Source: Desulfobacula sp. (lineage in GTDB: Bacteria; Desulfobacterota; Desulfobacteria; Desulfobacterales; Desulfobacteraceae). From it: 59,925 nt of DNA. Shown in pieces: positions 1-59,925 of the stretch. The stretch is taken from the NCBI GenBank assembly GCA_012031875.1, contig JAAUSZ010000004.1, positions 1-59,925 of the forward strand. The letters run 5' to 3'. The notes under the pieces were generated by a model. The model ran no database searches and was not told the DNA's origin. It saw only the letters and a program-made list of their open reading frames with translations. The translations under genes were made by a program, and so were the position numbers. The stretch's first letter is position 1, and the number at the start of each line of letters is the position of its first letter.

Positions 1-105
1 AGCGGATTTCAACTCTATTTTATTTTTTACCTGGCCCTTGCCGGTGTTGCGGCAAGCTTTGCCCTGGTGGGCTATGCACTTTTTTCCGGTAAGCGGATAT
101 CGTGA
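1..105 (+). CDS. C-terminal fragment of a membrane protein (partial at window edge)
   Basis: Frame 1 open to TGA at 103: SGFQLYFIFYLALAGVAASFALVGYALFSGKRIS*; hydrophobic. Confidence 0.5.
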   Translation, partial: SGFQLYFIFYLALAGVAASFALVGYALFSGKRIS

Positions 106-114
106 GGCATTGAC

Positions 115-390
115 ATGAGATATTTCGAACTTTTAAACGCCCAGCAGGTTGCAGCCCTGATCATTATCGCCGTCATTTTTTTAATTCTTTTCGGCGTGAC
201 CCTGTGGGTCCTCCCCCTGTCCGGACCCAGGGCCAGGGCCCTGAACATTAAAGCCATCCAGCAGTTTGCCGACGGCATTGAAAAGGGAGACGGCCCCTTT
301 CCGCTGATCCTGGCCCTGATCATTGCCGGCACGATTTTGTGGGCCCTGTTTTATATCCTGTTTTACGGCTTTTCGGAGGTAATTTTATAA
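115..390 (+). CDS. small membrane protein, probably part of a terminal oxidase/cytochrome cluster
   Basis: 91 aa ORF with two hydrophobic segments, tightly spaced with neighbours and with downstream cytochrome c and CcoI-like genes. Confidence 0.6.
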   Translation: MRYFELLNAQQVAALIIIAVIFLILFGVTLWVLPLSGPRARALNIKAIQQFADGIEKGDGPFPLILALIIAGTILWALFYILFYGFSEVIL

Positions 391-393
391 CCC

Positions 394-627
394 ATGAACA
401 CGCTGAAAATGAAAGAATCCATCCTGCGCACCTGGCTGTGGATCATTGCCCTGGTCGGTATCATCCTCGGTGTCGGATATTTCACCTTTATTGTGGTATC
501 GGACAAGGGAAGACCCCCCTGGGATTACCGGCCGGTGAAAAGCATCCCTTCGGAATCCCCCTATGCAACCTATCCGAAAAACCCCCAGGGTCAGCATGTC
601 AACGAAAAGGAGGGCCGGAACCCATGA
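394..627 (+). CDS. small single-TM membrane protein
   Basis: 77 aa ORF, one N-terminal TM segment, overlaps the next start. Confidence 0.55.
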   Translation: MNTLKMKESILRTWLWIIALVGIILGVGYFTFIVVSDKGRPPWDYRPVKSIPSESPYATYPKNPQGQHVNEKEGRNP

Positions 628-1140
628 AACAGGCGCTCTTTCTTGCCGTTTTTGCATTGATCGCCGGAACAGGCGTCTATGCGGTCATCACCCTGGTTGA
701 CACCAATCTGAAAGCCGGACGGATGTACCAGACCCCCGTGGTCCGGCCCCATGAGGAGCCGGAGCTGCTCATGGACCAGCGGGCCGTTTCACAAAAAAGC
801 GAGGCCCGGACCAGGGAAAACCTGGCCAACCATATCCTGCCCCCGGCCCTGCCATGGCCTGAAGACCTCATCCTGGCAACGGGGAAAAAAGAGTATACCG
901 CCTTCTGCGCCCATTGCCACGGGCCCAACCTGGACGGCCTGGGAACCGTGGGGCAGAGTTTTTTTCCCCTGCCCACGGACCTCACCGGAGAAAAGGCGGC
1001 AAGGCTGACGGATAAAGAATTGTTCACCGTCATCAGTTACGGCAGCAAAAAAAACCCCGGCCCTTGCCAGCTCCATGTCCGTTGAAAGCCGTGAGGCCGT
1101 TATCCAATATCTCCGGTTCATGCAGAAAACCGGCCGTTGA
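624..1140 (+). CDS. membrane-anchored c-type cytochrome (frameshifted near 1050)
   Basis: N-terminal TM plus CAHCH heme motif; after the A8 run at ~1046 the +1 frame continues PALASSMSVESREAVIQYLRFMQKTGR*. Confidence 0.75.
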
Positions 1141-1185
1141 TCCGATGCCGGGCCATGCAACATACCCCTGCCTGAAGGGCCGGCA

Positions 1186-3645
1186 ATGAAAACCATCTTG
1201 CCCTGTACGCTTTGCGGCCTTCCCGTCAAAACCCAGGCAGACCCGGCCAAGGATGTATTCTGCTGCAACGGCTGCAAAATGGTCCATGCCATGCTCATGG
1301 AATCCCGGCAATGCAAAGACGCAACGGATTTCAAGGACACCGCCCTTTACAAACAATGTGTGGCCGCAGGCGTCATCCCGGACACCACGGGGCAGGAATG
1401 GTCTCCGGAAGCGCCGGCCGTGGCCGGGAAGGGCGAACCCGATCCGGCAACCCCCTTTGATTCCGATACCCTCCTGACCTTCCATTTCCAGGTCAAGAAT
1501 ATGTGGTGCCCGGCCTGTGCCTGGGTCCTTGAAAACGCCCTCACCCGCTCTAACGGGGTGACGACAGCCTCCTGCAATTTTTCCAGCGACAGGGGAACCG
1601 TCCGGTATGATCCCATCCGAACATCTCCGGACAAAATTTTTACCACCATTGAAAAACTGGGATATAAACCGGCCTTCCTTGATCAAAGGTCCAGGACGGA
1701 CACAAGGGAATTTATCCGCCTCTTTGCCACCCTGTTTTTAACCATGAATGTCATGATGCTGAGCTGGGCCGTCTATTCCGGATTTTTCACGGACCTGTCG
1801 GCCCGTTCCGTTCAATTGCTGGCATGGCCTGCGGCCCTCATGGCCTCCGTTGTCGTGTTCTGGGGCGGTTATCCCATACACAGGCGGACCCTCAGCGGCA
1901 TCAGATCCGGCTGGACCGGCATGGAAACCCTGATTTCCACCGGTTCATTATCCACCTATGGCTACAGCCTGTTTCAACTTTCCAGGGGCAGCCTCCATCT
2001 TTATTTTGATGCCTCATCCATGCTGATCCTCCTGATCCTGACCGGCAAAATGCTGGAACAAAATGCAAGAAACAGGATCAGCCAGGGCCTGGGAGCCTTT
2101 TTCTCCCTGGTTCCCCAAAAGGTCAGGATCTGCACCGACCCATTCCCCAATGGGCGCTATGTTTCCATCCGGCAATTGTCCAAAGGGGATCTTTTCATGG
2201 CTGAAGAGGGGGAAATCCTGGCGGCCGACGGCGTGGTCACCCGGGGCGAGGCCCTCATTGACGAGTCCTCCGTCACCGGAGAGGCGAAACCGCTACGGGC
2301 CGGGCTTGACCACAAGGTCAAAAGCGGGACCCGGGTAATTTCGGGAAAGATTCAGGTCAAAGCCAAGGAAGTGGGCGAAACATCCATTCTCGGCCGCATG
2401 CTCAAATCATGGAGACCAGCCTTTCAAGCAAAACCGCCCGGACCAGACGGTTTGAAACCCTTTTAAAATATTTTGTCCCTACGGTCATGGGCCTTGCCGC
2501 AGCCACCTGTTTTTTCTGGATGCTCTTGGGACTGCCGCCCCATGAAGCCTTCAATCGGGGAATTTCCGTCCTGGTGATTTCATGTCCCTGCGCCCTGGGC
2601 ATCGCCATTCCCCTGGCCCTGACGGCCGGCGTCTCCGCCGCCGGAAAAAGGGGCATCCTGGTCAGGGATTTTGAGGCCTTTGAGCGGGTTGAAGGCCTGG
2701 ACACCCTTGTTTTTGACAAAACCGGGACCCTGACGACGGGCAGGCTTGAAGTGCTGGGCATGGAGACGGAAAACGGATTCCCTGAAAAAAAGGCCTGGCA
2801 GATGATTTTGGCCATGGAACAGGCCTCGGACCATTATATTGCCCACACCATCAGGGCTTACGGCATGGCCAGGGGCATTGAGCCCCTTGAATTGGAAAAC
2901 CTCACCCAGCATCCCAACGGGATCAGTTGCCGTTTCCGGAATCAAGCCTATCGCTTCGGCAGCATGGATTTCGTCCAAAAAGAAAACAGCGCCACACCCC
3001 CATCCCCCGCCGAACAGGGGGCCCAGATCATATCAACGGTGTTTTTATCCGCAGAGGATAAAATCCTGGACGGCCGTCCACCTGGGCGATTCCATGAAAC
3101 CCGGCGTCGCATCCCTGGTGGCAGATCTCCATAACATGGGGTTCACCAGTTTTCTGGTTTCAGGAGATGCGGAAAAAGCCACCCTGGCCGCCGGGGCCTT
3201 TGTGAACATCCCGGCCCAACGCACCCGCGGCGGATTGCTTCCCCATGAAAAAGCCGGTTTTATCCAGGAACTGAAACAATCCGGCAAGAAAACCGCCATG
3301 GTGGGAGACGGCGTAAACGATGCCCCGGCCATGGCCCAATCGGATCTTGCCGTGGCCGTTCATTCAGGCCTCAATCCAAGTGAAGGCGTTGCCGCCATTA
3401 CCCTCATGCAGGAGACCCCGGTCCAGCTCCTTGAATTTCTATCCCTTGCCAAACGCGTGAACCAGAAGGTCCGGCAAAACCTCTGGTTTGCATTTGCCTA
3501 TAATGTCATCACCATCCCGGTGGCCGCCGCCGGCCTGCTGAACCCCATCATCGCCGCAACCGCCATGCTTCTCAGCAGCCTTTCCGTGACATTCAACACC
3601 CTGCTGCTGGTAAAAAGGGAATCGAAAAACAAAATCTCCGATTGA
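1186..3645 (+). CDS. ccoI: heavy-metal (copper) translocating P-type ATPase, CcoI-like; two frameshifts
   Basis: N-terminal Cys motifs, MWCPACAW, CPCALGIAIPLAL, DKTGTLTTG, MVGDGVNDAPAM; reading frame breaks near 2405 and 3070. Confidence 0.9.
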
Positions 3646-3818
3646 ATTACCGCCCTGTCTCATCCCAAAAATTTCCCAGGGAAATCACTTTTGGCCTTGA
3701 CCGGTTCAAGCTCAAATTTTTCTTGTCTCTTCATATTTTCCATGTTATCGGATACAAACATCGGGATACGGATAATTCAACGCAGGATTTTCCGGATTTG
3801 TCGGCTTATTTCCGCCAT

Positions 3819-3870
3819 AGATGGAAATTTTTCTATTGTATATAGGCAATATATAGAAAACTTTCCATCT
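3819..3870. repeat. 18-bp inverted repeat just upstream of the first integron cassette
   Basis: Left arm AGATGGAAATTTTTCTAT (3819-3836), right arm ATAGAAAACTTTCCATCT (3853-3870), 17/18 complementary. Confidence 0.85.
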
Positions 3871-3923
3871 ATTTAAACTGTTATGGTTTCGAAGAACTGA
3901 AAATATTGGTTAAGGGAACAATT

Positions 3924-4169
3924 ATGACTTTGAGCCATGGAGGAATACTGTTCGTCATATTGGGTACGATATGCCTGGCTTTCGCAGTCAAGATCGAGAA
4001 CAAATACACTCTTTCTGCAAGAAGCAAAGAGGATAAGAAATATTGGAAAAACATCGTAAAGAGAGCAGAGGACGGTTCGTACCGTGAACCAACTATCGTC
4101 TATATTGACAAGATGCTTTTCAATGTGGGGCTCGTTTGTGTAGCAATAGGAAGTTTAATGCAGTGGTAA
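3924..4169 (+). CDS. small two-TM hypothetical protein, cassette 1
   Basis: ORF MTLSHGGILFVILGTICLAF...GSLMQW inside cassette boundaries 3881-4314. Confidence 0.65.
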   Translation: MTLSHGGILFVILGTICLAFAVKIENKYTLSARSKEDKKYWKNIVKRAEDGSYREPTIVYIDKMLFNVGLVCVAIGSLMQW

Positions 4170-4191
4170 AGATAGTAAGAAGTAGAAAAAT

Positions 4192-4320
4192 CCATAACAA
4201 CGCAGTCCAGTGGACATCCAGGGCCAGCGCATTTTTAAAAGTTTGTCTGAAGTTGGAATTAATCGTTTTTTAACAAGTTCAGTGGAAGCCCTGGCTGCTC
4301 ACTGACCGCGGGCGTTATGC
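4192..4320. repeat. integron attC site 1 (VCR-like length)
   Basis: R'' CCATAAC (4192-4198) and R' GTTATGC (4314-4320); ends strongly palindromic: ATAACAACGCAGTCCAGTGGACATCCAGGGC vs reverse complement of 3' end ATAACGCCCGCGGTCAGTGAGCAGCCAGGGC. Confidence 0.85.
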
Positions 4321-4365
4321 GCTCATCAGAGAGTCAAGAAATCGGACACTCAAAGGCATCGTGGA

Positions 4366-5034
4366 ATGATTCTATCAAACATTCTGTATCGAACCTACTT
4401 CATCAAGGCCGAGCAGTATGGAACTGCTTTCGCACTAGATGTAGATGGTGTGGAGTATGTTGTAACAGCGCGCCACCTTCTGGATGCATCGAAGAATGGC
4501 TTCTTGCTGAAATTGTTCCTAAAGGAGCAGTGGCATGATTTACCAGCGATAGTTGTCGGCCACGGTCGGGGTGAAATTGACATATCCGTTCTGAAGATCC
4601 CCATTGCCCTCGCCGGGCCAACGGTCCCGGTTAATCCGACCGTAGCCGAACTAATATTGGGCCAAGATATGTATTTCCTGGGGTTCCCATACAAGATGTG
4701 GAGTGATGGCTGCGGCATTATGGGAGGCCGTCCGATCGCTTTTGCAAAGAAAGGCACCGCATCATCAATTGGCTTTGGTGATCCTCAGGTCATTCATGTC
4801 GACGCCATAAACAATGAAGGATTCTCTGGAGGGCCACTGTTCTTCTATCCGGCAGGAAAGCCAACCGAGGTTCGTGTAGCCGGAGTCGTGTCAAAGTATC
4901 GTATAGAGAACGAAATCGTAGTTGATGGCAAGGGGAACAGGACCGATATGTCTGTGCCGTACAACACCGGATTTCTTATCGCTTACGGAATCAAGCACGC
5001 AATTGACATTATCAAGCGGAGTGTGAGCACATAA
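4366..5034 (+). CDS. trypsin-like serine protease domain protein, cassette 2
   Basis: ARHLL (His), EIDISVLKI (Asp), GFSGGPL (Ser) motifs of chymotrypsin-fold proteases. Confidence 0.75.
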   Translation: MILSNILYRTYFIKAEQYGTAFALDVDGVEYVVTARHLLDASKNGFLLKLFLKEQWHDLPAIVVGHGRGEIDISVLKIPIALAGPTVPVNPTVAELILGQDMYFLGFPYKMWSDGCGIMGGRPIAFAKKGTASSIGFGDPQVIHVDAINNEGFSGGPLFFYPAGKPTEVRVAGVVSKYRIENEIVVDGKGNRTDMSVPYNTGFLIAYGIKHAIDIIKRSVST

Positions 5035-5093
5035 CCATTCGCTGCAGGTGCGATGGCCCTGACGGGGCCGAGGCCTGAGCTCAAACGTTCGGC
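5029..5093. repeat. integron attC site 2
   Basis: ACATAAC...GTTCGGC with hairpin core GGCCCTGACGGGGCC; cassette 2 starts TTATGC, matching CATAAC of R''. Confidence 0.85.
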
Positions 5094-5102
5094 ATAGAAA
5101 TT

Positions 5103-5969
5103 ATGTATGTTGATAAACTATACAAATATCTCCCATTTGATGGTGACCTTAATGAAAAGGCTCACCAGAAAAGGAAAATTGGATTTGAAAAAGGTGAAAT
5201 TTGGTACTCAAAGTCGAGAAATTTAAATGATCCTTATGATTGCAGGCCTGTTATTACAATAAACAATAAAAGCATATCGGAAATAATTGGTTTGCTCTCA
5301 AAAGAAGAAACTGAATTTTTGAGGACCAAGATAAAATTCGATAAAATAGAAACGTTAATTTCAAAAATTTCAAACCCTCAGAAAATCAAATATGGAAATA
5401 GTATTATTGAACAATATATGATTCGCCATGCATTCACATCTTGGATTTATTACCTTCAATCATCTAAATTGGCGAATATCGGGATTTTAAGTCTAACAAC
5501 TAAAAATAATAGTATTTTAATGTGGTCTCATTATGCAAAAAATCATTCAGGTATTTGCATAGGGTTTGAAAGGAATAAAGAAAATCCCCTTGGATCTAAC
5601 AGGACAAGGAAAGTCAGGTATTTAAAAAATAGACCCAAACTTTCACTCTTAGAAACCATGCACGAAAAATTCGGAAAAGCTGATTTGATGTTATTCAGGA
5701 AATCCTATCACTGGAAAGAAGAAAACGAATGGCGTATTTGCCAACCAGAAGGAAACAAGACATATCCATATCCTGGTGAGTTATCCGAGATAATATTTGG
5801 TGCAAATTTTCCTCCTAAAAATATGAAAATTGTAAAACAAATATTTGGAGGTCGAGTTAAGTATTTTATGGCTGAATTAGGCAATGATTATGAAATAATA
5901 ATCAAATCAGTGCCGAACGATGTCCTACACTTGGACGGGAATTTCGCTACGCTCCATTCCCGCCGGTGA
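5103..5969 (+). CDS. DUF2971-like protein, cassette 3
   Basis: LYKYLPF...GEIWYSKSRNLNDPYDCRP...ILMWSHYAKNHSGICIGFE; ORF reads into its attC. Confidence 0.75.
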   Translation: MYVDKLYKYLPFDGDLNEKAHQKRKIGFEKGEIWYSKSRNLNDPYDCRPVITINNKSISEIIGLLSKEETEFLRTKIKFDKIETLISKISNPQKIKYGNSIIEQYMIRHAFTSWIYYLQSSKLANIGILSLTTKNNSILMWSHYAKNHSGICIGFERNKENPLGSNRTRKVRYLKNRPKLSLLETMHEKFGKADLMLFRKSYHWKEENEWRICQPEGNKTYPYPGELSEIIFGANFPPKNMKIVKQIFGGRVKYFMAELGNDYEIIIKSVPNDVLHLDGNFATLHSRR

Positions 5970-5983
5970 GGGCTGCGTTAAAA
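5912..5983. repeat. integron attC site 3
   Basis: R'' GCCGAAC exactly complementary to GTTCGGC at the start of the same cassette (5087-5093); hairpin GGGAAT-TTCGCTACGCTCC-ATTCCC; R' GTTAAAA. Confidence 0.85.
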
Positions 5984-6233
5984 ACCCCACAATATGCCAA
6001 TAACCAGTCGCCATTGTCCCGGAAAACTCACCAAACACTGGCGTTTCAACTGTCGGGATCGGGAAGGACCCCCCTTCGGATTTACCGGTAAATATGTTCA
6101 ACCCGATACATAGCCTCTGTGCCGCTGCCTTTTCCAAGATACCGCTGCGTATTGGGAAGATCCGGTTCGGCAGTATTTTTGATAAAATTGAATAGGCTTT
6201 TGAGAAGGGAATGATTGCCGGCGAAATTTTCAT
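5925..6233 (-). CDS. hypothetical protein overlapping attC3 (doubtful)
   Basis: 102 aa ORF with AAAGGAGGG upstream of ATG; no recognisable family; C-terminus overlaps attC. Confidence 0.3.
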   Translation of the reverse strand: MKISPAIIPFSKAYSILSKILPNRIFPIRSGILEKAAAQRLCIGLNIFTGKSEGGSFPIPTVETPVFGEFSGTMATGYWHIVGFLTQPSPAGMERSEIPVQV

Positions 6234-6428
6234 GATGATACCCTCCTTTAAAAAAGCGGAAATTTATCCTGGCAGATCAGAACTAGGGTATTATAAAATC
6301 TTCCACGAAGACAGCCAGGGGGTTCTTCGGGGTCACCCATAGGAGAGGGATTTGCATTCGCCATTTTTCAAAATCTGGAAATAATGTATATTGTTTTTTA
6401 TTTTACAGTTTAAAGGTAAAGGGGAATA

Positions 6429-6626
6429 ATGACGGACGGACAGAACAGGGCGCATATCAAACCAGGACAAACCGTTTCCATTGTATTGAAAAAAGACCAG
6501 AAATCAGGCGTGTTGACCCAAGGCAGGGTAAAAACCATTTTAACAAATTCGCCTTTCCATCCGCATGGCATAAAGGTCCGATTGGAAAATGGCCTGGTCG
6601 GAAGGGTTAAGATTATTCATATTTAA
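6429..6626 (+). CDS. ywbE: YwbE family protein
   Basis: IKPGQTVSIVLKKDQKSGVLTQGRVKTILTNSPFHPHGIKVRLENGLVGRV is typical of YwbE. Confidence 0.85.
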   Translation: MTDGQNRAHIKPGQTVSIVLKKDQKSGVLTQGRVKTILTNSPFHPHGIKVRLENGLVGRVKIIHI

Positions 6627-6641
6627 AAATTCAGGTCCGTC

Positions 6642-7070
6642 ATGTATTTCAAAATCACACATTCGGCTATTTACAACTGGAAAGGCTCCGGGACCGAGCG
6701 AGAGCGTAATGATCCGAGCCTGATGGATTCTTTTTGCCATTTGATAATCGCCCATGAAGCTACCACAGAAGACAGTTGGGTGCTTTTAATAGACCAGGGG
6801 GATGATACCGGAATATCGGCAACCAACTGTATTGAATACATCATCCCCAGAATTTGTGAAGAATTCTCTTTGGAGATATCTAATTTAAGGGCTTTTGAAG
6901 TTTGGCCACATCACAAGTACGACCCAAAACTAAAATACACCGAAATTGTGATATCCGATGTAAAATTTGATGCCGATGGCGACCGGGGTCTCCGAAATTC
7001 CTGGAAGCCTGTGGAGAAGCAAGATGCCGGTATTTTGGAGCAATCATTGAAACGGTGGGGGATAAAGTGA
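6642..7070 (+). CDS. hypothetical protein
   Basis: 142 aa ORF on low-GC island sequence. Confidence 0.5.
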   Translation: MYFKITHSAIYNWKGSGTERERNDPSLMDSFCHLIIAHEATTEDSWVLLIDQGDDTGISATNCIEYIIPRICEEFSLEISNLRAFEVWPHHKYDPKLKYTEIVISDVKFDADGDRGLRNSWKPVEKQDAGILEQSLKRWGIK

Positions 7071-7245
7071 TCCGGGAGGAATTATAATGGGCCTCTCCGG
7101 TATCTTTCCAGCGCGGAAATTGAAAGTGGAAAAGGATGTGCTTAACTAAAATTTTTCCTAAGTTCAATTTTTTTTAGAATTGACCGGAAAATGCCTGGGC
7201 CACGGTAGGGAGCACTTGGTCTGGTATTAAAAGCAAATGTATGGG

Positions 7246-7944
7246 TTACACCAGCGCCCCGAACATGGCCATCATCTTTTCCTGCATGGCCTGGGTGACG
7301 GCGGCGCGGTCATGGTTTTTCAGCCGTTCTCTCAGTTGCTGACCGGCTCTTACAGCCGAATCGATAACTTCTTTTTGCTTGCAGACATCGGGAATCATAT
7401 CTTCTGTGATTTTGACGCCTTCCCCGTGTATCATCAGAGGGATCCCCACCTGACAGGTCTCACCGTATCCACAGCGATAACAGGACGCCGCTCCCTGGCC
7501 AGTAACTTTGGCAATGGTTTCTACAAAATTATAGAGGAACATTTTTTCGATTTCATCCGCCGGAAAGCTGCCGGTGGTACCACCGACCCCCACCGCTACA
7601 GCCAGTTTTCCCCACAGCAAATCTCCGGTCTGATGGCGGAACTGGAAAAAGCGTTCCATGACCGCATGGGCATTGGCATTCATTGTGCAATAATAATTCG
7701 GAGCGCCGAAGACAATAGCATCAGCTTCAATGAATTTTTCTCTCATTGGCCCAAAGTCATCCTGGACGACACAAACATTGTCCTTGACACATCCCAAGCA
7801 GGCAATACATCCATTTATGGTTTTATTTTTTAAAGAAATCAATTCATATTCATAACCCGTATTTTTCAGCACGGTTTCCACCAATGTGAAAACACCTGAT
7901 TTCTCATTTTTTCTCGGGCTGCCGGAAATGCCTAAAATCTTCAT
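7246..7944 (-). CDS. flavodoxin-family / NADPH-dependent FMN reductase
   Basis: MKILGISGSPRKNEKSG N-terminal FMN loop, GCIACLGC, FGAPNYYCTMNA. Confidence 0.85.
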   Translation of the reverse strand: MKILGISGSPRKNEKSGVFTLVETVLKNTGYEYELISLKNKTINGCIACLGCVKDNVCVVQDDFGPMREKFIEADAIVFGAPNYYCTMNANAHAVMERFFQFRHQTGDLLWGKLAVAVGVGGTTGSFPADEIEKMFLYNFVETIAKVTGQGAASCYRCGYGETCQVGIPLMIHGEGVKITEDMIPDVCKQKEVIDSAVRAGQQLRERLKNHDRAAVTQAMQEKMMAMFGALV

Positions 7945-8226
7945 AACATTCTCCTTTAAAGACTATTTTTAATTCATCGAGATGAAAATATAAAATAGAC
8001 AAAAATTTTTATCTGTAGCAGGTGTTACAAAAGTCAAAAAATTATAAAGCTGGTAAAATTAAAAATTTATCTTTTAGCAGAGTCCGGCCAGAATGATCCT
8101 CCCCCGGTCTGGTCCGGCTATTTTCAGGCGAGCCGATTTTTAATGAATCGAATTGATGATAACGGCGGAAAAAAGCCGCCCCATCTCCGTTGCAACCGGG
8201 AATGGGGCGGATGGGATCACGATATA

Positions 8227-8394
8227 TCAAAGCGGTTGCGGTTTACACACATTTTCTGCTTTTGCGGCGCTGCGTCCACAGCCTTCGCAGTAATGGGTGG
8301 CCGGTTTGATAAGTGCGATATAGGCCTTTGGATCTTTGACCTGCAGCTCTTCTTCCACATGGGCGCATAATGTTTTCTGTTTTTCATCACTCAT
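8227..8394 (-). CDS. small cysteine-motif protein (below the ORF-track cutoff)
   Basis: MSDEKQKTLCAHVEEELQVKDPKAYIALIKPATHYCEGCGRSAAKAENVCKPQPL*, purine-rich Shine-Dalgarno upstream. Confidence 0.6.
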   Translation of the reverse strand: MSDEKQKTLCAHVEEELQVKDPKAYIALIKPATHYCEGCGRSAAKAENVCKPQPL

Positions 8395-8541
8395 GGCTTA
8401 TCCCTCCGTTTCGGGTTAAGGAATTCATCCGTGTTTGTGCCGCCTGAATAAGGATATGAAATCATATTGATCTATGCGGCAGCAATAACAATAGATTAGA
8501 CATGATGCCGTCCATGTCAAGCGACCTGTCATGGCTGTGGT

Positions 8542-8588
8542 CATGGCGGAACCGGCTTTATACAGGAGCCGGCGCTTTTTGAACCACC
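8542..8588 (-). pseudogene. remnant of TauE/SafE gene 3' end
   Basis: WFKKRRLLYKAGS in minus frame; nucleotide match to 11602-11651 (GGAACCGGCTTTATA.AGGAGC...TTTTTTGAACCACC). Confidence 0.7.
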
Positions 8589-8629
8589 TGCAAAAGCCTA
8601 TTCCGGTGCCGACCCGCAACTGATGGGGG

Positions 8630-8875
8630 ATGATATTGTCAAGGGGTATCATCCCCCTGACCGAACAAGTCACTGAACAAGTCACTGAACAAGTCACTGA
8701 ACAAGTCACTGAGCAAGTCACTGAGCAAGTGACCGGGCAAGCAAAAAAACTCCGCAAGATAACAGACTTTTGCAAAACACCCGGATCGGCCGCTGAAATC
8801 ATGGAATACCTGGGATTGAAACAGAGGGAACATTTCCGGTCTAAAGCTCTTCAGCTCTATAGAATCTATATTTGA
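8630..8875 (+). pseudogene. C-terminal remnant of an AlbA_2/divergent-AAA-type ATP-binding protein (TEQV linker plus winged helix)
   Basis: LTEQVTEQVTEQV... linker and AAEIMEYLGLKQREHFRSKALQ winged-helix tail; no N-terminal domain present. Confidence 0.6.
8660..8743 (+). repeat. 12-bp tandem repeat encoding (TEQV)n
   Basis: Seven units of ACTGAACAAGTC-like sequence. Confidence 0.9.
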
Positions 8876-8893
8876 AACTGCTCTGAAATTTAA

Positions 8894-9081
8894 TTATTGA
8901 TACTTTTTCAAATCATATTTTTCAGCCAGTTTGATCCGTTCCCCGGCCGGCAGAGAGGTGATATATTTTCTCCAACCCGGGCACCATCTGCATGCCACCT
9001 CCATATCCGTCCCAAAAACGATGCCGGATGGTTGTCATACTTCGCCCTGAACGCACAGTTGCTGCAATTGTGTTTTGCCAT
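8894..9081 (-). CDS. small CxxC protein, frameshifted
   Basis: Minus strand MAKHNCSNCAFRAKYDNHPASFLGRIWRWHAD / CPGWRKYITSLPAGERIKLAEKYDLKKYQ*, in two frames. Confidence 0.5.
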
Positions 9082-9119
9082 TGGTGTTCTCCCTTTCTTT
9101 TCCCATATTCCAGGATTGA

Positions 9120-9241
9120 ATCAGATAATCCGGTTGTGTCATTTCAATCAAATTCAAAGCAAGGGCCGGTTCAAGATACATCCGGGTAAAATTCACCCGA
9201 TCTTTTAATTGTAAGGCCTGCATGAGCTGTGATCGACTCAT
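9120..9241 (-). pseudogene. second winged-helix tail remnant of an AlbA_2-type ATP-binding protein
   Basis: SRSQLMQALQLKDRVNFTRMYLEPALALNLIEMTQPD resembles the ELMEALGLKDRxNFRKxYLxPALxxGLIEMTxPDKP tail. Confidence 0.6.
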
Positions 9242-9377
9242 TTCACCTTCATTTTTTTCAATACCCGGGTTACTTGCCGGGTTAACCTATTTATCTCAAC
9301 ATGTACCTGTTCTGCCGGATATACAATAAACCTCACTCTCATTCCCAATTCTGCAATCTGCGGCTATATATAGTCTG

Positions 9378-9650
9378 TTATGACTTCTCAGGTGCCGCCC
9401 ATTTCATTTGAAACTCAATCTCCTCGTTATCTCCCTCTCTTTCATGCTCAATATTAAAAACAGCATCCGGAGGAACTGAAATTCTTTCGCCGGCAATTTG
9501 TATCCGGAATCTTTTATTCTGTTCAATAGAATCCGCAAGCCGTCTTAATTTGGCCACGAAATCTTTTTGGGGATAAACTTTTTCCAGATCTCTTTCGGAT
9601 TTAATTTTCTTTTTTCTCATTCTTTTAGTTTCCTTTGGATTTAACACCAT
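9378..9650 (-). CDS. amphi-Trp domain protein
   Basis: RLADSIEQNKRFRIQIAGERISVPPDAVFNIEHEREGDNEEIEFQMKW. Confidence 0.75.
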   Translation of the reverse strand: MVLNPKETKRMRKKKIKSERDLEKVYPQKDFVAKLRRLADSIEQNKRFRIQIAGERISVPPDAVFNIEHEREGDNEEIEFQMKWAAPEKS

Positions 9651-9657
9651 TGCTATT

Positions 9658-10401
9658 TCAAAACTTATTATTGTCTTTTTTTGCCCCATCTTTAATTTTC
9701 TGAATCTTGAGATTTTCAGTTTCCTCAAAGTCAACTTGCCCAAAATCAGTATGCATATAATTTAATAAAATCGCTGCTGAACTTATATTCATTTCTATTC
9801 TATTTTTATTCTCTGTTATCCATTCCGTTGTTGAATAGAAAAGCCTTTTCCCCTTGCTTCTTGGTTTTCCATACTTTTCTGAAATCATTGATTCTATTTC
9901 GTTTGCCAACTTTGTATCATTGGTATTTGGGTTTGACCATTGAATGGTTACAGTATGCAGTTTTTTAGAGGATGGTGTAAAAGCTAACTCCACTTTTGCA
10001 AAATGACCAAGCAGTTTTGTATTATAATAAAAGTCGGTTGCGTCGGAATATTTCCTAACCTGGGGATGGAACCGTTTATTCACTGTTATTATCCCTGATT
10101 TATGCAGCGGGACATCATTTTTTTCAGCGATATCAATTGCCTTGTTCACGGTTATTCCAAAAGGCCAGATATCAAATTGGAAGGAGGATTCTTCTTCCTT
10201 TGAAAATTCAACATGATCGACTTTATTCTTTGATATCCCAACAGTTGCCCCGTAAACCGTGTACATATAATAACCATCTTTTTCCCAAACCGTTTCAGAG
10301 ATTATGGTTTTTCCATCTTTGAGGTACAAAGTATCTGCAAAACAAATCTCAGCTATTATAAAAATGGACAAAAAATTCAAAAAAATTATTTTATATGTCA
10401 T
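9658..10401 (-). CDS. exported hypothetical protein
   Basis: Signal peptide MTYKIIFLNFLSIFIIAEICFA, 247 aa. Confidence 0.6.
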   Translation of the reverse strand: MTYKIIFLNFLSIFIIAEICFADTLYLKDGKTIISETVWEKDGYYMYTVYGATVGISKNKVDHVEFSKEEESSFQFDIWPFGITVNKAIDIAEKNDVPLHKSGIITVNKRFHPQVRKYSDATDFYYNTKLLGHFAKVELAFTPSSKKLHTVTIQWSNPNTNDTKLANEIESMISEKYGKPRSKGKRLFYSTTEWITENKNRIEMNISSAAILLNYMHTDFGQVDFEETENLKIQKIKDGAKKDNNKF

Positions 10402-10466
10402 TTTCCCGGGCCAATCGTCAAAAGAAGTCCTCCAAGACTCACGCTGTTCTGTAGATGGTTTTCATT

Positions 10467-11396
10467 TCATATCTCCCCCCGTTCTCTCTGACTTGCTTCT
10501 GAATGGGGCAGGCTCAACGGAATATCCGGAAATCCTGCAAGCATTATCATATCAGCCTGATAATTCACAAAACCTTCAAAAATATATTCATTCCAAAAAT
10601 GTTTATTCTTCCCATATTTCATAAAGGATTCATACGCTTTGATTTTGTCTTTTTCCCCTGTTGTTTTTAAATTCCGATCAAAGAACACTTCCCAATCAAC
10701 TCGTTTTGCTGAAGATCCCGGATGGCCATTCAGGTCAACTATAATATATGGGGTTGTCAAAACAACAGAGTATCCATAGTTCAATTCCGGAAAGGGTTCC
10801 GGCATCACCCGGGCATACCATATCTCATTTCTTTTTCCATGATAACCGCTTGGCACAATAGCTTTGATTTCTTTACCGGTAACCAGTTCCTCTAAAATGA
10901 CATATCTATCCGATTGTCCGTTATGGATAAAAATTCCCATCCTGGAATCCTGCATACATTCAACAATTTTGATCAATCCGGGATCACTTTTTAAATATTT
11001 CAACAGGTCAAGAATGACTGTTCCAAAGGATTCTCTTTTTATCCCCACGCAAAGATCAAAGAATCCCCAGCATGTAAAATAAGACTGTGTATGTGGGCTT
11101 TTTGGAGGGTATGACGGCAGATAAATATCATCCGCCTTGGAAAGAGTATCTGTCAGTTTTGATAAAGCGGGTAATTCGGATAATTGCTCAACAAGGACTG
11201 AAACCTTGTTTTGTGCATAAATATAAACCGCATGGAGAGGGTCATATTTTGATAGGCTGTCCTTTGAAATAACTGTTTTATCAAGGTGTTGTGCATATGC
11301 GTTTGCTTCTCTGATTTCTGAAAAATTTATTATTTTTCGATTCTTTGCCTTTTTTAACCCATCTATTACCTTTTTTGATATCGGTCCCATTTTCAA
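10467..11396 (-). CDS. hypothetical protein
   Basis: 309 aa ORF, no recognised family. Confidence 0.6.
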   Translation of the reverse strand: MKMGPISKKVIDGLKKAKNRKIINFSEIREANAYAQHLDKTVISKDSLSKYDPLHAVYIYAQNKVSVLVEQLSELPALSKLTDTLSKADDIYLPSYPPKSPHTQSYFTCWGFFDLCVGIKRESFGTVILDLLKYLKSDPGLIKIVECMQDSRMGIFIHNGQSDRYVILEELVTGKEIKAIVPSGYHGKRNEIWYARVMPEPFPELNYGYSVVLTTPYIIVDLNGHPGSSAKRVDWEVFFDRNLKTTGEKDKIKAYESFMKYGKNKHFWNEYIFEGFVNYQADMIMLAGFPDIPLSLPHSEASQRERGEI

Positions 11397-11556
11397 TTCC
11401 CGTTGTTTCCCTGATAATGGTTTATTGCACTTGGAAAAGGGAATTTCAAGAATTTTTGAATTGTGATGTATTTATCAAAATGTGAGATGCAAGAAAACGA
11501 CGGCAAACAGCTATTGATGAATGCAATAATGAATCTTAGGATAGAGTGATACCTAA

Positions 11557-12255
11557 TTAATACCGGATGCCCTTGATGACAAAATAGATGCCCACGCCCA
11601 CCATGATGACGGAACCGGCTTTATAGAGGAGCTGCCGTTTTTTGAACCACCCGGCCCCGGCCGGCATGCCCACGGCAAAGAGCGCAGGGATGGTGCCGAT
11701 GCCGAAGGCCAGCATCAGGACCATGCCTTTTAGAAAGCCGCTGTATCCATCGGGCGCTTCCATGCCCGCCCGGGCCGAGGCAATCAGAACCGTGTATACC
11801 GGGCCGCAGGGCAGGAGGCCCAGGACCAGGCCCAGGGGGAAATAGGCCAGGGTCGGCTTTAAGCCCGTAAGCGACCCATATGCTTTGGCGAAAAACGTCT
11901 GAACGCCCATTCCGTTCTGAAAACAGGAGAGCTTTGTCAGGCGGCCGCTCATGAGCAGGCCCATGAAAATGATGAGAATACCGGAAAAGATGAGCACCCC
12001 TTTTTGAATGGAGGCGATGCCGGAGGTCACCATGGCAAAGGAGCCGGTCACCCCCATGACGCCGCCCAGAAGGGAATAGGTGGTCACCCGCCCGATATGA
12101 TACAATACCTGGGGCCAGACCGTATTTCCGGCCGTGAGGTTCAGAGACATGGAGATGACGATGGGGCCGCACATGCCGATACAGTGGCCGAACCCCACCG
12201 TAAATCCGGTGGTCAGGAAAACAAGGATCAGTGTATCGGAGGAAAGATCCATCAC
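11557..12255 (-). CDS. sulfite exporter TauE/SafE-family membrane protein
   Basis: GFGHCIGMCGPIVISMSL; multiple TM segments; next to FixH-like gene. Confidence 0.85.
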   Translation of the reverse strand: MMDLSSDTLILVFLTTGFTVGFGHCIGMCGPIVISMSLNLTAGNTVWPQVLYHIGRVTTYSLLGGVMGVTGSFAMVTSGIASIQKGVLIFSGILIIFMGLLMSGRLTKLSCFQNGMGVQTFFAKAYGSLTGLKPTLAYFPLGLVLGLLPCGPVYTVLIASARAGMEAPDGYSGFLKGMVLMLAFGIGTIPALFAVGMPAGAGWFKKRQLLYKAGSVIMVGVGIYFVIKGIRY

Positions 12256-12261
12256 CGGGCC

Positions 12262-12701
12262 TTAGTCATAGACGACATCGAAAACAAAGTCCGCATCGCC
12301 TATCCCCGGGAGATGAACCGTTGCCTGCCACAGGGTTCTGCCGCTGGGACACCGGACAATGATCCCGGTTCCCTGGTAAAGTCCGGCACCGGTCATTTTC
12401 AGTTTAACCTGGTTGGGTCCCATTTTCATCCCCGGCATGCCCAGATCGATGACCGGCGGCCCGGACAGCTCCACGCCCTCCGCCTTCACCTCAAAGGTCA
12501 GGTCTGCCATGGCTTTAACCGGTTTGGGCCGGATATCAAAGGTGATGCTGCCGCCTGACACCTGCCGGATGCAGGGCTGGTTCTGGATGTCACAATTGAT
12601 GATGCCTTCTGCTTTGCCGTCCGAGGCAAAGGCGGCGGCCGCGCAACTGCCGAAAACATCAGGACGAAAAGACTTGACATGAAACGGGTGCTGACCTTCA
12701 T
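12262..12701 (-). CDS. FixH-like exported protein, frameshifted near the N-terminus
   Basis: Signal peptide MKVSTRFMSSLFVLMFSAV in one frame, then FASDGKAEGIINCDIQNQPC...LGMPGMKMGPNQVKL in another. Confidence 0.6.
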
Positions 12702-12713
12702 AACATAGCTCCT

Positions 12714-13646
12714 TTACAGAAATAAGGCGATTAATACCACGCACAACAGAAAAAAAGGATAATAGCTGGCCTTGTTGAACAGATTCATGGCCGCCGGGTT
12801 TGCTCCGGTTTTCATAAGCTTCCATGCCGGCAGGATCAAAAGAAACAGGGACCCTGCCCCGAAAAGCAGATATAACCATCCGAAATAAACCGGCGAGATA
12901 ACGAACAAGACGGTCATGATGAAAAAAGAGACGGACAAAAGGCCCATGATCGAGGAACAGGATATGCTCCGGCCGAACACCAGGGGAAAGGTTTTTGCAT
13001 TGACGAGCCGGTCATCATCCATGTCCGTATAATCATTGGGGATATTCTGCCCTCCGGCCTCCCAGAGAAAAAAGAAGGCAAATAGTAAACATAAAAACAG
13101 GGCATCCGGGGTGCCGTCCACGGCAAAGACCGCTGCCACCGGGCCTGCCGACTTTACAAACCCGTTGACGATGACCCTCAGATAACTGATTTTCAACAAA
13201 AAGCAGTAAACAATTTCAAGCAGGGCGCCGGATAGGAAGATCAGGATGCAGACCGGATTGAGATAAAAGGCCCCCAGCAGGGCCGCAACGGACCAGAACC
13301 CGGTCCACAGGGCCGCGGATTTAAGGCTGATGACGCCCTGGGCCAGGGGATGCCGGATGAGAATGGAATCCAGGTCGGTGCCTGTTTTGGCGGCCGGGAG
13401 GATATTTTTTTTATCATCCCTGTACCCGGCAAGGTCATTCAGGGCATAAACGGCGGTATATCCGGCAAAGACCGTGATTATCCCCACCACGACAACGGCC
13501 GGGTCGGGAAACCGCCCGAGATACAGCAGGGCGGCGAATACAGGGGCCATCATATCCAGTACGCCGTGATGGGTTCTGGAAAGGGCAAAAAAGAAATGGA
13601 GTTTCTCCGGAATCACCGAGTCATAAAGGGCCATTACATATTTCAA
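12714..13646 (-). CDS. UbiA-family prenyltransferase
   Basis: VYALNDLAGYRDDKKN and GGQNIPNDYTDMDDD Asp-rich motifs, many TM segments. Confidence 0.85.
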   Translation of the reverse strand: MKYVMALYDSVIPEKLHFFFALSRTHHGVLDMMAPVFAALLYLGRFPDPAVVVVGIITVFAGYTAVYALNDLAGYRDDKKNILPAAKTGTDLDSILIRHPLAQGVISLKSAALWTGFWSVAALLGAFYLNPVCILIFLSGALLEIVYCFLLKISYLRVIVNGFVKSAGPVAAVFAVDGTPDALFLCLLFAFFFLWEAGGQNIPNDYTDMDDDRLVNAKTFPLVFGRSISCSSIMGLLSVSFFIMTVLFVISPVYFGWLYLLFGAGSLFLLILPAWKLMKTGANPAAMNLFNKASYYPFFLLCVVLIALFL

Positions 13647-13849
13647 TCATCCATCTCCCGAAAAAAAAGCAGCGCCCGAACCTCATGCATCCTTAAGATT
13701 AGGGTTGTCGACAACCGGATCTTTTAGTAAAAGATTACACGCTATCAATATCAAGGAACCGACACCGCTATGTTCAGCCATGGGAAAAACTATAAACAGA
13801 TCGGGCAAAAACTTCAAGAACTTATTCTGACCGGGGACAAGGTTATTTT

Positions 13850-14557
13850 ATGCATCAGATGAAAGACAATGTCTCTTTCCGGGAAATTGAAAAATTCAAT
13901 CAGTTTTCAGGGGACTGGTGGGATGCGACCGGCAGGATGAAATCCCTTCACGATATCAATCCCTTAAGGCTTTCCTATATCATGAAAAAAACCGGCCTGA
14001 AAGGGAAACGGGTCCTGGATGTGGGGTGCGGGGGCGGCATCCTGACGGAAAGCATTGCCCGGCAGGGGGCCGTCACCTCCGGCATCGACGCATCGGCCGA
14101 TATGATCGCCGTTGCCAAAGCCCACGCAGAACAGTCCCGTCTTGACATCCGGTATCTCCACACGGACATCGAACACATGGCCCGGTCCGGGGGCAAGGGG
14201 TTTGACGTGATTCTCTGCATGGAACTGCTGGAACATGTGCCCAGCTATGAATCGGTCATCCTGGCCTGCAAAAAGGTCCTGAATCCGGGGGGCATGGTCA
14301 TCTTTGCCACCATCAACCGCAATCCCGCGGCCTATATTTTGATTGTCCTGTGTGCGGAATACATACTGGGGCTTCTGCCCAAAGGAACCCATGAATACGG
14401 GTCCCTGATCAAACCGGGGGAATTGATCCGGGCCTGTGCCAACGCGGGATTGGAACATGTTGATATCACCGGGTTTTCATATAACCCCTGGACCCGCACC
14501 TATTATTTCTGCAAAAACGCCATGGTCAACTATCTGGCAAGTTTCAAACCGGCTTGA
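13850..14557 (+). CDS. ubiG: UbiG-like O-methyltransferase
   Basis: FSGDWWDATGRMKSLHDINPLRLSYI, LDVGCGGGILTESIARQGA. Confidence 0.85.
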   Translation: MHQMKDNVSFREIEKFNQFSGDWWDATGRMKSLHDINPLRLSYIMKKTGLKGKRVLDVGCGGGILTESIARQGAVTSGIDASADMIAVAKAHAEQSRLDIRYLHTDIEHMARSGGKGFDVILCMELLEHVPSYESVILACKKVLNPGGMVIFATINRNPAAYILIVLCAEYILGLLPKGTHEYGSLIKPGELIRACANAGLEHVDITGFSYNPWTRTYYFCKNAMVNYLASFKPA

Positions 14558-14756
14558 CCGCTTCTTTGGCAGATCCGCCGGATGCCGGCGGATCTCTCCC
14601 AGCCCGTTTTCAACTTCAAGCCGCCCGGCCCCGTCCTTATATTTTCATTTGTCTTGCGTCACAATATATATTATTGTCCTTTTATTGAAGCCGACCACAA
14701 TACTGAAAACATCTCGATGAGGTCATCGCTACCGGCGGAAAGGAAAATTTTTAAAT

Positions 14757-15671
14757 ATGGTAATTTCTGAATATTGCTCTGCCGTTGTCCTGCCGGAGAT
14801 TGAAAAGCCCTACCCGTCCATCCTGGATTTCTTAACAAACCGGTTTCCCGACATTGACAAAGAAACCTGGGAGTCCAGGATCTCTTCCGGAAAGGTATTG
14901 ACCAGTGAAGGAGAGCCGATCTCTTTTGGCCTGTCCTATGCCCCCTTGAAAAGACTGCATTATTTCAGAGAGGTGGAAACTGAACCAGTCATTCCCTTTA
15001 CCGAAAAAATTATCTTCTGCAACAATGACCTGCTGGTGGCCTGTAAACCCCATTTTCTTCCCGTGACACCCGGTGGACCCTATGTCAATGAATGTCTGCT
15101 TCACCGTTTAAAAAAAAGAACGGGAAACCGGGAACTCTCGCCCATCAACCGGATTGACCGGGAAACCGCAGGACTTGTCCTGTTTTCAATGAACCCGAAA
15201 ACCCGGGGCTGCTACCAGGAACTGTTTATGAACGGGATGGTGGAAAAAACCTATGATGCCGTCACAGACTATCCCTTTACCCCGGAGAAAAGCGCATGGA
15301 CCGTTGAAAACAGGATGGTAAAGGGAGACCCCTGGTTCAGAATGAAAGCAGCCCCGGGCAAGCCCAATGCCGTTTCACACATATCCCTTGTGGGGTCAAG
15401 GGGAAACCGGGCTTTTTTCCAATTGCGCCCGGTCACCGGCAAAAAGCATCAACTGCGGCTGCATCTCAGCGGACTGGGATTTCCCATTCTTAACGACCGG
15501 TATTACCCTGTACTCCTGCCGGAAGAAAAAATGAATTTTTCCGCCCCGCTTCAGCTTCTTGCCCGAAAGATCCGCTTTCGTGATCCTGTGTCGGGCAGGC
15601 AGGTCAGCTATGAATCGGAACGCAGGCTGTTACAGGCGCGGCCTGGCACGGCACAGGACAGGGAAATATGA
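14757..15671 (+). CDS. RluA-family pseudouridine synthase
   Basis: INRIDRETAGLVLFSMN, ITGKKHQLRLHLSGLGFPILNDRYYP-like motifs. Confidence 0.9.
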   Translation: MVISEYCSAVVLPEIEKPYPSILDFLTNRFPDIDKETWESRISSGKVLTSEGEPISFGLSYAPLKRLHYFREVETEPVIPFTEKIIFCNNDLLVACKPHFLPVTPGGPYVNECLLHRLKKRTGNRELSPINRIDRETAGLVLFSMNPKTRGCYQELFMNGMVEKTYDAVTDYPFTPEKSAWTVENRMVKGDPWFRMKAAPGKPNAVSHISLVGSRGNRAFFQLRPVTGKKHQLRLHLSGLGFPILNDRYYPVLLPEEKMNFSAPLQLLARKIRFRDPVSGRQVSYESERRLLQARPGTAQDREI

Positions 15672-17808
15672 CACCGGAACCAAAGGAAAATCACGAGCTG
15701 AAACTGGCCCGGGACTTTGTTCAATACACGGGCCGGCATATTTTTTTAACGGGAAAGGCAGGCACCGGGAAGACCACATTTCTGCATCAACTGAAAGCCG
15801 GCACGGAAAAACGGATGGTCATCACGGCCCCCACCGGGGTTGCCGCCGTTAATGCCGGCGGTGTCACCCTTCATTCCTTTTTCCAGCTCCCCTTTGGGCC
15901 TTTCATCCCGGGCAGTGACGCGCATGAAGCGAACCGCCGGCGCATGTTCAGATTCAGCCGGGAGAAAAAACAGACCATCCAAAGCCTTGATCTTCTGGTC
16001 ATCGACGAGATCAGTATGGTGAGGGCCGACCTCCTCGACAGCGTGGATGCGGTCTTAAGGCAGCAGCGCCGCAATGATGAGCCCTTTGGTGGGGTGCAGG
16101 TCCTTATGATCGGGGATCTTCATCAGCTTTCTCCAGTGGCAAAGCCGGAAGAATGGCAGCTTTTGAAACCGCATTATGAATCGGTTTATTTTTTTCCAGC
16201 CATGCTCTCAGCCGGACAAAGCTGATCACCATTGAACTGAACCATATTTACCGCCAGTCCGATGCAAGATTTATCTGGATGCTCAACCAGGTCCGGGATA
16301 ACCGGATGGATGCAACGGCCATGGCAGAGCTGAACCAGCGATATATGGCGAATTTCACCCCTGAAGAAGACCAGGGATATATCACCATGACCACCCACAA
16401 CCACAGTGCCGACACCATCAACCGGACAAGGCTGGATGCGCTGGCCGGCGAAGAATACCGGTTTGATGCCGGGGTGTCCGGAGAATTTCCCGACCATGCC
16501 TTTCCTGCCCCGGAAACCCTGATCCTCAAGAAGGGGGCCCAGGTCATGTTTCTGAGGAATGATGCCTCTCCTGAAAAACGCTATTACAACGGCAAGATCG
16601 GAAAGATCACCCGTATCTCCGGTGAACGGATTCATGTCACCTGCCCGGATGATCCGGATGAAATACAGGTTGAGCCCGTGGTTTGGGACAATATCAAATA
16701 TACCTTGAACCCGGAAACGATGGAGATCCGGGAAGAGATCATCGGCCGGTTCCAGCAGTTTCCCTTAAAACCGGCCTGGGCCATCACCATCCATAAAAGC
16801 CAGGGTTTGACCTTTGACAAAGCCCTCATTGATGTGAAGTCCGCTTTTGCCCACGGCCAAGTATATGTGGCCCTGAGCCGGTGTAAAACCCTTGAGGGAC
16901 TGGTCCTCAGCTCTCCCATCCCGTCGCAGGGCATTGAAACCGATGGAGCGGTCCTGAATTTTGTTGAAACCGCGAGGCAAACCCCGCCCTCTGAAAGCCG
17001 GCTTGAGGAGGCCAAAATCAATTTTCAGCAGCAATTGTTGCTGACCTGTTTTGACTTTCAGTTGCTCCAGAACCGCCTCACTTATCTCACCCGGCTCCTG
17101 AAGGAGAATGCGAACCTGGTCCGGATTTTTGGTGTCCCTGGTATGGATGGGCTTATAGAAACGGCCCGGGACCAGATTTTTTCGGTCAGTGAAAAATTCA
17201 GGCAGCAATTGCGCGGTCTTTTTGGCGCCCAAACCCTGCCCGAGTCGGATGCCCATATCCAGGAGAGGGCGCGCAAAGCATCACAATGGTTCAGGGACAA
17301 ATTTTCCCTGGTTTTCAAGGAGTCCGTTCAAAAGCTGCGGGTGGAAACCGATAACAAGGAACTGGGAAAAAGGATATCCAATGCTTTGAACCTGTTAAAC
17401 CGGGAAATTGCCGTAAAGCTTGCCGGAATCATGTCCTGTGAAAACGGATTTTCCCCGTCACGCTATCTGCGCTCCCTGTCCAGGGCCGAGATTGATTTTA
17501 CCCCCGGAAAAGAAAAAAAATCCCGGGAACCTGCCAGCAGCGAATCCGACATCGAGCATGGGGAATTATTCAGGCAGCTTAAAAACTGGCGGTCCCAAAA
17601 AGCCGGGGAAAAAAGCCTGGCCCATTTTCAGATCCTCCACCAGCAGGTATTGGTCCGGATTTCAATCAGCCTGCCCGACAATCCGGCCGATTTAAAAAAA
17701 ATCAAAGGCATGGGCCCAAAAACCGTTGAAAAATATGGTGACGAATTATTGGAAATGGTCAGGGCTTACCTGAGGCACCCGGCAGCAAAAAAGGAAATAG
17801 ATGATTGA
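15668..17808 (+). CDS. PIF1-like helicase with C-terminal HRDC/HhH domain, frameshifted near 16190
   Basis: FLTGKAGTGKTTFLHQL, TGVAAVNAGGVTLHSFF, IDEISMV, ITIHKSQGLTFD, IKGMGPKTVEKYG; restoring one T in the T7 run joins the frames. Confidence 0.85.
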
Positions 17809-20343
17809 GGATAGCATGAAGCCCAAATATTTAATGATGTTTTTGATCGGCCTGCTGGGCCTTTGCCTTTATCTGTTTTATATGATTTATTCCGGGGCAA
17901 AGGAAAACGCCATCACGGAGCTGAACAAGATGCAAAGGATTCATGCCGGGCAGGCCCAAAGGGGCATTGAATTTTTTTTCAACGATTTGATGACCTATCT
18001 CACCAAAATTTCCCGGTCGGATCATATCATCCGTCTTGACGAACAGGGAAAAAATGAACTGGATTTCAGTTTAAACCTTTACCCGGAGATCATAACATCT
18101 ATTGGCCGTATGGATGCAACCGGAAGGATCGTCTTTACCACACCCCATAACACCTCTCTTCTCGGCCAGGATATCTCGGGTCAGAGCCATGTAAAAAAAA
18201 TCCTGGAAACGCACCAGCCTGTTATCAGCGATGTTTTTGACGCTGTCCAGGGATACCGCGCCATTGCCCTGCATGTACCGGTATTCAGGGCCGATGAATT
18301 TTTGGGGACCATCGGGGTTCTGATCAATTTTTCAGCCATTCCCGAGCGGTTCCTCCAGGACATCCGGCTGGGTGAAACCGGTTACGCCTGGATGGCGGGC
18401 AAAGACGGCATCGAAATCTACTGTCCTGTTCCGGGGCATACGGGAAAATCCGTTTTTGAAAACAGCCGGGATTTTCCCGGTATGATTTCCATGGCCAACC
18501 GCATGAAGGCCGGAGAAGAGGGCGTGGCCCATTACCTGTTCAGCCCTGACAAGGATGGGCGCCGGAAACCGGAAAAATACCATGCCGTGTATCTGCCCGT
18601 TACCATCATTGACAGCTTCTGGACCATCGTGGTGGTTTCCAGCGAGGACGAGGTATTGGCAAGCCTCATCAGCCTCAAGAACAAGCTGATCCTGGTGGTC
18701 TGCCTGCTCTTGTTCGTCAGTTCCCTTTTTTCCTATTCCGGCATGAAGGCCCGGGCCATTGTCCGGGAAGCGGCAAAACGGGAAAAATCGAAAAGGCGCT
18801 TGCGGAAAGCGAACTAAAATACAGGAATATTTTTGAAAATGCAGTGGAAGGTATTTTTCAGAGTACCGCGGAAGGACGGTTTATCACCGTTAACCCGTCC
18901 TTTGCGAAAATGTTCGGGTATGCATCGCCGGAAGAGCTCATCGACAGCATTTCAGACATCTCAACCCAGTATTACGTAAACCCCGAAGACCGGGCCCGGT
19001 ACCGGCAAATCCTCCGGGAAAAAGGAATTATCGAACATTTCGAGTTCAAGGCCCGGCGCAAGGGAGGCTCCCATATCTGGGTGTCCAACAGCACCCGGGC
19101 CTGTTTTGATGAAGCAGGGACGCTCATCCGGTATGAGGGAACCGTCCAGGATATCACCGCCCGCAAGCAGGCAGAAAATGAACGGCTCATGGCCCAGAAA
19201 GAGGCCGATGAACAAGGAAAACAAGCCCTCGTGGGCCGGATTGCCGGGAAAATGGCCCATGATTTTAATAATATCCTGGGCATCATCATGGGCAATACCG
19301 AACTTTCCCTGATTGACTGCGCAGATGAGAAGATGAAGACCACCCTTGAGCTGATCTACCAGCAAACCATCCGGGGCAAAAATCTCACCAAAAACCTGGT
19401 GGCCTTTGCCAAGGACCAGGAGCCCAAACAGGAATTCTTCCCCATCGATGAAAAGATGGACCTGGTCATCAATCTTCTGAGAAAGGATCTGGAAGGGATC
19501 ACCGTCACCCGGGAATACGGACGGGGCATACCGCACCTCCTGGCCGACCCGGGCATGATGGAGCATGCCATGGTCAACCTGATCCAGAATTCAATCCACG
19601 CCGTCAGCCTGACTCCCCTGCCGGAGATCATCATCCGGACCCATTGCCGGGACGAGATGATTTTTATTGAAATTGAGGACAACGGCTGCGGCATTCCCCC
19701 GGAATCCCTGGGGGACATTTTTGAGCCCTCCTTCACCCTTAAGGGCACCAGGGATAAGGCCGGCATGTACAAACCCGGCATCAGGGGAACCGGTTACGGC
19801 ATGTCCAATGTGAAAAAATATATCGACCAGCACAAGGGGCATATCGAGATTCATTCCGAGCCGAAAAAAGGGACACGGGTGACCATATCCCTGCCCGTCG
19901 TCAGAAAGGCATTAACCGAAGACGAAATCAAAGAAGTGAAAAAAGAAAACCTCTGTTCCGGGAAATATATCCTGCTGGTGGAGGACGAACAGGCCATCTC
20001 CGATGTCCAGTACCGGATCCTGACCCAGGCCCCCCTGAACCACAGGGTGGATATTGCCGGGAACGGCCGGATCGCCATGGATCTGCTGGACAGGAATACC
20101 TATGACGTCATCAGCTTGGATTATCTTCTTCCCGGCCAACTCACCGGCATGGATGTCTATCACCATATCCGGAAAACAAACAAAACCATTCCCGTTCTTT
20201 TTATCTCCGGCAATATCGAATTTTTAGAATCCGTCAAGGCCCTGAAGCAACAGGACCCCCATACGGATCATCTCTCAAAACCGTGTAAACACATGGATTA
20301 TATCAACGGCATCAATAAGCTACTGGGAACTGTGGCAATTTGA
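17801..20343 (+). CDS. sensor hybrid histidine kinase (Cache, PAS, HATPase, REC), frameshifted near 18790
   Basis: Two N-terminal/late TM segments flanking a Cache-like domain, MAHDFNNILGIIMGN H-box, IEDNGCGIP, LLVEDEQAISDVQ receiver. Confidence 0.85.
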
Positions 20344-20482
20344 TGTTCGGCCTTCTTTTTTTAAAATTCAGTTTTTTCCTGATTGCTTTCCCGTCAAAAA
20401 CCGAATAAAGATATGGAAAAAAATTGATCTGCTATTACTATGGTTCTCCCAAAAAGAAAGTCTCAAAGAAGGATGAAAAGAA

Positions 20483-21037
20483 ATGAATACCGACGAATTT
20501 TGGCAAATCATCGATTCGGTCCATAGTGACTCAGGTGGTGATATGGATCGGAAGTGTGAGCTACTGAAAATTCGACTTGGCAAATTGAATGAGCAGGATT
20601 TAAAAGACTTTATCGGTCATTTTGATGATGCCGATGCCAAAGCTTACACTTGGCCATTGTGGGGCGCCGCATATATTATGCACGGGGGGTGTTCCGATGA
20701 TTCTTTCTCTGATTTCAGAGCGACTTTGATTTCTCATGGACATCATATCTACAAGGCAGCCTTGTCTGATCCTGACTCGCTGTCGGATCTTATTTTTCGA
20801 GATGAGGAGGATATATGCTACGAAGGGTTCCAGTATGTGAAAACCGATGTTGCTAAAGAAAAATTTGGTAAAATTCCTGAAAGAGGGACCCCTTTTCCGG
20901 ATAAACCGTCAGGTGAGGGGTGGGATGAGGACAGCGTATATGATCTTTATCCCCGGCTATCCGCTAAGTATTCCTTCACTAATGAAAAAAATCATGGTAG
21001 AGAGCTTAAAAAACCGTGGTGGAAATTTTGGCAATAG
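20483..21037 (+). CDS. DUF4240-like protein
   Basis: MNTDEFWQIIDSVHSDSGGD...LLKIRLGKLNEQDLKDFIGHFDDADAKAYTWPLWGAAYIMHGGCSDDSFSDFR; ends KKPWWKFWQ. Confidence 0.75.
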   Translation: MNTDEFWQIIDSVHSDSGGDMDRKCELLKIRLGKLNEQDLKDFIGHFDDADAKAYTWPLWGAAYIMHGGCSDDSFSDFRATLISHGHHIYKAALSDPDSLSDLIFRDEEDICYEGFQYVKTDVAKEKFGKIPERGTPFPDKPSGEGWDEDSVYDLYPRLSAKYSFTNEKNHGRELKKPWWKFWQ

Positions 21038-21040
21038 CCA

Positions 21041-21099
21041 AGGGATAATCTGCTGCACTGGAGCACAAATAGCCTTGCCCTGTGAGCAATACATTAGGC
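21041..21099. repeat. degenerate attC-like site
   Basis: GATAAT...TGTGAGCAATACATTAGGC, partly self-complementary; core is ATT rather than GTT. Confidence 0.35.
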
Positions 21100-21108
21100 G
21101 TCATTGAC

Positions 21109-21684
21109 ATGGGCTACTCAATATCCTGGGTCGCAGTAAAAAAGAAAACTCCCGAACGCTTGCTCCAAGAGATGGGGCTTTCACCTACAGGCGCAATGGC
21201 CGATTACGGGCGAGAGCCCTTTACGGGTCGAACGTTGCCGAGCGGGTGGTTTCTTTTGGTGTTTAATAAGTGCGAACACAAATTCATAAGGCCCGATTCG
21301 CTGACTTCATTGTCAAGTAACTGTGATCTTGTTGCCGCTTCCGCTGAAGAGCACGTGATGGTGAGCACATCGGAGTTCTGGCGCAACGGCCGACAAATTT
21401 GGCGCATAGAGCACGACGCTCAAGAAAGTATCGACCACCTCCGCACCTCCGGCGTTTTGCCGGATAGCTACACCGCAATTCAAAGACAGTGTGCCGAGGA
21501 GCAAGAACAAGCAGGCGGTAAGAATGCCGATGCCGATTATTTTTTTGACATACCTCTACAAACAGCAAAAAGCATAGTTGGGTTCAAGCACGACGATGAT
21601 GATGGACTCGAAGACGACGGCTTTGAGGTGTTCAAAACCTATGCCTCTTCATCGCGAACAAAACCGTGGTGGAAGGTGTGGTGA
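21109..21684 (+). CDS. hypothetical protein, possible cassette-borne
   Basis: MGYSISWVAVKKKTPERLLQEMGLSPTG...KPWWKVW*; flanked by TTAGGC (21094) and GCCCAAC (21686). Confidence 0.6.
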   Translation: MGYSISWVAVKKKTPERLLQEMGLSPTGAMADYGREPFTGRTLPSGWFLLVFNKCEHKFIRPDSLTSLSSNCDLVAASAEEHVMVSTSEFWRNGRQIWRIEHDAQESIDHLRTSGVLPDSYTAIQRQCAEEQEQAGGKNADADYFFDIPLQTAKSIVGFKHDDDDGLEDDGFEVFKTYASSSRTKPWWKVW

Positions 21685-21729
21685 CGCCCAACGAATAACA
21701 AATGTCATTGTCCTTATAAGGAGAATTGA

Positions 21730-22511
<782 letters not shown>

Positions 22512-22562
22512 ACGTGTCCCGGCAGAAAAACGCTCAAAGCAGGCCCGCCTTTAAGAGCAGCC

Positions 22563-23102
22563 TTAGTTTCCCTTTCCGCTGATGACAAACCCGCTCGGCG
22601 TAAGGCCGGTGGCGGACGGGGTCCCGGCGATATTGGAAAGATAGGCGCTGCCCAGGGTTTCAATATGGCCGTGGATATTGTCAAAATAATTATAATGGAT
22701 CTGTTCCTCGTCAATGACGGACTCGAAAAGTTTTACGCTGGTGCTGTCGCCGTTTTCCCGGCACACCAGGAGAAACTGGTTGTAGGACGCAATCGTATCA
22801 TCCTCCAGTTCGGCATCAAAAGAGAAAATCGTCTCTATTTTCTGGCCTTTCTGGACCTTGCCGCCGGATTCCGAACTGGGTTCGCCGCCCAGTTCCTTGA
22901 TACGTTCGGCAAACATTTCAGCATGGCGCATTTCATCAATGGCAATGAGCTTGACCTTGCCGGCCAGTTCTCCATAATCCATATCGTCTATATTGTAATG
23001 CTGGTTCATGTACTGGGTGATGGCCAGCAATTCCATGGACCGGGCCTTGTTCAGCACCTCGATGACCTTCTTTTTTTTTTGTTCTTTTGCTTTTTTATCC
23101 AT
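22563..23102 (-). CDS. bacterioferritin-like ferritin
   Basis: KARSMELLAITQYMNQHY, AIDEMRHAEMFAERIKELGG, ESVIDEEQIHYNYFDN. Confidence 0.9.
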   Translation of the reverse strand: MDKKAKEQKKKKVIEVLNKARSMELLAITQYMNQHYNIDDMDYGELAGKVKLIAIDEMRHAEMFAERIKELGGEPSSESGGKVQKGQKIETIFSFDAELEDDTIASYNQFLLVCRENGDSTSVKLFESVIDEEQIHYNYFDNIHGHIETLGSAYLSNIAGTPSATGLTPSGFVISGKGN

Positions 23103-23274
23103 TTTTCTTCTCCTTTTGCAAAGATAGCTCATTTAACGGTTACACACCTGACGCACGGCACCACCAAAACCGGCATGGGCAGAGAATAACAAATATCTTG
23201 CAAAAACCCCAGGGGTGCGATAAAAATTTATTACCGATGCATGCGATACGATTACCGTATATAAAAAAATTACC

Positions 23275-26200
23275 GTGTTCAAAACCAAAAATTTGTTGTC
23301 GTGGAATAGCGCCATGAAATCACCCATGTCCATCCGCCTCTACCTGTCCCTCAAATTCGGCATTGTGGCCATATTACCGGTTCTCATCATTGCCGTGGTC
23401 ATCTGGCAGTTTCAAATCCCCCAGATGCGGACCCGGACGGAAATTCAGCAAAAGGGCATGGCCCGGGCCATTGCCGGCCAGATATCGGCCCATCTCATGG
23501 GAGGGCAGCGCCAATTGTCGGCTTTGGCTGATTATCTGAAACAGCAGGATCATTCCCAGTCGTCCCGGTTCTTTTCTCTGCTGGATTCACAATGCGGAGA
23601 GGGGAACCTCTTTGAGGCCATTTATATTACCGACTCCCAGGGCAACGGCATCACCGCCATCGGCCTGTCCGGCAGCAACCGTTCCAAGCGGGAGGACCTG
23701 ATGGGATTGGATCTGTCAGGCCGGAGCTTTATTCATCAGACCCGGGCCCCGGAAACTCCCCTCTGGTCGGAAACCTTTCTGTCCACCACCACCAGCCGAC
23801 TGGCCGTGGCCCTGGTCGTTCCGCTGGCCCACGACCTGATCATCGGTGAAATCACCCTGGACAAACTCTCCGAATTGATCCGTCTTTTGCCGGTGGAAGC
23901 AGGGCTGACCGTTCTGGTGCTGGACGGGCAGAACCGTGTGGTGGCGGATTCACAGCAGATCCGCCTGGGCCGGCAGGTGAATTTAAACCTTCTTCCCCGG
24001 ACGGATGCCCCGGAAAAGACCAGCTTTGCCGCAGGCTCATTGGATCTGGAGGGCAAGCCCTTTTTAGGAACGGTGGCGGATATTCAGGGGCTGGGCTGGA
24101 AAGTCCTGGTGGCCCAGTCCATTGAGGATGCCTATAAACCGATACGCTTTGCTTTTATCATGAGTGTTCTGGTATTGAGCGTGTCCCTGGCCTTGGCTTT
24201 GGCGGCAGCCGCCTTCCAGGCCGGCAACCTCTCCAGACTTCTCCGGTTTTATACCCAACAGGCCCAGGCCATTTCCCAGGGTAAATATGATTTGCAATGG
24301 CCCCCTTCTAAAACCGCCGAACTGATGAACCTGGGGCAAAGCTTTGACCGCATGGCCCAAGGCATCAGCCGGCGTGAAAAGGCCCTGGTGGAAAATGAAA
24401 CCCGCATGCGGATTACCCTGGATTCCATTGGTGATGCCGTGATTACCACCGATGATCACGGCCGGATCACCCGGATGAATCCCATGGCTGAAAAATTAAC
24501 GGGCCGGCCTTTGACTGAAGCCGCGGGCCGGCCCTTGCCCGAGGTATTCCGGATCATCAACGCCCACACCCGGGGACCGGTTGCCAATCCGGTTACAAAG
24601 GTTCTGGCCGAGGGAAAAATCATCGGTCTGGCCAACCATACCCTCCTCGTCTCCGGAGACGGGAACGAATACCAGATCGCGGACAGCGGAGCCCCCATAC
24701 GGGATACGGACGGGCAAATCGTCGGTGTGGTCCTGGTCTTCCGGGATGTCACCGAAACCTATGCCAGGGAAGAAAAAATACGGGAGAGTGAAAAACTGCT
24801 GAAAAACATCACCGCCAATGTTCCGGGCGTGGTCTATCAACTGAAGGTTCAGACCGGTTCCAAGCCCTCGTATACAGTGAATTATGTAAGTCCGAGGGCA
24901 TTGGAAATATTCGGCATTGAGGCCTGCCCGGAAACTTTTTTCAATGATTTTCTCCACTGCCTGCCCCCCCTTGACAAGGAAGGGTTTCTCAGTTCCGTCA
25001 CCGCTGCGGTTGACGGCCTCAGACCCTGGCGCTATGAAGGCCGGTTCGTTAAACCCCCGGGAGTACGCGTGTGGTTCTCGGGCCATGCCGGTGTCCGGAA
25101 AACCGGGAGGGATGTGGTATTGAACGGGGTCTTGATGGACATTACGGAGCGCCGCCGGATGGAAGAGGACCTCCGCATGACCCGGTTCAGCTTTGAAAAG
25201 GCCTCCGTCGGTATCTACCGCATCGGGTCCGATGCCCGGATCGTGGACGCAAACGAATCCGCGGCCCGGATCCTGGGGTATACCCGGGAGGAGATGAAAT
25301 CCCTGACCCTCTACGATATCGACCCCCATATCAAAGCCGAGGACCTGCCCTTGATATGGGAAAGACTCTGCACTCACAAAGTGGACCGGTTTGAAACGGT
25401 TCACCGCAAAAAGGACGGGGCAGAGATACCGGTGGAGATCACATCCAATCTGCTTGAATACGACGGCCGGAAATTCTCGATTTCCTTTGCCCTGGACATC
25501 TCCCACCGGCGGCAAGCGGAAAAGGAGGCCAAACGGTTGCAGGAGGCCCTGTCCCAGTCCCAGAAAATGGAGGCCGTGGGTACCCTGGCAGGCGGGATCG
25601 CCCATGATTTCAACAATATCCTTTCGGCCATGATCGGTTTTTCAGAGCTGGCCCTGGCCCGGACAGAGGCAGGCTCCCCCGTCCACACCCATTTACAAAA
25701 AATCCTCACGGCCGGTCTGCGCGCCAGGGACCTGGTCAGGCAAATCCTTATTTTCAGCCGCCAGGACGAACTCACGCTAAGGCCTTTAAAGGTCGGCCCC
25801 CTGGTGAAAGAAACCCTCAAGCTGCTGCGTTCGTCCATACCCGCCACCATTGACATCTCCCATGACATCCGGGAAGATATGGACCCGGTCATGGCTGATC
25901 CGACCCAGGTCCATCAAATCATCATGAATCTTTGCACCAACGCGGCCCACAGCATGGAAACCCAAGGGGGCCGGTTAACCGTCACCCTGTCCCGGGAGGC
26001 CCTTTCCAAGCAGGACAGCCGGTTGTATCCGGGCCTTTTGCCGGGCGATTATGCAAAACTCACGGTCCAGGATACCGGCAAGGGGATTCCTCCGGAACTC
26101 CTGGGGAAGATATTTGATCCCTATTTTACCACCAAGGAAAAGGAAAAGGGAACAGGACTGGGTCTGGCCGTTGTGGACGGCATTGTCCGAAGCTATGGAG

Positions 26201-26692
26201 GGGCTGTATATGTCTACAGCGAACCGGACAGGGGAACCACATTCAATGTCTTTCTTCCCATGGTAAAAGCAAAAATGACCGCTGAAAAAAATGAAATCCC
26301 CGAGCTGCCCACAGGAGATGAGCATATTTTATTGGTCGATGACGAACCCGCCCTGCTGGACGTGGGACAACAATTACTGGAACACCTGGGCTACCGGGTC
26401 TCAGCCGCCGTGAACGGCCAGGCAGCCTTGGATCTGTTCTGCCGGGCGCCGGGCCATTGATCTGGTCATCACCGATATGACCATGCCTGAAATGACCGGG
26501 GATAAACTGGCCGTGGAACTCTTGAAGATCCGGCCGGACCTGCCCATCGTCCTGAACACGGGATACAGCATGGCCATATCCACTGAAAGGGCTATGGAAA
26601 TAGGGGTCAAGGCCTTTATCTATAAACCCGTTGTCGAGGCTGAATTGGCCGGGACCGTCAGGGCCGTCCTGGACGAGGCCCGGCAGAAATAA
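23275..26692 (+). CDS. large hybrid histidine kinase (Cache, HAMP-like, multiple PAS, HATPase, REC), frameshifted near 26450
   Basis: AGGIAHDFNNILSAMIGFSELAL, DTGKGIPPELLGKIFDPYFTTKEKEKGTGLGLAVV, ILLVDDEPALLDVGQQLLEHLG; REC continues in +1 frame as DLVITDMTMPEMTGDKL. Confidence 0.9.
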
Positions 26693-26736
26693 CCATAGGC
26701 TTTAAACAGAGGCCTCAAGAAGACAGGGAGACCCGG

Positions 26737-27528
26737 ATGGGCAACATCATCCAGCAGGTTGATATCGCACGGATCAAAAATAATATAAAAACCCTGACCC
26801 GGGACAGTATCATTGACGAAGATATTCTGGACATTCATATCAACGGAAAAAAAACCTTTCAGATGGTGTTTTCCATGACCCATACCCCGGCCCTGGCCGC
26901 AGGATTTTTATTCACCCAGGGCATTGTCCGGGAAAAAGCCGACATCCTGGACCTGGTTTTCATTGAAGAGACAAAACAGTGCCGGGTCATCCTAAGGGAT
27001 TCCGCCCTGAAACGGCTGGATGAATTTAAAACCATGGGGTCCATCCGGGGTTCTTCCGGCGGGGCATTGCTTCAGAATCCGGGCCGGATATCCATCCCGG
27101 AGCGGACCCGGGACTTTTCGATCACCTATGACCAGGTATCTGCGTTGATCCGGATGCATGGGGATCATTCGGAGCTGTTTCACAAAACCGGCGCCGTCCA
27201 CAGCGCAGGGCTGTGTGACCCCCTCCATATCCTGGCCTATTATGAAGACATCGGACGGCACAACGCCCTGGACAAACTGGCCGGGGAAGTCCTGCTCAAA
27301 GGTCTCTTCACCGGGGACAAGGTCGCCACCCTGAGTTGCCGGATGTCCCTTGAAATCATCGGCAAAATCATCCGGACCGGCATCCCCGTCGTCATCTCCA
27401 ATGCAGCCCCTACCCTTTCCGCGGTCAGGCTGGCCGACCGGGCCGGCCTGACCCTCATCGGCTTTGCCCGGGACAGCCGGTTTAATATTTACAGTCATGA
27501 CGAAAGAATCCGTCCCGGCATTGTGTAA
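26737..27528 (+). CDS. fdhD: FdhD-family formate dehydrogenase accessory protein
   Basis: EDIGRHNALDKLAG, SCRMSLEIIGKIIRTGIPVVISNAAPTLSAVRLADRAGLTLIGFARDSRFNIYS. Confidence 0.88.
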   Translation: MGNIIQQVDIARIKNNIKTLTRDSIIDEDILDIHINGKKTFQMVFSMTHTPALAAGFLFTQGIVREKADILDLVFIEETKQCRVILRDSALKRLDEFKTMGSIRGSSGGALLQNPGRISIPERTRDFSITYDQVSALIRMHGDHSELFHKTGAVHSAGLCDPLHILAYYEDIGRHNALDKLAGEVLLKGLFTGDKVATLSCRMSLEIIGKIIRTGIPVVISNAAPTLSAVRLADRAGLTLIGFARDSRFNIYSHDERIRPGIV

Positions 27529-27609
27529 ACCAGCATCAAAAACCGGGGGTTCCGCCCGGCCATGCCGCTGTTGGCCGGGGCCGTCATAACATTGAAGCGA
27601 GGCGCATCC

Positions 27610-28773
27610 ATGAAAGCTTACCTCATCATGACCGGATTCATTCTCTCCTGGCTGGTTTCCCCGGAATCCCTGGCCATATCCGGCCGGATGGCCGGGCTCT
27701 CCGGCCGGATGGCCCTGGTTCCCCTTGCCGCGGCCCTGGGGCTGGCCGCTCTTTGCACCGCCCTGATCCATGACCGCAGATCGCCGGAAGGGCGGAATGA
27801 ATTGGCCTCCCTCTCTCCGGCCTACGGCAGGACCGCAGCCTCAGCCATGGTGATGACCGGCAGAATTCCCGTCCTGCTCTTTGCCTCCACGGCCATGCTG
27901 GTGTCGGCGGGGTTTGCCTTTAATGAAATCTTTGTCTACTGGTTTCCCAATTTTCTTTTTGCTTCCCTTTTGCTGGCCCTCGTCTGCGGCCTCCCCCTTT
28001 TCCATGAAAAGGCCGTATTATGGGGCCAGACCCTTTTTACCGGCATAGCCGTCCTCGGACTTCTGATCCTGATGGTCATGGGAATGGGCCGGGAAGGGCC
28101 GGAGGCGGCCGGTCCTGCTCCCTCCCTTTCCCGGCACCTTTTCGGCATGGCCTTCCTGCTCTTTCTCGGCTTTGATTTTTACCGGCCCGGAAACCAGAGG
28201 ATGCCGGCAGTCTACATCACTTTTGTCCCGGCCTTTGCATTGACGGCCGGATGGGTCCTGCTGGCCGTCGCACTTGTCCCCCTGCCCCGGCTTGCCGGAT
28301 CTTCCCTCCCCCATCTTCTGGTCGCCCGGGCCGCCGGAGGCGATACCGGAGGCTATGTGATCGGCGCCGTCATCATCAGCGGCGCCTTAAGCGGGGTGAA
28401 CGGGCTCCTTTTGGCCCTTCGAAGAACCCTTTCAGACCTTGCCGGGAAGCGGCTTCTCCCCAAAACCCTTGCTCAGGAGCGGCCTCCGGCGATTCTGGCC
28501 TTTATCCTGATCGAAACCATGATGATGGCGGGGGTGGCCGGCAATGAGAGGATTGATGCCATGGTCCGGGCCTCTCTCATTCTCTGGATGATATATCTGG
28601 GCCTGCGCTGTTTTGCCGCCCGGATCCAGGGGCAGGAATTCAGCCTCCCTGAAAAATGCTGCGGCAGCCTTGCCGCCGGATTGATTCTTTTTCTGGCAGG
28701 GGCGTTGATCATGGGCGACAGTGACTTTGGATACATTCTGCGGTTTCAGGTATCCGCCATCTCCTTTTTTTAG
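27610..28773 (+). CDS. APC-superfamily permease-like membrane protein
   Basis: About 10-12 hydrophobic segments across 387 aa. Confidence 0.55.
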   Translation: MKAYLIMTGFILSWLVSPESLAISGRMAGLSGRMALVPLAAALGLAALCTALIHDRRSPEGRNELASLSPAYGRTAASAMVMTGRIPVLLFASTAMLVSAGFAFNEIFVYWFPNFLFASLLLALVCGLPLFHEKAVLWGQTLFTGIAVLGLLILMVMGMGREGPEAAGPAPSLSRHLFGMAFLLFLGFDFYRPGNQRMPAVYITFVPAFALTAGWVLLAVALVPLPRLAGSSLPHLLVARAAGGDTGGYVIGAVIISGALSGVNGLLLALRRTLSDLAGKRLLPKTLAQERPPAILAFILIETMMMAGVAGNERIDAMVRASLILWMIYLGLRCFAARIQGQEFSLPEKCCGSLAAGLILFLAGALIMGDSDFGYILRFQVSAISFF

Positions 28774-28801
28774 TATTTTCATTGGTGTGGGCAAAAACCC
28801 A

Positions 28802-28817
28802 TGAAAGAATCTTTTCA
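28802..28817. promoter_or_regulatory. palindromic site TGAAAGAATCTTTTCA upstream of the rhodanese gene
   Basis: Exact reverse complement of the site at 32913-32928. Confidence 0.5.
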
Positions 28818-28844
28818 CAAAAAAATAAACAGGAGGAATGAACC

Positions 28845-29240
28845 ATGAAAAAACTTTTGGCAGGTTTGATTTTTGCCGTATTGATGATTTCCGGTACGGC
28901 ATCGGGCGATGAGGTCAGACTCCTTAACAAGGATGAACTCAAGGCCATGCTGGGAAACCCCGATCTTGTCGTGCTGGATGTCAGGGCGGGCAAGGACTGG
29001 AGTTCCAGTGAATTTAAAATCAAAGGCGCGGTCCGGCTGACCAATGACACCACGGAGGCGGTCATGAAAGACATTTCAAAGGACAAAACCCTGGTTTTTT
29101 ATTGCGCCTGACCCAATGAAGGCACCAGTGTCCGTGAGGCACGGAAATTCCTGGATCAGGGCTATAAAAACGTGTATGCATTAAAAGGCGGGTGGCGGGA
29201 ATGGTTCCGCAGCAAATACCCCCATGAAGAAAAATCCTGA
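28845..29240 (+). CDS. exported rhodanese-like selenoprotein with Sec encoded by TGA at 29109-29111
   Basis: Signal peptide MKKLLAGLIFAVLMISGTASG; VVLDVRAGKDWSSSEFKIKGAVRLTN; FYCA(U)PNEGTSVREARKFLDQGYKNVYALKGGWREWF; frame continues uninterrupted to TGA at 29238, 132 codons in total. Confidence 0.82.
29125..29144 (+). promoter_or_regulatory. candidate bacterial SECIS element
   Basis: CC A GTG U CC [GUGA] GG CAC GG: stem with bulged U and GU at the start of the apical loop, loop beginning 23 nt after the last base of TGA. Confidence 0.6.
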
Positions 29241-29295
29241 TCCGGCCTAGGCCCTGGATCAGGAAAATCCTTTTTCATTTCTATACCGCGAAGGG

Positions 29296-29324
29296 GGGAT
29301 TGAGTCCCGGCGGGACTCAATCCC
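29296..29324. terminator. perfect 13-bp inverted repeat between convergent genes
   Basis: GGGATTGAGTCCC GGC GGGACTCAATCCC; no strong U-tract. Confidence 0.55.
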
Positions 29325-29333
29325 GTGTCGGGA

Positions 29334-30899
29334 TCAGGCAGACAGGGCCTTCTGGTCTTCCAGTTGCTTTAATTCAAAGCGCTTGACCTTGCCGGTGGCT
29401 GTTTTAGGCAGGTCCTCCACAAAATACACCCATCTGGGGAATTTATAATGGGCCAGTTCCTTTTTCACATAGTCCTTGATTTGTTTTTCAAGCAGGTCCG
29501 AGGGTGAATACCCCTTGTTCAGGACAACATAGGCGCAGGGCTTGACCAGGTCTTCATCGTCCCGGCCCGGCACGACCGCGCATTCCAGCACGGCCGGGTG
29601 CCCGATGAGACAGGCCTCCACTTCTATGGGAGACACCCAGATCCCGCCCACCTTGAGCATATCGTTGGACCGCCCCACATAGTAGAAGAATCCTTCCTCA
29701 TCTATGAAGAATTTATCATCCGTATTAAACCATTCGCCGATCATGGACTGTTTGGTTTTGGCATGCTTGTTCCAGTAACAGGCCGCGATGCTGTCCCCCT
29801 TGATCCAGACCGTGCCGATCTCTCCTTTGGGAACCTCATTCAATTTATCATCCACGATTTTGGCCTCATAGCCGGGCACAAGCTTGCCCGTGCTGCCGGG
29901 CCGGATATCCTCCTGGCGGTTGGAAATATAGATATGGACGATTTCCGTGGACCCGATGCCGTCCAGGATATCCAGGTTAAACCGTTTTTTCCACCGAAGG
30001 AAGATATCTGCGGGCAGGGCCTCCCCTGCCGATACGCAGAGCCTGACCCCGTCCATCTTTCCCTCATCGGCCGCCAGCATGGCGCCGTAGAGGGTGGGCA
30101 CACCGAAATACAGGGTGGGCCGGTGCCGGGCAACGGTCCTGTAAACGGATTCCGGGGTGGGGCGTTCCGGCATCAACACCGCGGTGGCGCCGACGCCGAA
30201 GGGAAAATACATCCCGTTGCCCAGGCCGTAAGCAAAAAAGAGTTTGGCCGCGGAAAAGCAGACATCCTCCTCCCGGACTTTCAGCACCTGTTTCCCATAG
30301 GTTTCCAGGCTGAAGAGCATATCATGCTGCAAGTGGACCGTACCCTTGGGCTTTCCCGTGGAACCGGAACTGTAGAGCCAGAAACAGGCATCATCGGGAC
30401 TGGTGGGGGCGGGGTCAAGGTCTTCGGAAAAAGAGGCGGCAAACTCCCCATAGGTCTTGGTCCCCGGCCGCGCACCATTGATCAGGACAATCTGCTCCAG
30501 GAATTTTAATTCATCTTTGATTTCTTCGATATTGGCGTACAGGCTCTCATCCACCACCAGTATCCTGGCCCGGCTGTCGTTGAGAAAATACAGGTAATCC
30601 TTGGGCCGCATCAGGGTGTTCAGACAGATGGGAACGGCGCCGGCCTTGATGGAGCCGAAGAACACCACGGGATAATACTCCATGTCCGGCATGAGCATGG
30701 CCAACCGGTCCCCCATCCGCATCCCGAAGGATAACAGGGCGTTGCCGAACCGGTTGACCTCCTTGGCCAGTTTCCCATAGGTCATTTTCCGGTCCTCGCA
30801 CAGGACAGCGATCTTGTTTTCCCGTCCCTCACGGATATGGCGGTCCACAAAATAATCGGCCGCGTTAAAATATTCTGATTCCATAATATCCAGTTTCAT
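29334..30899 (-). CDS. benzoate-CoA ligase family acyl-CoA synthetase
   Basis: FWLYSSGSTGKPKGTVHLQHDM, GEWFNTDDKFFIDEEGFFYYVGRSNDMLKVGGIWVSP, PKTATGKVKRFELK. Confidence 0.88.
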   Translation of the reverse strand: MKLDIMESEYFNAADYFVDRHIREGRENKIAVLCEDRKMTYGKLAKEVNRFGNALLSFGMRMGDRLAMLMPDMEYYPVVFFGSIKAGAVPICLNTLMRPKDYLYFLNDSRARILVVDESLYANIEEIKDELKFLEQIVLINGARPGTKTYGEFAASFSEDLDPAPTSPDDACFWLYSSGSTGKPKGTVHLQHDMLFSLETYGKQVLKVREEDVCFSAAKLFFAYGLGNGMYFPFGVGATAVLMPERPTPESVYRTVARHRPTLYFGVPTLYGAMLAADEGKMDGVRLCVSAGEALPADIFLRWKKRFNLDILDGIGSTEIVHIYISNRQEDIRPGSTGKLVPGYEAKIVDDKLNEVPKGEIGTVWIKGDSIAACYWNKHAKTKQSMIGEWFNTDDKFFIDEEGFFYYVGRSNDMLKVGGIWVSPIEVEACLIGHPAVLECAVVPGRDDEDLVKPCAYVVLNKGYSPSDLLEKQIKDYVKKELAHYKFPRWVYFVEDLPKTATGKVKRFELKQLEDQKALSA

Positions 30900-30920
30900 G
30901 ATTGATCTCCTCTTGATGAT

Positions 30921-32414
30921 TTATCTGCTTAGAATCGGGTGGAAAAAGAACCCGAGACTTTTTTCTTCTGTTTTACCGGGTGAGGTCAGGAAGGACCCCA
31001 CAAAGAAAACAACCCCGGAAGCGATGAGCGAAGCCAGGAATCCGTTCAACTGGAACAGAGATTCCTGGGGAAAAAGGACCATATTCTTGCCGCCCGCGAT
31101 AAAAAACGCAATATTCGATATCACCCCGACAAGGGTGGACAGGATGGCCCCGGCGGCCGTGGCCCGTTTCCAGTAATAGGCCCCCCAGAGGGCGAAAAAG
31201 GTCACGGCCACGGTGCCAAAGGCAATGACGGAAAGTTCCGCCACAGGGGTCTTGGGATCCCAGGCAATGACCACGCAGACCGCCATGATCAGGGCCACCC
31301 AGATCCGGGCCAGGAAAATCAGCTCCAGGGGCTTGGTTTCCGGCCTCAGGGTTTTGATGATATCCACGGAAATATTGGTGGCGTTTCCGAAAACAAGGCC
31401 GTTCACCGTGGACATGGCTGCGGTGAACCCGCCGGATACGGCCAGGGCCGCCAGCCAGTCCGGCATGGTGGCAGACGCCACCAGCCCGAAGATCTTATCC
31501 GCCTCCACCCCCTTCAGCCCGGGAACAATGAGGGTGCCGGCAATGCCGATGATGGTGGGCAGGGTGATGACCACCAGGCAGATCCCGCCAAAGGACAGGA
31601 ACATGGCTTTGAGCCCGCGCACGGACCGGCTGGCATAGGCGTGCATATAGGGCTGGGGAAAACAGACACAGCCCAGGCACATGGCCGAGGCCATACCGAA
31701 AATCATGGGATAACTCCAGACCTTGCCCCCGGACCAGCCGAGCTGGAACAAATTGGGATGCTTGGCCAGGACCTGGTCCATGGTGGCGGCAAAACCGCCG
31801 TTTTTCATCATGACAAAAAAGAAGAGGACAAAGACCATGAGGGAAAAAAAGACCCCCTGGGCGGCATTGACCCAGGCCGCGCCTTTCATCCCGCCCATCA
31901 TCAGATATAAGGCGATGAACAGGGGAACGAAGAACAGGCCCACATGATAGGTAATCAGGCCTTCACTCATGGTTTCCAACATGACCCCGATTCCCTGGAT
32001 CTGGGCCACCAGATAGGGAATGGAGGCCACCAGGACCACCAGGACCAGGATGATTTTCATGGGGGTGCCGTACCGCTCGCCAAAGGGCGCACCCATGGAC
32101 ATCCATTTTCTGGCCCGTCCCAGGAGAAAGGTTTTTTTGTGCATATAATACCATAAAAAGCCCAGGGGCACCAGGTTGGCGGTCAGCACATAGAGACTGC
32201 CGAACCCCAGGCGGTATCCGAACCCGGCCATGCCGAACATGGAAAAGGCGCTCAAAAAAGAGGCCAGGAGGCTGAAAATGAGAATAAAATAGCCAAGGCT
32301 GGAGCCGGCCGTAAAATAATCATCTGCATTTTTTGTAAATCCCTTGCTAAAGGCCAGATAACTGATAAACACCGATACCAGACAGATCCCGGTAATAATG
32401 ACGGCAGCCAGCAT
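30921..32414 (-). CDS. sodium:solute symporter (SSS) family transporter
   Basis: About 13 TM segments; ADDYFTAGSSLGYF, GMKGAAWVNAAQGVFF. Confidence 0.88.
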   Translation of the reverse strand: MLAAVIITGICLVSVFISYLAFSKGFTKNADDYFTAGSSLGYFILIFSLLASFLSAFSMFGMAGFGYRLGFGSLYVLTANLVPLGFLWYYMHKKTFLLGRARKWMSMGAPFGERYGTPMKIILVLVVLVASIPYLVAQIQGIGVMLETMSEGLITYHVGLFFVPLFIALYLMMGGMKGAAWVNAAQGVFFSLMVFVLFFFVMMKNGGFAATMDQVLAKHPNLFQLGWSGGKVWSYPMIFGMASAMCLGCVCFPQPYMHAYASRSVRGLKAMFLSFGGICLVVITLPTIIGIAGTLIVPGLKGVEADKIFGLVASATMPDWLAALAVSGGFTAAMSTVNGLVFGNATNISVDIIKTLRPETKPLELIFLARIWVALIMAVCVVIAWDPKTPVAELSVIAFGTVAVTFFALWGAYYWKRATAAGAILSTLVGVISNIAFFIAGGKNMVLFPQESLFQLNGFLASLIASGVVFFVGSFLTSPGKTEEKSLGFFFHPILSR

Positions 32415-32415
32415 A

Positions 32416-32706
32416 TTATTTCCCCTCCTTAACGGTTTCCTGCGAATTTGTTTTTAAAAGTTCGTCCATGATGGGTTGAAGGTCTTCGTCATAAAGCGCC
32501 AGGTCTGAAAAAAACAGAAACCCCCATTCGATCAAGAAAAGAGCCGCCCCGATCAGCAGCAGGATAAAGGCCCAGGAGGGCATTGACATGATCAGACCGA
32601 CTTCCCCGTAGCTTCCATACCCGACGGGGGACCAGCAGAGCACCGTGAGAACCAGAAACACGCATAAAAAGACCGCATTTTTCATTTTGCTTGCATTCGA
32701 CGCCAT
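32416..32706 (-). CDS. small membrane subunit associated with the SSS transporter
   Basis: 96 aa, two TM segments, overlapping operon arrangement. Confidence 0.65.
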   Translation of the reverse strand: MASNASKMKNAVFLCVFLVLTVLCWSPVGYGSYGEVGLIMSMPSWAFILLLIGAALFLIEWGFLFFSDLALYDEDLQPIMDELLKTNSQETVKEGK

Positions 32707-32790
32707 TGACTTTCTCCTTTTGTGTTAAAAAATCAAATTTACCGACTCATTGACCCATGAAGCTTCTTCCTTTTATTGGGCTTATTACAG

Positions 32791-32806
32791 AGCAATTCCC
32801 GTGCCG
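32791..32806 (-). promoter_or_regulatory. sigma54 (-24/-12) promoter for the transporter operon
   Basis: Minus strand CGGCACGGGAATTGCT: GG-N10-GC match to TGGCACG-N4-TTGCW. Confidence 0.7.
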
Positions 32807-32892
32807 GGGATCGCACAGGGGAAAATCACGGGGCCATGGCCGGAAAAATGCGGCTTTACGATTTTTAAAACCCTCAGGAAGAGAAAATTCGC

Positions 32893-32928
32893 CTGAAAGT
32901 TTCTTTCAGGACTGAAAAGATTCTTTCA
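32893..32928. promoter_or_regulatory. tandem palindromes, candidate enhancer-binding sites
   Basis: CTGAAAGTTTCTTTCAG (32893-32909, perfect) and TGAAAAGATTCTTTCA (32913-32928), ~100-130 bp upstream of the sigma54 promoter. Confidence 0.55.
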
Positions 32929-34275
32929 TTTTTCAGGCGGTGAAAGATGATATCTCAGGATTTTTTTTCTCAGGGTGGGCAAAGAGATCTTTAAAATTTC
33001 CGCGGCCCTTGTCCGGTTCCATTTTACCGATTCAAGAATATTGAAGATGTGCCGGGTTTCAACCCCGGAAAGTGATCCGTCAAGGACAAGGCCTTCGGTT
33101 TCAACCGGGTAAAGGGATAAGACGGATTCCAGGGTATCCAGATGGATCATACTCCCCCGGGACCGGACGGCCGCGGCCACGATGATATTTTCCAGCTCCC
33201 TGACATTCCCGGTCCAGGGGTGGCCTTTGAGTCTTTCCAGGGCCCCCTCCTGGAGGGTCATCGGTTTCACCCCAAGGTCGTGGGCCGCTTTTTCGATAAA
33301 ATGGGCGGCCAGATCGTCAATGTCGGAGAGGCGCTGCCTCAGGGGCGGCATCAGGATGGTCACCACCTTGAGGCGGTAATACAGATCCGATCTGAAAGTT
33401 TTTTCCCTGACCATGTGGGCCAGGTCCCGGTTGGTGGCGGCAATGATCCGGCACCGGGACTGCTGAAGGGTTTCTCCCCCCACCTGCATATATTGTTTGC
33501 GTTCCAGGAATCCCAGGAGCTTTCCCTGGAGGTTCAGGGGCAATTCCCCGATTTCGTCCAGAAACAGGGTCCCGTCCCGGGCCAGTTCGATCTTGCCCGG
33601 CCGTGAACTGACGGCCCCGGTAAAGGCTCCCTTGGTATGGCCGAACAATTCGCTTTCAAGAAGGGTGTCCACCACGGCCGAACAGTCAAAGGTGACAAAG
33701 GGCTTTTTACAAAAGGGGCTGCTCAGGTGGATCCGCCTTGCGGCCAGCTCCTTCCCGGTCCCGGTCTCGCCGGTGATCAATACCGCGGCCCGGTTCTGGC
33801 AGACCATGCCGATCATCTTATAAACCTCTTTCATGGCCCGGCTTTTTCCCACAATCCCGGCGTCTGAATAGGAAGGCCGGCCATGGTCCTTTTCCATGGT
33901 CCTGAAATCCTCATGAAAGCTGTCAACGGCATCCGTGACGGTCTTTTCAAGCTCATCCGCATCCAGGGGCTTATGAATATAATCATAGGCCCCCCGTTTC
34001 ATGGCCTCAATGGTGGTTTCCATATCCTGGAAGGCCGTGATCATGATGATTTTGGATAAGGGATAAACCGACCGCATCCCGGCCAGGGCGTCCAGGCCGC
34101 TGCCGTCGGGAAGCCGGATATCCAGGATCACCACAGGCGGCCTCAATGATTCAAAGGCCGCAAGGGAGGCCGCGACCGTGGCGGCCGTATGGATATGGTG
34201 CCCTTTTTCAGACAGGAACATGGCAATGGACTCCCGGATGGCCTGTTCGTCATCCACCACAAGAATATCAACCAT
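32926..34275 (-). CDS. NtrC-family sigma54-dependent response regulator
   Basis: REC, GETGTGKELAARRIH, ELFGHTKGAFTGA, C-terminal HTH. Confidence 0.93.
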   Translation of the reverse strand: MVDILVVDDEQAIRESIAMFLSEKGHHIHTAATVAASLAAFESLRPPVVILDIRLPDGSGLDALAGMRSVYPLSKIIMITAFQDMETTIEAMKRGAYDYIHKPLDADELEKTVTDAVDSFHEDFRTMEKDHGRPSYSDAGIVGKSRAMKEVYKMIGMVCQNRAAVLITGETGTGKELAARRIHLSSPFCKKPFVTFDCSAVVDTLLESELFGHTKGAFTGAVSSRPGKIELARDGTLFLDEIGELPLNLQGKLLGFLERKQYMQVGGETLQQSRCRIIAATNRDLAHMVREKTFRSDLYYRLKVVTILMPPLRQRLSDIDDLAAHFIEKAAHDLGVKPMTLQEGALERLKGHPWTGNVRELENIIVAAAVRSRGSMIHLDTLESVLSLYPVETEGLVLDGSLSGVETRHIFNILESVKWNRTRAAEILKISLPTLRKKILRYHLSPPEK

Positions 34276-35802
34276 TTATTTCTCCCAGGGGCAGAAACAC
34301 TTCAAAGGCCGCGCCCCGGCCTTTTGAATCCGCCACCCTGACGCTTCCTTTGTGGGCCGTGGCGATCTGCTTCACATTGGAAAGCCCGAGGCCGGTGCCC
34401 GTTGTCTTGGTGGTATAAAAGGGTTCAAAAATCTGGGGTAGCAATTCCTTGGATATGCCTTTGCCGTCATCCTCAACCCGGATCACGGCATATCTTTCCC
34501 CTTTCTGGCTTCTTTTTTTGGTCGAGATCCGGATATGGCCTTCATCCTCAATGGAATCCAGCGCGTTCAGCAGGAGATTGATCACCACCTGTTCGATCTT
34601 GCCCTTGTCCGCGGGAAAACAGGGCAGGGCCTTGTCCACATCAATATCGCACTGAATCTGCCGCTTGTTGAATTTAACCTCCAGGAGATCCGCGCAGGAA
34701 TAGATGATCTCGTTGATGTCAATGCCGGAAAGTTGCAAAGACACCGGCTTGGCAAAATCCAGAAGCTCCTGGAGAATGCCTTCCAGCCGCTTGATTTCCC
34801 GTTCCGAAATATCCAGGCGCTTTTTGTCGTTGCCCTGGAAGATATGGTTCTTGCCCAGGATCTGGAGGTTCATTTTAACCGAGGACAAAGGGTTTCTTAT
34901 CTCATGGGAAAGGGAGGCGGTCAATTTCCCGATATAGGCCATGCGTTCTATTTCCCGGCTCTTTTTTTCCATTTCCACCCGCTTGGTGATATCCCTGACA
35001 ATACACAGATTATTCTCCCGGCCTTCAAACCGGGAGGGCCGGAAATTGATTTCCGTGGGCAGGCTTTCCCCGGTCCGGTCAGCCGGAGATATTCAAAGGC
35101 TTCGGGTTCGGTCTCCTTTTCAATGGCCAGGGTCAGGATGCTCCTGACTTTTTCCCTGTCTTTTTCAGCCACAAAAAACAAGAAAGAATCCGTGGGCACC
35201 TTTTCCAGGTACCCGTGCATCCTGCAGAAGGCCGGGTTGATAAAGGCGATCTTATCCTGGTACAGGACCAGATATCCGTCGCTGATGTCTTCCACCAGGG
35301 TCTTGTATTTGAGTTCGGATTCCTTGAGTTCCGAAGTTCTTTTGGCCACATCCTTTTCAAGCCGGCCGGCATAAGCTTTCAGATAGTGTTCGTGCATTTT
35401 CTGAAAATGATAGCTGAACCGATGGATGGTATAGGCCAGGCAGGTATTGAGGGCCTCGATATTCCTGCAGAGGAATTCTTTGGGTGATTCTTTCACCAGG
35501 ATGGGGATGATGATCTGGCGGTAGAGTTCAAAGGCCTTTTGCACGTCCTGCAGGGCAAAGCCTTCTTTCAGCCTGATCCGGGTAATCTCGTTGATAAATT
35601 CGTTAATGGGGGCATAGTCATTTCCGGCAATCATACGGCAGAAGGAGTCACAGGCCTCGCCCGTGGTCATGGTCAACTCCTCCGGGGACCTGCGGGCATA
35701 TTGCTCGGACACCTCCGCCTTCAGCCTGTCCCGCCACTCGGAAACGATCTCTTCCCTGTGCCGGGCCAGAAAAGGCTCCCAGTTAAAATTCTCAGCCGCC
35801 AT
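34268..35802 (-). CDS. soluble PAS histidine kinase, frameshifted near 35080
   Basis: TASLSHEIRNPLSSVKMNLQIL H-box, FYTTKTTGTGLGLSNVKQI; N-terminal half in a second frame. Confidence 0.85.
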
Positions 35803-35811
35803 GGGTCCGGA

Positions 35812-36369
35812 TCAGTCCAAGGGCAAGGCAAGTCCCTGCATGACTTCTTTTTTCTTTTCATCGGAATAGAGAAGCGCCACCAGGGTCAGGGCGAATTCGC
35901 AGGCAACCCCCGCGCCCCGTCCGGTGATGCAGTTTTCATCCACCACCACCGCGGAAGAAAGGACCCGGCCCTGGTCTATTTGGTTTGAAAATCCGGGATG
36001 GCAGGTCACCCTGCCCGGAGTGACCAGGCCGTATGGGTGAAGAACCACTGCCGGGGAAGCGCAGATGGCGGCATAATATTTTTTCTCTCCTGCCTGGCGT
36101 TTTAAAAGCGCCTCAAGCTCCTTTGAGGCCCTGAGATTGTCTGCTCCCGGAATTCCGCCGGGCAGGACAATGAGATCGAACTCTTCCTCCATGCAGTCTT
36201 TGATGAGCCGGTCCGCCTTGAATTCAAGGCCCCGGGAGGCCTTGACGGCCATTGTATCCACCGATGCGGCAACCACCTCGGCCCCGGCCCTTCTCAGGAC
36301 ATCAATGATGGTGACGGCTTCCATTTCCTCAATGCCCTGGGCCACCGGTACAAGCACTCTTTTTGTCAT
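35812..36369 (-). CDS. DJ-1/PfpI family protein
   Basis: VPVAQGIEEMEAVTIIDVLRRAGAEVVAAS, AICASPAVVL. Confidence 0.92.
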   Translation of the reverse strand: MTKRVLVPVAQGIEEMEAVTIIDVLRRAGAEVVAASVDTMAVKASRGLEFKADRLIKDCMEEEFDLIVLPGGIPGADNLRASKELEALLKRQAGEKKYYAAICASPAVVLHPYGLVTPGRVTCHPGFSNQIDQGRVLSSAVVVDENCITGRGAGVACEFALTLVALLYSDEKKKEVMQGLALPLD

Positions 36370-36478
36370 GGTTCACCTCTTTTGTATTGATTCCATCATG
36401 AAGATACCCAAAGATATCAGGTGAACTTGCTGAAGTCAACCGGATGAAACAACCGGCATCGGGGATGGCCGGGCCCTG

Positions 36479-38938
36479 TTAAATCACCAGGGCATCCGAT
36501 TTTTTCACCCAGCCCACCCGGTCCTTGGAAAATCGGACTTTCAGGTATCCTTCCCGTTGGTCCTCAACCCTGACCCTTGTCCCGGCATGGAGGCTGAACA
36601 ATTCCGTGGCCGTATCCGCCATGCCCGACCGGACGGCCACTTCCTCCCGGACAAGGACGGCATGGACACGAACGGTATGTTGGCTGTATTGAATAACCGC
36701 CATGGCCGCCGCCACGGCAAAAACCGCGCACAGGGCCATGCCGGTGCCTGAAAAAACTTTCCTGTTTTGGACAACCCGGACCGAGGCCCAGGTAAAAAAA
36801 ACAAAGGAAAACAGGATGGCGGCAATCTGAAGGTGCCTTGCCGGGAAAAGCCGGGACCAGAAAAACAGGACCTCTGAAATATCCGGGGAGGCTTCGGTTT
36901 TATCCTTTACCAGGCTCCGGGCGTATTCCAGGTTATAGGTCAGATCCGGATCATTGGGGAGAATTCTTTTGGCTCTTTCATACCATAAAACGGCCCGGCC
37001 CAGATCACCGGCCTTAAGATAGGCATTGCCCGTATTGTAATAAAGATGGGGATTTTTAACGGATTCTCCGGCAAGGGTTTCAAAGGATTTTGCGGCCTCA
37101 CTGAACCGGCCGGCCTGATACTGCCGGACGGCATCGGCAAAATCCGCGGCCGGATCAGCCAGGGCCCTTTGCCCCGGAAAAGAAAGGAGGCCGAAACAAA
37201 GGAGGGCCAGGCAGAGCATCCGGATCACCCGGCCGGCCTCGAATAAAAGGCTTTTTCCTTCCGTCTCGTCTATGGCCCTTCCGCCGAACCTTGCCGATTC
37301 TATATTTTCCAGAAGACGGGCCACACTGTCCACGAGATCCTTATCCGCTCCGGTCCGGGTTAAAATGGCCCTTGCTTCGCCAAGGGTCAGGGTTTCCCCT
37401 TTTCTGCGGCCCCTGGAAAGGACACCAGCCACCAGGGAGGAATAAAGCCGGCTTAAAAACTCCCTGTCGCTGACCTTCATTTTCCCGGCTTCTTTCAAAT
37501 CGCGCCTGGCCTTTTCCAGCATGGTCTTTTCAACGGGCTCCTCTTTTTTACGGACAGAGATAAGGACCCTGACCCCGGAAAACAAAAGGGCCGGGGCCAG
37601 AATCAGGACGGCAAAGGCAAGGGGGCCGATATCCCGGTAAGGGTTCAGGACCTCGGGTCCTTCTTTTATCTCAAGGATATCCCGGTTGATCAGGCCCACC
37701 TCTTCCTTGACCACCGGCGCATTTCCGGGGGAATGGGTTTCCGCCCTGTGAAGCTCTCCGGACGGGGTAACGGCCAGGGCGATCTCCCGGGTTGAAACCT
37801 CCTCATAGGCTTTTTTTTCCGTATCAAAATACACAAGGACAAGGGGAGGTATCCTGTAATTTCCCGGGTGGACCGGCACCAGGGCTTTTTTGAAAACCCT
37901 TTCCCCCTCATAGCCTTTTTCCGTCAGGGTCAGGGTCTCCGTCGGAGTATCATCATAGGTTTTGAAATTCCGGCCCAGGTCCATGGAAGGGAGTCCGGCA
38001 TCCATGATATTGCCTGATCCGGATATGGTGAGGGTCAGGGTGGCCGATTCCCCGGCCTGAAGGCTTGTTTTATCCAGGTCCGCACGGATGTCAAACCGGC
38101 CCACCAGCCCCGAAAAGGGGGCCGGGCCGGAATAGGCAGGAAGGGGAAGGACCTCAATGTTAACCGGGTTGGACACCACCCGGACCGGCTTAAAGGCGTC
38201 CGATGAAAAAAACGGGTCATTGAAAATTGAAGGTCTCCCGGGATTCCGGTTGGACTGGACCATGACTTGGGCCGTAAGGACGGCCGGATCAAGGGTAAAC
38301 ACACCGGGGCCGGACGGGAAAAGGACATAATCCGCCTGGGTCACCTGGAAGGGGACGCCGGAAAGGGTTTGGGTATAGGTATGGTCCCTTTCAACAGGCT
38401 TGGCGGAAAAGCCCCTGAATTCAAGCGGGTTTTCAAACCCGAGGCCGGACAAGCGTTTTGAGGTGAAGATTTTCAGAGAATAGATGACCGGCTGCCCCAT
38501 GAAGGGCTTTTCATCCGAAACCTCAGCCCTGGCAAAAAGGGATTTGACCTCTCCCTGGGCAGGCTTTTCCGTCGATACCGTGATGAGGATTTCCTCTGTA
38601 AAGACGGTTTCCCCCTCCCGCTCCGCTTTTATGGCAGGGATGCGGAGGGTCCCCTGCTTGAGGGGGATCAGGATAAACTGATAGGAAAAGGTGCTTTGGG
38701 ATTTACCGTTGATAAACTGATAGGAAGAGGAGGTGCCCCTGGGCGTCACCTTGAAATCCGTGATCCCGGAAAGATCCGGATCAGCCTTGCCGCCGCTGAT
38801 CTCAATCCGGAGCAGAACCGAATCCTCCGGTGTGATCATGTTCTTATCCACCCGGGCCGTGACCTCGAAACCTAGGCCAGGGGCCGGTATTGCCAGCAGC
38901 AATACCAGGGCTGCAAAAATGACGGAATTCAATTTCAT
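36479..38938 (-). CDS. batD: BatD-like protein fused to TPR/SH3 (BatE-like) region
   Basis: BatD-type repeats (AGESATLTLTISGSGNI), then TPR (NPHLYYNTGNAYLKAGDLGRAVLWYERA) and SH3-like tail. Confidence 0.8.
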   Translation of the reverse strand: MKLNSVIFAALVLLLAIPAPGLGFEVTARVDKNMITPEDSVLLRIEISGGKADPDLSGITDFKVTPRGTSSSYQFINGKSQSTFSYQFILIPLKQGTLRIPAIKAEREGETVFTEEILITVSTEKPAQGEVKSLFARAEVSDEKPFMGQPVIYSLKIFTSKRLSGLGFENPLEFRGFSAKPVERDHTYTQTLSGVPFQVTQADYVLFPSGPGVFTLDPAVLTAQVMVQSNRNPGRPSIFNDPFFSSDAFKPVRVVSNPVNIEVLPLPAYSGPAPFSGLVGRFDIRADLDKTSLQAGESATLTLTISGSGNIMDAGLPSMDLGRNFKTYDDTPTETLTLTEKGYEGERVFKKALVPVHPGNYRIPPLVLVYFDTEKKAYEEVSTREIALAVTPSGELHRAETHSPGNAPVVKEEVGLINRDILEIKEGPEVLNPYRDIGPLAFAVLILAPALLFSGVRVLISVRKKEEPVEKTMLEKARRDLKEAGKMKVSDREFLSRLYSSLVAGVLSRGRRKGETLTLGEARAILTRTGADKDLVDSVARLLENIESARFGGRAIDETEGKSLLFEAGRVIRMLCLALLCFGLLSFPGQRALADPAADFADAVRQYQAGRFSEAAKSFETLAGESVKNPHLYYNTGNAYLKAGDLGRAVLWYERAKRILPNDPDLTYNLEYARSLVKDKTEASPDISEVLFFWSRLFPARHLQIAAILFSFVFFTWASVRVVQNRKVFSGTGMALCAVFAVAAAMAVIQYSQHTVRVHAVLVREEVAVRSGMADTATELFSLHAGTRVRVEDQREGYLKVRFSKDRVGWVKKSDALVI

Positions 38939-38942
38939 GTGT

Positions 38943-40732
38943 CTACCAGTCTTTTTCAATGGCGCGCTCCTGCAAAAAAGGGATCAAGGCGCTGCCCGGC
39001 CTGTCTTCCAGCCGGTTCAGCATATTGTCAAGAGTTTCCCCGGCCTGCCGCTCCCGGCCGGAACCGGGTTGGGGCCGGTTTTCCTCATTCTGCCCGGGGT
39101 TTTCAGCCCCGGGTTCAGGGCCTTTGTCTTGTTGGGGATTTTCGCTGCCCGGCTCAGGAGGGGGCTCCGGTTTTCCCTGATTTTCCCCCTTATTCTGTTG
39201 ATCCTGCTTTTCATCCAGGTCCCTGCCCTGGTTGTTGCCGGAATCCTTGTCCTGATCCTGTTTCTCTTTATCCTGTTTTCCTTTATCCTCCGGCTTTTTT
39301 TGCTCTTCCTGTTTCTTTTGCCGGGCCAGTTCCAGGTTTTCCCTTGCCTCCCGGTCATCGGGAAATTCCTTTAAAACCGCCTCATATTCCTTGATGGCCC
39401 CATCCATATCCCCCATCTGATAATGGGTATTGCCGAGGTTGAACCGGGCCTTGTGCCTCAGACCGGGGTCTTCCGCGTCCAGGGCCTTTCCGAATTGGCC
39501 GAGGGCCTCCTCATATTCTTTGTTCATATAGAGGGCCGTTCCGATATTATAATAGAGCCGTTTGTCGTCCGGGTTTTCAAGCTGGGCATCCACAAATTGT
39601 TTTTTGGCTTCTCCGTAATTTTTGGCCTCATAGGCCGTGATCCCCTTTCCCACGGAAGACGAAAAAATCCCGGCCTGGGCGGGACCCGGAGAAAACCCCC
39701 AGAGGGCCAGGCCCAGGGCCGGGATGAGAAAAAAACCCCTTAAGGATCTTCTTCCGGGTGACAGCATGGCTTCCGCCAAAAGCAGGATCAGGCCGGGAAG
39801 TAAAAACCATTGGAACCGGTTTTCCCAGACCTTTTGCTTCCCCGAGGTCAGGGTCTTTTTCTCCATTTGCCCCCGGATTTTGTCTTTATAAATCAGGTCC
39901 AGGTCCATATCCCCGGCCACGGACCGGACATAGGCCCCGTTGGTCAGGGCCGCCAGCTTTTCAAGGCCTTTTTCATCCACCCTTGAAAGGACGAGGTTGC
40001 CGGACCCGTCTTTTTTAAAACCGCCCTTTTCATCGGGTATGGGAGCACCCCCGGACCCGCCCACGCCGATGCAGAAAATCCTGATGCCGTCCCTGGCCAG
40101 AATTTTTGCCGTCTCCTCGGCGTCTCCCTCGGTATTTTCACCGTCTGTAATAAGAATCACGGCTTTTTCCGTGTCCGATTCTTTTTCAAAGCCGTCGTAA
40201 GCTGTTTTCAGGGCCTCAGAAAGGTTGGTGCCGCCCACGGGCAGAAATCCCGGGGTCAAGGCCTTGAGAAAAAGATGAAAAGCTTCATGGTCCAGGGTCA
40301 GGGGGCATTGGAGTACGGCCCTCCCGGAAAAGGCCACCAGCCCGGCCCGGTCGGATTTCATCATGTGAAGGAGATCCACAATCTCCCGTTTGGCCCGTTC
40401 CAGCCGGTCAGGCTCAATATCCGCGGCCAGCATGCTTTTGGAACAATCCAGGGCAATCATGAGATCCACCCCTTTTTCATTGACGGTTTCCCACCTGAAC
40501 CCCCATTGGGGTCCGGCCAGGGCCACCACCGCGCATCCCGCGGCCAGGGTCGTGAGAACGGCCTTGATCCACCGGCGTCTGGGTCAGACCCCGGTATGAT
40601 GGAAGAAAACATCCCCCCGCCGGCAAACCGGGACAGGACTTTCCTTCGCTCCAGGATGCCGTAGGCCATGATCCCGAAAAACGGGAGCAGCGCCCACAAG
40701 AGATTCAAAAGATAGGGATGGGTGAATTTCAT
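38943..40732 (-). CDS. batB: BatB vWA protein fused to BatC-like TPR, frameshifted near 40560
   Basis: DLMIALDCSKSMLA, vWA fold, TPRs and a K/Q/P/E-rich tail. Confidence 0.82.
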
Positions 40733-40733
40733 A

Positions 40734-41725
40734 TCAGGGTATCCTTAAAAACCGTGTATTGGAGAAAAGGATATAGAAAAAAAGAAAGCCCATCCCGGCC
40801 GCCAGGACCCCCGGATACAGCTCCTCATATTCCACCCATTTTTCAAGGTCCTTCTTTGTTTTTTCAAGGCTGTCGATCATGGCGTAAATTTTTTCAAGGG
40901 ATTCCAGGTCCGCGGCTTCAAAAAAACTGCCCCGGGTTTCCCGGGCTATGGTTTTCAGCGCCTCCATATCCATCTCCACCCGTTTGTACACATACCGTTT
41001 GCCTAAAAATCCGTCCACCAGAAAGGGGGCTTCGCCGTCTGTTCCGATGCCGATGGTATGGATTTTTACCCCCCGGCCGGCCGCGATTTTGGCGGCATCC
41101 TGCCAGGCCAGCTCGCCTGAATTGCTTTTCCCGTCCGTTAAAAGGATGATGAGATTGGATTTGCTTTCAATATCTTCCAGGCGTTTCAGGGAAATGCCGA
41201 TGGCATCGCCGATGGCGGTTCTGGGCCCGGCGGCCCCGATCTCCAGCCGGTCCAGGATAAAGGCAATGGTGTGGTAATCCCGGGTCAGGGGGAGCTGGGT
41301 AAAGGCGTTGGAGCCGAACACCACCATACCGATCCTGTCCCCTTCCCGTTTCAGGATAAAATCCCGGACCACGGATTTGACGGCCGCAAGCCGGGTCACC
41401 AGTTTGCCGTCCTGTTTAAAATCCAGGGCGCTCATGGACTCGGAAAGATCCAGGGCCAGGATGATGTTCACCCCTTCGGTGGTGACGTTGATTTTCCTGT
41501 CCCCCCACTGGGGCCGGGCCAGGGCCAGGATCAGGAGCATGAGAGCCAGGGTTTTGAAAAAGGGCAGGCCTTTTGAAATCCGGACCATGAAAGAGACGGG
41601 AGCCGCGTCAATGCCTTCAAGGGTGGCCACCCGGAGTTGATTCCCCTGTCTCCTCATGCTGAAAAAAGGACCAGGGGCGGGATCAAAAGCAGGAATAAAA
41701 ATAAGGGAGAGGCAAACCTGAACAC
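40734..41725 (-). CDS. batA: BatA vWA protein, frameshifted near the N-terminus (~41660)
   Basis: GVNIILALDLSESMSALDF; GTG start overlapping the upstream stop. Confidence 0.82.
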
Positions 41726-42279
41726 TAGGAGGCCTCCTTTGTCTCATTTTTTTCCTGCTCCCTTTTTTGTGCAAGGCCTTTTTCAATCTTTGAAACAAGA
41801 TCCCGGACCAAGTCAAGGTCTTTGACCACCAGGGCCTTTTCAGGCGAAACCCCGGCATACTTAAAGGGGTCGGACAGGGCCTGGAACTGCGAGATTTCTT
41901 TTCCGGCCTCTTTTTCAAGGTCCAGCCGCCCAACCTCCCTGACAAATTCCTCAGAGGTCATTTCCACCGCGTTAAAGCCGAAGGAGCGGCCCAGATACCG
42001 CCGGAGCACCAGGGTCAGGTCAAAATAAAAAAGCCTGGGGTCGCCCATGGATCTCCGGGAAAGGGTGTCCAGCTCTTCCGTTGCTTCTTCAAAGGGGGAA
42101 AGCGGCAGGGCAAGGGCCTCGATTTCTTTTACCCCTTTTCTGTTTTTCCGCCGGTTCCGGATCAGAAAAAAAAGTATCCCGGCCAATACAAGGACCCCCA
42201 AAAGGATCAGGAAAATTTTCACCGTCAGGGGATCCATCCCCACAGGGACCGGCGGCCTTATCTCGTGGAATTCCTGCAT
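41725..42279 (-). CDS. DUF4381-like membrane protein of the Bat operon
   Basis: Single TM, position between DUF58 and BatA. Confidence 0.65.
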   Translation of the reverse strand: MQEFHEIRPPVPVGMDPLTVKIFLILLGVLVLAGILFFLIRNRRKNRKGVKEIEALALPLSPFEEATEELDTLSRRSMGDPRLFYFDLTLVLRRYLGRSFGFNAVEMTSEEFVREVGRLDLEKEAGKEISQFQALSDPFKYAGVSPEKALVVKDLDLVRDLVSKIEKGLAQKREQEKNETKEAS

Positions 42280-43158
42280 CTACCTGATCCGCCTTTCCCT
42301 CTGCCTGAAATAGCCTTGCAGGGTATCGGAAACCGAGGCCCCGGTTTCAAGTTCGATAATATCGGTTCCGGCCTGGGAAAAAAGATCCAGGGTTTTCCTG
42401 CGGCCGGCCTCCATCGCGGCCCTGAACCTTTCTTTTGCTTCCCTGCTGAACCCGTCCAGGACCGCCTGCCGGGAGGTTTCAAAATCCGACAGGGTCAGGA
42501 TGCCCTTGAAGGGCAACTCAAACCCGCCCTTGTCATAAATCATCACACCGATGGGCTCATGACGCCGCCGCACGGTTCGAAGGCTTTTCAGGTATCCCCC
42601 ATCCAGAAAATCCGACAGGATAAAGACAAAGGACCGTTTCTTGGAAATTTTCGCCAGATAGTCCAGGGCCCCGGCAATATCCGTTCCCCTGCCCTGGGGT
42701 GAAAAGGTAAAAATCTCCTTGATCACCCGCCAGACATGGCTGCTGCCTTTTTTAGGCGGGATGTATTTTTCCACCCGGTCCGTAAAAAACACGGCCCCGA
42801 CCTTGTCATTGTTCCGGATAGCATTAAAGGCCAGGACCGATGCGGTCTCGGCCACCCGCTCCAGGACCGGGCCGTGGAAGGTTCCGAATTTCAGGGAGGC
42901 GCTCATGTCAATGAGGAGCATGACCATGCGTTCCCGCTCTTCCCGGTAAAGCTTGACAAAGGGCTTTCCAAGCCTTGCCGAGACCTTCCAGTCAATGCTC
43001 TTGACCTCATCTCCGGGCGAGTATTCCCGGACCTCTTCAAACTCGATGCCCGAGCCCCGGAACACGGACCGGTACTGCCCTGCCATGATGGTATTGACCG
43101 TGCGGCCGGATTTGATGTGAATCCTTCGGATTTTTTTGATGATATGGGCCGGAATCAT
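42280..43158 (-). CDS. DUF58 domain protein
   Basis: FRGSGIEFEEVREYSPGDEVKSIDWKVSARLGKPFVKLYREERE. Confidence 0.93.
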   Translation of the reverse strand: MIPAHIIKKIRRIHIKSGRTVNTIMAGQYRSVFRGSGIEFEEVREYSPGDEVKSIDWKVSARLGKPFVKLYREERERMVMLLIDMSASLKFGTFHGPVLERVAETASVLAFNAIRNNDKVGAVFFTDRVEKYIPPKKGSSHVWRVIKEIFTFSPQGRGTDIAGALDYLAKISKKRSFVFILSDFLDGGYLKSLRTVRRRHEPIGVMIYDKGGFELPFKGILTLSDFETSRQAVLDGFSREAKERFRAAMEAGRRKTLDLFSQAGTDIIELETGASVSDTLQGYFRQRERRIR

Positions 43159-43172
43159 CCCTCACCTCTGCC

Positions 43173-44150
43173 TTAGGGTACCTGGACGGAATCGAAAAGG
43201 GTCCGGACGATCTCTTCGCAGGACACCTCTTCGGCCTCGGCTTCAAAGCTCAGAATGATCCGGTGCCGGAGGACGTCGGGGCCCACCTGCTTGATGTCCT
43301 GGGGCGTCACATAGCCCCGGCCCGACAAAAAGGCATGGACCCGGGCGGCCCGGGCCAGGAAGATGGAGGCCCTGGGCGAGGCCCCGTACCGGATATAACC
43401 GGCCGTATCCATGCCGAAGGCCTTGGGGTCCCGGGTGGCGGATACCAGATCCACAATATATTCCTTGAGTTTTTCATCCACATAGATCTGATCCATAAGT
43501 TCAGCCATGGCTGAGATTTCCTCACAGGTAATGACCGGCCGGATGGGTTCGGGATGGGAAAAACTGGTCTTTTTCAGAATCTCCAGTTCCTGGGCCCTGT
43601 CCGGATAATCCACGAGAACTTTCAGCATGAACCGGTCCACCTGGGCCTCGGGAAGGGGATAGGTGCCCTCCTGCTCAATGGGGTTCTGGGTGGCCAGGAC
43701 CAAAAAAGGCGACGGCAGGGCAAAGGTTTCATCCCCGATGGTGACCTGCTTTTCCTCCATGGCCTCAAGCAGGGCGGACTGGACCTTGGAAGGGGCCCGG
43801 TTGATTTCATCGGCCAGGATGATATTATTAAACAGGGGTCCCTTGCGCGTGGCAAAATCCCCGGTTTTGGGCCGGTAGATTTCCGTGCCCGTGAGGTCTG
43901 CCGGCAGAAGATCCGGGGTGAACTGGATGCGCTTGAACCGGGCCTGAACCGCGGAGGCAAGGGCTTTTACCGCCCTTGTCTTGGCCAGTCCCGGCACCCC
44001 TTCGATGAGGACATGCCCCCCGGTTAAAAGCCCTGTCAAAAGGCTGTCCACCAGCGCATCCTGGCCCACGAGCTGCTTGGATATTTCTTTTCGGATGCTG
44101 CTGATGTGCAGGTGATGCTTTTCAATGGCTTCTTTGATCTGTTCCGTCAT
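43173..44150 (-). CDS. moxR: MoxR-family AAA ATPase
   Basis: GHVLIEGVPGLAKTRAVKALA, LLPADLTGTEIYRPKTG, LADEINRAPSKVQSALLEAMEE. Confidence 0.95.
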   Translation of the reverse strand: MTEQIKEAIEKHHLHISSIRKEISKQLVGQDALVDSLLTGLLTGGHVLIEGVPGLAKTRAVKALASAVQARFKRIQFTPDLLPADLTGTEIYRPKTGDFATRKGPLFNNIILADEINRAPSKVQSALLEAMEEKQVTIGDETFALPSPFLVLATQNPIEQEGTYPLPEAQVDRFMLKVLVDYPDRAQELEILKKTSFSHPEPIRPVITCEEISAMAELMDQIYVDEKLKEYIVDLVSATRDPKAFGMDTAGYIRYGASPRASIFLARAARVHAFLSGRGYVTPQDIKQVGPDVLRHRIILSFEAEAEEVSCEEIVRTLFDSVQVP

Positions 44151-44275
44151 GATAAATGCCCCTCTCCTTTTCCTGATTCATGATGACACCCTCGCTCCTG
44201 GAATTTCTGTACAAAAATAGTAAGGATTTCAAGCCTGTCAAGAAAGGATAAGGATACGGGGAAACCCTTTTTCCT

Positions 44276-44893
44276 TCAGGGTTTGATCAATTGATCCGTA
44301 TAAAGGGAAGCGGTCACCCTGACCAGTTTATGGATATGATCCCGGACGGCTTTTTTATTCTTCAGGGGATAATTTCTAAAGGTCATTAATATTCCGGCAA
44401 GGGAGGCGATGAAGGAATGGGCGTATAACCTGACCTTTCCTTCCCTGGCTCCGTTTCTGACCAGGAGCTGCTCAAAAAGATCGAAAAAAATCTTGGTCAC
44501 GGAGTCAAACCTGCCCATGACCGGGTTTGTCAGATCGTTCTTCAGCATGAGATAGGTCATCATCTGAAAGGTGGTCTCATTTTCAATGAGAAGATCCACA
44601 AAGGCCAGGGCGAAATCTTCAATATCGGCCGGTTTTTCCTTTTGGAGCATGTCCTTGAAGGCCCTGCTGGCCGTGTCAATCTCCTGGATAAATGCCTCAT
44701 GAAACAATTCTTCCTGGCTTGCAAAATACCGGTATATGGTTGCCGGCGAAATCCCGGCTTCTTCGGCAACATCCCTCATGCCCACTTCATAAAAAGGTTT
44801 TTGGGCAAAAAGGGTCAAGGCGGATTCAACAACAATCTGCTTTCTTGTTTCCTTTTCCTTTTCCTTTAACTCGGCAAACTTCGATTCAACCAC
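44276..44893 (-). CDS. TetR/AcrR-family transcriptional regulator
   Basis: VGMRDVAEEAGISPATIYRYFASQEELFHEAF. Confidence 0.92.
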   Translation of the reverse strand: MVESKFAELKEKEKETRKQIVVESALTLFAQKPFYEVGMRDVAEEAGISPATIYRYFASQEELFHEAFIQEIDTASRAFKDMLQKEKPADIEDFALAFVDLLIENETTFQMMTYLMLKNDLTNPVMGRFDSVTKIFFDLFEQLLVRNGAREGKVRLYAHSFIASLAGILMTFRNYPLKNKKAVRDHIHKLVRVTASLYTDQLIKP

Positions 44894-45001
44894 GGTCTTC
44901 CACCCTTCCCTGTGCGTTTATGTATCCAGCCTGATTTTTCTGACTTACCACTTGTTTTTTCTTCTGACAAGGTAAAAAAATCAGGCCCCGGATTTTAAGA
45001 A

Positions 45002-46719
45002 TCACACCTTGAAGGTCTGGACGATCCGTTTCAATTCCTCTGCCATGGCGCTCATGGTGCCGGCACTCTGCATGACAAGTCCGGAACTTTCCTTCATCCG
45101 GACCGCGGCCGCGTTAACCCCGCCGATTTCCCGGGTGATATTCCCTGCCGCTTCCGAGCCCTGGCTGACGTTTTCATTGGCTTCCCGGATCCCCTGGGAA
45201 AGACTTGTGATATTGCTGACAATTTCCTGGGTGGCCGCGGACTGCTCCGTCACGGCTGCGGCAATGGTGGATACGATGTCGTTGACATCCCGGATCACCC
45301 CGGAAACCTCTTTTATGGCCGTCAAGGTTGAATTGGTATTATTTTGAACATTGTCAATCTGACTTCTGATATCACTGGTGGCCTTAACCGTCTGATTGGC
45401 CAGTTCCTTAATCTCGTTGGCCACCACCGCGAATCCTTTTCCGGCCTCCCCGGCCCGGGCCGCCTCAATGGTGGCATTCAAGGCCAGAAGATTGGTCTGG
45501 TCGGATATTTCCGCTATGGTATCCGTGACCTTTCCAATGGACTGGGCCGCCTTATTGAGAATCGACATGCCGGCCTCCACCTCCGATGTTTTTGCGGCGG
45601 CCTCCGCGGAAATGGTCCTGGCATTTTCGGCATTCCGGGCAATTTCATTGATGGTGGCGTTCATTTCCTCGGCGGCCGAAGCCACCATATGGGCGTTGGT
45701 TGAGGATTCCTCCATAGCCGCGGCAACGGAATTCAGGTTCGAACTCATGTCCCCGGCCGCGGCCGTCACCTTTCCGGCCATATCAGCCGTGGAATTGGCG
45801 CTCCCTGTCATATCCCCGGCAACGGAAACCAGTTCGCCCGACCTTCCATCAATATTTTGGGCGTTCCCCGACAATTGCCGGATGATATTCTGGAGCTTTC
45901 CCATGAAAAGATTGAACAGCTCTCCCAGGGTGGCCAGTTCATCCTTTGAAGTGATGCTGATCCGCTGGGTCAGATCCCCTTCTCCCTTGGCCACATCCTG
46001 GAAATTAACGATCATGGCCTTGAGGGAAGATCCGATACCGGACACAATGAACAGGCAGAGGACTGCAATGCCGATGAAAACAGCTCCGGCAATCATGATC
46101 ATCCTGATGATGGAGGCCTTGACACTCCCGTTGATATCCTTTGTGATGGCCGCCTTTGTGGCTTCGATATTATCAATATACACGCCGGTGCAAATAAAAT
46201 AATCGGTCCCCGGTATCATCTGGGCGTAGCTGATTTTCGATGTATCTCCTTTTCCGGGTTTATCCCAGATATAAGATACAAACCCGCCTCCTTTTTCGGC
46301 CTGTTCCAGTAAGGATCTGGATAAATACACCCCATTCTTATCTTTAAGATCTTTCAAATCTTTGCCCAGGAGGCTTTGATTCATATGGGCGATCATCGTC
46401 ATCCCCTGGTGTACAAAAAAATAACCGGACTGATCCGCCTCAAACCGGATGCCCTCAATCACCTTCCGCATGATCTGAATTTTCTCTTCTTCAGTGTTAA
46501 CCCCTTTCAAAAGATTAGATATCGCCACTGCCATGGAATGGGTGGCTACCTTTATTTTATCTTTCTGATCCTCCAGCATAATCTGCCCTGTTTTTCAATG
46601 GCCAGATCCCTGGCCCTGCGGCTGCCGTCAACGGCAAACCAGACCATAATCAGGAAAAGGGCCAGGATGGAAACAATGATCAGATACATTCTTCCTTTGA
46701 TGCTGAACCGGTTTAGCAT
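45002..46719 (-). CDS. methyl-accepting chemotaxis protein with sCache-like sensor, frameshifted near 46590
   Basis: HAMP, signalling tip [43 protein letters not shown]-terminus [22 protein letters not shown] in another frame. Confidence 0.92.
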
Positions 46720-46863
46720 GGAAACCTCCTGTATTTTTATGAAAAATCGGATTTGGGGTTTATCTTTGCATATCCCAGGTAAAAATCAAGAGAAAATCCG
46801 GATATTGACGATTCCGGATCAAATTGATATATAGGATTGTACATGGAATAAAAAAGGGATGTC

Positions 46864-47049
46864 ATGGAAACGGTAATTAACAGAGACAAATTTGATTTTG
46901 AAATCGGGTATCTGACCAAAAGCCCCTGTCTGGCCTGTAAAAACAGGGCCCAGCTCCCCCTGTGCCATTCCGAGTGCATGGTCCTGGACAAGATCCAGAC
47001 CCTGCTGGCCCGGGGGATTTCGTCCCAGGCTTCTTCCTATGAAAGCTGA
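46864..47049 (+). CDS. small cysteine-rich protein
   Basis: METVINRDKFDFEIGYLTKSPCLACKNRAQLPLCHSECMVLDKIQTLL...; immediately upstream of the phosphagen kinase. Confidence 0.65.
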   Translation: METVINRDKFDFEIGYLTKSPCLACKNRAQLPLCHSECMVLDKIQTLLARGISSQASSYES

Positions 47050-47055
47050 CGGATT

Positions 47056-48072
47056 TTGACGGCGACATGGTTTTCCGGGACATCGTCCTCCCTTGTCAAG
47101 AAACATCTGAGCCAAGCCCTTTTCAAAAGCCTTGAACACCTTGAAACCGCTTCCGGATTCACCCTTGAAAAGGCCATCCGATCCGGCATTCAGAATCCCG
47201 ACAGCAGCATCGGCATTTACGCAGGGGACGCGGACTCCTACCAGGTCTTTTCGCCGGTCTTTGATCCCGTTATTTCCGAATATCACAATTTTCCAAAGGG
47301 CGGAACCCATGTATCGGATTTCGCCCTTCCGGATCTGCCCCCGGCCGACCCTGGGGGAAAATACATCCTTTCCACCCGGATCAGGGTGGCCAGGAATTTG
47401 AAAGATTACAGTTTTCCCGCCAACCTTACCTTATCTTGCCGGAAAGCCCTGGAAAAAAAAATAATCCGGGCGCTGGGCCTATTGGAATCCGACCTTGCAG
47501 GGGAATACCGGCCCCTGGAGGATGTCGGCAAAGGCCACCGGCCTGAAGACAAAGGGCTTGCCTTTGAAAAGGGGGACCGGTTTCAGGATGCTGCCGGCAT
47601 CAATTCCGATTTCCCAAAGGGCCGGGGCGTATTCCATTCCCTGGACCGGAAACTCATGGTCTGGGTCAATGAGGAAGACCATTTAAGAATCATGAGCCTG
47701 GAAAGATCATCACACCTTTCCCTCGTCTTTCACCGGCTTTGCCGGGCCCTTCAGGCCCTGAGCCCGCGGCTTGGGTTTGCCTTTGACCACCGGCTGGGAT
47801 ATCTCACCTCCTGCCCCACCAACCTCGGGACCGCCATGAGGGCCGGGGTCCATATCCGGCTTGAAAAACTGGATCGGAAAAAAGAACTTCTCCACGGCCT
47901 TGCCAAAGAATATCACCTCCAGATCCGGGGGACCCGGGGCGAAAAGACAGAGGTCGAGGATGCCGTCTTTGACATCAGCAACGCCCAAAGACTCGGCATC
48001 GGCGAAGCTGCCGTCATCCAGACCCTTCATCAGGGGCTCTTAGCCATCATCAAGGCTGAAGAGACCCTTTAA
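47056..48072 (+). CDS. ATP:guanido phosphotransferase (arginine/phosphagen kinase), full-length animal type
   Basis: N domain VKKHLSQALFKSLEHLETASGFTLEKAIRSGIQNPDSSIGIYAGDADSYQVFSPVFDPVISEYH; catalytic STRIRVARNL, SCPTNLGTAMRAGVHIRL, GTRGEKTEVEDAVFDISNAQRLG. Confidence 0.92.
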   Translation: MTATWFSGTSSSLVKKHLSQALFKSLEHLETASGFTLEKAIRSGIQNPDSSIGIYAGDADSYQVFSPVFDPVISEYHNFPKGGTHVSDFALPDLPPADPGGKYILSTRIRVARNLKDYSFPANLTLSCRKALEKKIIRALGLLESDLAGEYRPLEDVGKGHRPEDKGLAFEKGDRFQDAAGINSDFPKGRGVFHSLDRKLMVWVNEEDHLRIMSLERSSHLSLVFHRLCRALQALSPRLGFAFDHRLGYLTSCPTNLGTAMRAGVHIRLEKLDRKKELLHGLAKEYHLQIRGTRGEKTEVEDAVFDISNAQRLGIGEAAVIQTLHQGLLAIIKAEETL

Positions 48073-48122
48073 CAGGACCTTCCCGGCTTTTCAGCCGGGA
48101 AAAGAGACAGAGCAGGCGGGAA

Positions 48123-48689
48123 TCAGGCCCTGGACATGTATTTTCCGGTTTCGGTGTTGACTTTGACCCTTTCCCCGGTTTCAAGGTATTCCGGGATCTG
48201 GATTTCAACCCCGTTGGAAAGGGTGGCGGGCTTGGTTCTGGCCGTAGCGCTGGCCGTTTTAACACCCGGGGCCGTTTCCCGGATTTCAAACACAAGGGTG
48301 GTCGGAATCTCAAGGGCCACCATATTGTCGTCGATGAAGAGACCCACAAGTCCTTCCATGCCGTCCGTGAGCCAGACCAGATCGTCCTCGATGACATCGC
48401 CCGAGATCATATACTGGGCATATTCCATACCGTCCATGAAAACATGGAGATCCCCGTCCGGATAAAGATACTGTACCGGTTTTCTCTGGAGGACCACCTC
48501 ATTCAAGGGGTCATTCCCCTTGTAGCTGTCCTCATATTTCTGCTTGGTCCGGATATGGGTGAACCTGACCTTGTACAAGGTGACCGCGCCCCTTGCCGAC
48601 GGGCTTCTGACATCAATATGTTTCACCATGTATACCTCGTTGTTGATTTCAACCACATTCCCTTTTTTTAAATCACAGGCCTTCAGCAT
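48123..48689 (-). CDS. efpL: elongation factor P-like protein EfpL (YeiP)
   Basis: DVRSPSARGAVTLYKVRF, ETAPGVKTASATARTKPATLSNGVEIQIPEYLETGERVKV. Confidence 0.88.
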   Translation of the reverse strand: MLKACDLKKGNVVEINNEVYMVKHIDVRSPSARGAVTLYKVRFTHIRTKQKYEDSYKGNDPLNEVVLQRKPVQYLYPDGDLHVFMDGMEYAQYMISGDVIEDDLVWLTDGMEGLVGLFIDDNMVALEIPTTLVFEIRETAPGVKTASATARTKPATLSNGVEIQIPEYLETGERVKVNTETGKYMSRA

Positions 48690-48779
48690 ATTTTTACAAA
48701 CTCCTGAACATCAAATATTTTATTCCAAAAAGACAGGGCCTTCATATCATTTAAAAGGGAAATTGAAAAGCCCCCGTCT

Positions 48780-49238
48780 CTAAAAGAATCCGGCAGGAAA
48801 ATATGGATCAAATCCCAGCCCGGCAAAATTTTCCTGCCCGGATTTGCCGGTCTTATCTTCCCCCTTTTTGTCCATCAAAGCCTCGGCCGCCATCCGCTTC
48901 TGAATTTCCTCCGCTATGGCTTTTTCAACGGCCGCCCTCTGCTCCGGGGCCATTTTTCCGAGATCTTCCTCGGTCAGGCCCATGGATGCCAGGATTTCCT
49001 CCCTGAGCCTTTTCTCATGGAGTTCCATGATATAGGCCACCAGCCCCTGCTTTTTAATGGATTCGATATCCCCGGCAACCGGCTCTTCTTCCCGGCCCAG
49101 GCCCGCAAGAATGCCTTCAATCCTGGCTGTTTCGTCTTCCAGATACCCGGAAAACAATCCACCCGTCATATCATTATCGAGCTTCAATGCCGGGGCACTG
49201 CCCAATAAACCTGTACTCATGCCATCCGTAATTTTCAT
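48780..49238 (-). CDS. hypothetical protein
   Basis: MKITDGMSTGLLGSAP..., charged, purine-rich RBS region. Confidence 0.6.
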   Translation of the reverse strand: MKITDGMSTGLLGSAPALKLDNDMTGGLFSGYLEDETARIEGILAGLGREEEPVAGDIESIKKQGLVAYIMELHEKRLREEILASMGLTEEDLGKMAPEQRAAVEKAIAEEIQKRMAAEALMDKKGEDKTGKSGQENFAGLGFDPYFPAGFF

Positions 49239-49285
49239 CTCTTTTTCCTCCTTTGAATCAGGTTTCGAACCAAAGGAAGCAAAAA

Positions 49286-49615
49286 TCAATCCACAATCAA
49301 GAGTTTTACCCCGTCTTTTGTAAAGGACCTGTGGGCATCGGTAAAGTCCGCCACCAGATAGCACATCCCCGTCCTTAAGGTAAAGTTCCGCCCATCCCTC
49401 AGTTCCGATTCAAATTCCCCTTCCAGTACAAACACGGCATGGCCTTTTTCGCACCAGTGATCGGCCAGGTATCCGGGTGTATATTCCACAATCCTGATCC
49501 TGAGGTTTCCCTTGCTGACGGTTTTCCAGAAGGCCTTCCCCGTAACACCGGGATGTTCTTCAGCCGCCATGTTCTCCAGATCAAAGACCTGAAAGGGGAT
49601 GTCTTTTATTTCCAT
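49286..49615 (-). CDS. DHCW-motif cupin-fold protein
   Basis: YLADHWCEKGHAVFVLEGEFESEL. Confidence 0.85.
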   Translation of the reverse strand: MEIKDIPFQVFDLENMAAEEHPGVTGKAFWKTVSKGNLRIRIVEYTPGYLADHWCEKGHAVFVLEGEFESELRDGRNFTLRTGMCYLVADFTDAHRSFTKDGVKLLIVD

Positions 49616-49726
49616 TTGCTTCTCCTTTACAAATCCGGGACATGCTTGATTTCAGGCGATGAAGCCCATTTCATATCTTTGATTTGCTCATCCGGAAACC
49701 CGGCAATCTCCGGCCCGGACAAATCA

Positions 49727-50016
49727 TTATGTTGATTTCCATTTGTTTCCCGGCAGTTTATTATATCCTTTTTCTTCAAATGGTTTCAGCCTTTCAACCC
49801 ATAGCTCTTCAAGCACTTGAAGATCTTCGGCAGGGTCATATGCCGGGTCCTCCCCGTCTTCAGCTCGGATTGATAACGATTCAGTATGGCCGGCAGATTG
49901 ACGCTTGATCCGATCAGCACCTTTCCGTTCAGCCTGTTTTTGATCTGATAAACCCCCATCAAACGAGGGGTTTCCTTATATTCTCTGATCTTTGCTTTCC
50001 TGTCCATTTTTCCCAC
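49727..50016 (-). pseudogene. GIY-YIG nuclease remnant with internal deletion and frame change
   Basis: GVYQIKNRLNGKVLIGSSVNLPAILNRYQSELKTG then, in another frame, EDPAYDPAEDLQVLEELWVERLKPFEEKGYNK; the middle of the domain is missing. Confidence 0.65.
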
Positions 50017-50024
50017 TTAAGCAT

Positions 50025-51312
50025 TTAGTATTGTTTCAGCACCCACTCACAGACCGGTATGACCTCAACCCGGTCCGGCAGTATGCCGGGAGGCAGAGCC
50101 ACATCCCCTGCGACCACCAGCCTGGTGCTGTTTTTAAACCTTTTCCCGGCTTTTTCCAACCCGGCTATCTCCCGGCTGACATTATCCTTGTTCAAGGTTT
50201 CCGTAACCTGAATCAGAACCGGTTTCCCGGCTTCAGGCATCACCACGAAATCGCATTCATACCCGTTCTTTAAAAAGAAAACCGGTTCCCCGGCATTGCG
50301 GACGGAGCACCGTAAAAACAAGATTTTCAAGCAGCTTTCCCCAGTCTTCTGAAAACGTATAGCGGATGGCAGAGGCGATCCCGTTGTCATAGAGATAGAT
50401 CTTTTTATTGCTCATCTCCCGCTTCACAATTGCCGGATCATATTTTTCCACACAGGTGACCATATAGATGGAAAAAATATGGTCGATTAATTGGTAAATG
50501 GAGTCCTTCCCTATTTTTATCCCCCTGGATTTCAGATCATTATAAAGTTTATTGACGGAAAATTCCTTTGTAAATGAACCGATGAGTCCTTTGATGAGGT
50601 ATTTGAGGATGGACACATCCCGAAGCCCGTATCTGTCCATCAAATCCCGGAAAAGCATGACATTGAAATATTCCTGTAAAACATCCGCCTTGAAGCGGGT
50701 TTCCATATCCACCAATTCGGGATATCCTCCCCAGGTCAGGTATTCATTAAAATTTCCCTGAATGGCGGCCCGGTTTTTTGTGGAATAGATGTCTTTGGAA
50801 TCAATATTCCTGAACGCCAAAAATTCCGGGAAGGACAAGGGCATGATTTCAAAGAAAAGGCTCCGGCCCCTCAGGGAACCGGCAATTTCCGTCGACAGCA
50901 GTTTTGCATTGGAGCCGGTCAGAAAAATTTTGCGGGTTATGGTGTCATAGAGGCGGCGGACATATTTCTCCCATTCCGGGATTTCCTGGATCTCATCAAA
51001 AAAAATATAAAGGTCTTCCGGCGCCCTGTCCGGATAAAGTTCAAGATAGGCATCCAGGATCTGGTCGTAACCGGCCTCAAAGTCCAGACGCTCATCTTCA
51101 AAATTCAGATAAAGGATTTGGCTTCTTTTTATGCCCGCCTTTTCCAGGCTTGCCATGAGCTGAAACAGGTACCAGGTTTTCCCGGCCCGACGCGGCCCGA
51201 TAAGGGTGATAATCTTCCCCAGATCAAGGGGGACATCCAGGCGCCGGGGCTTGAACAGAGGCAGGGGCCTTAAATGGAAATCTTTGATAATGGTTTTCAG
51301 GATCTGTTTCAT
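50025..51312 (-). CDS. AAA_14/DUF4143-type ATPase, frameshifted near 50310
   Basis: IITLIGPRRAGKTWYLFQLM, YIFFDEIQEIPEWEKYVRRLYD, LTGSNAKLLS; C-terminal nuclease-like part in second frame. Confidence 0.88.
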
Positions 51313-51566
51313 AGAAAAATTTTCCTTAATCCAAGGAAAATGTCAACCAATATTTGTCTTAAAGAAAGGAAAATATTAGATTTTACTAATACCTGCCATA
51401 ATCCGGTTTTTTCGATTGATTGTTTCCATTCCGGCAGCATACTTTAATTCCATCGAATTCGATGGGGTTAAAAACCTTTTTTCTTTTCTGATACACAATT
51501 TCCAATGATTCAGCGGACGTCAGGATGACAAAATACACAGAGGCCTGATCCGTTTATGGTCCGGAA

Positions 51567-52481
51567 TCAGGCACCGGGGCCGGAGGCCCCGTCTCTTTCA
51601 TTAGACAGGGGCTCTTCATCTTTTCGTTTTGAAGGAAATAAGAAAAAGATCACCAACCCCGCAAGGCCGGTCAGGGCAAGGGTCCCAAAAACCTTGAAGA
51701 AGTTGAAGGTATAGGTTTTTCTGGCCGGGTCATAGCCATAGCAAAAGGACAGGACCCTTCTTTTCATGGAAATTCCGGGGGTTCCCTGTTGGGCCTTGCT
51801 TAAGGCCATGCCAAGATCAAAGGAAGAAAAATCCGGGCCATGGAGGTATCGGATGATCTTCCCGTCCCGGGCCAGCACCACCAGGGCAGAAGGGTGGACA
51901 TAGGTATGCGGTGCTTTTTTGATAAAATAATAGCCCAGGGAGTCGGTGACCTTTCTGATATTTTCCCGGTCTCCGGTGAGATAGAGCCATTTTTCCGGGG
52001 GAAATTCCCGCTTGACCAGGCTGGTATAATTCTTTTTGGCGGCTGCCGCGTCGGTCTCGTTTTCATCATCGGAAAAGCTCAGGGTGATGAGGTTAAAATC
52101 TTTGCCCGGCACCTGGTCCACCTCGTTCAGGGCCTTGACCAGATCCGCCTGGAGAAAAGCGCAGGCCGCCGTACACGAGAAAAAAACCGGCAACAGGACC
52201 ACGGGTTTGTCAAACAAGGCGTCCAGCCTTATTTCCATGCCGGTCTCATCCCTGAAAACGGCATCCAGAGCCGCCACGCTTCCCAGTTGCTCGTCGATCC
52301 GGACCTGGCCGGACAGGTCATTGTCCGGCAGATTTTCCGACAAAATTCCGGGACTCTCATCCTGACCGCCTTGGTTCTTTTGCGCCTGTTCCGTCTGGGT
52401 TTCAGTCCAGCCGGATGAGGCAAAAACAAGGGCGGCCAGCATCAAAAGGGCGATATATTCAAACCGGATGAGGCGTTTCAT
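51567..52481 (-). CDS. SCO1/SenC-family protein
   Basis: FDKPVVLLPVFFSCTAACAFLQADLVKAL, LITLSFSDDENET, YVHPSALVVLARDGKIIRYLHG. Confidence 0.85.
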   Translation of the reverse strand: MKRLIRFEYIALLMLAALVFASSGWTETQTEQAQKNQGGQDESPGILSENLPDNDLSGQVRIDEQLGSVAALDAVFRDETGMEIRLDALFDKPVVLLPVFFSCTAACAFLQADLVKALNEVDQVPGKDFNLITLSFSDDENETDAAAAKKNYTSLVKREFPPEKWLYLTGDRENIRKVTDSLGYYFIKKAPHTYVHPSALVVLARDGKIIRYLHGPDFSSFDLGMALSKAQQGTPGISMKRRVLSFCYGYDPARKTYTFNFFKVFGTLALTGLAGLVIFFLFPSKRKDEEPLSNERDGASGPGA

Positions 52482-52483
52482 CC

Positions 52484-53025
52484 TTAGATCTTTTTGCTTT
52501 CACCGGTCTTATAATTGATTTCATACACCGCGGTATACGGATGGCGATTTTTGAATGAGTCCTTGCCGGCCCCATAGGCCAGCATGACTTTGCCTGTCCG
52601 CCGGCGGGAATGGGCTTGTCATATTTATCCCCGCTATTGAGCGGGAGGGTAAAGGAAATGGTGGTGACCCCGTTTTCCTCTGTTCCGGCAGGATTTAAAA
52701 CATCATTTTTGCCGCCCAGGTCTTCATCCGCGGCATGCCCTTTTTTTCGATCCCCGTAATTATCCTGAATTTTGACCTGGCCGTCTATGACCATTCCGAT
52801 AATAATATCGGCCCCGGCCATGGCATCTTCAGGTTCAAAGCCGACGGCTACCCAGCCTTCGGTCTTGCCGGACAGTTGAACATGGATCTGATCCCCTTCA
52901 ATGGTCCAGGAAAATGTGATATTCTCGGCTTCGATTTTATGCTGATAGTCCATGGCCCATGCGGTCAAGGAAAGGATCAGCATCAGGATTGCCGAAAACG
53001 CCGTTGTCATGATGGTTCTTTTCAT
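52484..53025 (-). CDS. DOMON-domain exported protein, frameshifted near 52600
   Basis: EGWVAVGFEPEDAMAGADIIIGMV. Confidence 0.82.
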
Positions 53026-53058
53026 CTGTATGTTCTCCTTTTTTTATTCATGTCTCAT

Positions 53059-53495
53059 TTATACCGGCATGGAGGGATACCGGAGTTCTCCGCCTGAAAA
53101 TCCAAGGCCGACGGCCAGAAGGACCGCCAGGAAATAGAACAGGGTGACCCGGTCAAATTTCGGGGTTTCAGGGTCATCCATATAGAGGATGACGGCCAAA
53201 AGAGCGGAAAACAGGGTAGCCAGCACCATTTTCAAAATAATAAGAAATTCCCATTCTCCCCCAAAGGAATGCTGCCAGTCCAGATAACCGGCAAAAACCG
53301 TGGGGAATACGCCCAGAAGGCCCAGGACAATGCAGTGATACCCTGTCCTGGCTAAAATTTCAGACTGGGGATAAGAGAAACCAGTCTGAAGATTACCGCG
53401 CCCATGACCATCCCCATGGGGATATGGGTTAGGGCGGGATGAATGGGGTGGTGGAATCCGATGTTGCTGAGAAACCCAAAAATTGCTTCTGTCAT
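53059..53495 (-). CDS. DUF2231-like membrane protein, frameshifted near 53370
   Basis: MTEAIFGFLSNIGFHHPIHPALTHIPMGMVMGAVIF, then second frame ILARTGYHCIVLGLLGVFPTVFAGYLDWQHSFGGEWEFLIILKMV... Confidence 0.7.
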
Positions 53496-53733
53496 TTTGA
53501 TCACCTTTTATTTGATTTTGTGTTTTCTGTCATCAAGCAGGGCAAATCCTGTGCCTGAATTTATTTTATCCGGGATTATCCTCTTGCAGACGAGCCTTTG
53601 CACAGGTTGATCTGCTGTTCATAGATACGTTTAAGACTGGAACAAGTCAAGGAAATTAACACCCCGGTGAATGATGAAATCAAGGGGTTATCCAGGGTTG
53701 AAAAAATAAAGTTAGTTCTATAAAACTTTTTCC

Positions 53734-53764
53734 TTGACAGCTTATACGAGCATGCTCATCATAT
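53734..53764 (+). promoter_or_regulatory. candidate promoter with operator-like palindrome in a 19-bp spacer
   Basis: TTGACA (53734-53739), GAGCATGCTC perfect palindrome (53748-53757), TCATAT (53759-53764). Confidence 0.4.
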
Positions 53765-53821
53765 GCCTAACATGCTGGAAGTTCCGGTTTGAATTAATCA
53801 TCAACGTGGAAGGAGAATCCC

Positions 53822-53965
53822 ATGAGTGACCATAGAAGAGAAGAAAACTATATTGAAAGCGAAGAAGACAGAGAAGCAGGACATGTCGATACAAGGGCAG
53901 CCAATTTTGAATGTGAAACCTTTGACTCCATCGGGTGCGACACCGGAGTTGATGTAGCAGGATAA
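53822..53965 (+). CDS. 47-aa acidic peptide (below ORF-track cutoff)
   Basis: MSDHRREENYIESEEDREAGHVDTRAANFECETFDSIGCDTGVDVAG*, preceded by GGAAGGAGA and followed by a terminator. Confidence 0.55.
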   Translation: MSDHRREENYIESEEDREAGHVDTRAANFECETFDSIGCDTGVDVAG

Positions 53966-53998
53966 GACAGGCCTTTTAACCTTTATTTTGCCTCCTGA

Positions 53999-54042
53999 AA
54001 CAGGCGGTCATCTCAGGGTGACCGCCTGTTTTATTATTTTTA
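53999..54042 (+). terminator. rho-independent terminator
   Basis: AACAGGCGGTCA TCTCAGGG TGACCGCCTGTT then TTATTATTTTT; 12-bp perfect stem. Confidence 0.88.
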
Positions 54043-54148
54043 AGGCTTGAATTAATCAAAAACTATGGAATAATTGTTCCCGGATACATAAGATCGGATA
54101 GTAAATAAATGAACCCGGACAAGGAACTGAACTTCTTTATTTCATAAT

Positions 54149-54944
54149 ATGGCCCCTCTACGGATCAACAGCCTGTGTTCAACCCCAAAAGGCGTCATCT
54201 CCATTATCGGCGCAGGCGGGAAAACCAGCCTGATGTTTTGCCTGGCAAAGGAAATTTCAAGGGACGGGGGGACGGTTTTGACCACCACCACCACCAAAAT
54301 TTTCTTCCCGGACAAGGCCCTTTCTCCTGAAACCGTCATGGCCTCCTCTGCCCCGGACCTCGTCGAAAAATCCCAGGCAGTTCTTAACCGGCATCCCCAT
54401 TTTTCAGCAGGGCGGCATCATGACCTGTCCTCGGGCAAGCTGGAAGGCTTTTCCCCGGATGTCATCGATAGCCTGTGGCAGGCCGGGCTTTTTGACTGGG
54501 TCTTGGTGGAGGCCGACGGCTCCCGGCAAAAACCCCTGAAGCCACGGATGTTCACGAACCGGTCATCCCTGCGTCAACCACCTGCCTTGTTCTGGTGGCC
54601 GGGCTGGACAGCCTGGGCCTTCCCCTGGACGAGGCCCATGTTCACCGGGCCTCCCTTTTTCAAACAATACGGGCCTGGGCCTGGGGCAAATCGTGGACGA
54701 ACAACCCGTTGCAACCTCCATAGCCCTGGAACTGGAAAAGGCCGCTGGCCTCTGCACGGCCCCGGACCAGGTCCTGGTTCTCAACAAGGCCGACACTCCT
54801 GCTAATATCGAATCCGGCCTTTGTATTGCCGGACTTCTCAAGGCCAATCCCGGCTTGACCCGGGTCGGCCCGGTTCGGGTCCTCATCACCTCCCTCAGGG
54901 ATGAGCCCTCCATCAAAAAAACAATTCTTCTGAATCACGAATAG
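54149..54944 (+). CDS. yqeC: YqeC-like selenium-dependent hydroxylase accessory protein, two frameshifts
   Basis: GVISIIGAGGKTSLMFCLAKEISRDGGTVLTTTTTKIFFPD; next parts DVHEPVIPASTTCLVLVAGLDSLGLPLDEAHVHRASLF and DQVLVLNKADTP in other frames. Confidence 0.8.
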
Positions 54945-54957
54945 AAAGGAATTTCCA

Positions 54958-56017
54958 TGAAAAAAACATCTACCAGACGGCCTGTGAATTGCTCCTGTCC
55001 GGGCAGCGGATCATCCTTGCCAAAACCATCCGGCGTTCCGGGTCAACCCCCAGGGATGTGGGCTCCATGTGCATCATCACGGAAACCGGAGAACTTTTCG
55101 GAACCGTTGGCGGCGGCCTTCTGGAATACCAGGTCCAGACCCGGGCCAAAGATCTGTTTAAAGAAAAAATGTCCTGCCTCTATCCCTTCCGCCTGACCGG
55201 CCAGGGCGTGGCCGAGGCGGGCATGATCTGCGGCGGTGAGGTGGATCTGTATCTGGACCCGCTTTTCCCGGAAAACAAGGAGACCCTGGCCCTCTTCCAG
55301 GCCCTTGTCACAGAGATGACGGCCAACCGGACGGTGCGGCTGGTGACCCGCATTCAAGACAAGGTCCCGGCCCTTGAAACCGGGACAAGGATGCTGATCA
55401 GGGAGGATGGAACCATTATGGGGAACATAGGCCTTGCCCCTGACGCTTTACCGGACATGGGCAAGGCCTCTTTTGAACTCTTTTCCCCTGATCCAAAGGC
55501 GCCCGGCTTTTTTGTGGAAAAAATCCGGCTGAACCCCAGAATCTTTCTTTTCGGGGCAGGTCATGTCTCGGTCTTTGTGGCGCAACTGGCAAGGCTGGTG
55601 GGCTTTGACCTGACCGTCATCGATGACCGGCCCGAGTTTGCAAACCCGGAACGCTTCCCCGAGGCCGACGACCTCATTGTCTCGGATTTCAGACAGGTGT
55701 TCGACACCCTGGATATTGCCCAAAATGCCTATATCCTCATCATCACCCGGGGCCATCTTCACGACAAGACGGTTCTTGAAAAAGCCCTTTCCACCCCTGC
55801 CGCCTATATCGGCATGATCGGCAGCGTCCGGAAAAGGAATTTGATTTATAAAGATCTCATGGATGAAGGGATTCCAAAGGAACGGCTTGAGGCGGTATAT
55901 TCCCCCGTGGGCCTGGACATCCATGCCGAAACCCCGGAGGAGATCGCCGTCTCCATTGTGGCGGAACTCATCAAGGCCAGGAATCCGGAAAAAAAATCAA
56001 AAACCCTCCTCCCATAA
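54958..56017 (+). CDS. xdhC: XdhC-family molybdenum hydroxylase maturation protein, start frameshifted
   Basis: TIRRSGSTPRDVGSMCIITETGELFGTVGGGLLEYQ, FLFGAGHVSVFVAQLARLVGFDLTVIDDRPEFAN, AAYIGMIGSVRKR. Confidence 0.88.
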
Positions 56018-56057
56018 AGGACTTGGGCATGACAGCTTCGGACATGGGGTTTCGGAC

Positions 56058-56673
56058 ATGACGGCCCCTGCAAAAAAAAATTGCCGGCGTCCTCCTGGCC
56101 GCGGGCACGGCCAGCCGCCTGGGACAAACCAAACAGCTCCTGCCCTTCCGGGGCTCCACCCTCCTGAGCCGGGCCATGGAAAATGCGGCGGCCTCGGACC
56201 TGGATGAACTGGTTGTCGTGCTGGGCCATGAGGCCGGCAGGATCATGCAATCCCTTGATTTGTCAGGAGTGAGGACCGTCATCAACCCGGACTATGCAAA
56301 GGGCCAGAGTACCTCCCTGATCAAGGGACTTGGGGCGGTTTCCCCTTCCTGCGCCGGGGCCCTGTTTCTCCTGGCGGACCAGCCCCTGGTCACCCCGGAC
56401 ATAATCAATCGCCTGATCAAGGCCTTTCAGGATTCCGGAGTCCCCCTGGTCATCCCCTTTCACAGAGGCCGCCGCGGCAACCCGGTCCTGGTTGCCCGGT
56501 CCCTGTTTCCAAAACTTTTATCCCTGTCCGCCGACACCGGGGCCAGGGCCCTTTTTGACGAATACAAGGCCTCCATCCTCCGGGTGGAATTTGACACCGA
56601 CGCCGTCCTGGTGGATGTGGACACGGCCCTGGACTATGAGGCCCTCTTGTCCCGGCCCTTTCCTGAACCCTGA
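56058..56673 (+). CDS. mocA: MocA-like molybdenum cofactor nucleotidyltransferase, start frameshifted at an A9 run
   Basis: IAGVLLAAGTASRLGQTKQLLPFRGSTLL, LADQPLVTPDIINRLI. Confidence 0.88.
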
Positions 56674-56749
56674 TAACACATTAAAATAATACAAAAAAAG
56701 ATTCCCTTCTCCGGTATTTCGTGTTATAAGGGCACAGTTTTTTTACACG

Positions 56750-56776
56750 CCACAGGATATATTCCTGTGGTTTTTT
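56750..56776 (+). terminator. rho-independent terminator in the leader of the ABC-F gene
   Basis: CCACAGGA TATAT TCCTGTGG TTTTTT, 26 nt before the ATG at 56803. Confidence 0.8.
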
Positions 56777-56802
56777 ATTGATTCAATGAAGGAAAGCAGC
56801 AC

Positions 56803-58428
56803 ATGATCTGGGCAAACGACATCACCCTGGCCTACGGCAAACGGATTCTGTTTAAAAACGTCAATATCAAATTCGCACCGGGAAACTGCTATGGGCTCAT
56901 CGGAGCCAACGGCGCGGGAAAATCCACCTTTCTGAAAATCCTGGCCAGGGACATGGAGGCCGATTCCGGCGAAGTCCTGGTGGGCCCCGAGGAAAGAATC
57001 GCCACCCTTCGGCAGGACCATTTTGCCTTTGATGAAGAAACCGTCATGGACACGGTCATCATGGGCCATGAACGGCTTTATAGGGTCATGCGGCAACGGG
57101 ATGAAATCTATGCCAAGCCGGATTTCTCCGAAGAAGACGGGATCCGGTCCGGCGCCCTTGAGATCGAATTTGCCGAGATGAACGGCTATGAGGCCGAGGC
57201 GGAAGCCTCCGTCCTCTTGAACAGCCTCGGCATTTCCGAAGAAAAACTCCGGCTTCGGATGAAGGAGCTGGACGGCGGGGAAAAGGTCCGGGTCCTCCTG
57301 GCCCAGGCCCTGTTCGGAAACCCCGATGTCCTGCTTCTGGATGAGCCCACCAACAACCTGGACATCAAATCCATTGCCTGGCTGGAGGACTTTCTGGGCC
57401 GGTTCCAGAACACGGTCATCGTGGTGTCCCATGACCGGCATTTCATGAACCAGGTCTGCACCCATATTGCCGACATCGATTTTGGCAAGATCTCCGTCTA
57501 TGTGGGAAATTACGATTTCTGGTACCAGGCCAGCCAGTTGAACCTGAAGCAGAAATTGTCGGAAAATAAAAAGGTGACGGAAAGGGCCAATGAACTCAAG
57601 GCCTTTATCCAGAGGTTCAGTTCCAATGCCTCCAAATCCAAGCAGGCCACTTCCCGGAAAAAGCTCCTGGAAAAGCTGACCATCGAGGATATCCCCGTTT
57701 CCACCCGGCGGTATCCCTTTATCTCCTTTAAGCCGGAACGGCCCTGCGGCAATGTCATCCTGGAGGTTAAAAACCTGACCAAGACCATTGACGGCGAGAA
57801 GGTGCTGAACGATATCAGTTTTACGGTGAACGCCAAGGATAAGATCGCCTTTGTGGGCAAAAACAGCCAGGCCAAAACCGCCCTTTTCCAGATCCTTGCG
57901 GGTGAAATGGAGCCGGACAGCGGTTCCGTCACCTTCGGCATCACCATTACCCGGTCCTATTTCCCCAAGGAGCACGGGAGCTTTTTCACCAGAGACCTGA
58001 GCCTGATCAACTGGCTTTTGCAGTTTGCCCCGCCCAAGGAAGGGGAAAGCTTTGCCCGGACCTTTCTCGGGCGCATGCTCTTTTCCGGGGACGAAGCCGT
58101 CAAAAAAATCAATGTGCTGTCCGGCGGAGAAAGGGTCCGGTGCATGCTGTCGAAAATGATGCTGGCCGAATCCAATGTCCTGATCCTGGACGAGCCCACC
58201 AACCACCTGGACCTGGAATCCATCACGGCCCTGAATGAGGGCCTCATCAAATTTCCCGAGGTCATCCTCTTTGCCTCCCATGACCATGAATTCGCCAATA
58301 CCCTGGCCAACCGGATCATTGAAATTACTCCCGCAGGCATCATTGACCGGCTCATGACCTTTGACGAGTATATCGAATTCACAAAGGCGGCCGACATCAA
58401 ACCCGTCATGGCTGGAAAAACCGCCTGA
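56803..58428 (+). CDS. ABC-F family ATPase (YbiT-like)
   Basis: Two ABC domains: LIGANGAGKSTFLKIL, LLLDEPTNNLDIKSIAWLEDFL, LSGGERVRCMLSKMML, LILDEPTNHLDLESITALNEGL. Confidence 0.93.
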   Translation: MIWANDITLAYGKRILFKNVNIKFAPGNCYGLIGANGAGKSTFLKILARDMEADSGEVLVGPEERIATLRQDHFAFDEETVMDTVIMGHERLYRVMRQRDEIYAKPDFSEEDGIRSGALEIEFAEMNGYEAEAEASVLLNSLGISEEKLRLRMKELDGGEKVRVLLAQALFGNPDVLLLDEPTNNLDIKSIAWLEDFLGRFQNTVIVVSHDRHFMNQVCTHIADIDFGKISVYVGNYDFWYQASQLNLKQKLSENKKVTERANELKAFIQRFSSNASKSKQATSRKKLLEKLTIEDIPVSTRRYPFISFKPERPCGNVILEVKNLTKTIDGEKVLNDISFTVNAKDKIAFVGKNSQAKTALFQILAGEMEPDSGSVTFGITITRSYFPKEHGSFFTRDLSLINWLLQFAPPKEGESFARTFLGRMLFSGDEAVKKINVLSGGERVRCMLSKMMLAESNVLILDEPTNHLDLESITALNEGLIKFPEVILFASHDHEFANTLANRIIEITPAGIIDRLMTFDEYIEFTKAADIKPVMAGKTA

Positions 58429-58431
58429 CGG

Positions 58432-59028
58432 TCAAAGGGGAAACCGGCCGGCAGGAAGCAGAAACGGGGTCACACTGCTCCTGCCGCCGCTGCGGCGGGG
58501 ATAGGCCTGCCTCCGGTTTCCGTCTCTATCCCGGTCATCATTATATTTCGAATCATCCCATTCCGAGCCCTCCTCTGAACCGCCGATCATGGCGTCTGCA
58601 ACCCTTTTCTGCCCATCGGACAAAAGGCTGTAAAAGGCCTGGAAAGGCGGCAAAAGCCGGTTCAGTTGATGTAAACGAATTTCAGTTGCCCGGGCATATA
58701 TCCTCATCTGATCCACAAGGGTCGGGGGCTTCCTGTCTTTTGCCGTTTTTCTGTCAAAGGCATCCGTTTCCTTTGCATTCTGCCGCATCACCAGGACCAC
58801 ATCATACCATAATTCTCTCTGGGATTCGGTGATCATCAATTCCTTCTGGAGAAACTGGATCTGATCTTCGGCATCCTCGACAGCAGTGCTTCTCTCCCGT
58901 CCATAGGATGTGCTTCTGCCGTCGCCTGCACCGGCAGAATTTTCACCGGCCATACACAAGGCAAACAAAAGCGCCGTCAGGGCAACGAGCCGGGGCGCTG
59001 GAACATAAAGTGGCTTATTTTGTTTCAT
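58432..59028 (-). CDS. Spy/CpxP-like (LTXXQ-type) exported protein
   Basis: Signal peptide; LQKELMITESQRELWYDVVLVMRQNAKE, LLSDGQKRVADAMI. Confidence 0.7.
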   Translation of the reverse strand: MKQNKPLYVPAPRLVALTALLFALCMAGENSAGAGDGRSTSYGRERSTAVEDAEDQIQFLQKELMITESQRELWYDVVLVMRQNAKETDAFDRKTAKDRKPPTLVDQMRIYARATEIRLHQLNRLLPPFQAFYSLLSDGQKRVADAMIGGSEEGSEWDDSKYNDDRDRDGNRRQAYPRRSGGRSSVTPFLLPAGRFPL

Positions 59029-59270
59029 GATCTTTCCCCATTTAAGTGATCCGGCCATAATTTGCGGGCCTCATGCGATTGGCCCGGCAAATTATGAGCC
59101 GGGGTTCTGTTTTTTTCACTAGTCTATCCCTTTTCAGATCCTATGAACAGCTTCATTTAAATTCAACCCTCATCCTGTTCGAATCCGAAACAGTGCTTAG
59201 TTTTTTGATATTAACCTGTAAAATGCGGGCATGGCCTCGGAAAAGAGGCCGGCCGAAAGTGAGGGCTGCC

Positions 59271-59925
59271 ATGCTGATGAAAGCCAAAACCGATTCCCAC
59301 ACCGTTCATGATATAAAATTTGACAACCGGTTTGTCCGGGACCTGCCCGGGGATCCGAATCCTGAAAACAAACGCCGCCAGGTCCTTGGGGCGGCCTGGT
59401 CCAGGGTGGCGCCGAAAAAAGTGTCTTCGCCGGTGCTGATCGCCTATTCAAAGGAAGTGGCCGATATCCTGGGGTTCACCCGGGCCTTCTGCGAATCCCC
59501 GGCCTTTCCAAAGGTCTTTTCCGGAAATCTTCTCCTGCCGGGCATGGCCCCCCACGCGGCCTGCTACGGCGGCCACCAGTTCGGCAATTGGGCCGGCCAG
59601 CTCGGGGACGGGCGGGCCATCAACCTGGGCGAGATTGTGAACCAAACCTCGGGCCGCTGGGTCTTGCAGCTCAAAGGCGCAGGCCCCACCCCCTATTCCC
59701 GGAATGCCGACGGCCTGGCCGTGCTCCGGTCCTCCATCCGGGAGTTTCTGTGCAGCGAAGCCATGTTTCACCTCGGGGCGCCCACCACCCGGGCCTTAAG
59801 CCTTGTCCTGACCGGCGAAAAAGTCGAGCGGGACATGTTTTACGACGCCGGCCGAAACTGGAACCCGGCGCCGTGGTCTGCCGGGTGGCCCCCACTTTTA
59901 CCCGACTTCGGCAATTTCGAGATCT
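59271..59925 (+). CDS. selO: SelO/YdiU protein AMPylase, truncated at window edge, locally frameshifted ~59840-59900
   Basis: [110 protein letters not shown]. Confidence 0.9.

Follow-up and report, generated by a model that had tools for sequence, protein, structure and literature searches.

Selenocysteine (Sec, U) is already catalogued in rhodanese-like proteins. The NCBIfam family NF041203 (rhodanese_LYCAU, rhodanese-related (seleno)protein) corresponds, in the accessible parts of two papers, to the "rhodanese-like form 3, CxU" with one Sec (PMC13188914) and to the "COG0607 form 2, CxU" (PMC9312934). No function of NF041203 was found in the accessible literature. E. coli GlpE and PspE, single-domain thiosulfate sulfurtransferases, represent the classical rhodaneses, while a further group of annotated proteins joins a GlpE-like domain with the loop YCACPNE to a DedA membrane domain. 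TsoB (rhodanese/DsbD-like, NF045694) is another selenoprotein with a rhodanese domain. Among transporters, AdiC, ApcT and BasC are the described proteins closest to the partner gene discussed below.

Here we describe a rhodanese gene in a window of 59,925 nucleotides (the whole stretch of DNA that was analysed) from a metagenome-assembled genome (MAG) of Desulfobacula sp. Its product belongs to NF041203: it has the same length, the CxU motif and a single Sec, and the protein itself shows no difference from the family. What we regard as new are the linkage to an upstream transporter, the variants with two Sec residues (UxU) and the fusions to cytochromes, none of which we found described in the literature, including the accessible parts of PMC13188914 and PMC9312934. 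Our overall reading is that a SECIS element would guide Sec into residue 89 of an exported single-domain rhodanese that uses two chalcogens and works with a partner transporter. We give this reading a probability of roughly 0.6.

The protein differs from the other known systems in several respects. It shares the rhodanese fold with GlpE and PspE (28% identity to GlpE in a structural alignment), but it is apparently exported, and its CxUPNExTS loop is two residues longer, lacks Arg and holds a second chalcogen. It scores 46.5 bits with the GlpE equivalog model, whose cut-off is 102, and its C-A-U-P-N-E-G-T-S is not the classical CxxGxR/S-type loop with one catalytic Cys. The DedA/GlpE fusions have the same loop, but with Cys at the Sec position, and are only 26–37% identical. 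TsoB also occurs in related genomes (L191); in contrast to the window protein, it is a large membrane fusion with a UxxxxU motif, and the window protein reaches 35 bits with its model (cut-off 805). The partner transporter has the same predicted fold as AdiC, ApcT and BasC at about 15% identity.

Table 1. Features of the rhodanese locus, with positions in the window
Feature	Position	Strand	Remarks
Divergent APC-superfamily transporter (AdiC-like fold)	27610..28773	+	387 aa as read; from clustering, profiles and structural model
Shine-Dalgarno sequence AGGAGG of the rhodanese gene	28831..28836	+	8 nt 5′ of the ATG
Gene of the putatively exported Sec-rhodanese	28845..29240	+	131 aa including Sec89, then TGA stop
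Probable signal peptide, about residues 1–21, MKKLLAGLIFAVLMISGTASG	28845..28907	+	hydrophobic N-termini in relatives
In-frame TGA, predicted Sec89	29109..29111	+	second residue of the CxU pair in the C87-A-U89-P-N-E-x-T-S active-site loop
Core SECIS hairpin GUGUC-CGUGA-GGCAC	29128..29142	+	5-bp stem, 5-nt loop; conserved pairing

An interrupted rhodanese frame

A sequence-only reading of this DNA had claimed a single frame with a signal peptide and rhodanese motifs, interrupted by nothing except one TGA and truncated by standard gene callers to 88 residues. We found the same on re-reading. Codons 1–131 run from the ATG at 28845 to 29237 and are followed by the stop TGA at 29238–29240; the sole internal stop is the TGA of residue 89. 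The standard list of open reading frames indeed holds an 88-aa ORF at 28845–29111. Thus, automatic annotation shortens the gene to 88 aa, and the active site is lost.

Domain models do not stop at this codon. The Pfam rhodanese model PF00581 matches residues 29–121 with 57.9 bits (E 1.6e-15; gathering score 22.2 bits). NF041203 matches residues 9–130 with 176.2 bits when C is written for U, above its cut-off of 115 bits, and its (L/F)YCAU motif appears as FYCAU at residues 85–89. Since both matches span the TGA, chance readthrough is excluded. The predicted structure has a pLDDT of 88.9, with low confidence for residues 1–20, and its closest Foldseek matches are rhodanese folds, including E. 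coli GlpE (TM-score 0.73/0.87).

Conservation of the TGA codon

In the 80 best relatives from public bacterial genomes, the column of residue 89 holds TGA in 78 cases, TGT in one and TCC in one. A search of 145 related genomes gave relatives of 38–55% identity with a TGA inside the matched region; in the relatives that were extracted (38–64% identity, independent assemblies) it falls in the same column. Genomes of the same genus contain the same TGA-carrying gene. By name, the carriers belong to Desulfobulbaceae, Desulfobacterales, Syntrophobacteraceae, Desulfarculales and Nitrospiraceae, and they include cultured strains with complete genomes, such as Desulfosarcina alkanivorans (NZ_AP021874) and Desulfosediminicola flagellatus (NZ_CP050698). 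In a phylum-wide sample, 61 of 395 genomes had a member above the NF041203 cut-off, and the match usually contained one TGA. Cys occupies the Sec position in the distant annotated DedA/GlpE rhodaneses. The sequence-only reading had pointed to homologues aligned at residue 89, and both Sec relatives and Cys forms were found there.

Two further observations concern gene copies. One locus (L096, G093:C104) carries a tandem pair of Sec-rhodanese genes, each with a TGA and a hairpin of its own. Elsewhere (L083–L092, L095), paralogues resembling NF041203 carry Ser, Ala or Thr where Sec would stand, and in several of these there is an insertion after the motif.

The Sec pathway is present in the MAG (4.95 Mb, 357 contigs, 87% complete, 6% contamination). 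We found selA (606 bits) and selB (356 bits), both above cut-off, a tRNA-Sec with anticodon UCA, and selD; all lie on contigs other than that of the rhodanese. The set of selA, selB, selC and selD named by the sequence-only reading is therefore complete, with selD read in two pieces, since it is interrupted by a TGA and then shifts to another frame. In the selD region (G000:C260:3381-4306; L102, L103), the TGA lies near the N-terminus, as in a Sec-containing SelD, and the frame changes shortly after it.

The TGA could also be a true stop, in a pseudogene or in the gene of an 88-aa protein, or a normal Cys codon that was misread in sequencing. The assembly does have frame problems in selD, in the receiver of a histidine kinase and at the end of the partner transporter, which speak for such an explanation. 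Against it, the same TGA column recurs in dozens of independent assemblies, complete genomes included, conservation at the protein level continues 3′ of the TGA, and the SECIS element described below shows synonymous covariation. On the grounds of conservation we reject sequencing error and pseudogene, and we see next to no chance for this explanation as a whole. The conserved TGA column, the Cys homologues, the SECIS element with its synonymous compensation and the complete Sec pathway of the MAG together argue that the codon is almost certainly read as selenocysteine and that the gene encodes a genuine selenoprotein, as the sequence-only reading had proposed.

A hairpin downstream of the UGA

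We aligned 60 distinct Sec genes without gaps from the UGA. In this alignment, positions 20–24 pair with positions 30–34, and all five pairs are formed in 57 of the 60 genes; these counts are uncorrected for relatedness, which the recoding and slide controls address in part. After 500 synonymous recodings with the codon usage of the family, at most 7 of the 60 genes were fully paired (mean 1.8). When the register was slid by 1–3 nt, this held for at most one of the 60. Pair 21/33 is T-A in 47 genes and C-G in 10, and both of its members are third codon positions. The loop base at position 26 is G in all 60.

The window copy has its G at loop position 2, and its loop starts 21 nt after the UGA. 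According to the accessible parts of PMC13188914, the bSECIS model has a loop of 3–9 nt, a stem of 4–16 bp, a distance of 16–37 nt from the UGA, a G within the first two loop positions and an MFE of at most −7.5. The window hairpin falls within these bounds with its loop CGUGA, 5 bp, 21 nt and −11.9 kcal/mol over 45 nt. The minimum-energy form of the window copy is a 6-bp hairpin, UCCGUG-AGG-CACGGA, at 29131–29145. Taken alone, the window copy is unremarkable in stability (z −0.4 to −1.4), and the RNA downstream of the UGA likewise gave modest z values against synonymous recodings (mean about −1.1). The case for the SECIS element thus rests on the hairpin seen across the alignment.

One Desulfatitalea MAG (L120) has TGT at the Sec column and keeps all five hairpin pairs, as would be expected of a recent change from Sec to Cys. 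No Rfam family matched, and PADLOC gave no result.

Two chalcogens in the active site

In 42 rhodanese relatives, D45, R47, Y86, C87, residue 89 (with U counted as C), E92, T94, S95, G106 and parts of LKGGW are invariant. C87 is Cys or Sec in every Sec member that we examined. The first Cys is also kept in most of the Ser, Ala and Thr forms.

The sequence-only reading had placed the TGA on the catalytic Cys. This is one of two options. The HMMER alignments disagree, and the canonical nucleophile could correspond either to C87, with which the catalytic Cys of GlpE is aligned, or to U89, with which the Cys of 6mxv is aligned.

A number of relatives have UGA at both positions and thus a YUxU motif (L045, L050/L193, L059, L065, L070, L172, L177, L188, L189 and L190). 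These are spread over several families and Nitrospirota. The existence of such UxU relatives suggests that both C87 and U89 may be reactive and that both are chemically used.

We propose the following mechanism. SelB, guided by the SECIS element just 3′ of the UGA at 29109, would insert Sec at residue 89. The sulfane sulfur of a persulfide, polysulfide or similar compound in the periplasm would first be taken up by C87 or U89. The other chalcogen would then attack this sulfur and either release sulfide or hand the sulfur on; the resulting C87-S-Se-U89 bond could be reopened by a reductant in the periplasm. On this proposal, the protein would be a redox handler of (per)sulfides rather than a classical thiosulfate:cyanide sulfurtransferase. 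For a two-chalcogen redox mechanism with a selenenylsulfide between C87 and U89, we see even odds from the sequences.

A simpler possibility is a classical sulfurtransferase of the GlpE/PspE type, in which Sec merely replaces the catalytic Cys and forms a perselenide (Se-S), with C87 being structural or only resolving. This would agree with the gap-free alignment between U89 and the Cys of 6mxv, a rhodanese of Francisella, and with the loop U-P-N-E-G-T-S, which counted from U89 is as long as C-Y-H-G-N-S-S of GlpE. However, the catalytic Cys of GlpE itself falls on C87, which immediately follows a strand ending at residue 86, and the constancy of C87 among the Sec members makes a bystander role improbable. 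We regard the classical mechanism as unlikely, although it is the strongest of the competing explanations, and keep the two-chalcogen mechanism as the working model. In either case, the CxU/UxU pair offers a simple system in which to ask why a rhodanese would need selenium.

A predicted transporter directly upstream

One neighbour of the rhodanese recurs: at 44 of 74 loci, a gene in the same orientation immediately upstream encodes a membrane protein of about 430 aa. The 74 are those of the 80 with at least 1.7 kb of upstream sequence; 43 cases came from ORF clustering and one from tblastn. The second commonest neighbour family occurs at 12 loci. The linkage spans Desulfobacterota and Nitrospirota, with 24–38% identity to the window copy. 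When the transporter profile was run against 145 genomes, the match lay beside a Sec-rhodanese in all 15 top-scoring genomes. Weaker matches (at most 166 bits, five in one genus) were not adjacent to a rhodanese and look like another APC subfamily.

The window copy is below every Pfam and NCBIfam cut-off. Of 33 transporter members, 7 match PF13520 (AA_permease_2) at E ≤ 0.1 (best 9.3e-19); the window copy is not one of them. The transporter profile finds the structures of ApcT (E 1.6e-9), AdiC and LAT/xCT, and the AlphaFold model (pLDDT 92.8) resembles AdiC in Foldseek with a TM-score of 0.79. The subfamily has the signature FNExxxYWFPNFxFA. A weak match to an S-methylmethionine permease (E 0.003) was not taken as an indication of the substrate. 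Exact peptide patterns of the transporter gave no match in viral contigs, and we found no paper that combines rhodanese, selenocysteine and amino acid permease.

As read, the transporter of the window ends at the TAG at 28771, by a run of seven T near 28764, while a C-terminal helix like that of its homologues, FLVFSLVWAKTHERIF, appears to continue in another frame and to run to a TGA that closely precedes the ATG of the rhodanese (28700–28845). This is likely a frameshift near 28764, either an assembly error or a real one.

The two genes might be neighbours by operon hitchhiking, with a rhodanese as described above and no shared function. About 40% of the relatives have no adjoining transporter, which shows that the rhodanese can work without it and favours hitchhiking, as do the other architectures of some relatives (fusion to DedA or to a cytochrome). 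Yet the linkage reaches across Desulfobacterota and Nitrospirota, with the transporter gene always immediately preceding the rhodanese gene in the same orientation, and every top-scoring member of the subfamily found in the 145 genomes lies next to a rhodanese. Hitchhiking therefore appears rather improbable to us, and the linkage and the fold point to a functional module of Sec-rhodanese and transporter as the favoured, if far from certain, explanation. In such a module, the APC-fold transporter would carry the substrate or the product, an amino-acid-like compound of sulfur or selenium, through the inner membrane.

The cargo could also be selenium itself. The exported rhodanese would then bind or reduce a selenium compound, and the permease would import it for Sec synthesis. 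In the cited literature, rhodanese substituted with selenium is considered as a protein that might deliver Se, and the ext cluster of Geobacter, with the rhodanese-like ExtH, has been implicated in selenite/tellurite reduction (PMC5877670). On the other side, the recurrent neighbours include no selenium-metabolism genes, Cys, Ser and Ala versions exist, and only the 61 genomes of the phylum sample mentioned above have a member over the cut-off. A role in selenium handling is thus doubtful, even more so than hitchhiking.

Fusions of relatives and the site of action

Five loci (L187, L188, L189, L190 and L193) encode a Sec-rhodanese with a C-terminal cytochrome c domain containing eight CxxCH motifs. 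This octaheme domain resembles hydroxylamine oxidoreductase (HAO; PDB 6h5l, E 6e-24; PF13447), and four of the five have UxU. In L194 and L195, an FYCTU rhodanese is fused to DedA; these proteins are Sec counterparts of the DedA/GlpE fusions. A literature search for rhodanese and octaheme brought up only a selenoprotein review and the Geobacter ext paper, and, judged by title and abstract, one for rhodanese fused to a multiheme cytochrome brought up no relevant paper.

The octaheme fusions speak for a location in the periplasm and for redox chemistry. From the hydrophobic, signal-like N-terminus of most relatives and the fusions to periplasmic-type multiheme cytochromes c, we infer that the Sec-rhodanese is exported, in line with the secreted protein of the sequence-only reading.

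We lean towards the view that these genes form an undescribed two-gene module of Desulfobacterota and Nitrospirota. It would consist of a dedicated, unassigned APC-fold permease and an exported selenol/thiol rhodanese, which together would process and transport a sulfur (or selenium) compound of the periplasm. Elsewhere the rhodanese is joined to DedA or to an HAO-like octaheme cytochrome, and in some lineages its active site has UxU. It is worth stressing that the transporter linkage and the octaheme fusions provide a testable context for such a module, namely periplasmic sulfur/selenium redox in sulfate-reducing and related bacteria.

Other genes upstream

The transporter gene is itself closely preceded, in the same orientation, by fdhD (formate dehydrogenase accessory sulfurtransferase, 26737–27528), which is absent from the recurrent neighbour families of the rhodanese relatives. 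The window also encodes a histidine kinase of the dCache-PAS type; another frameshift divides its receiver domain between two frames (23275–26460 and 26477–26692).
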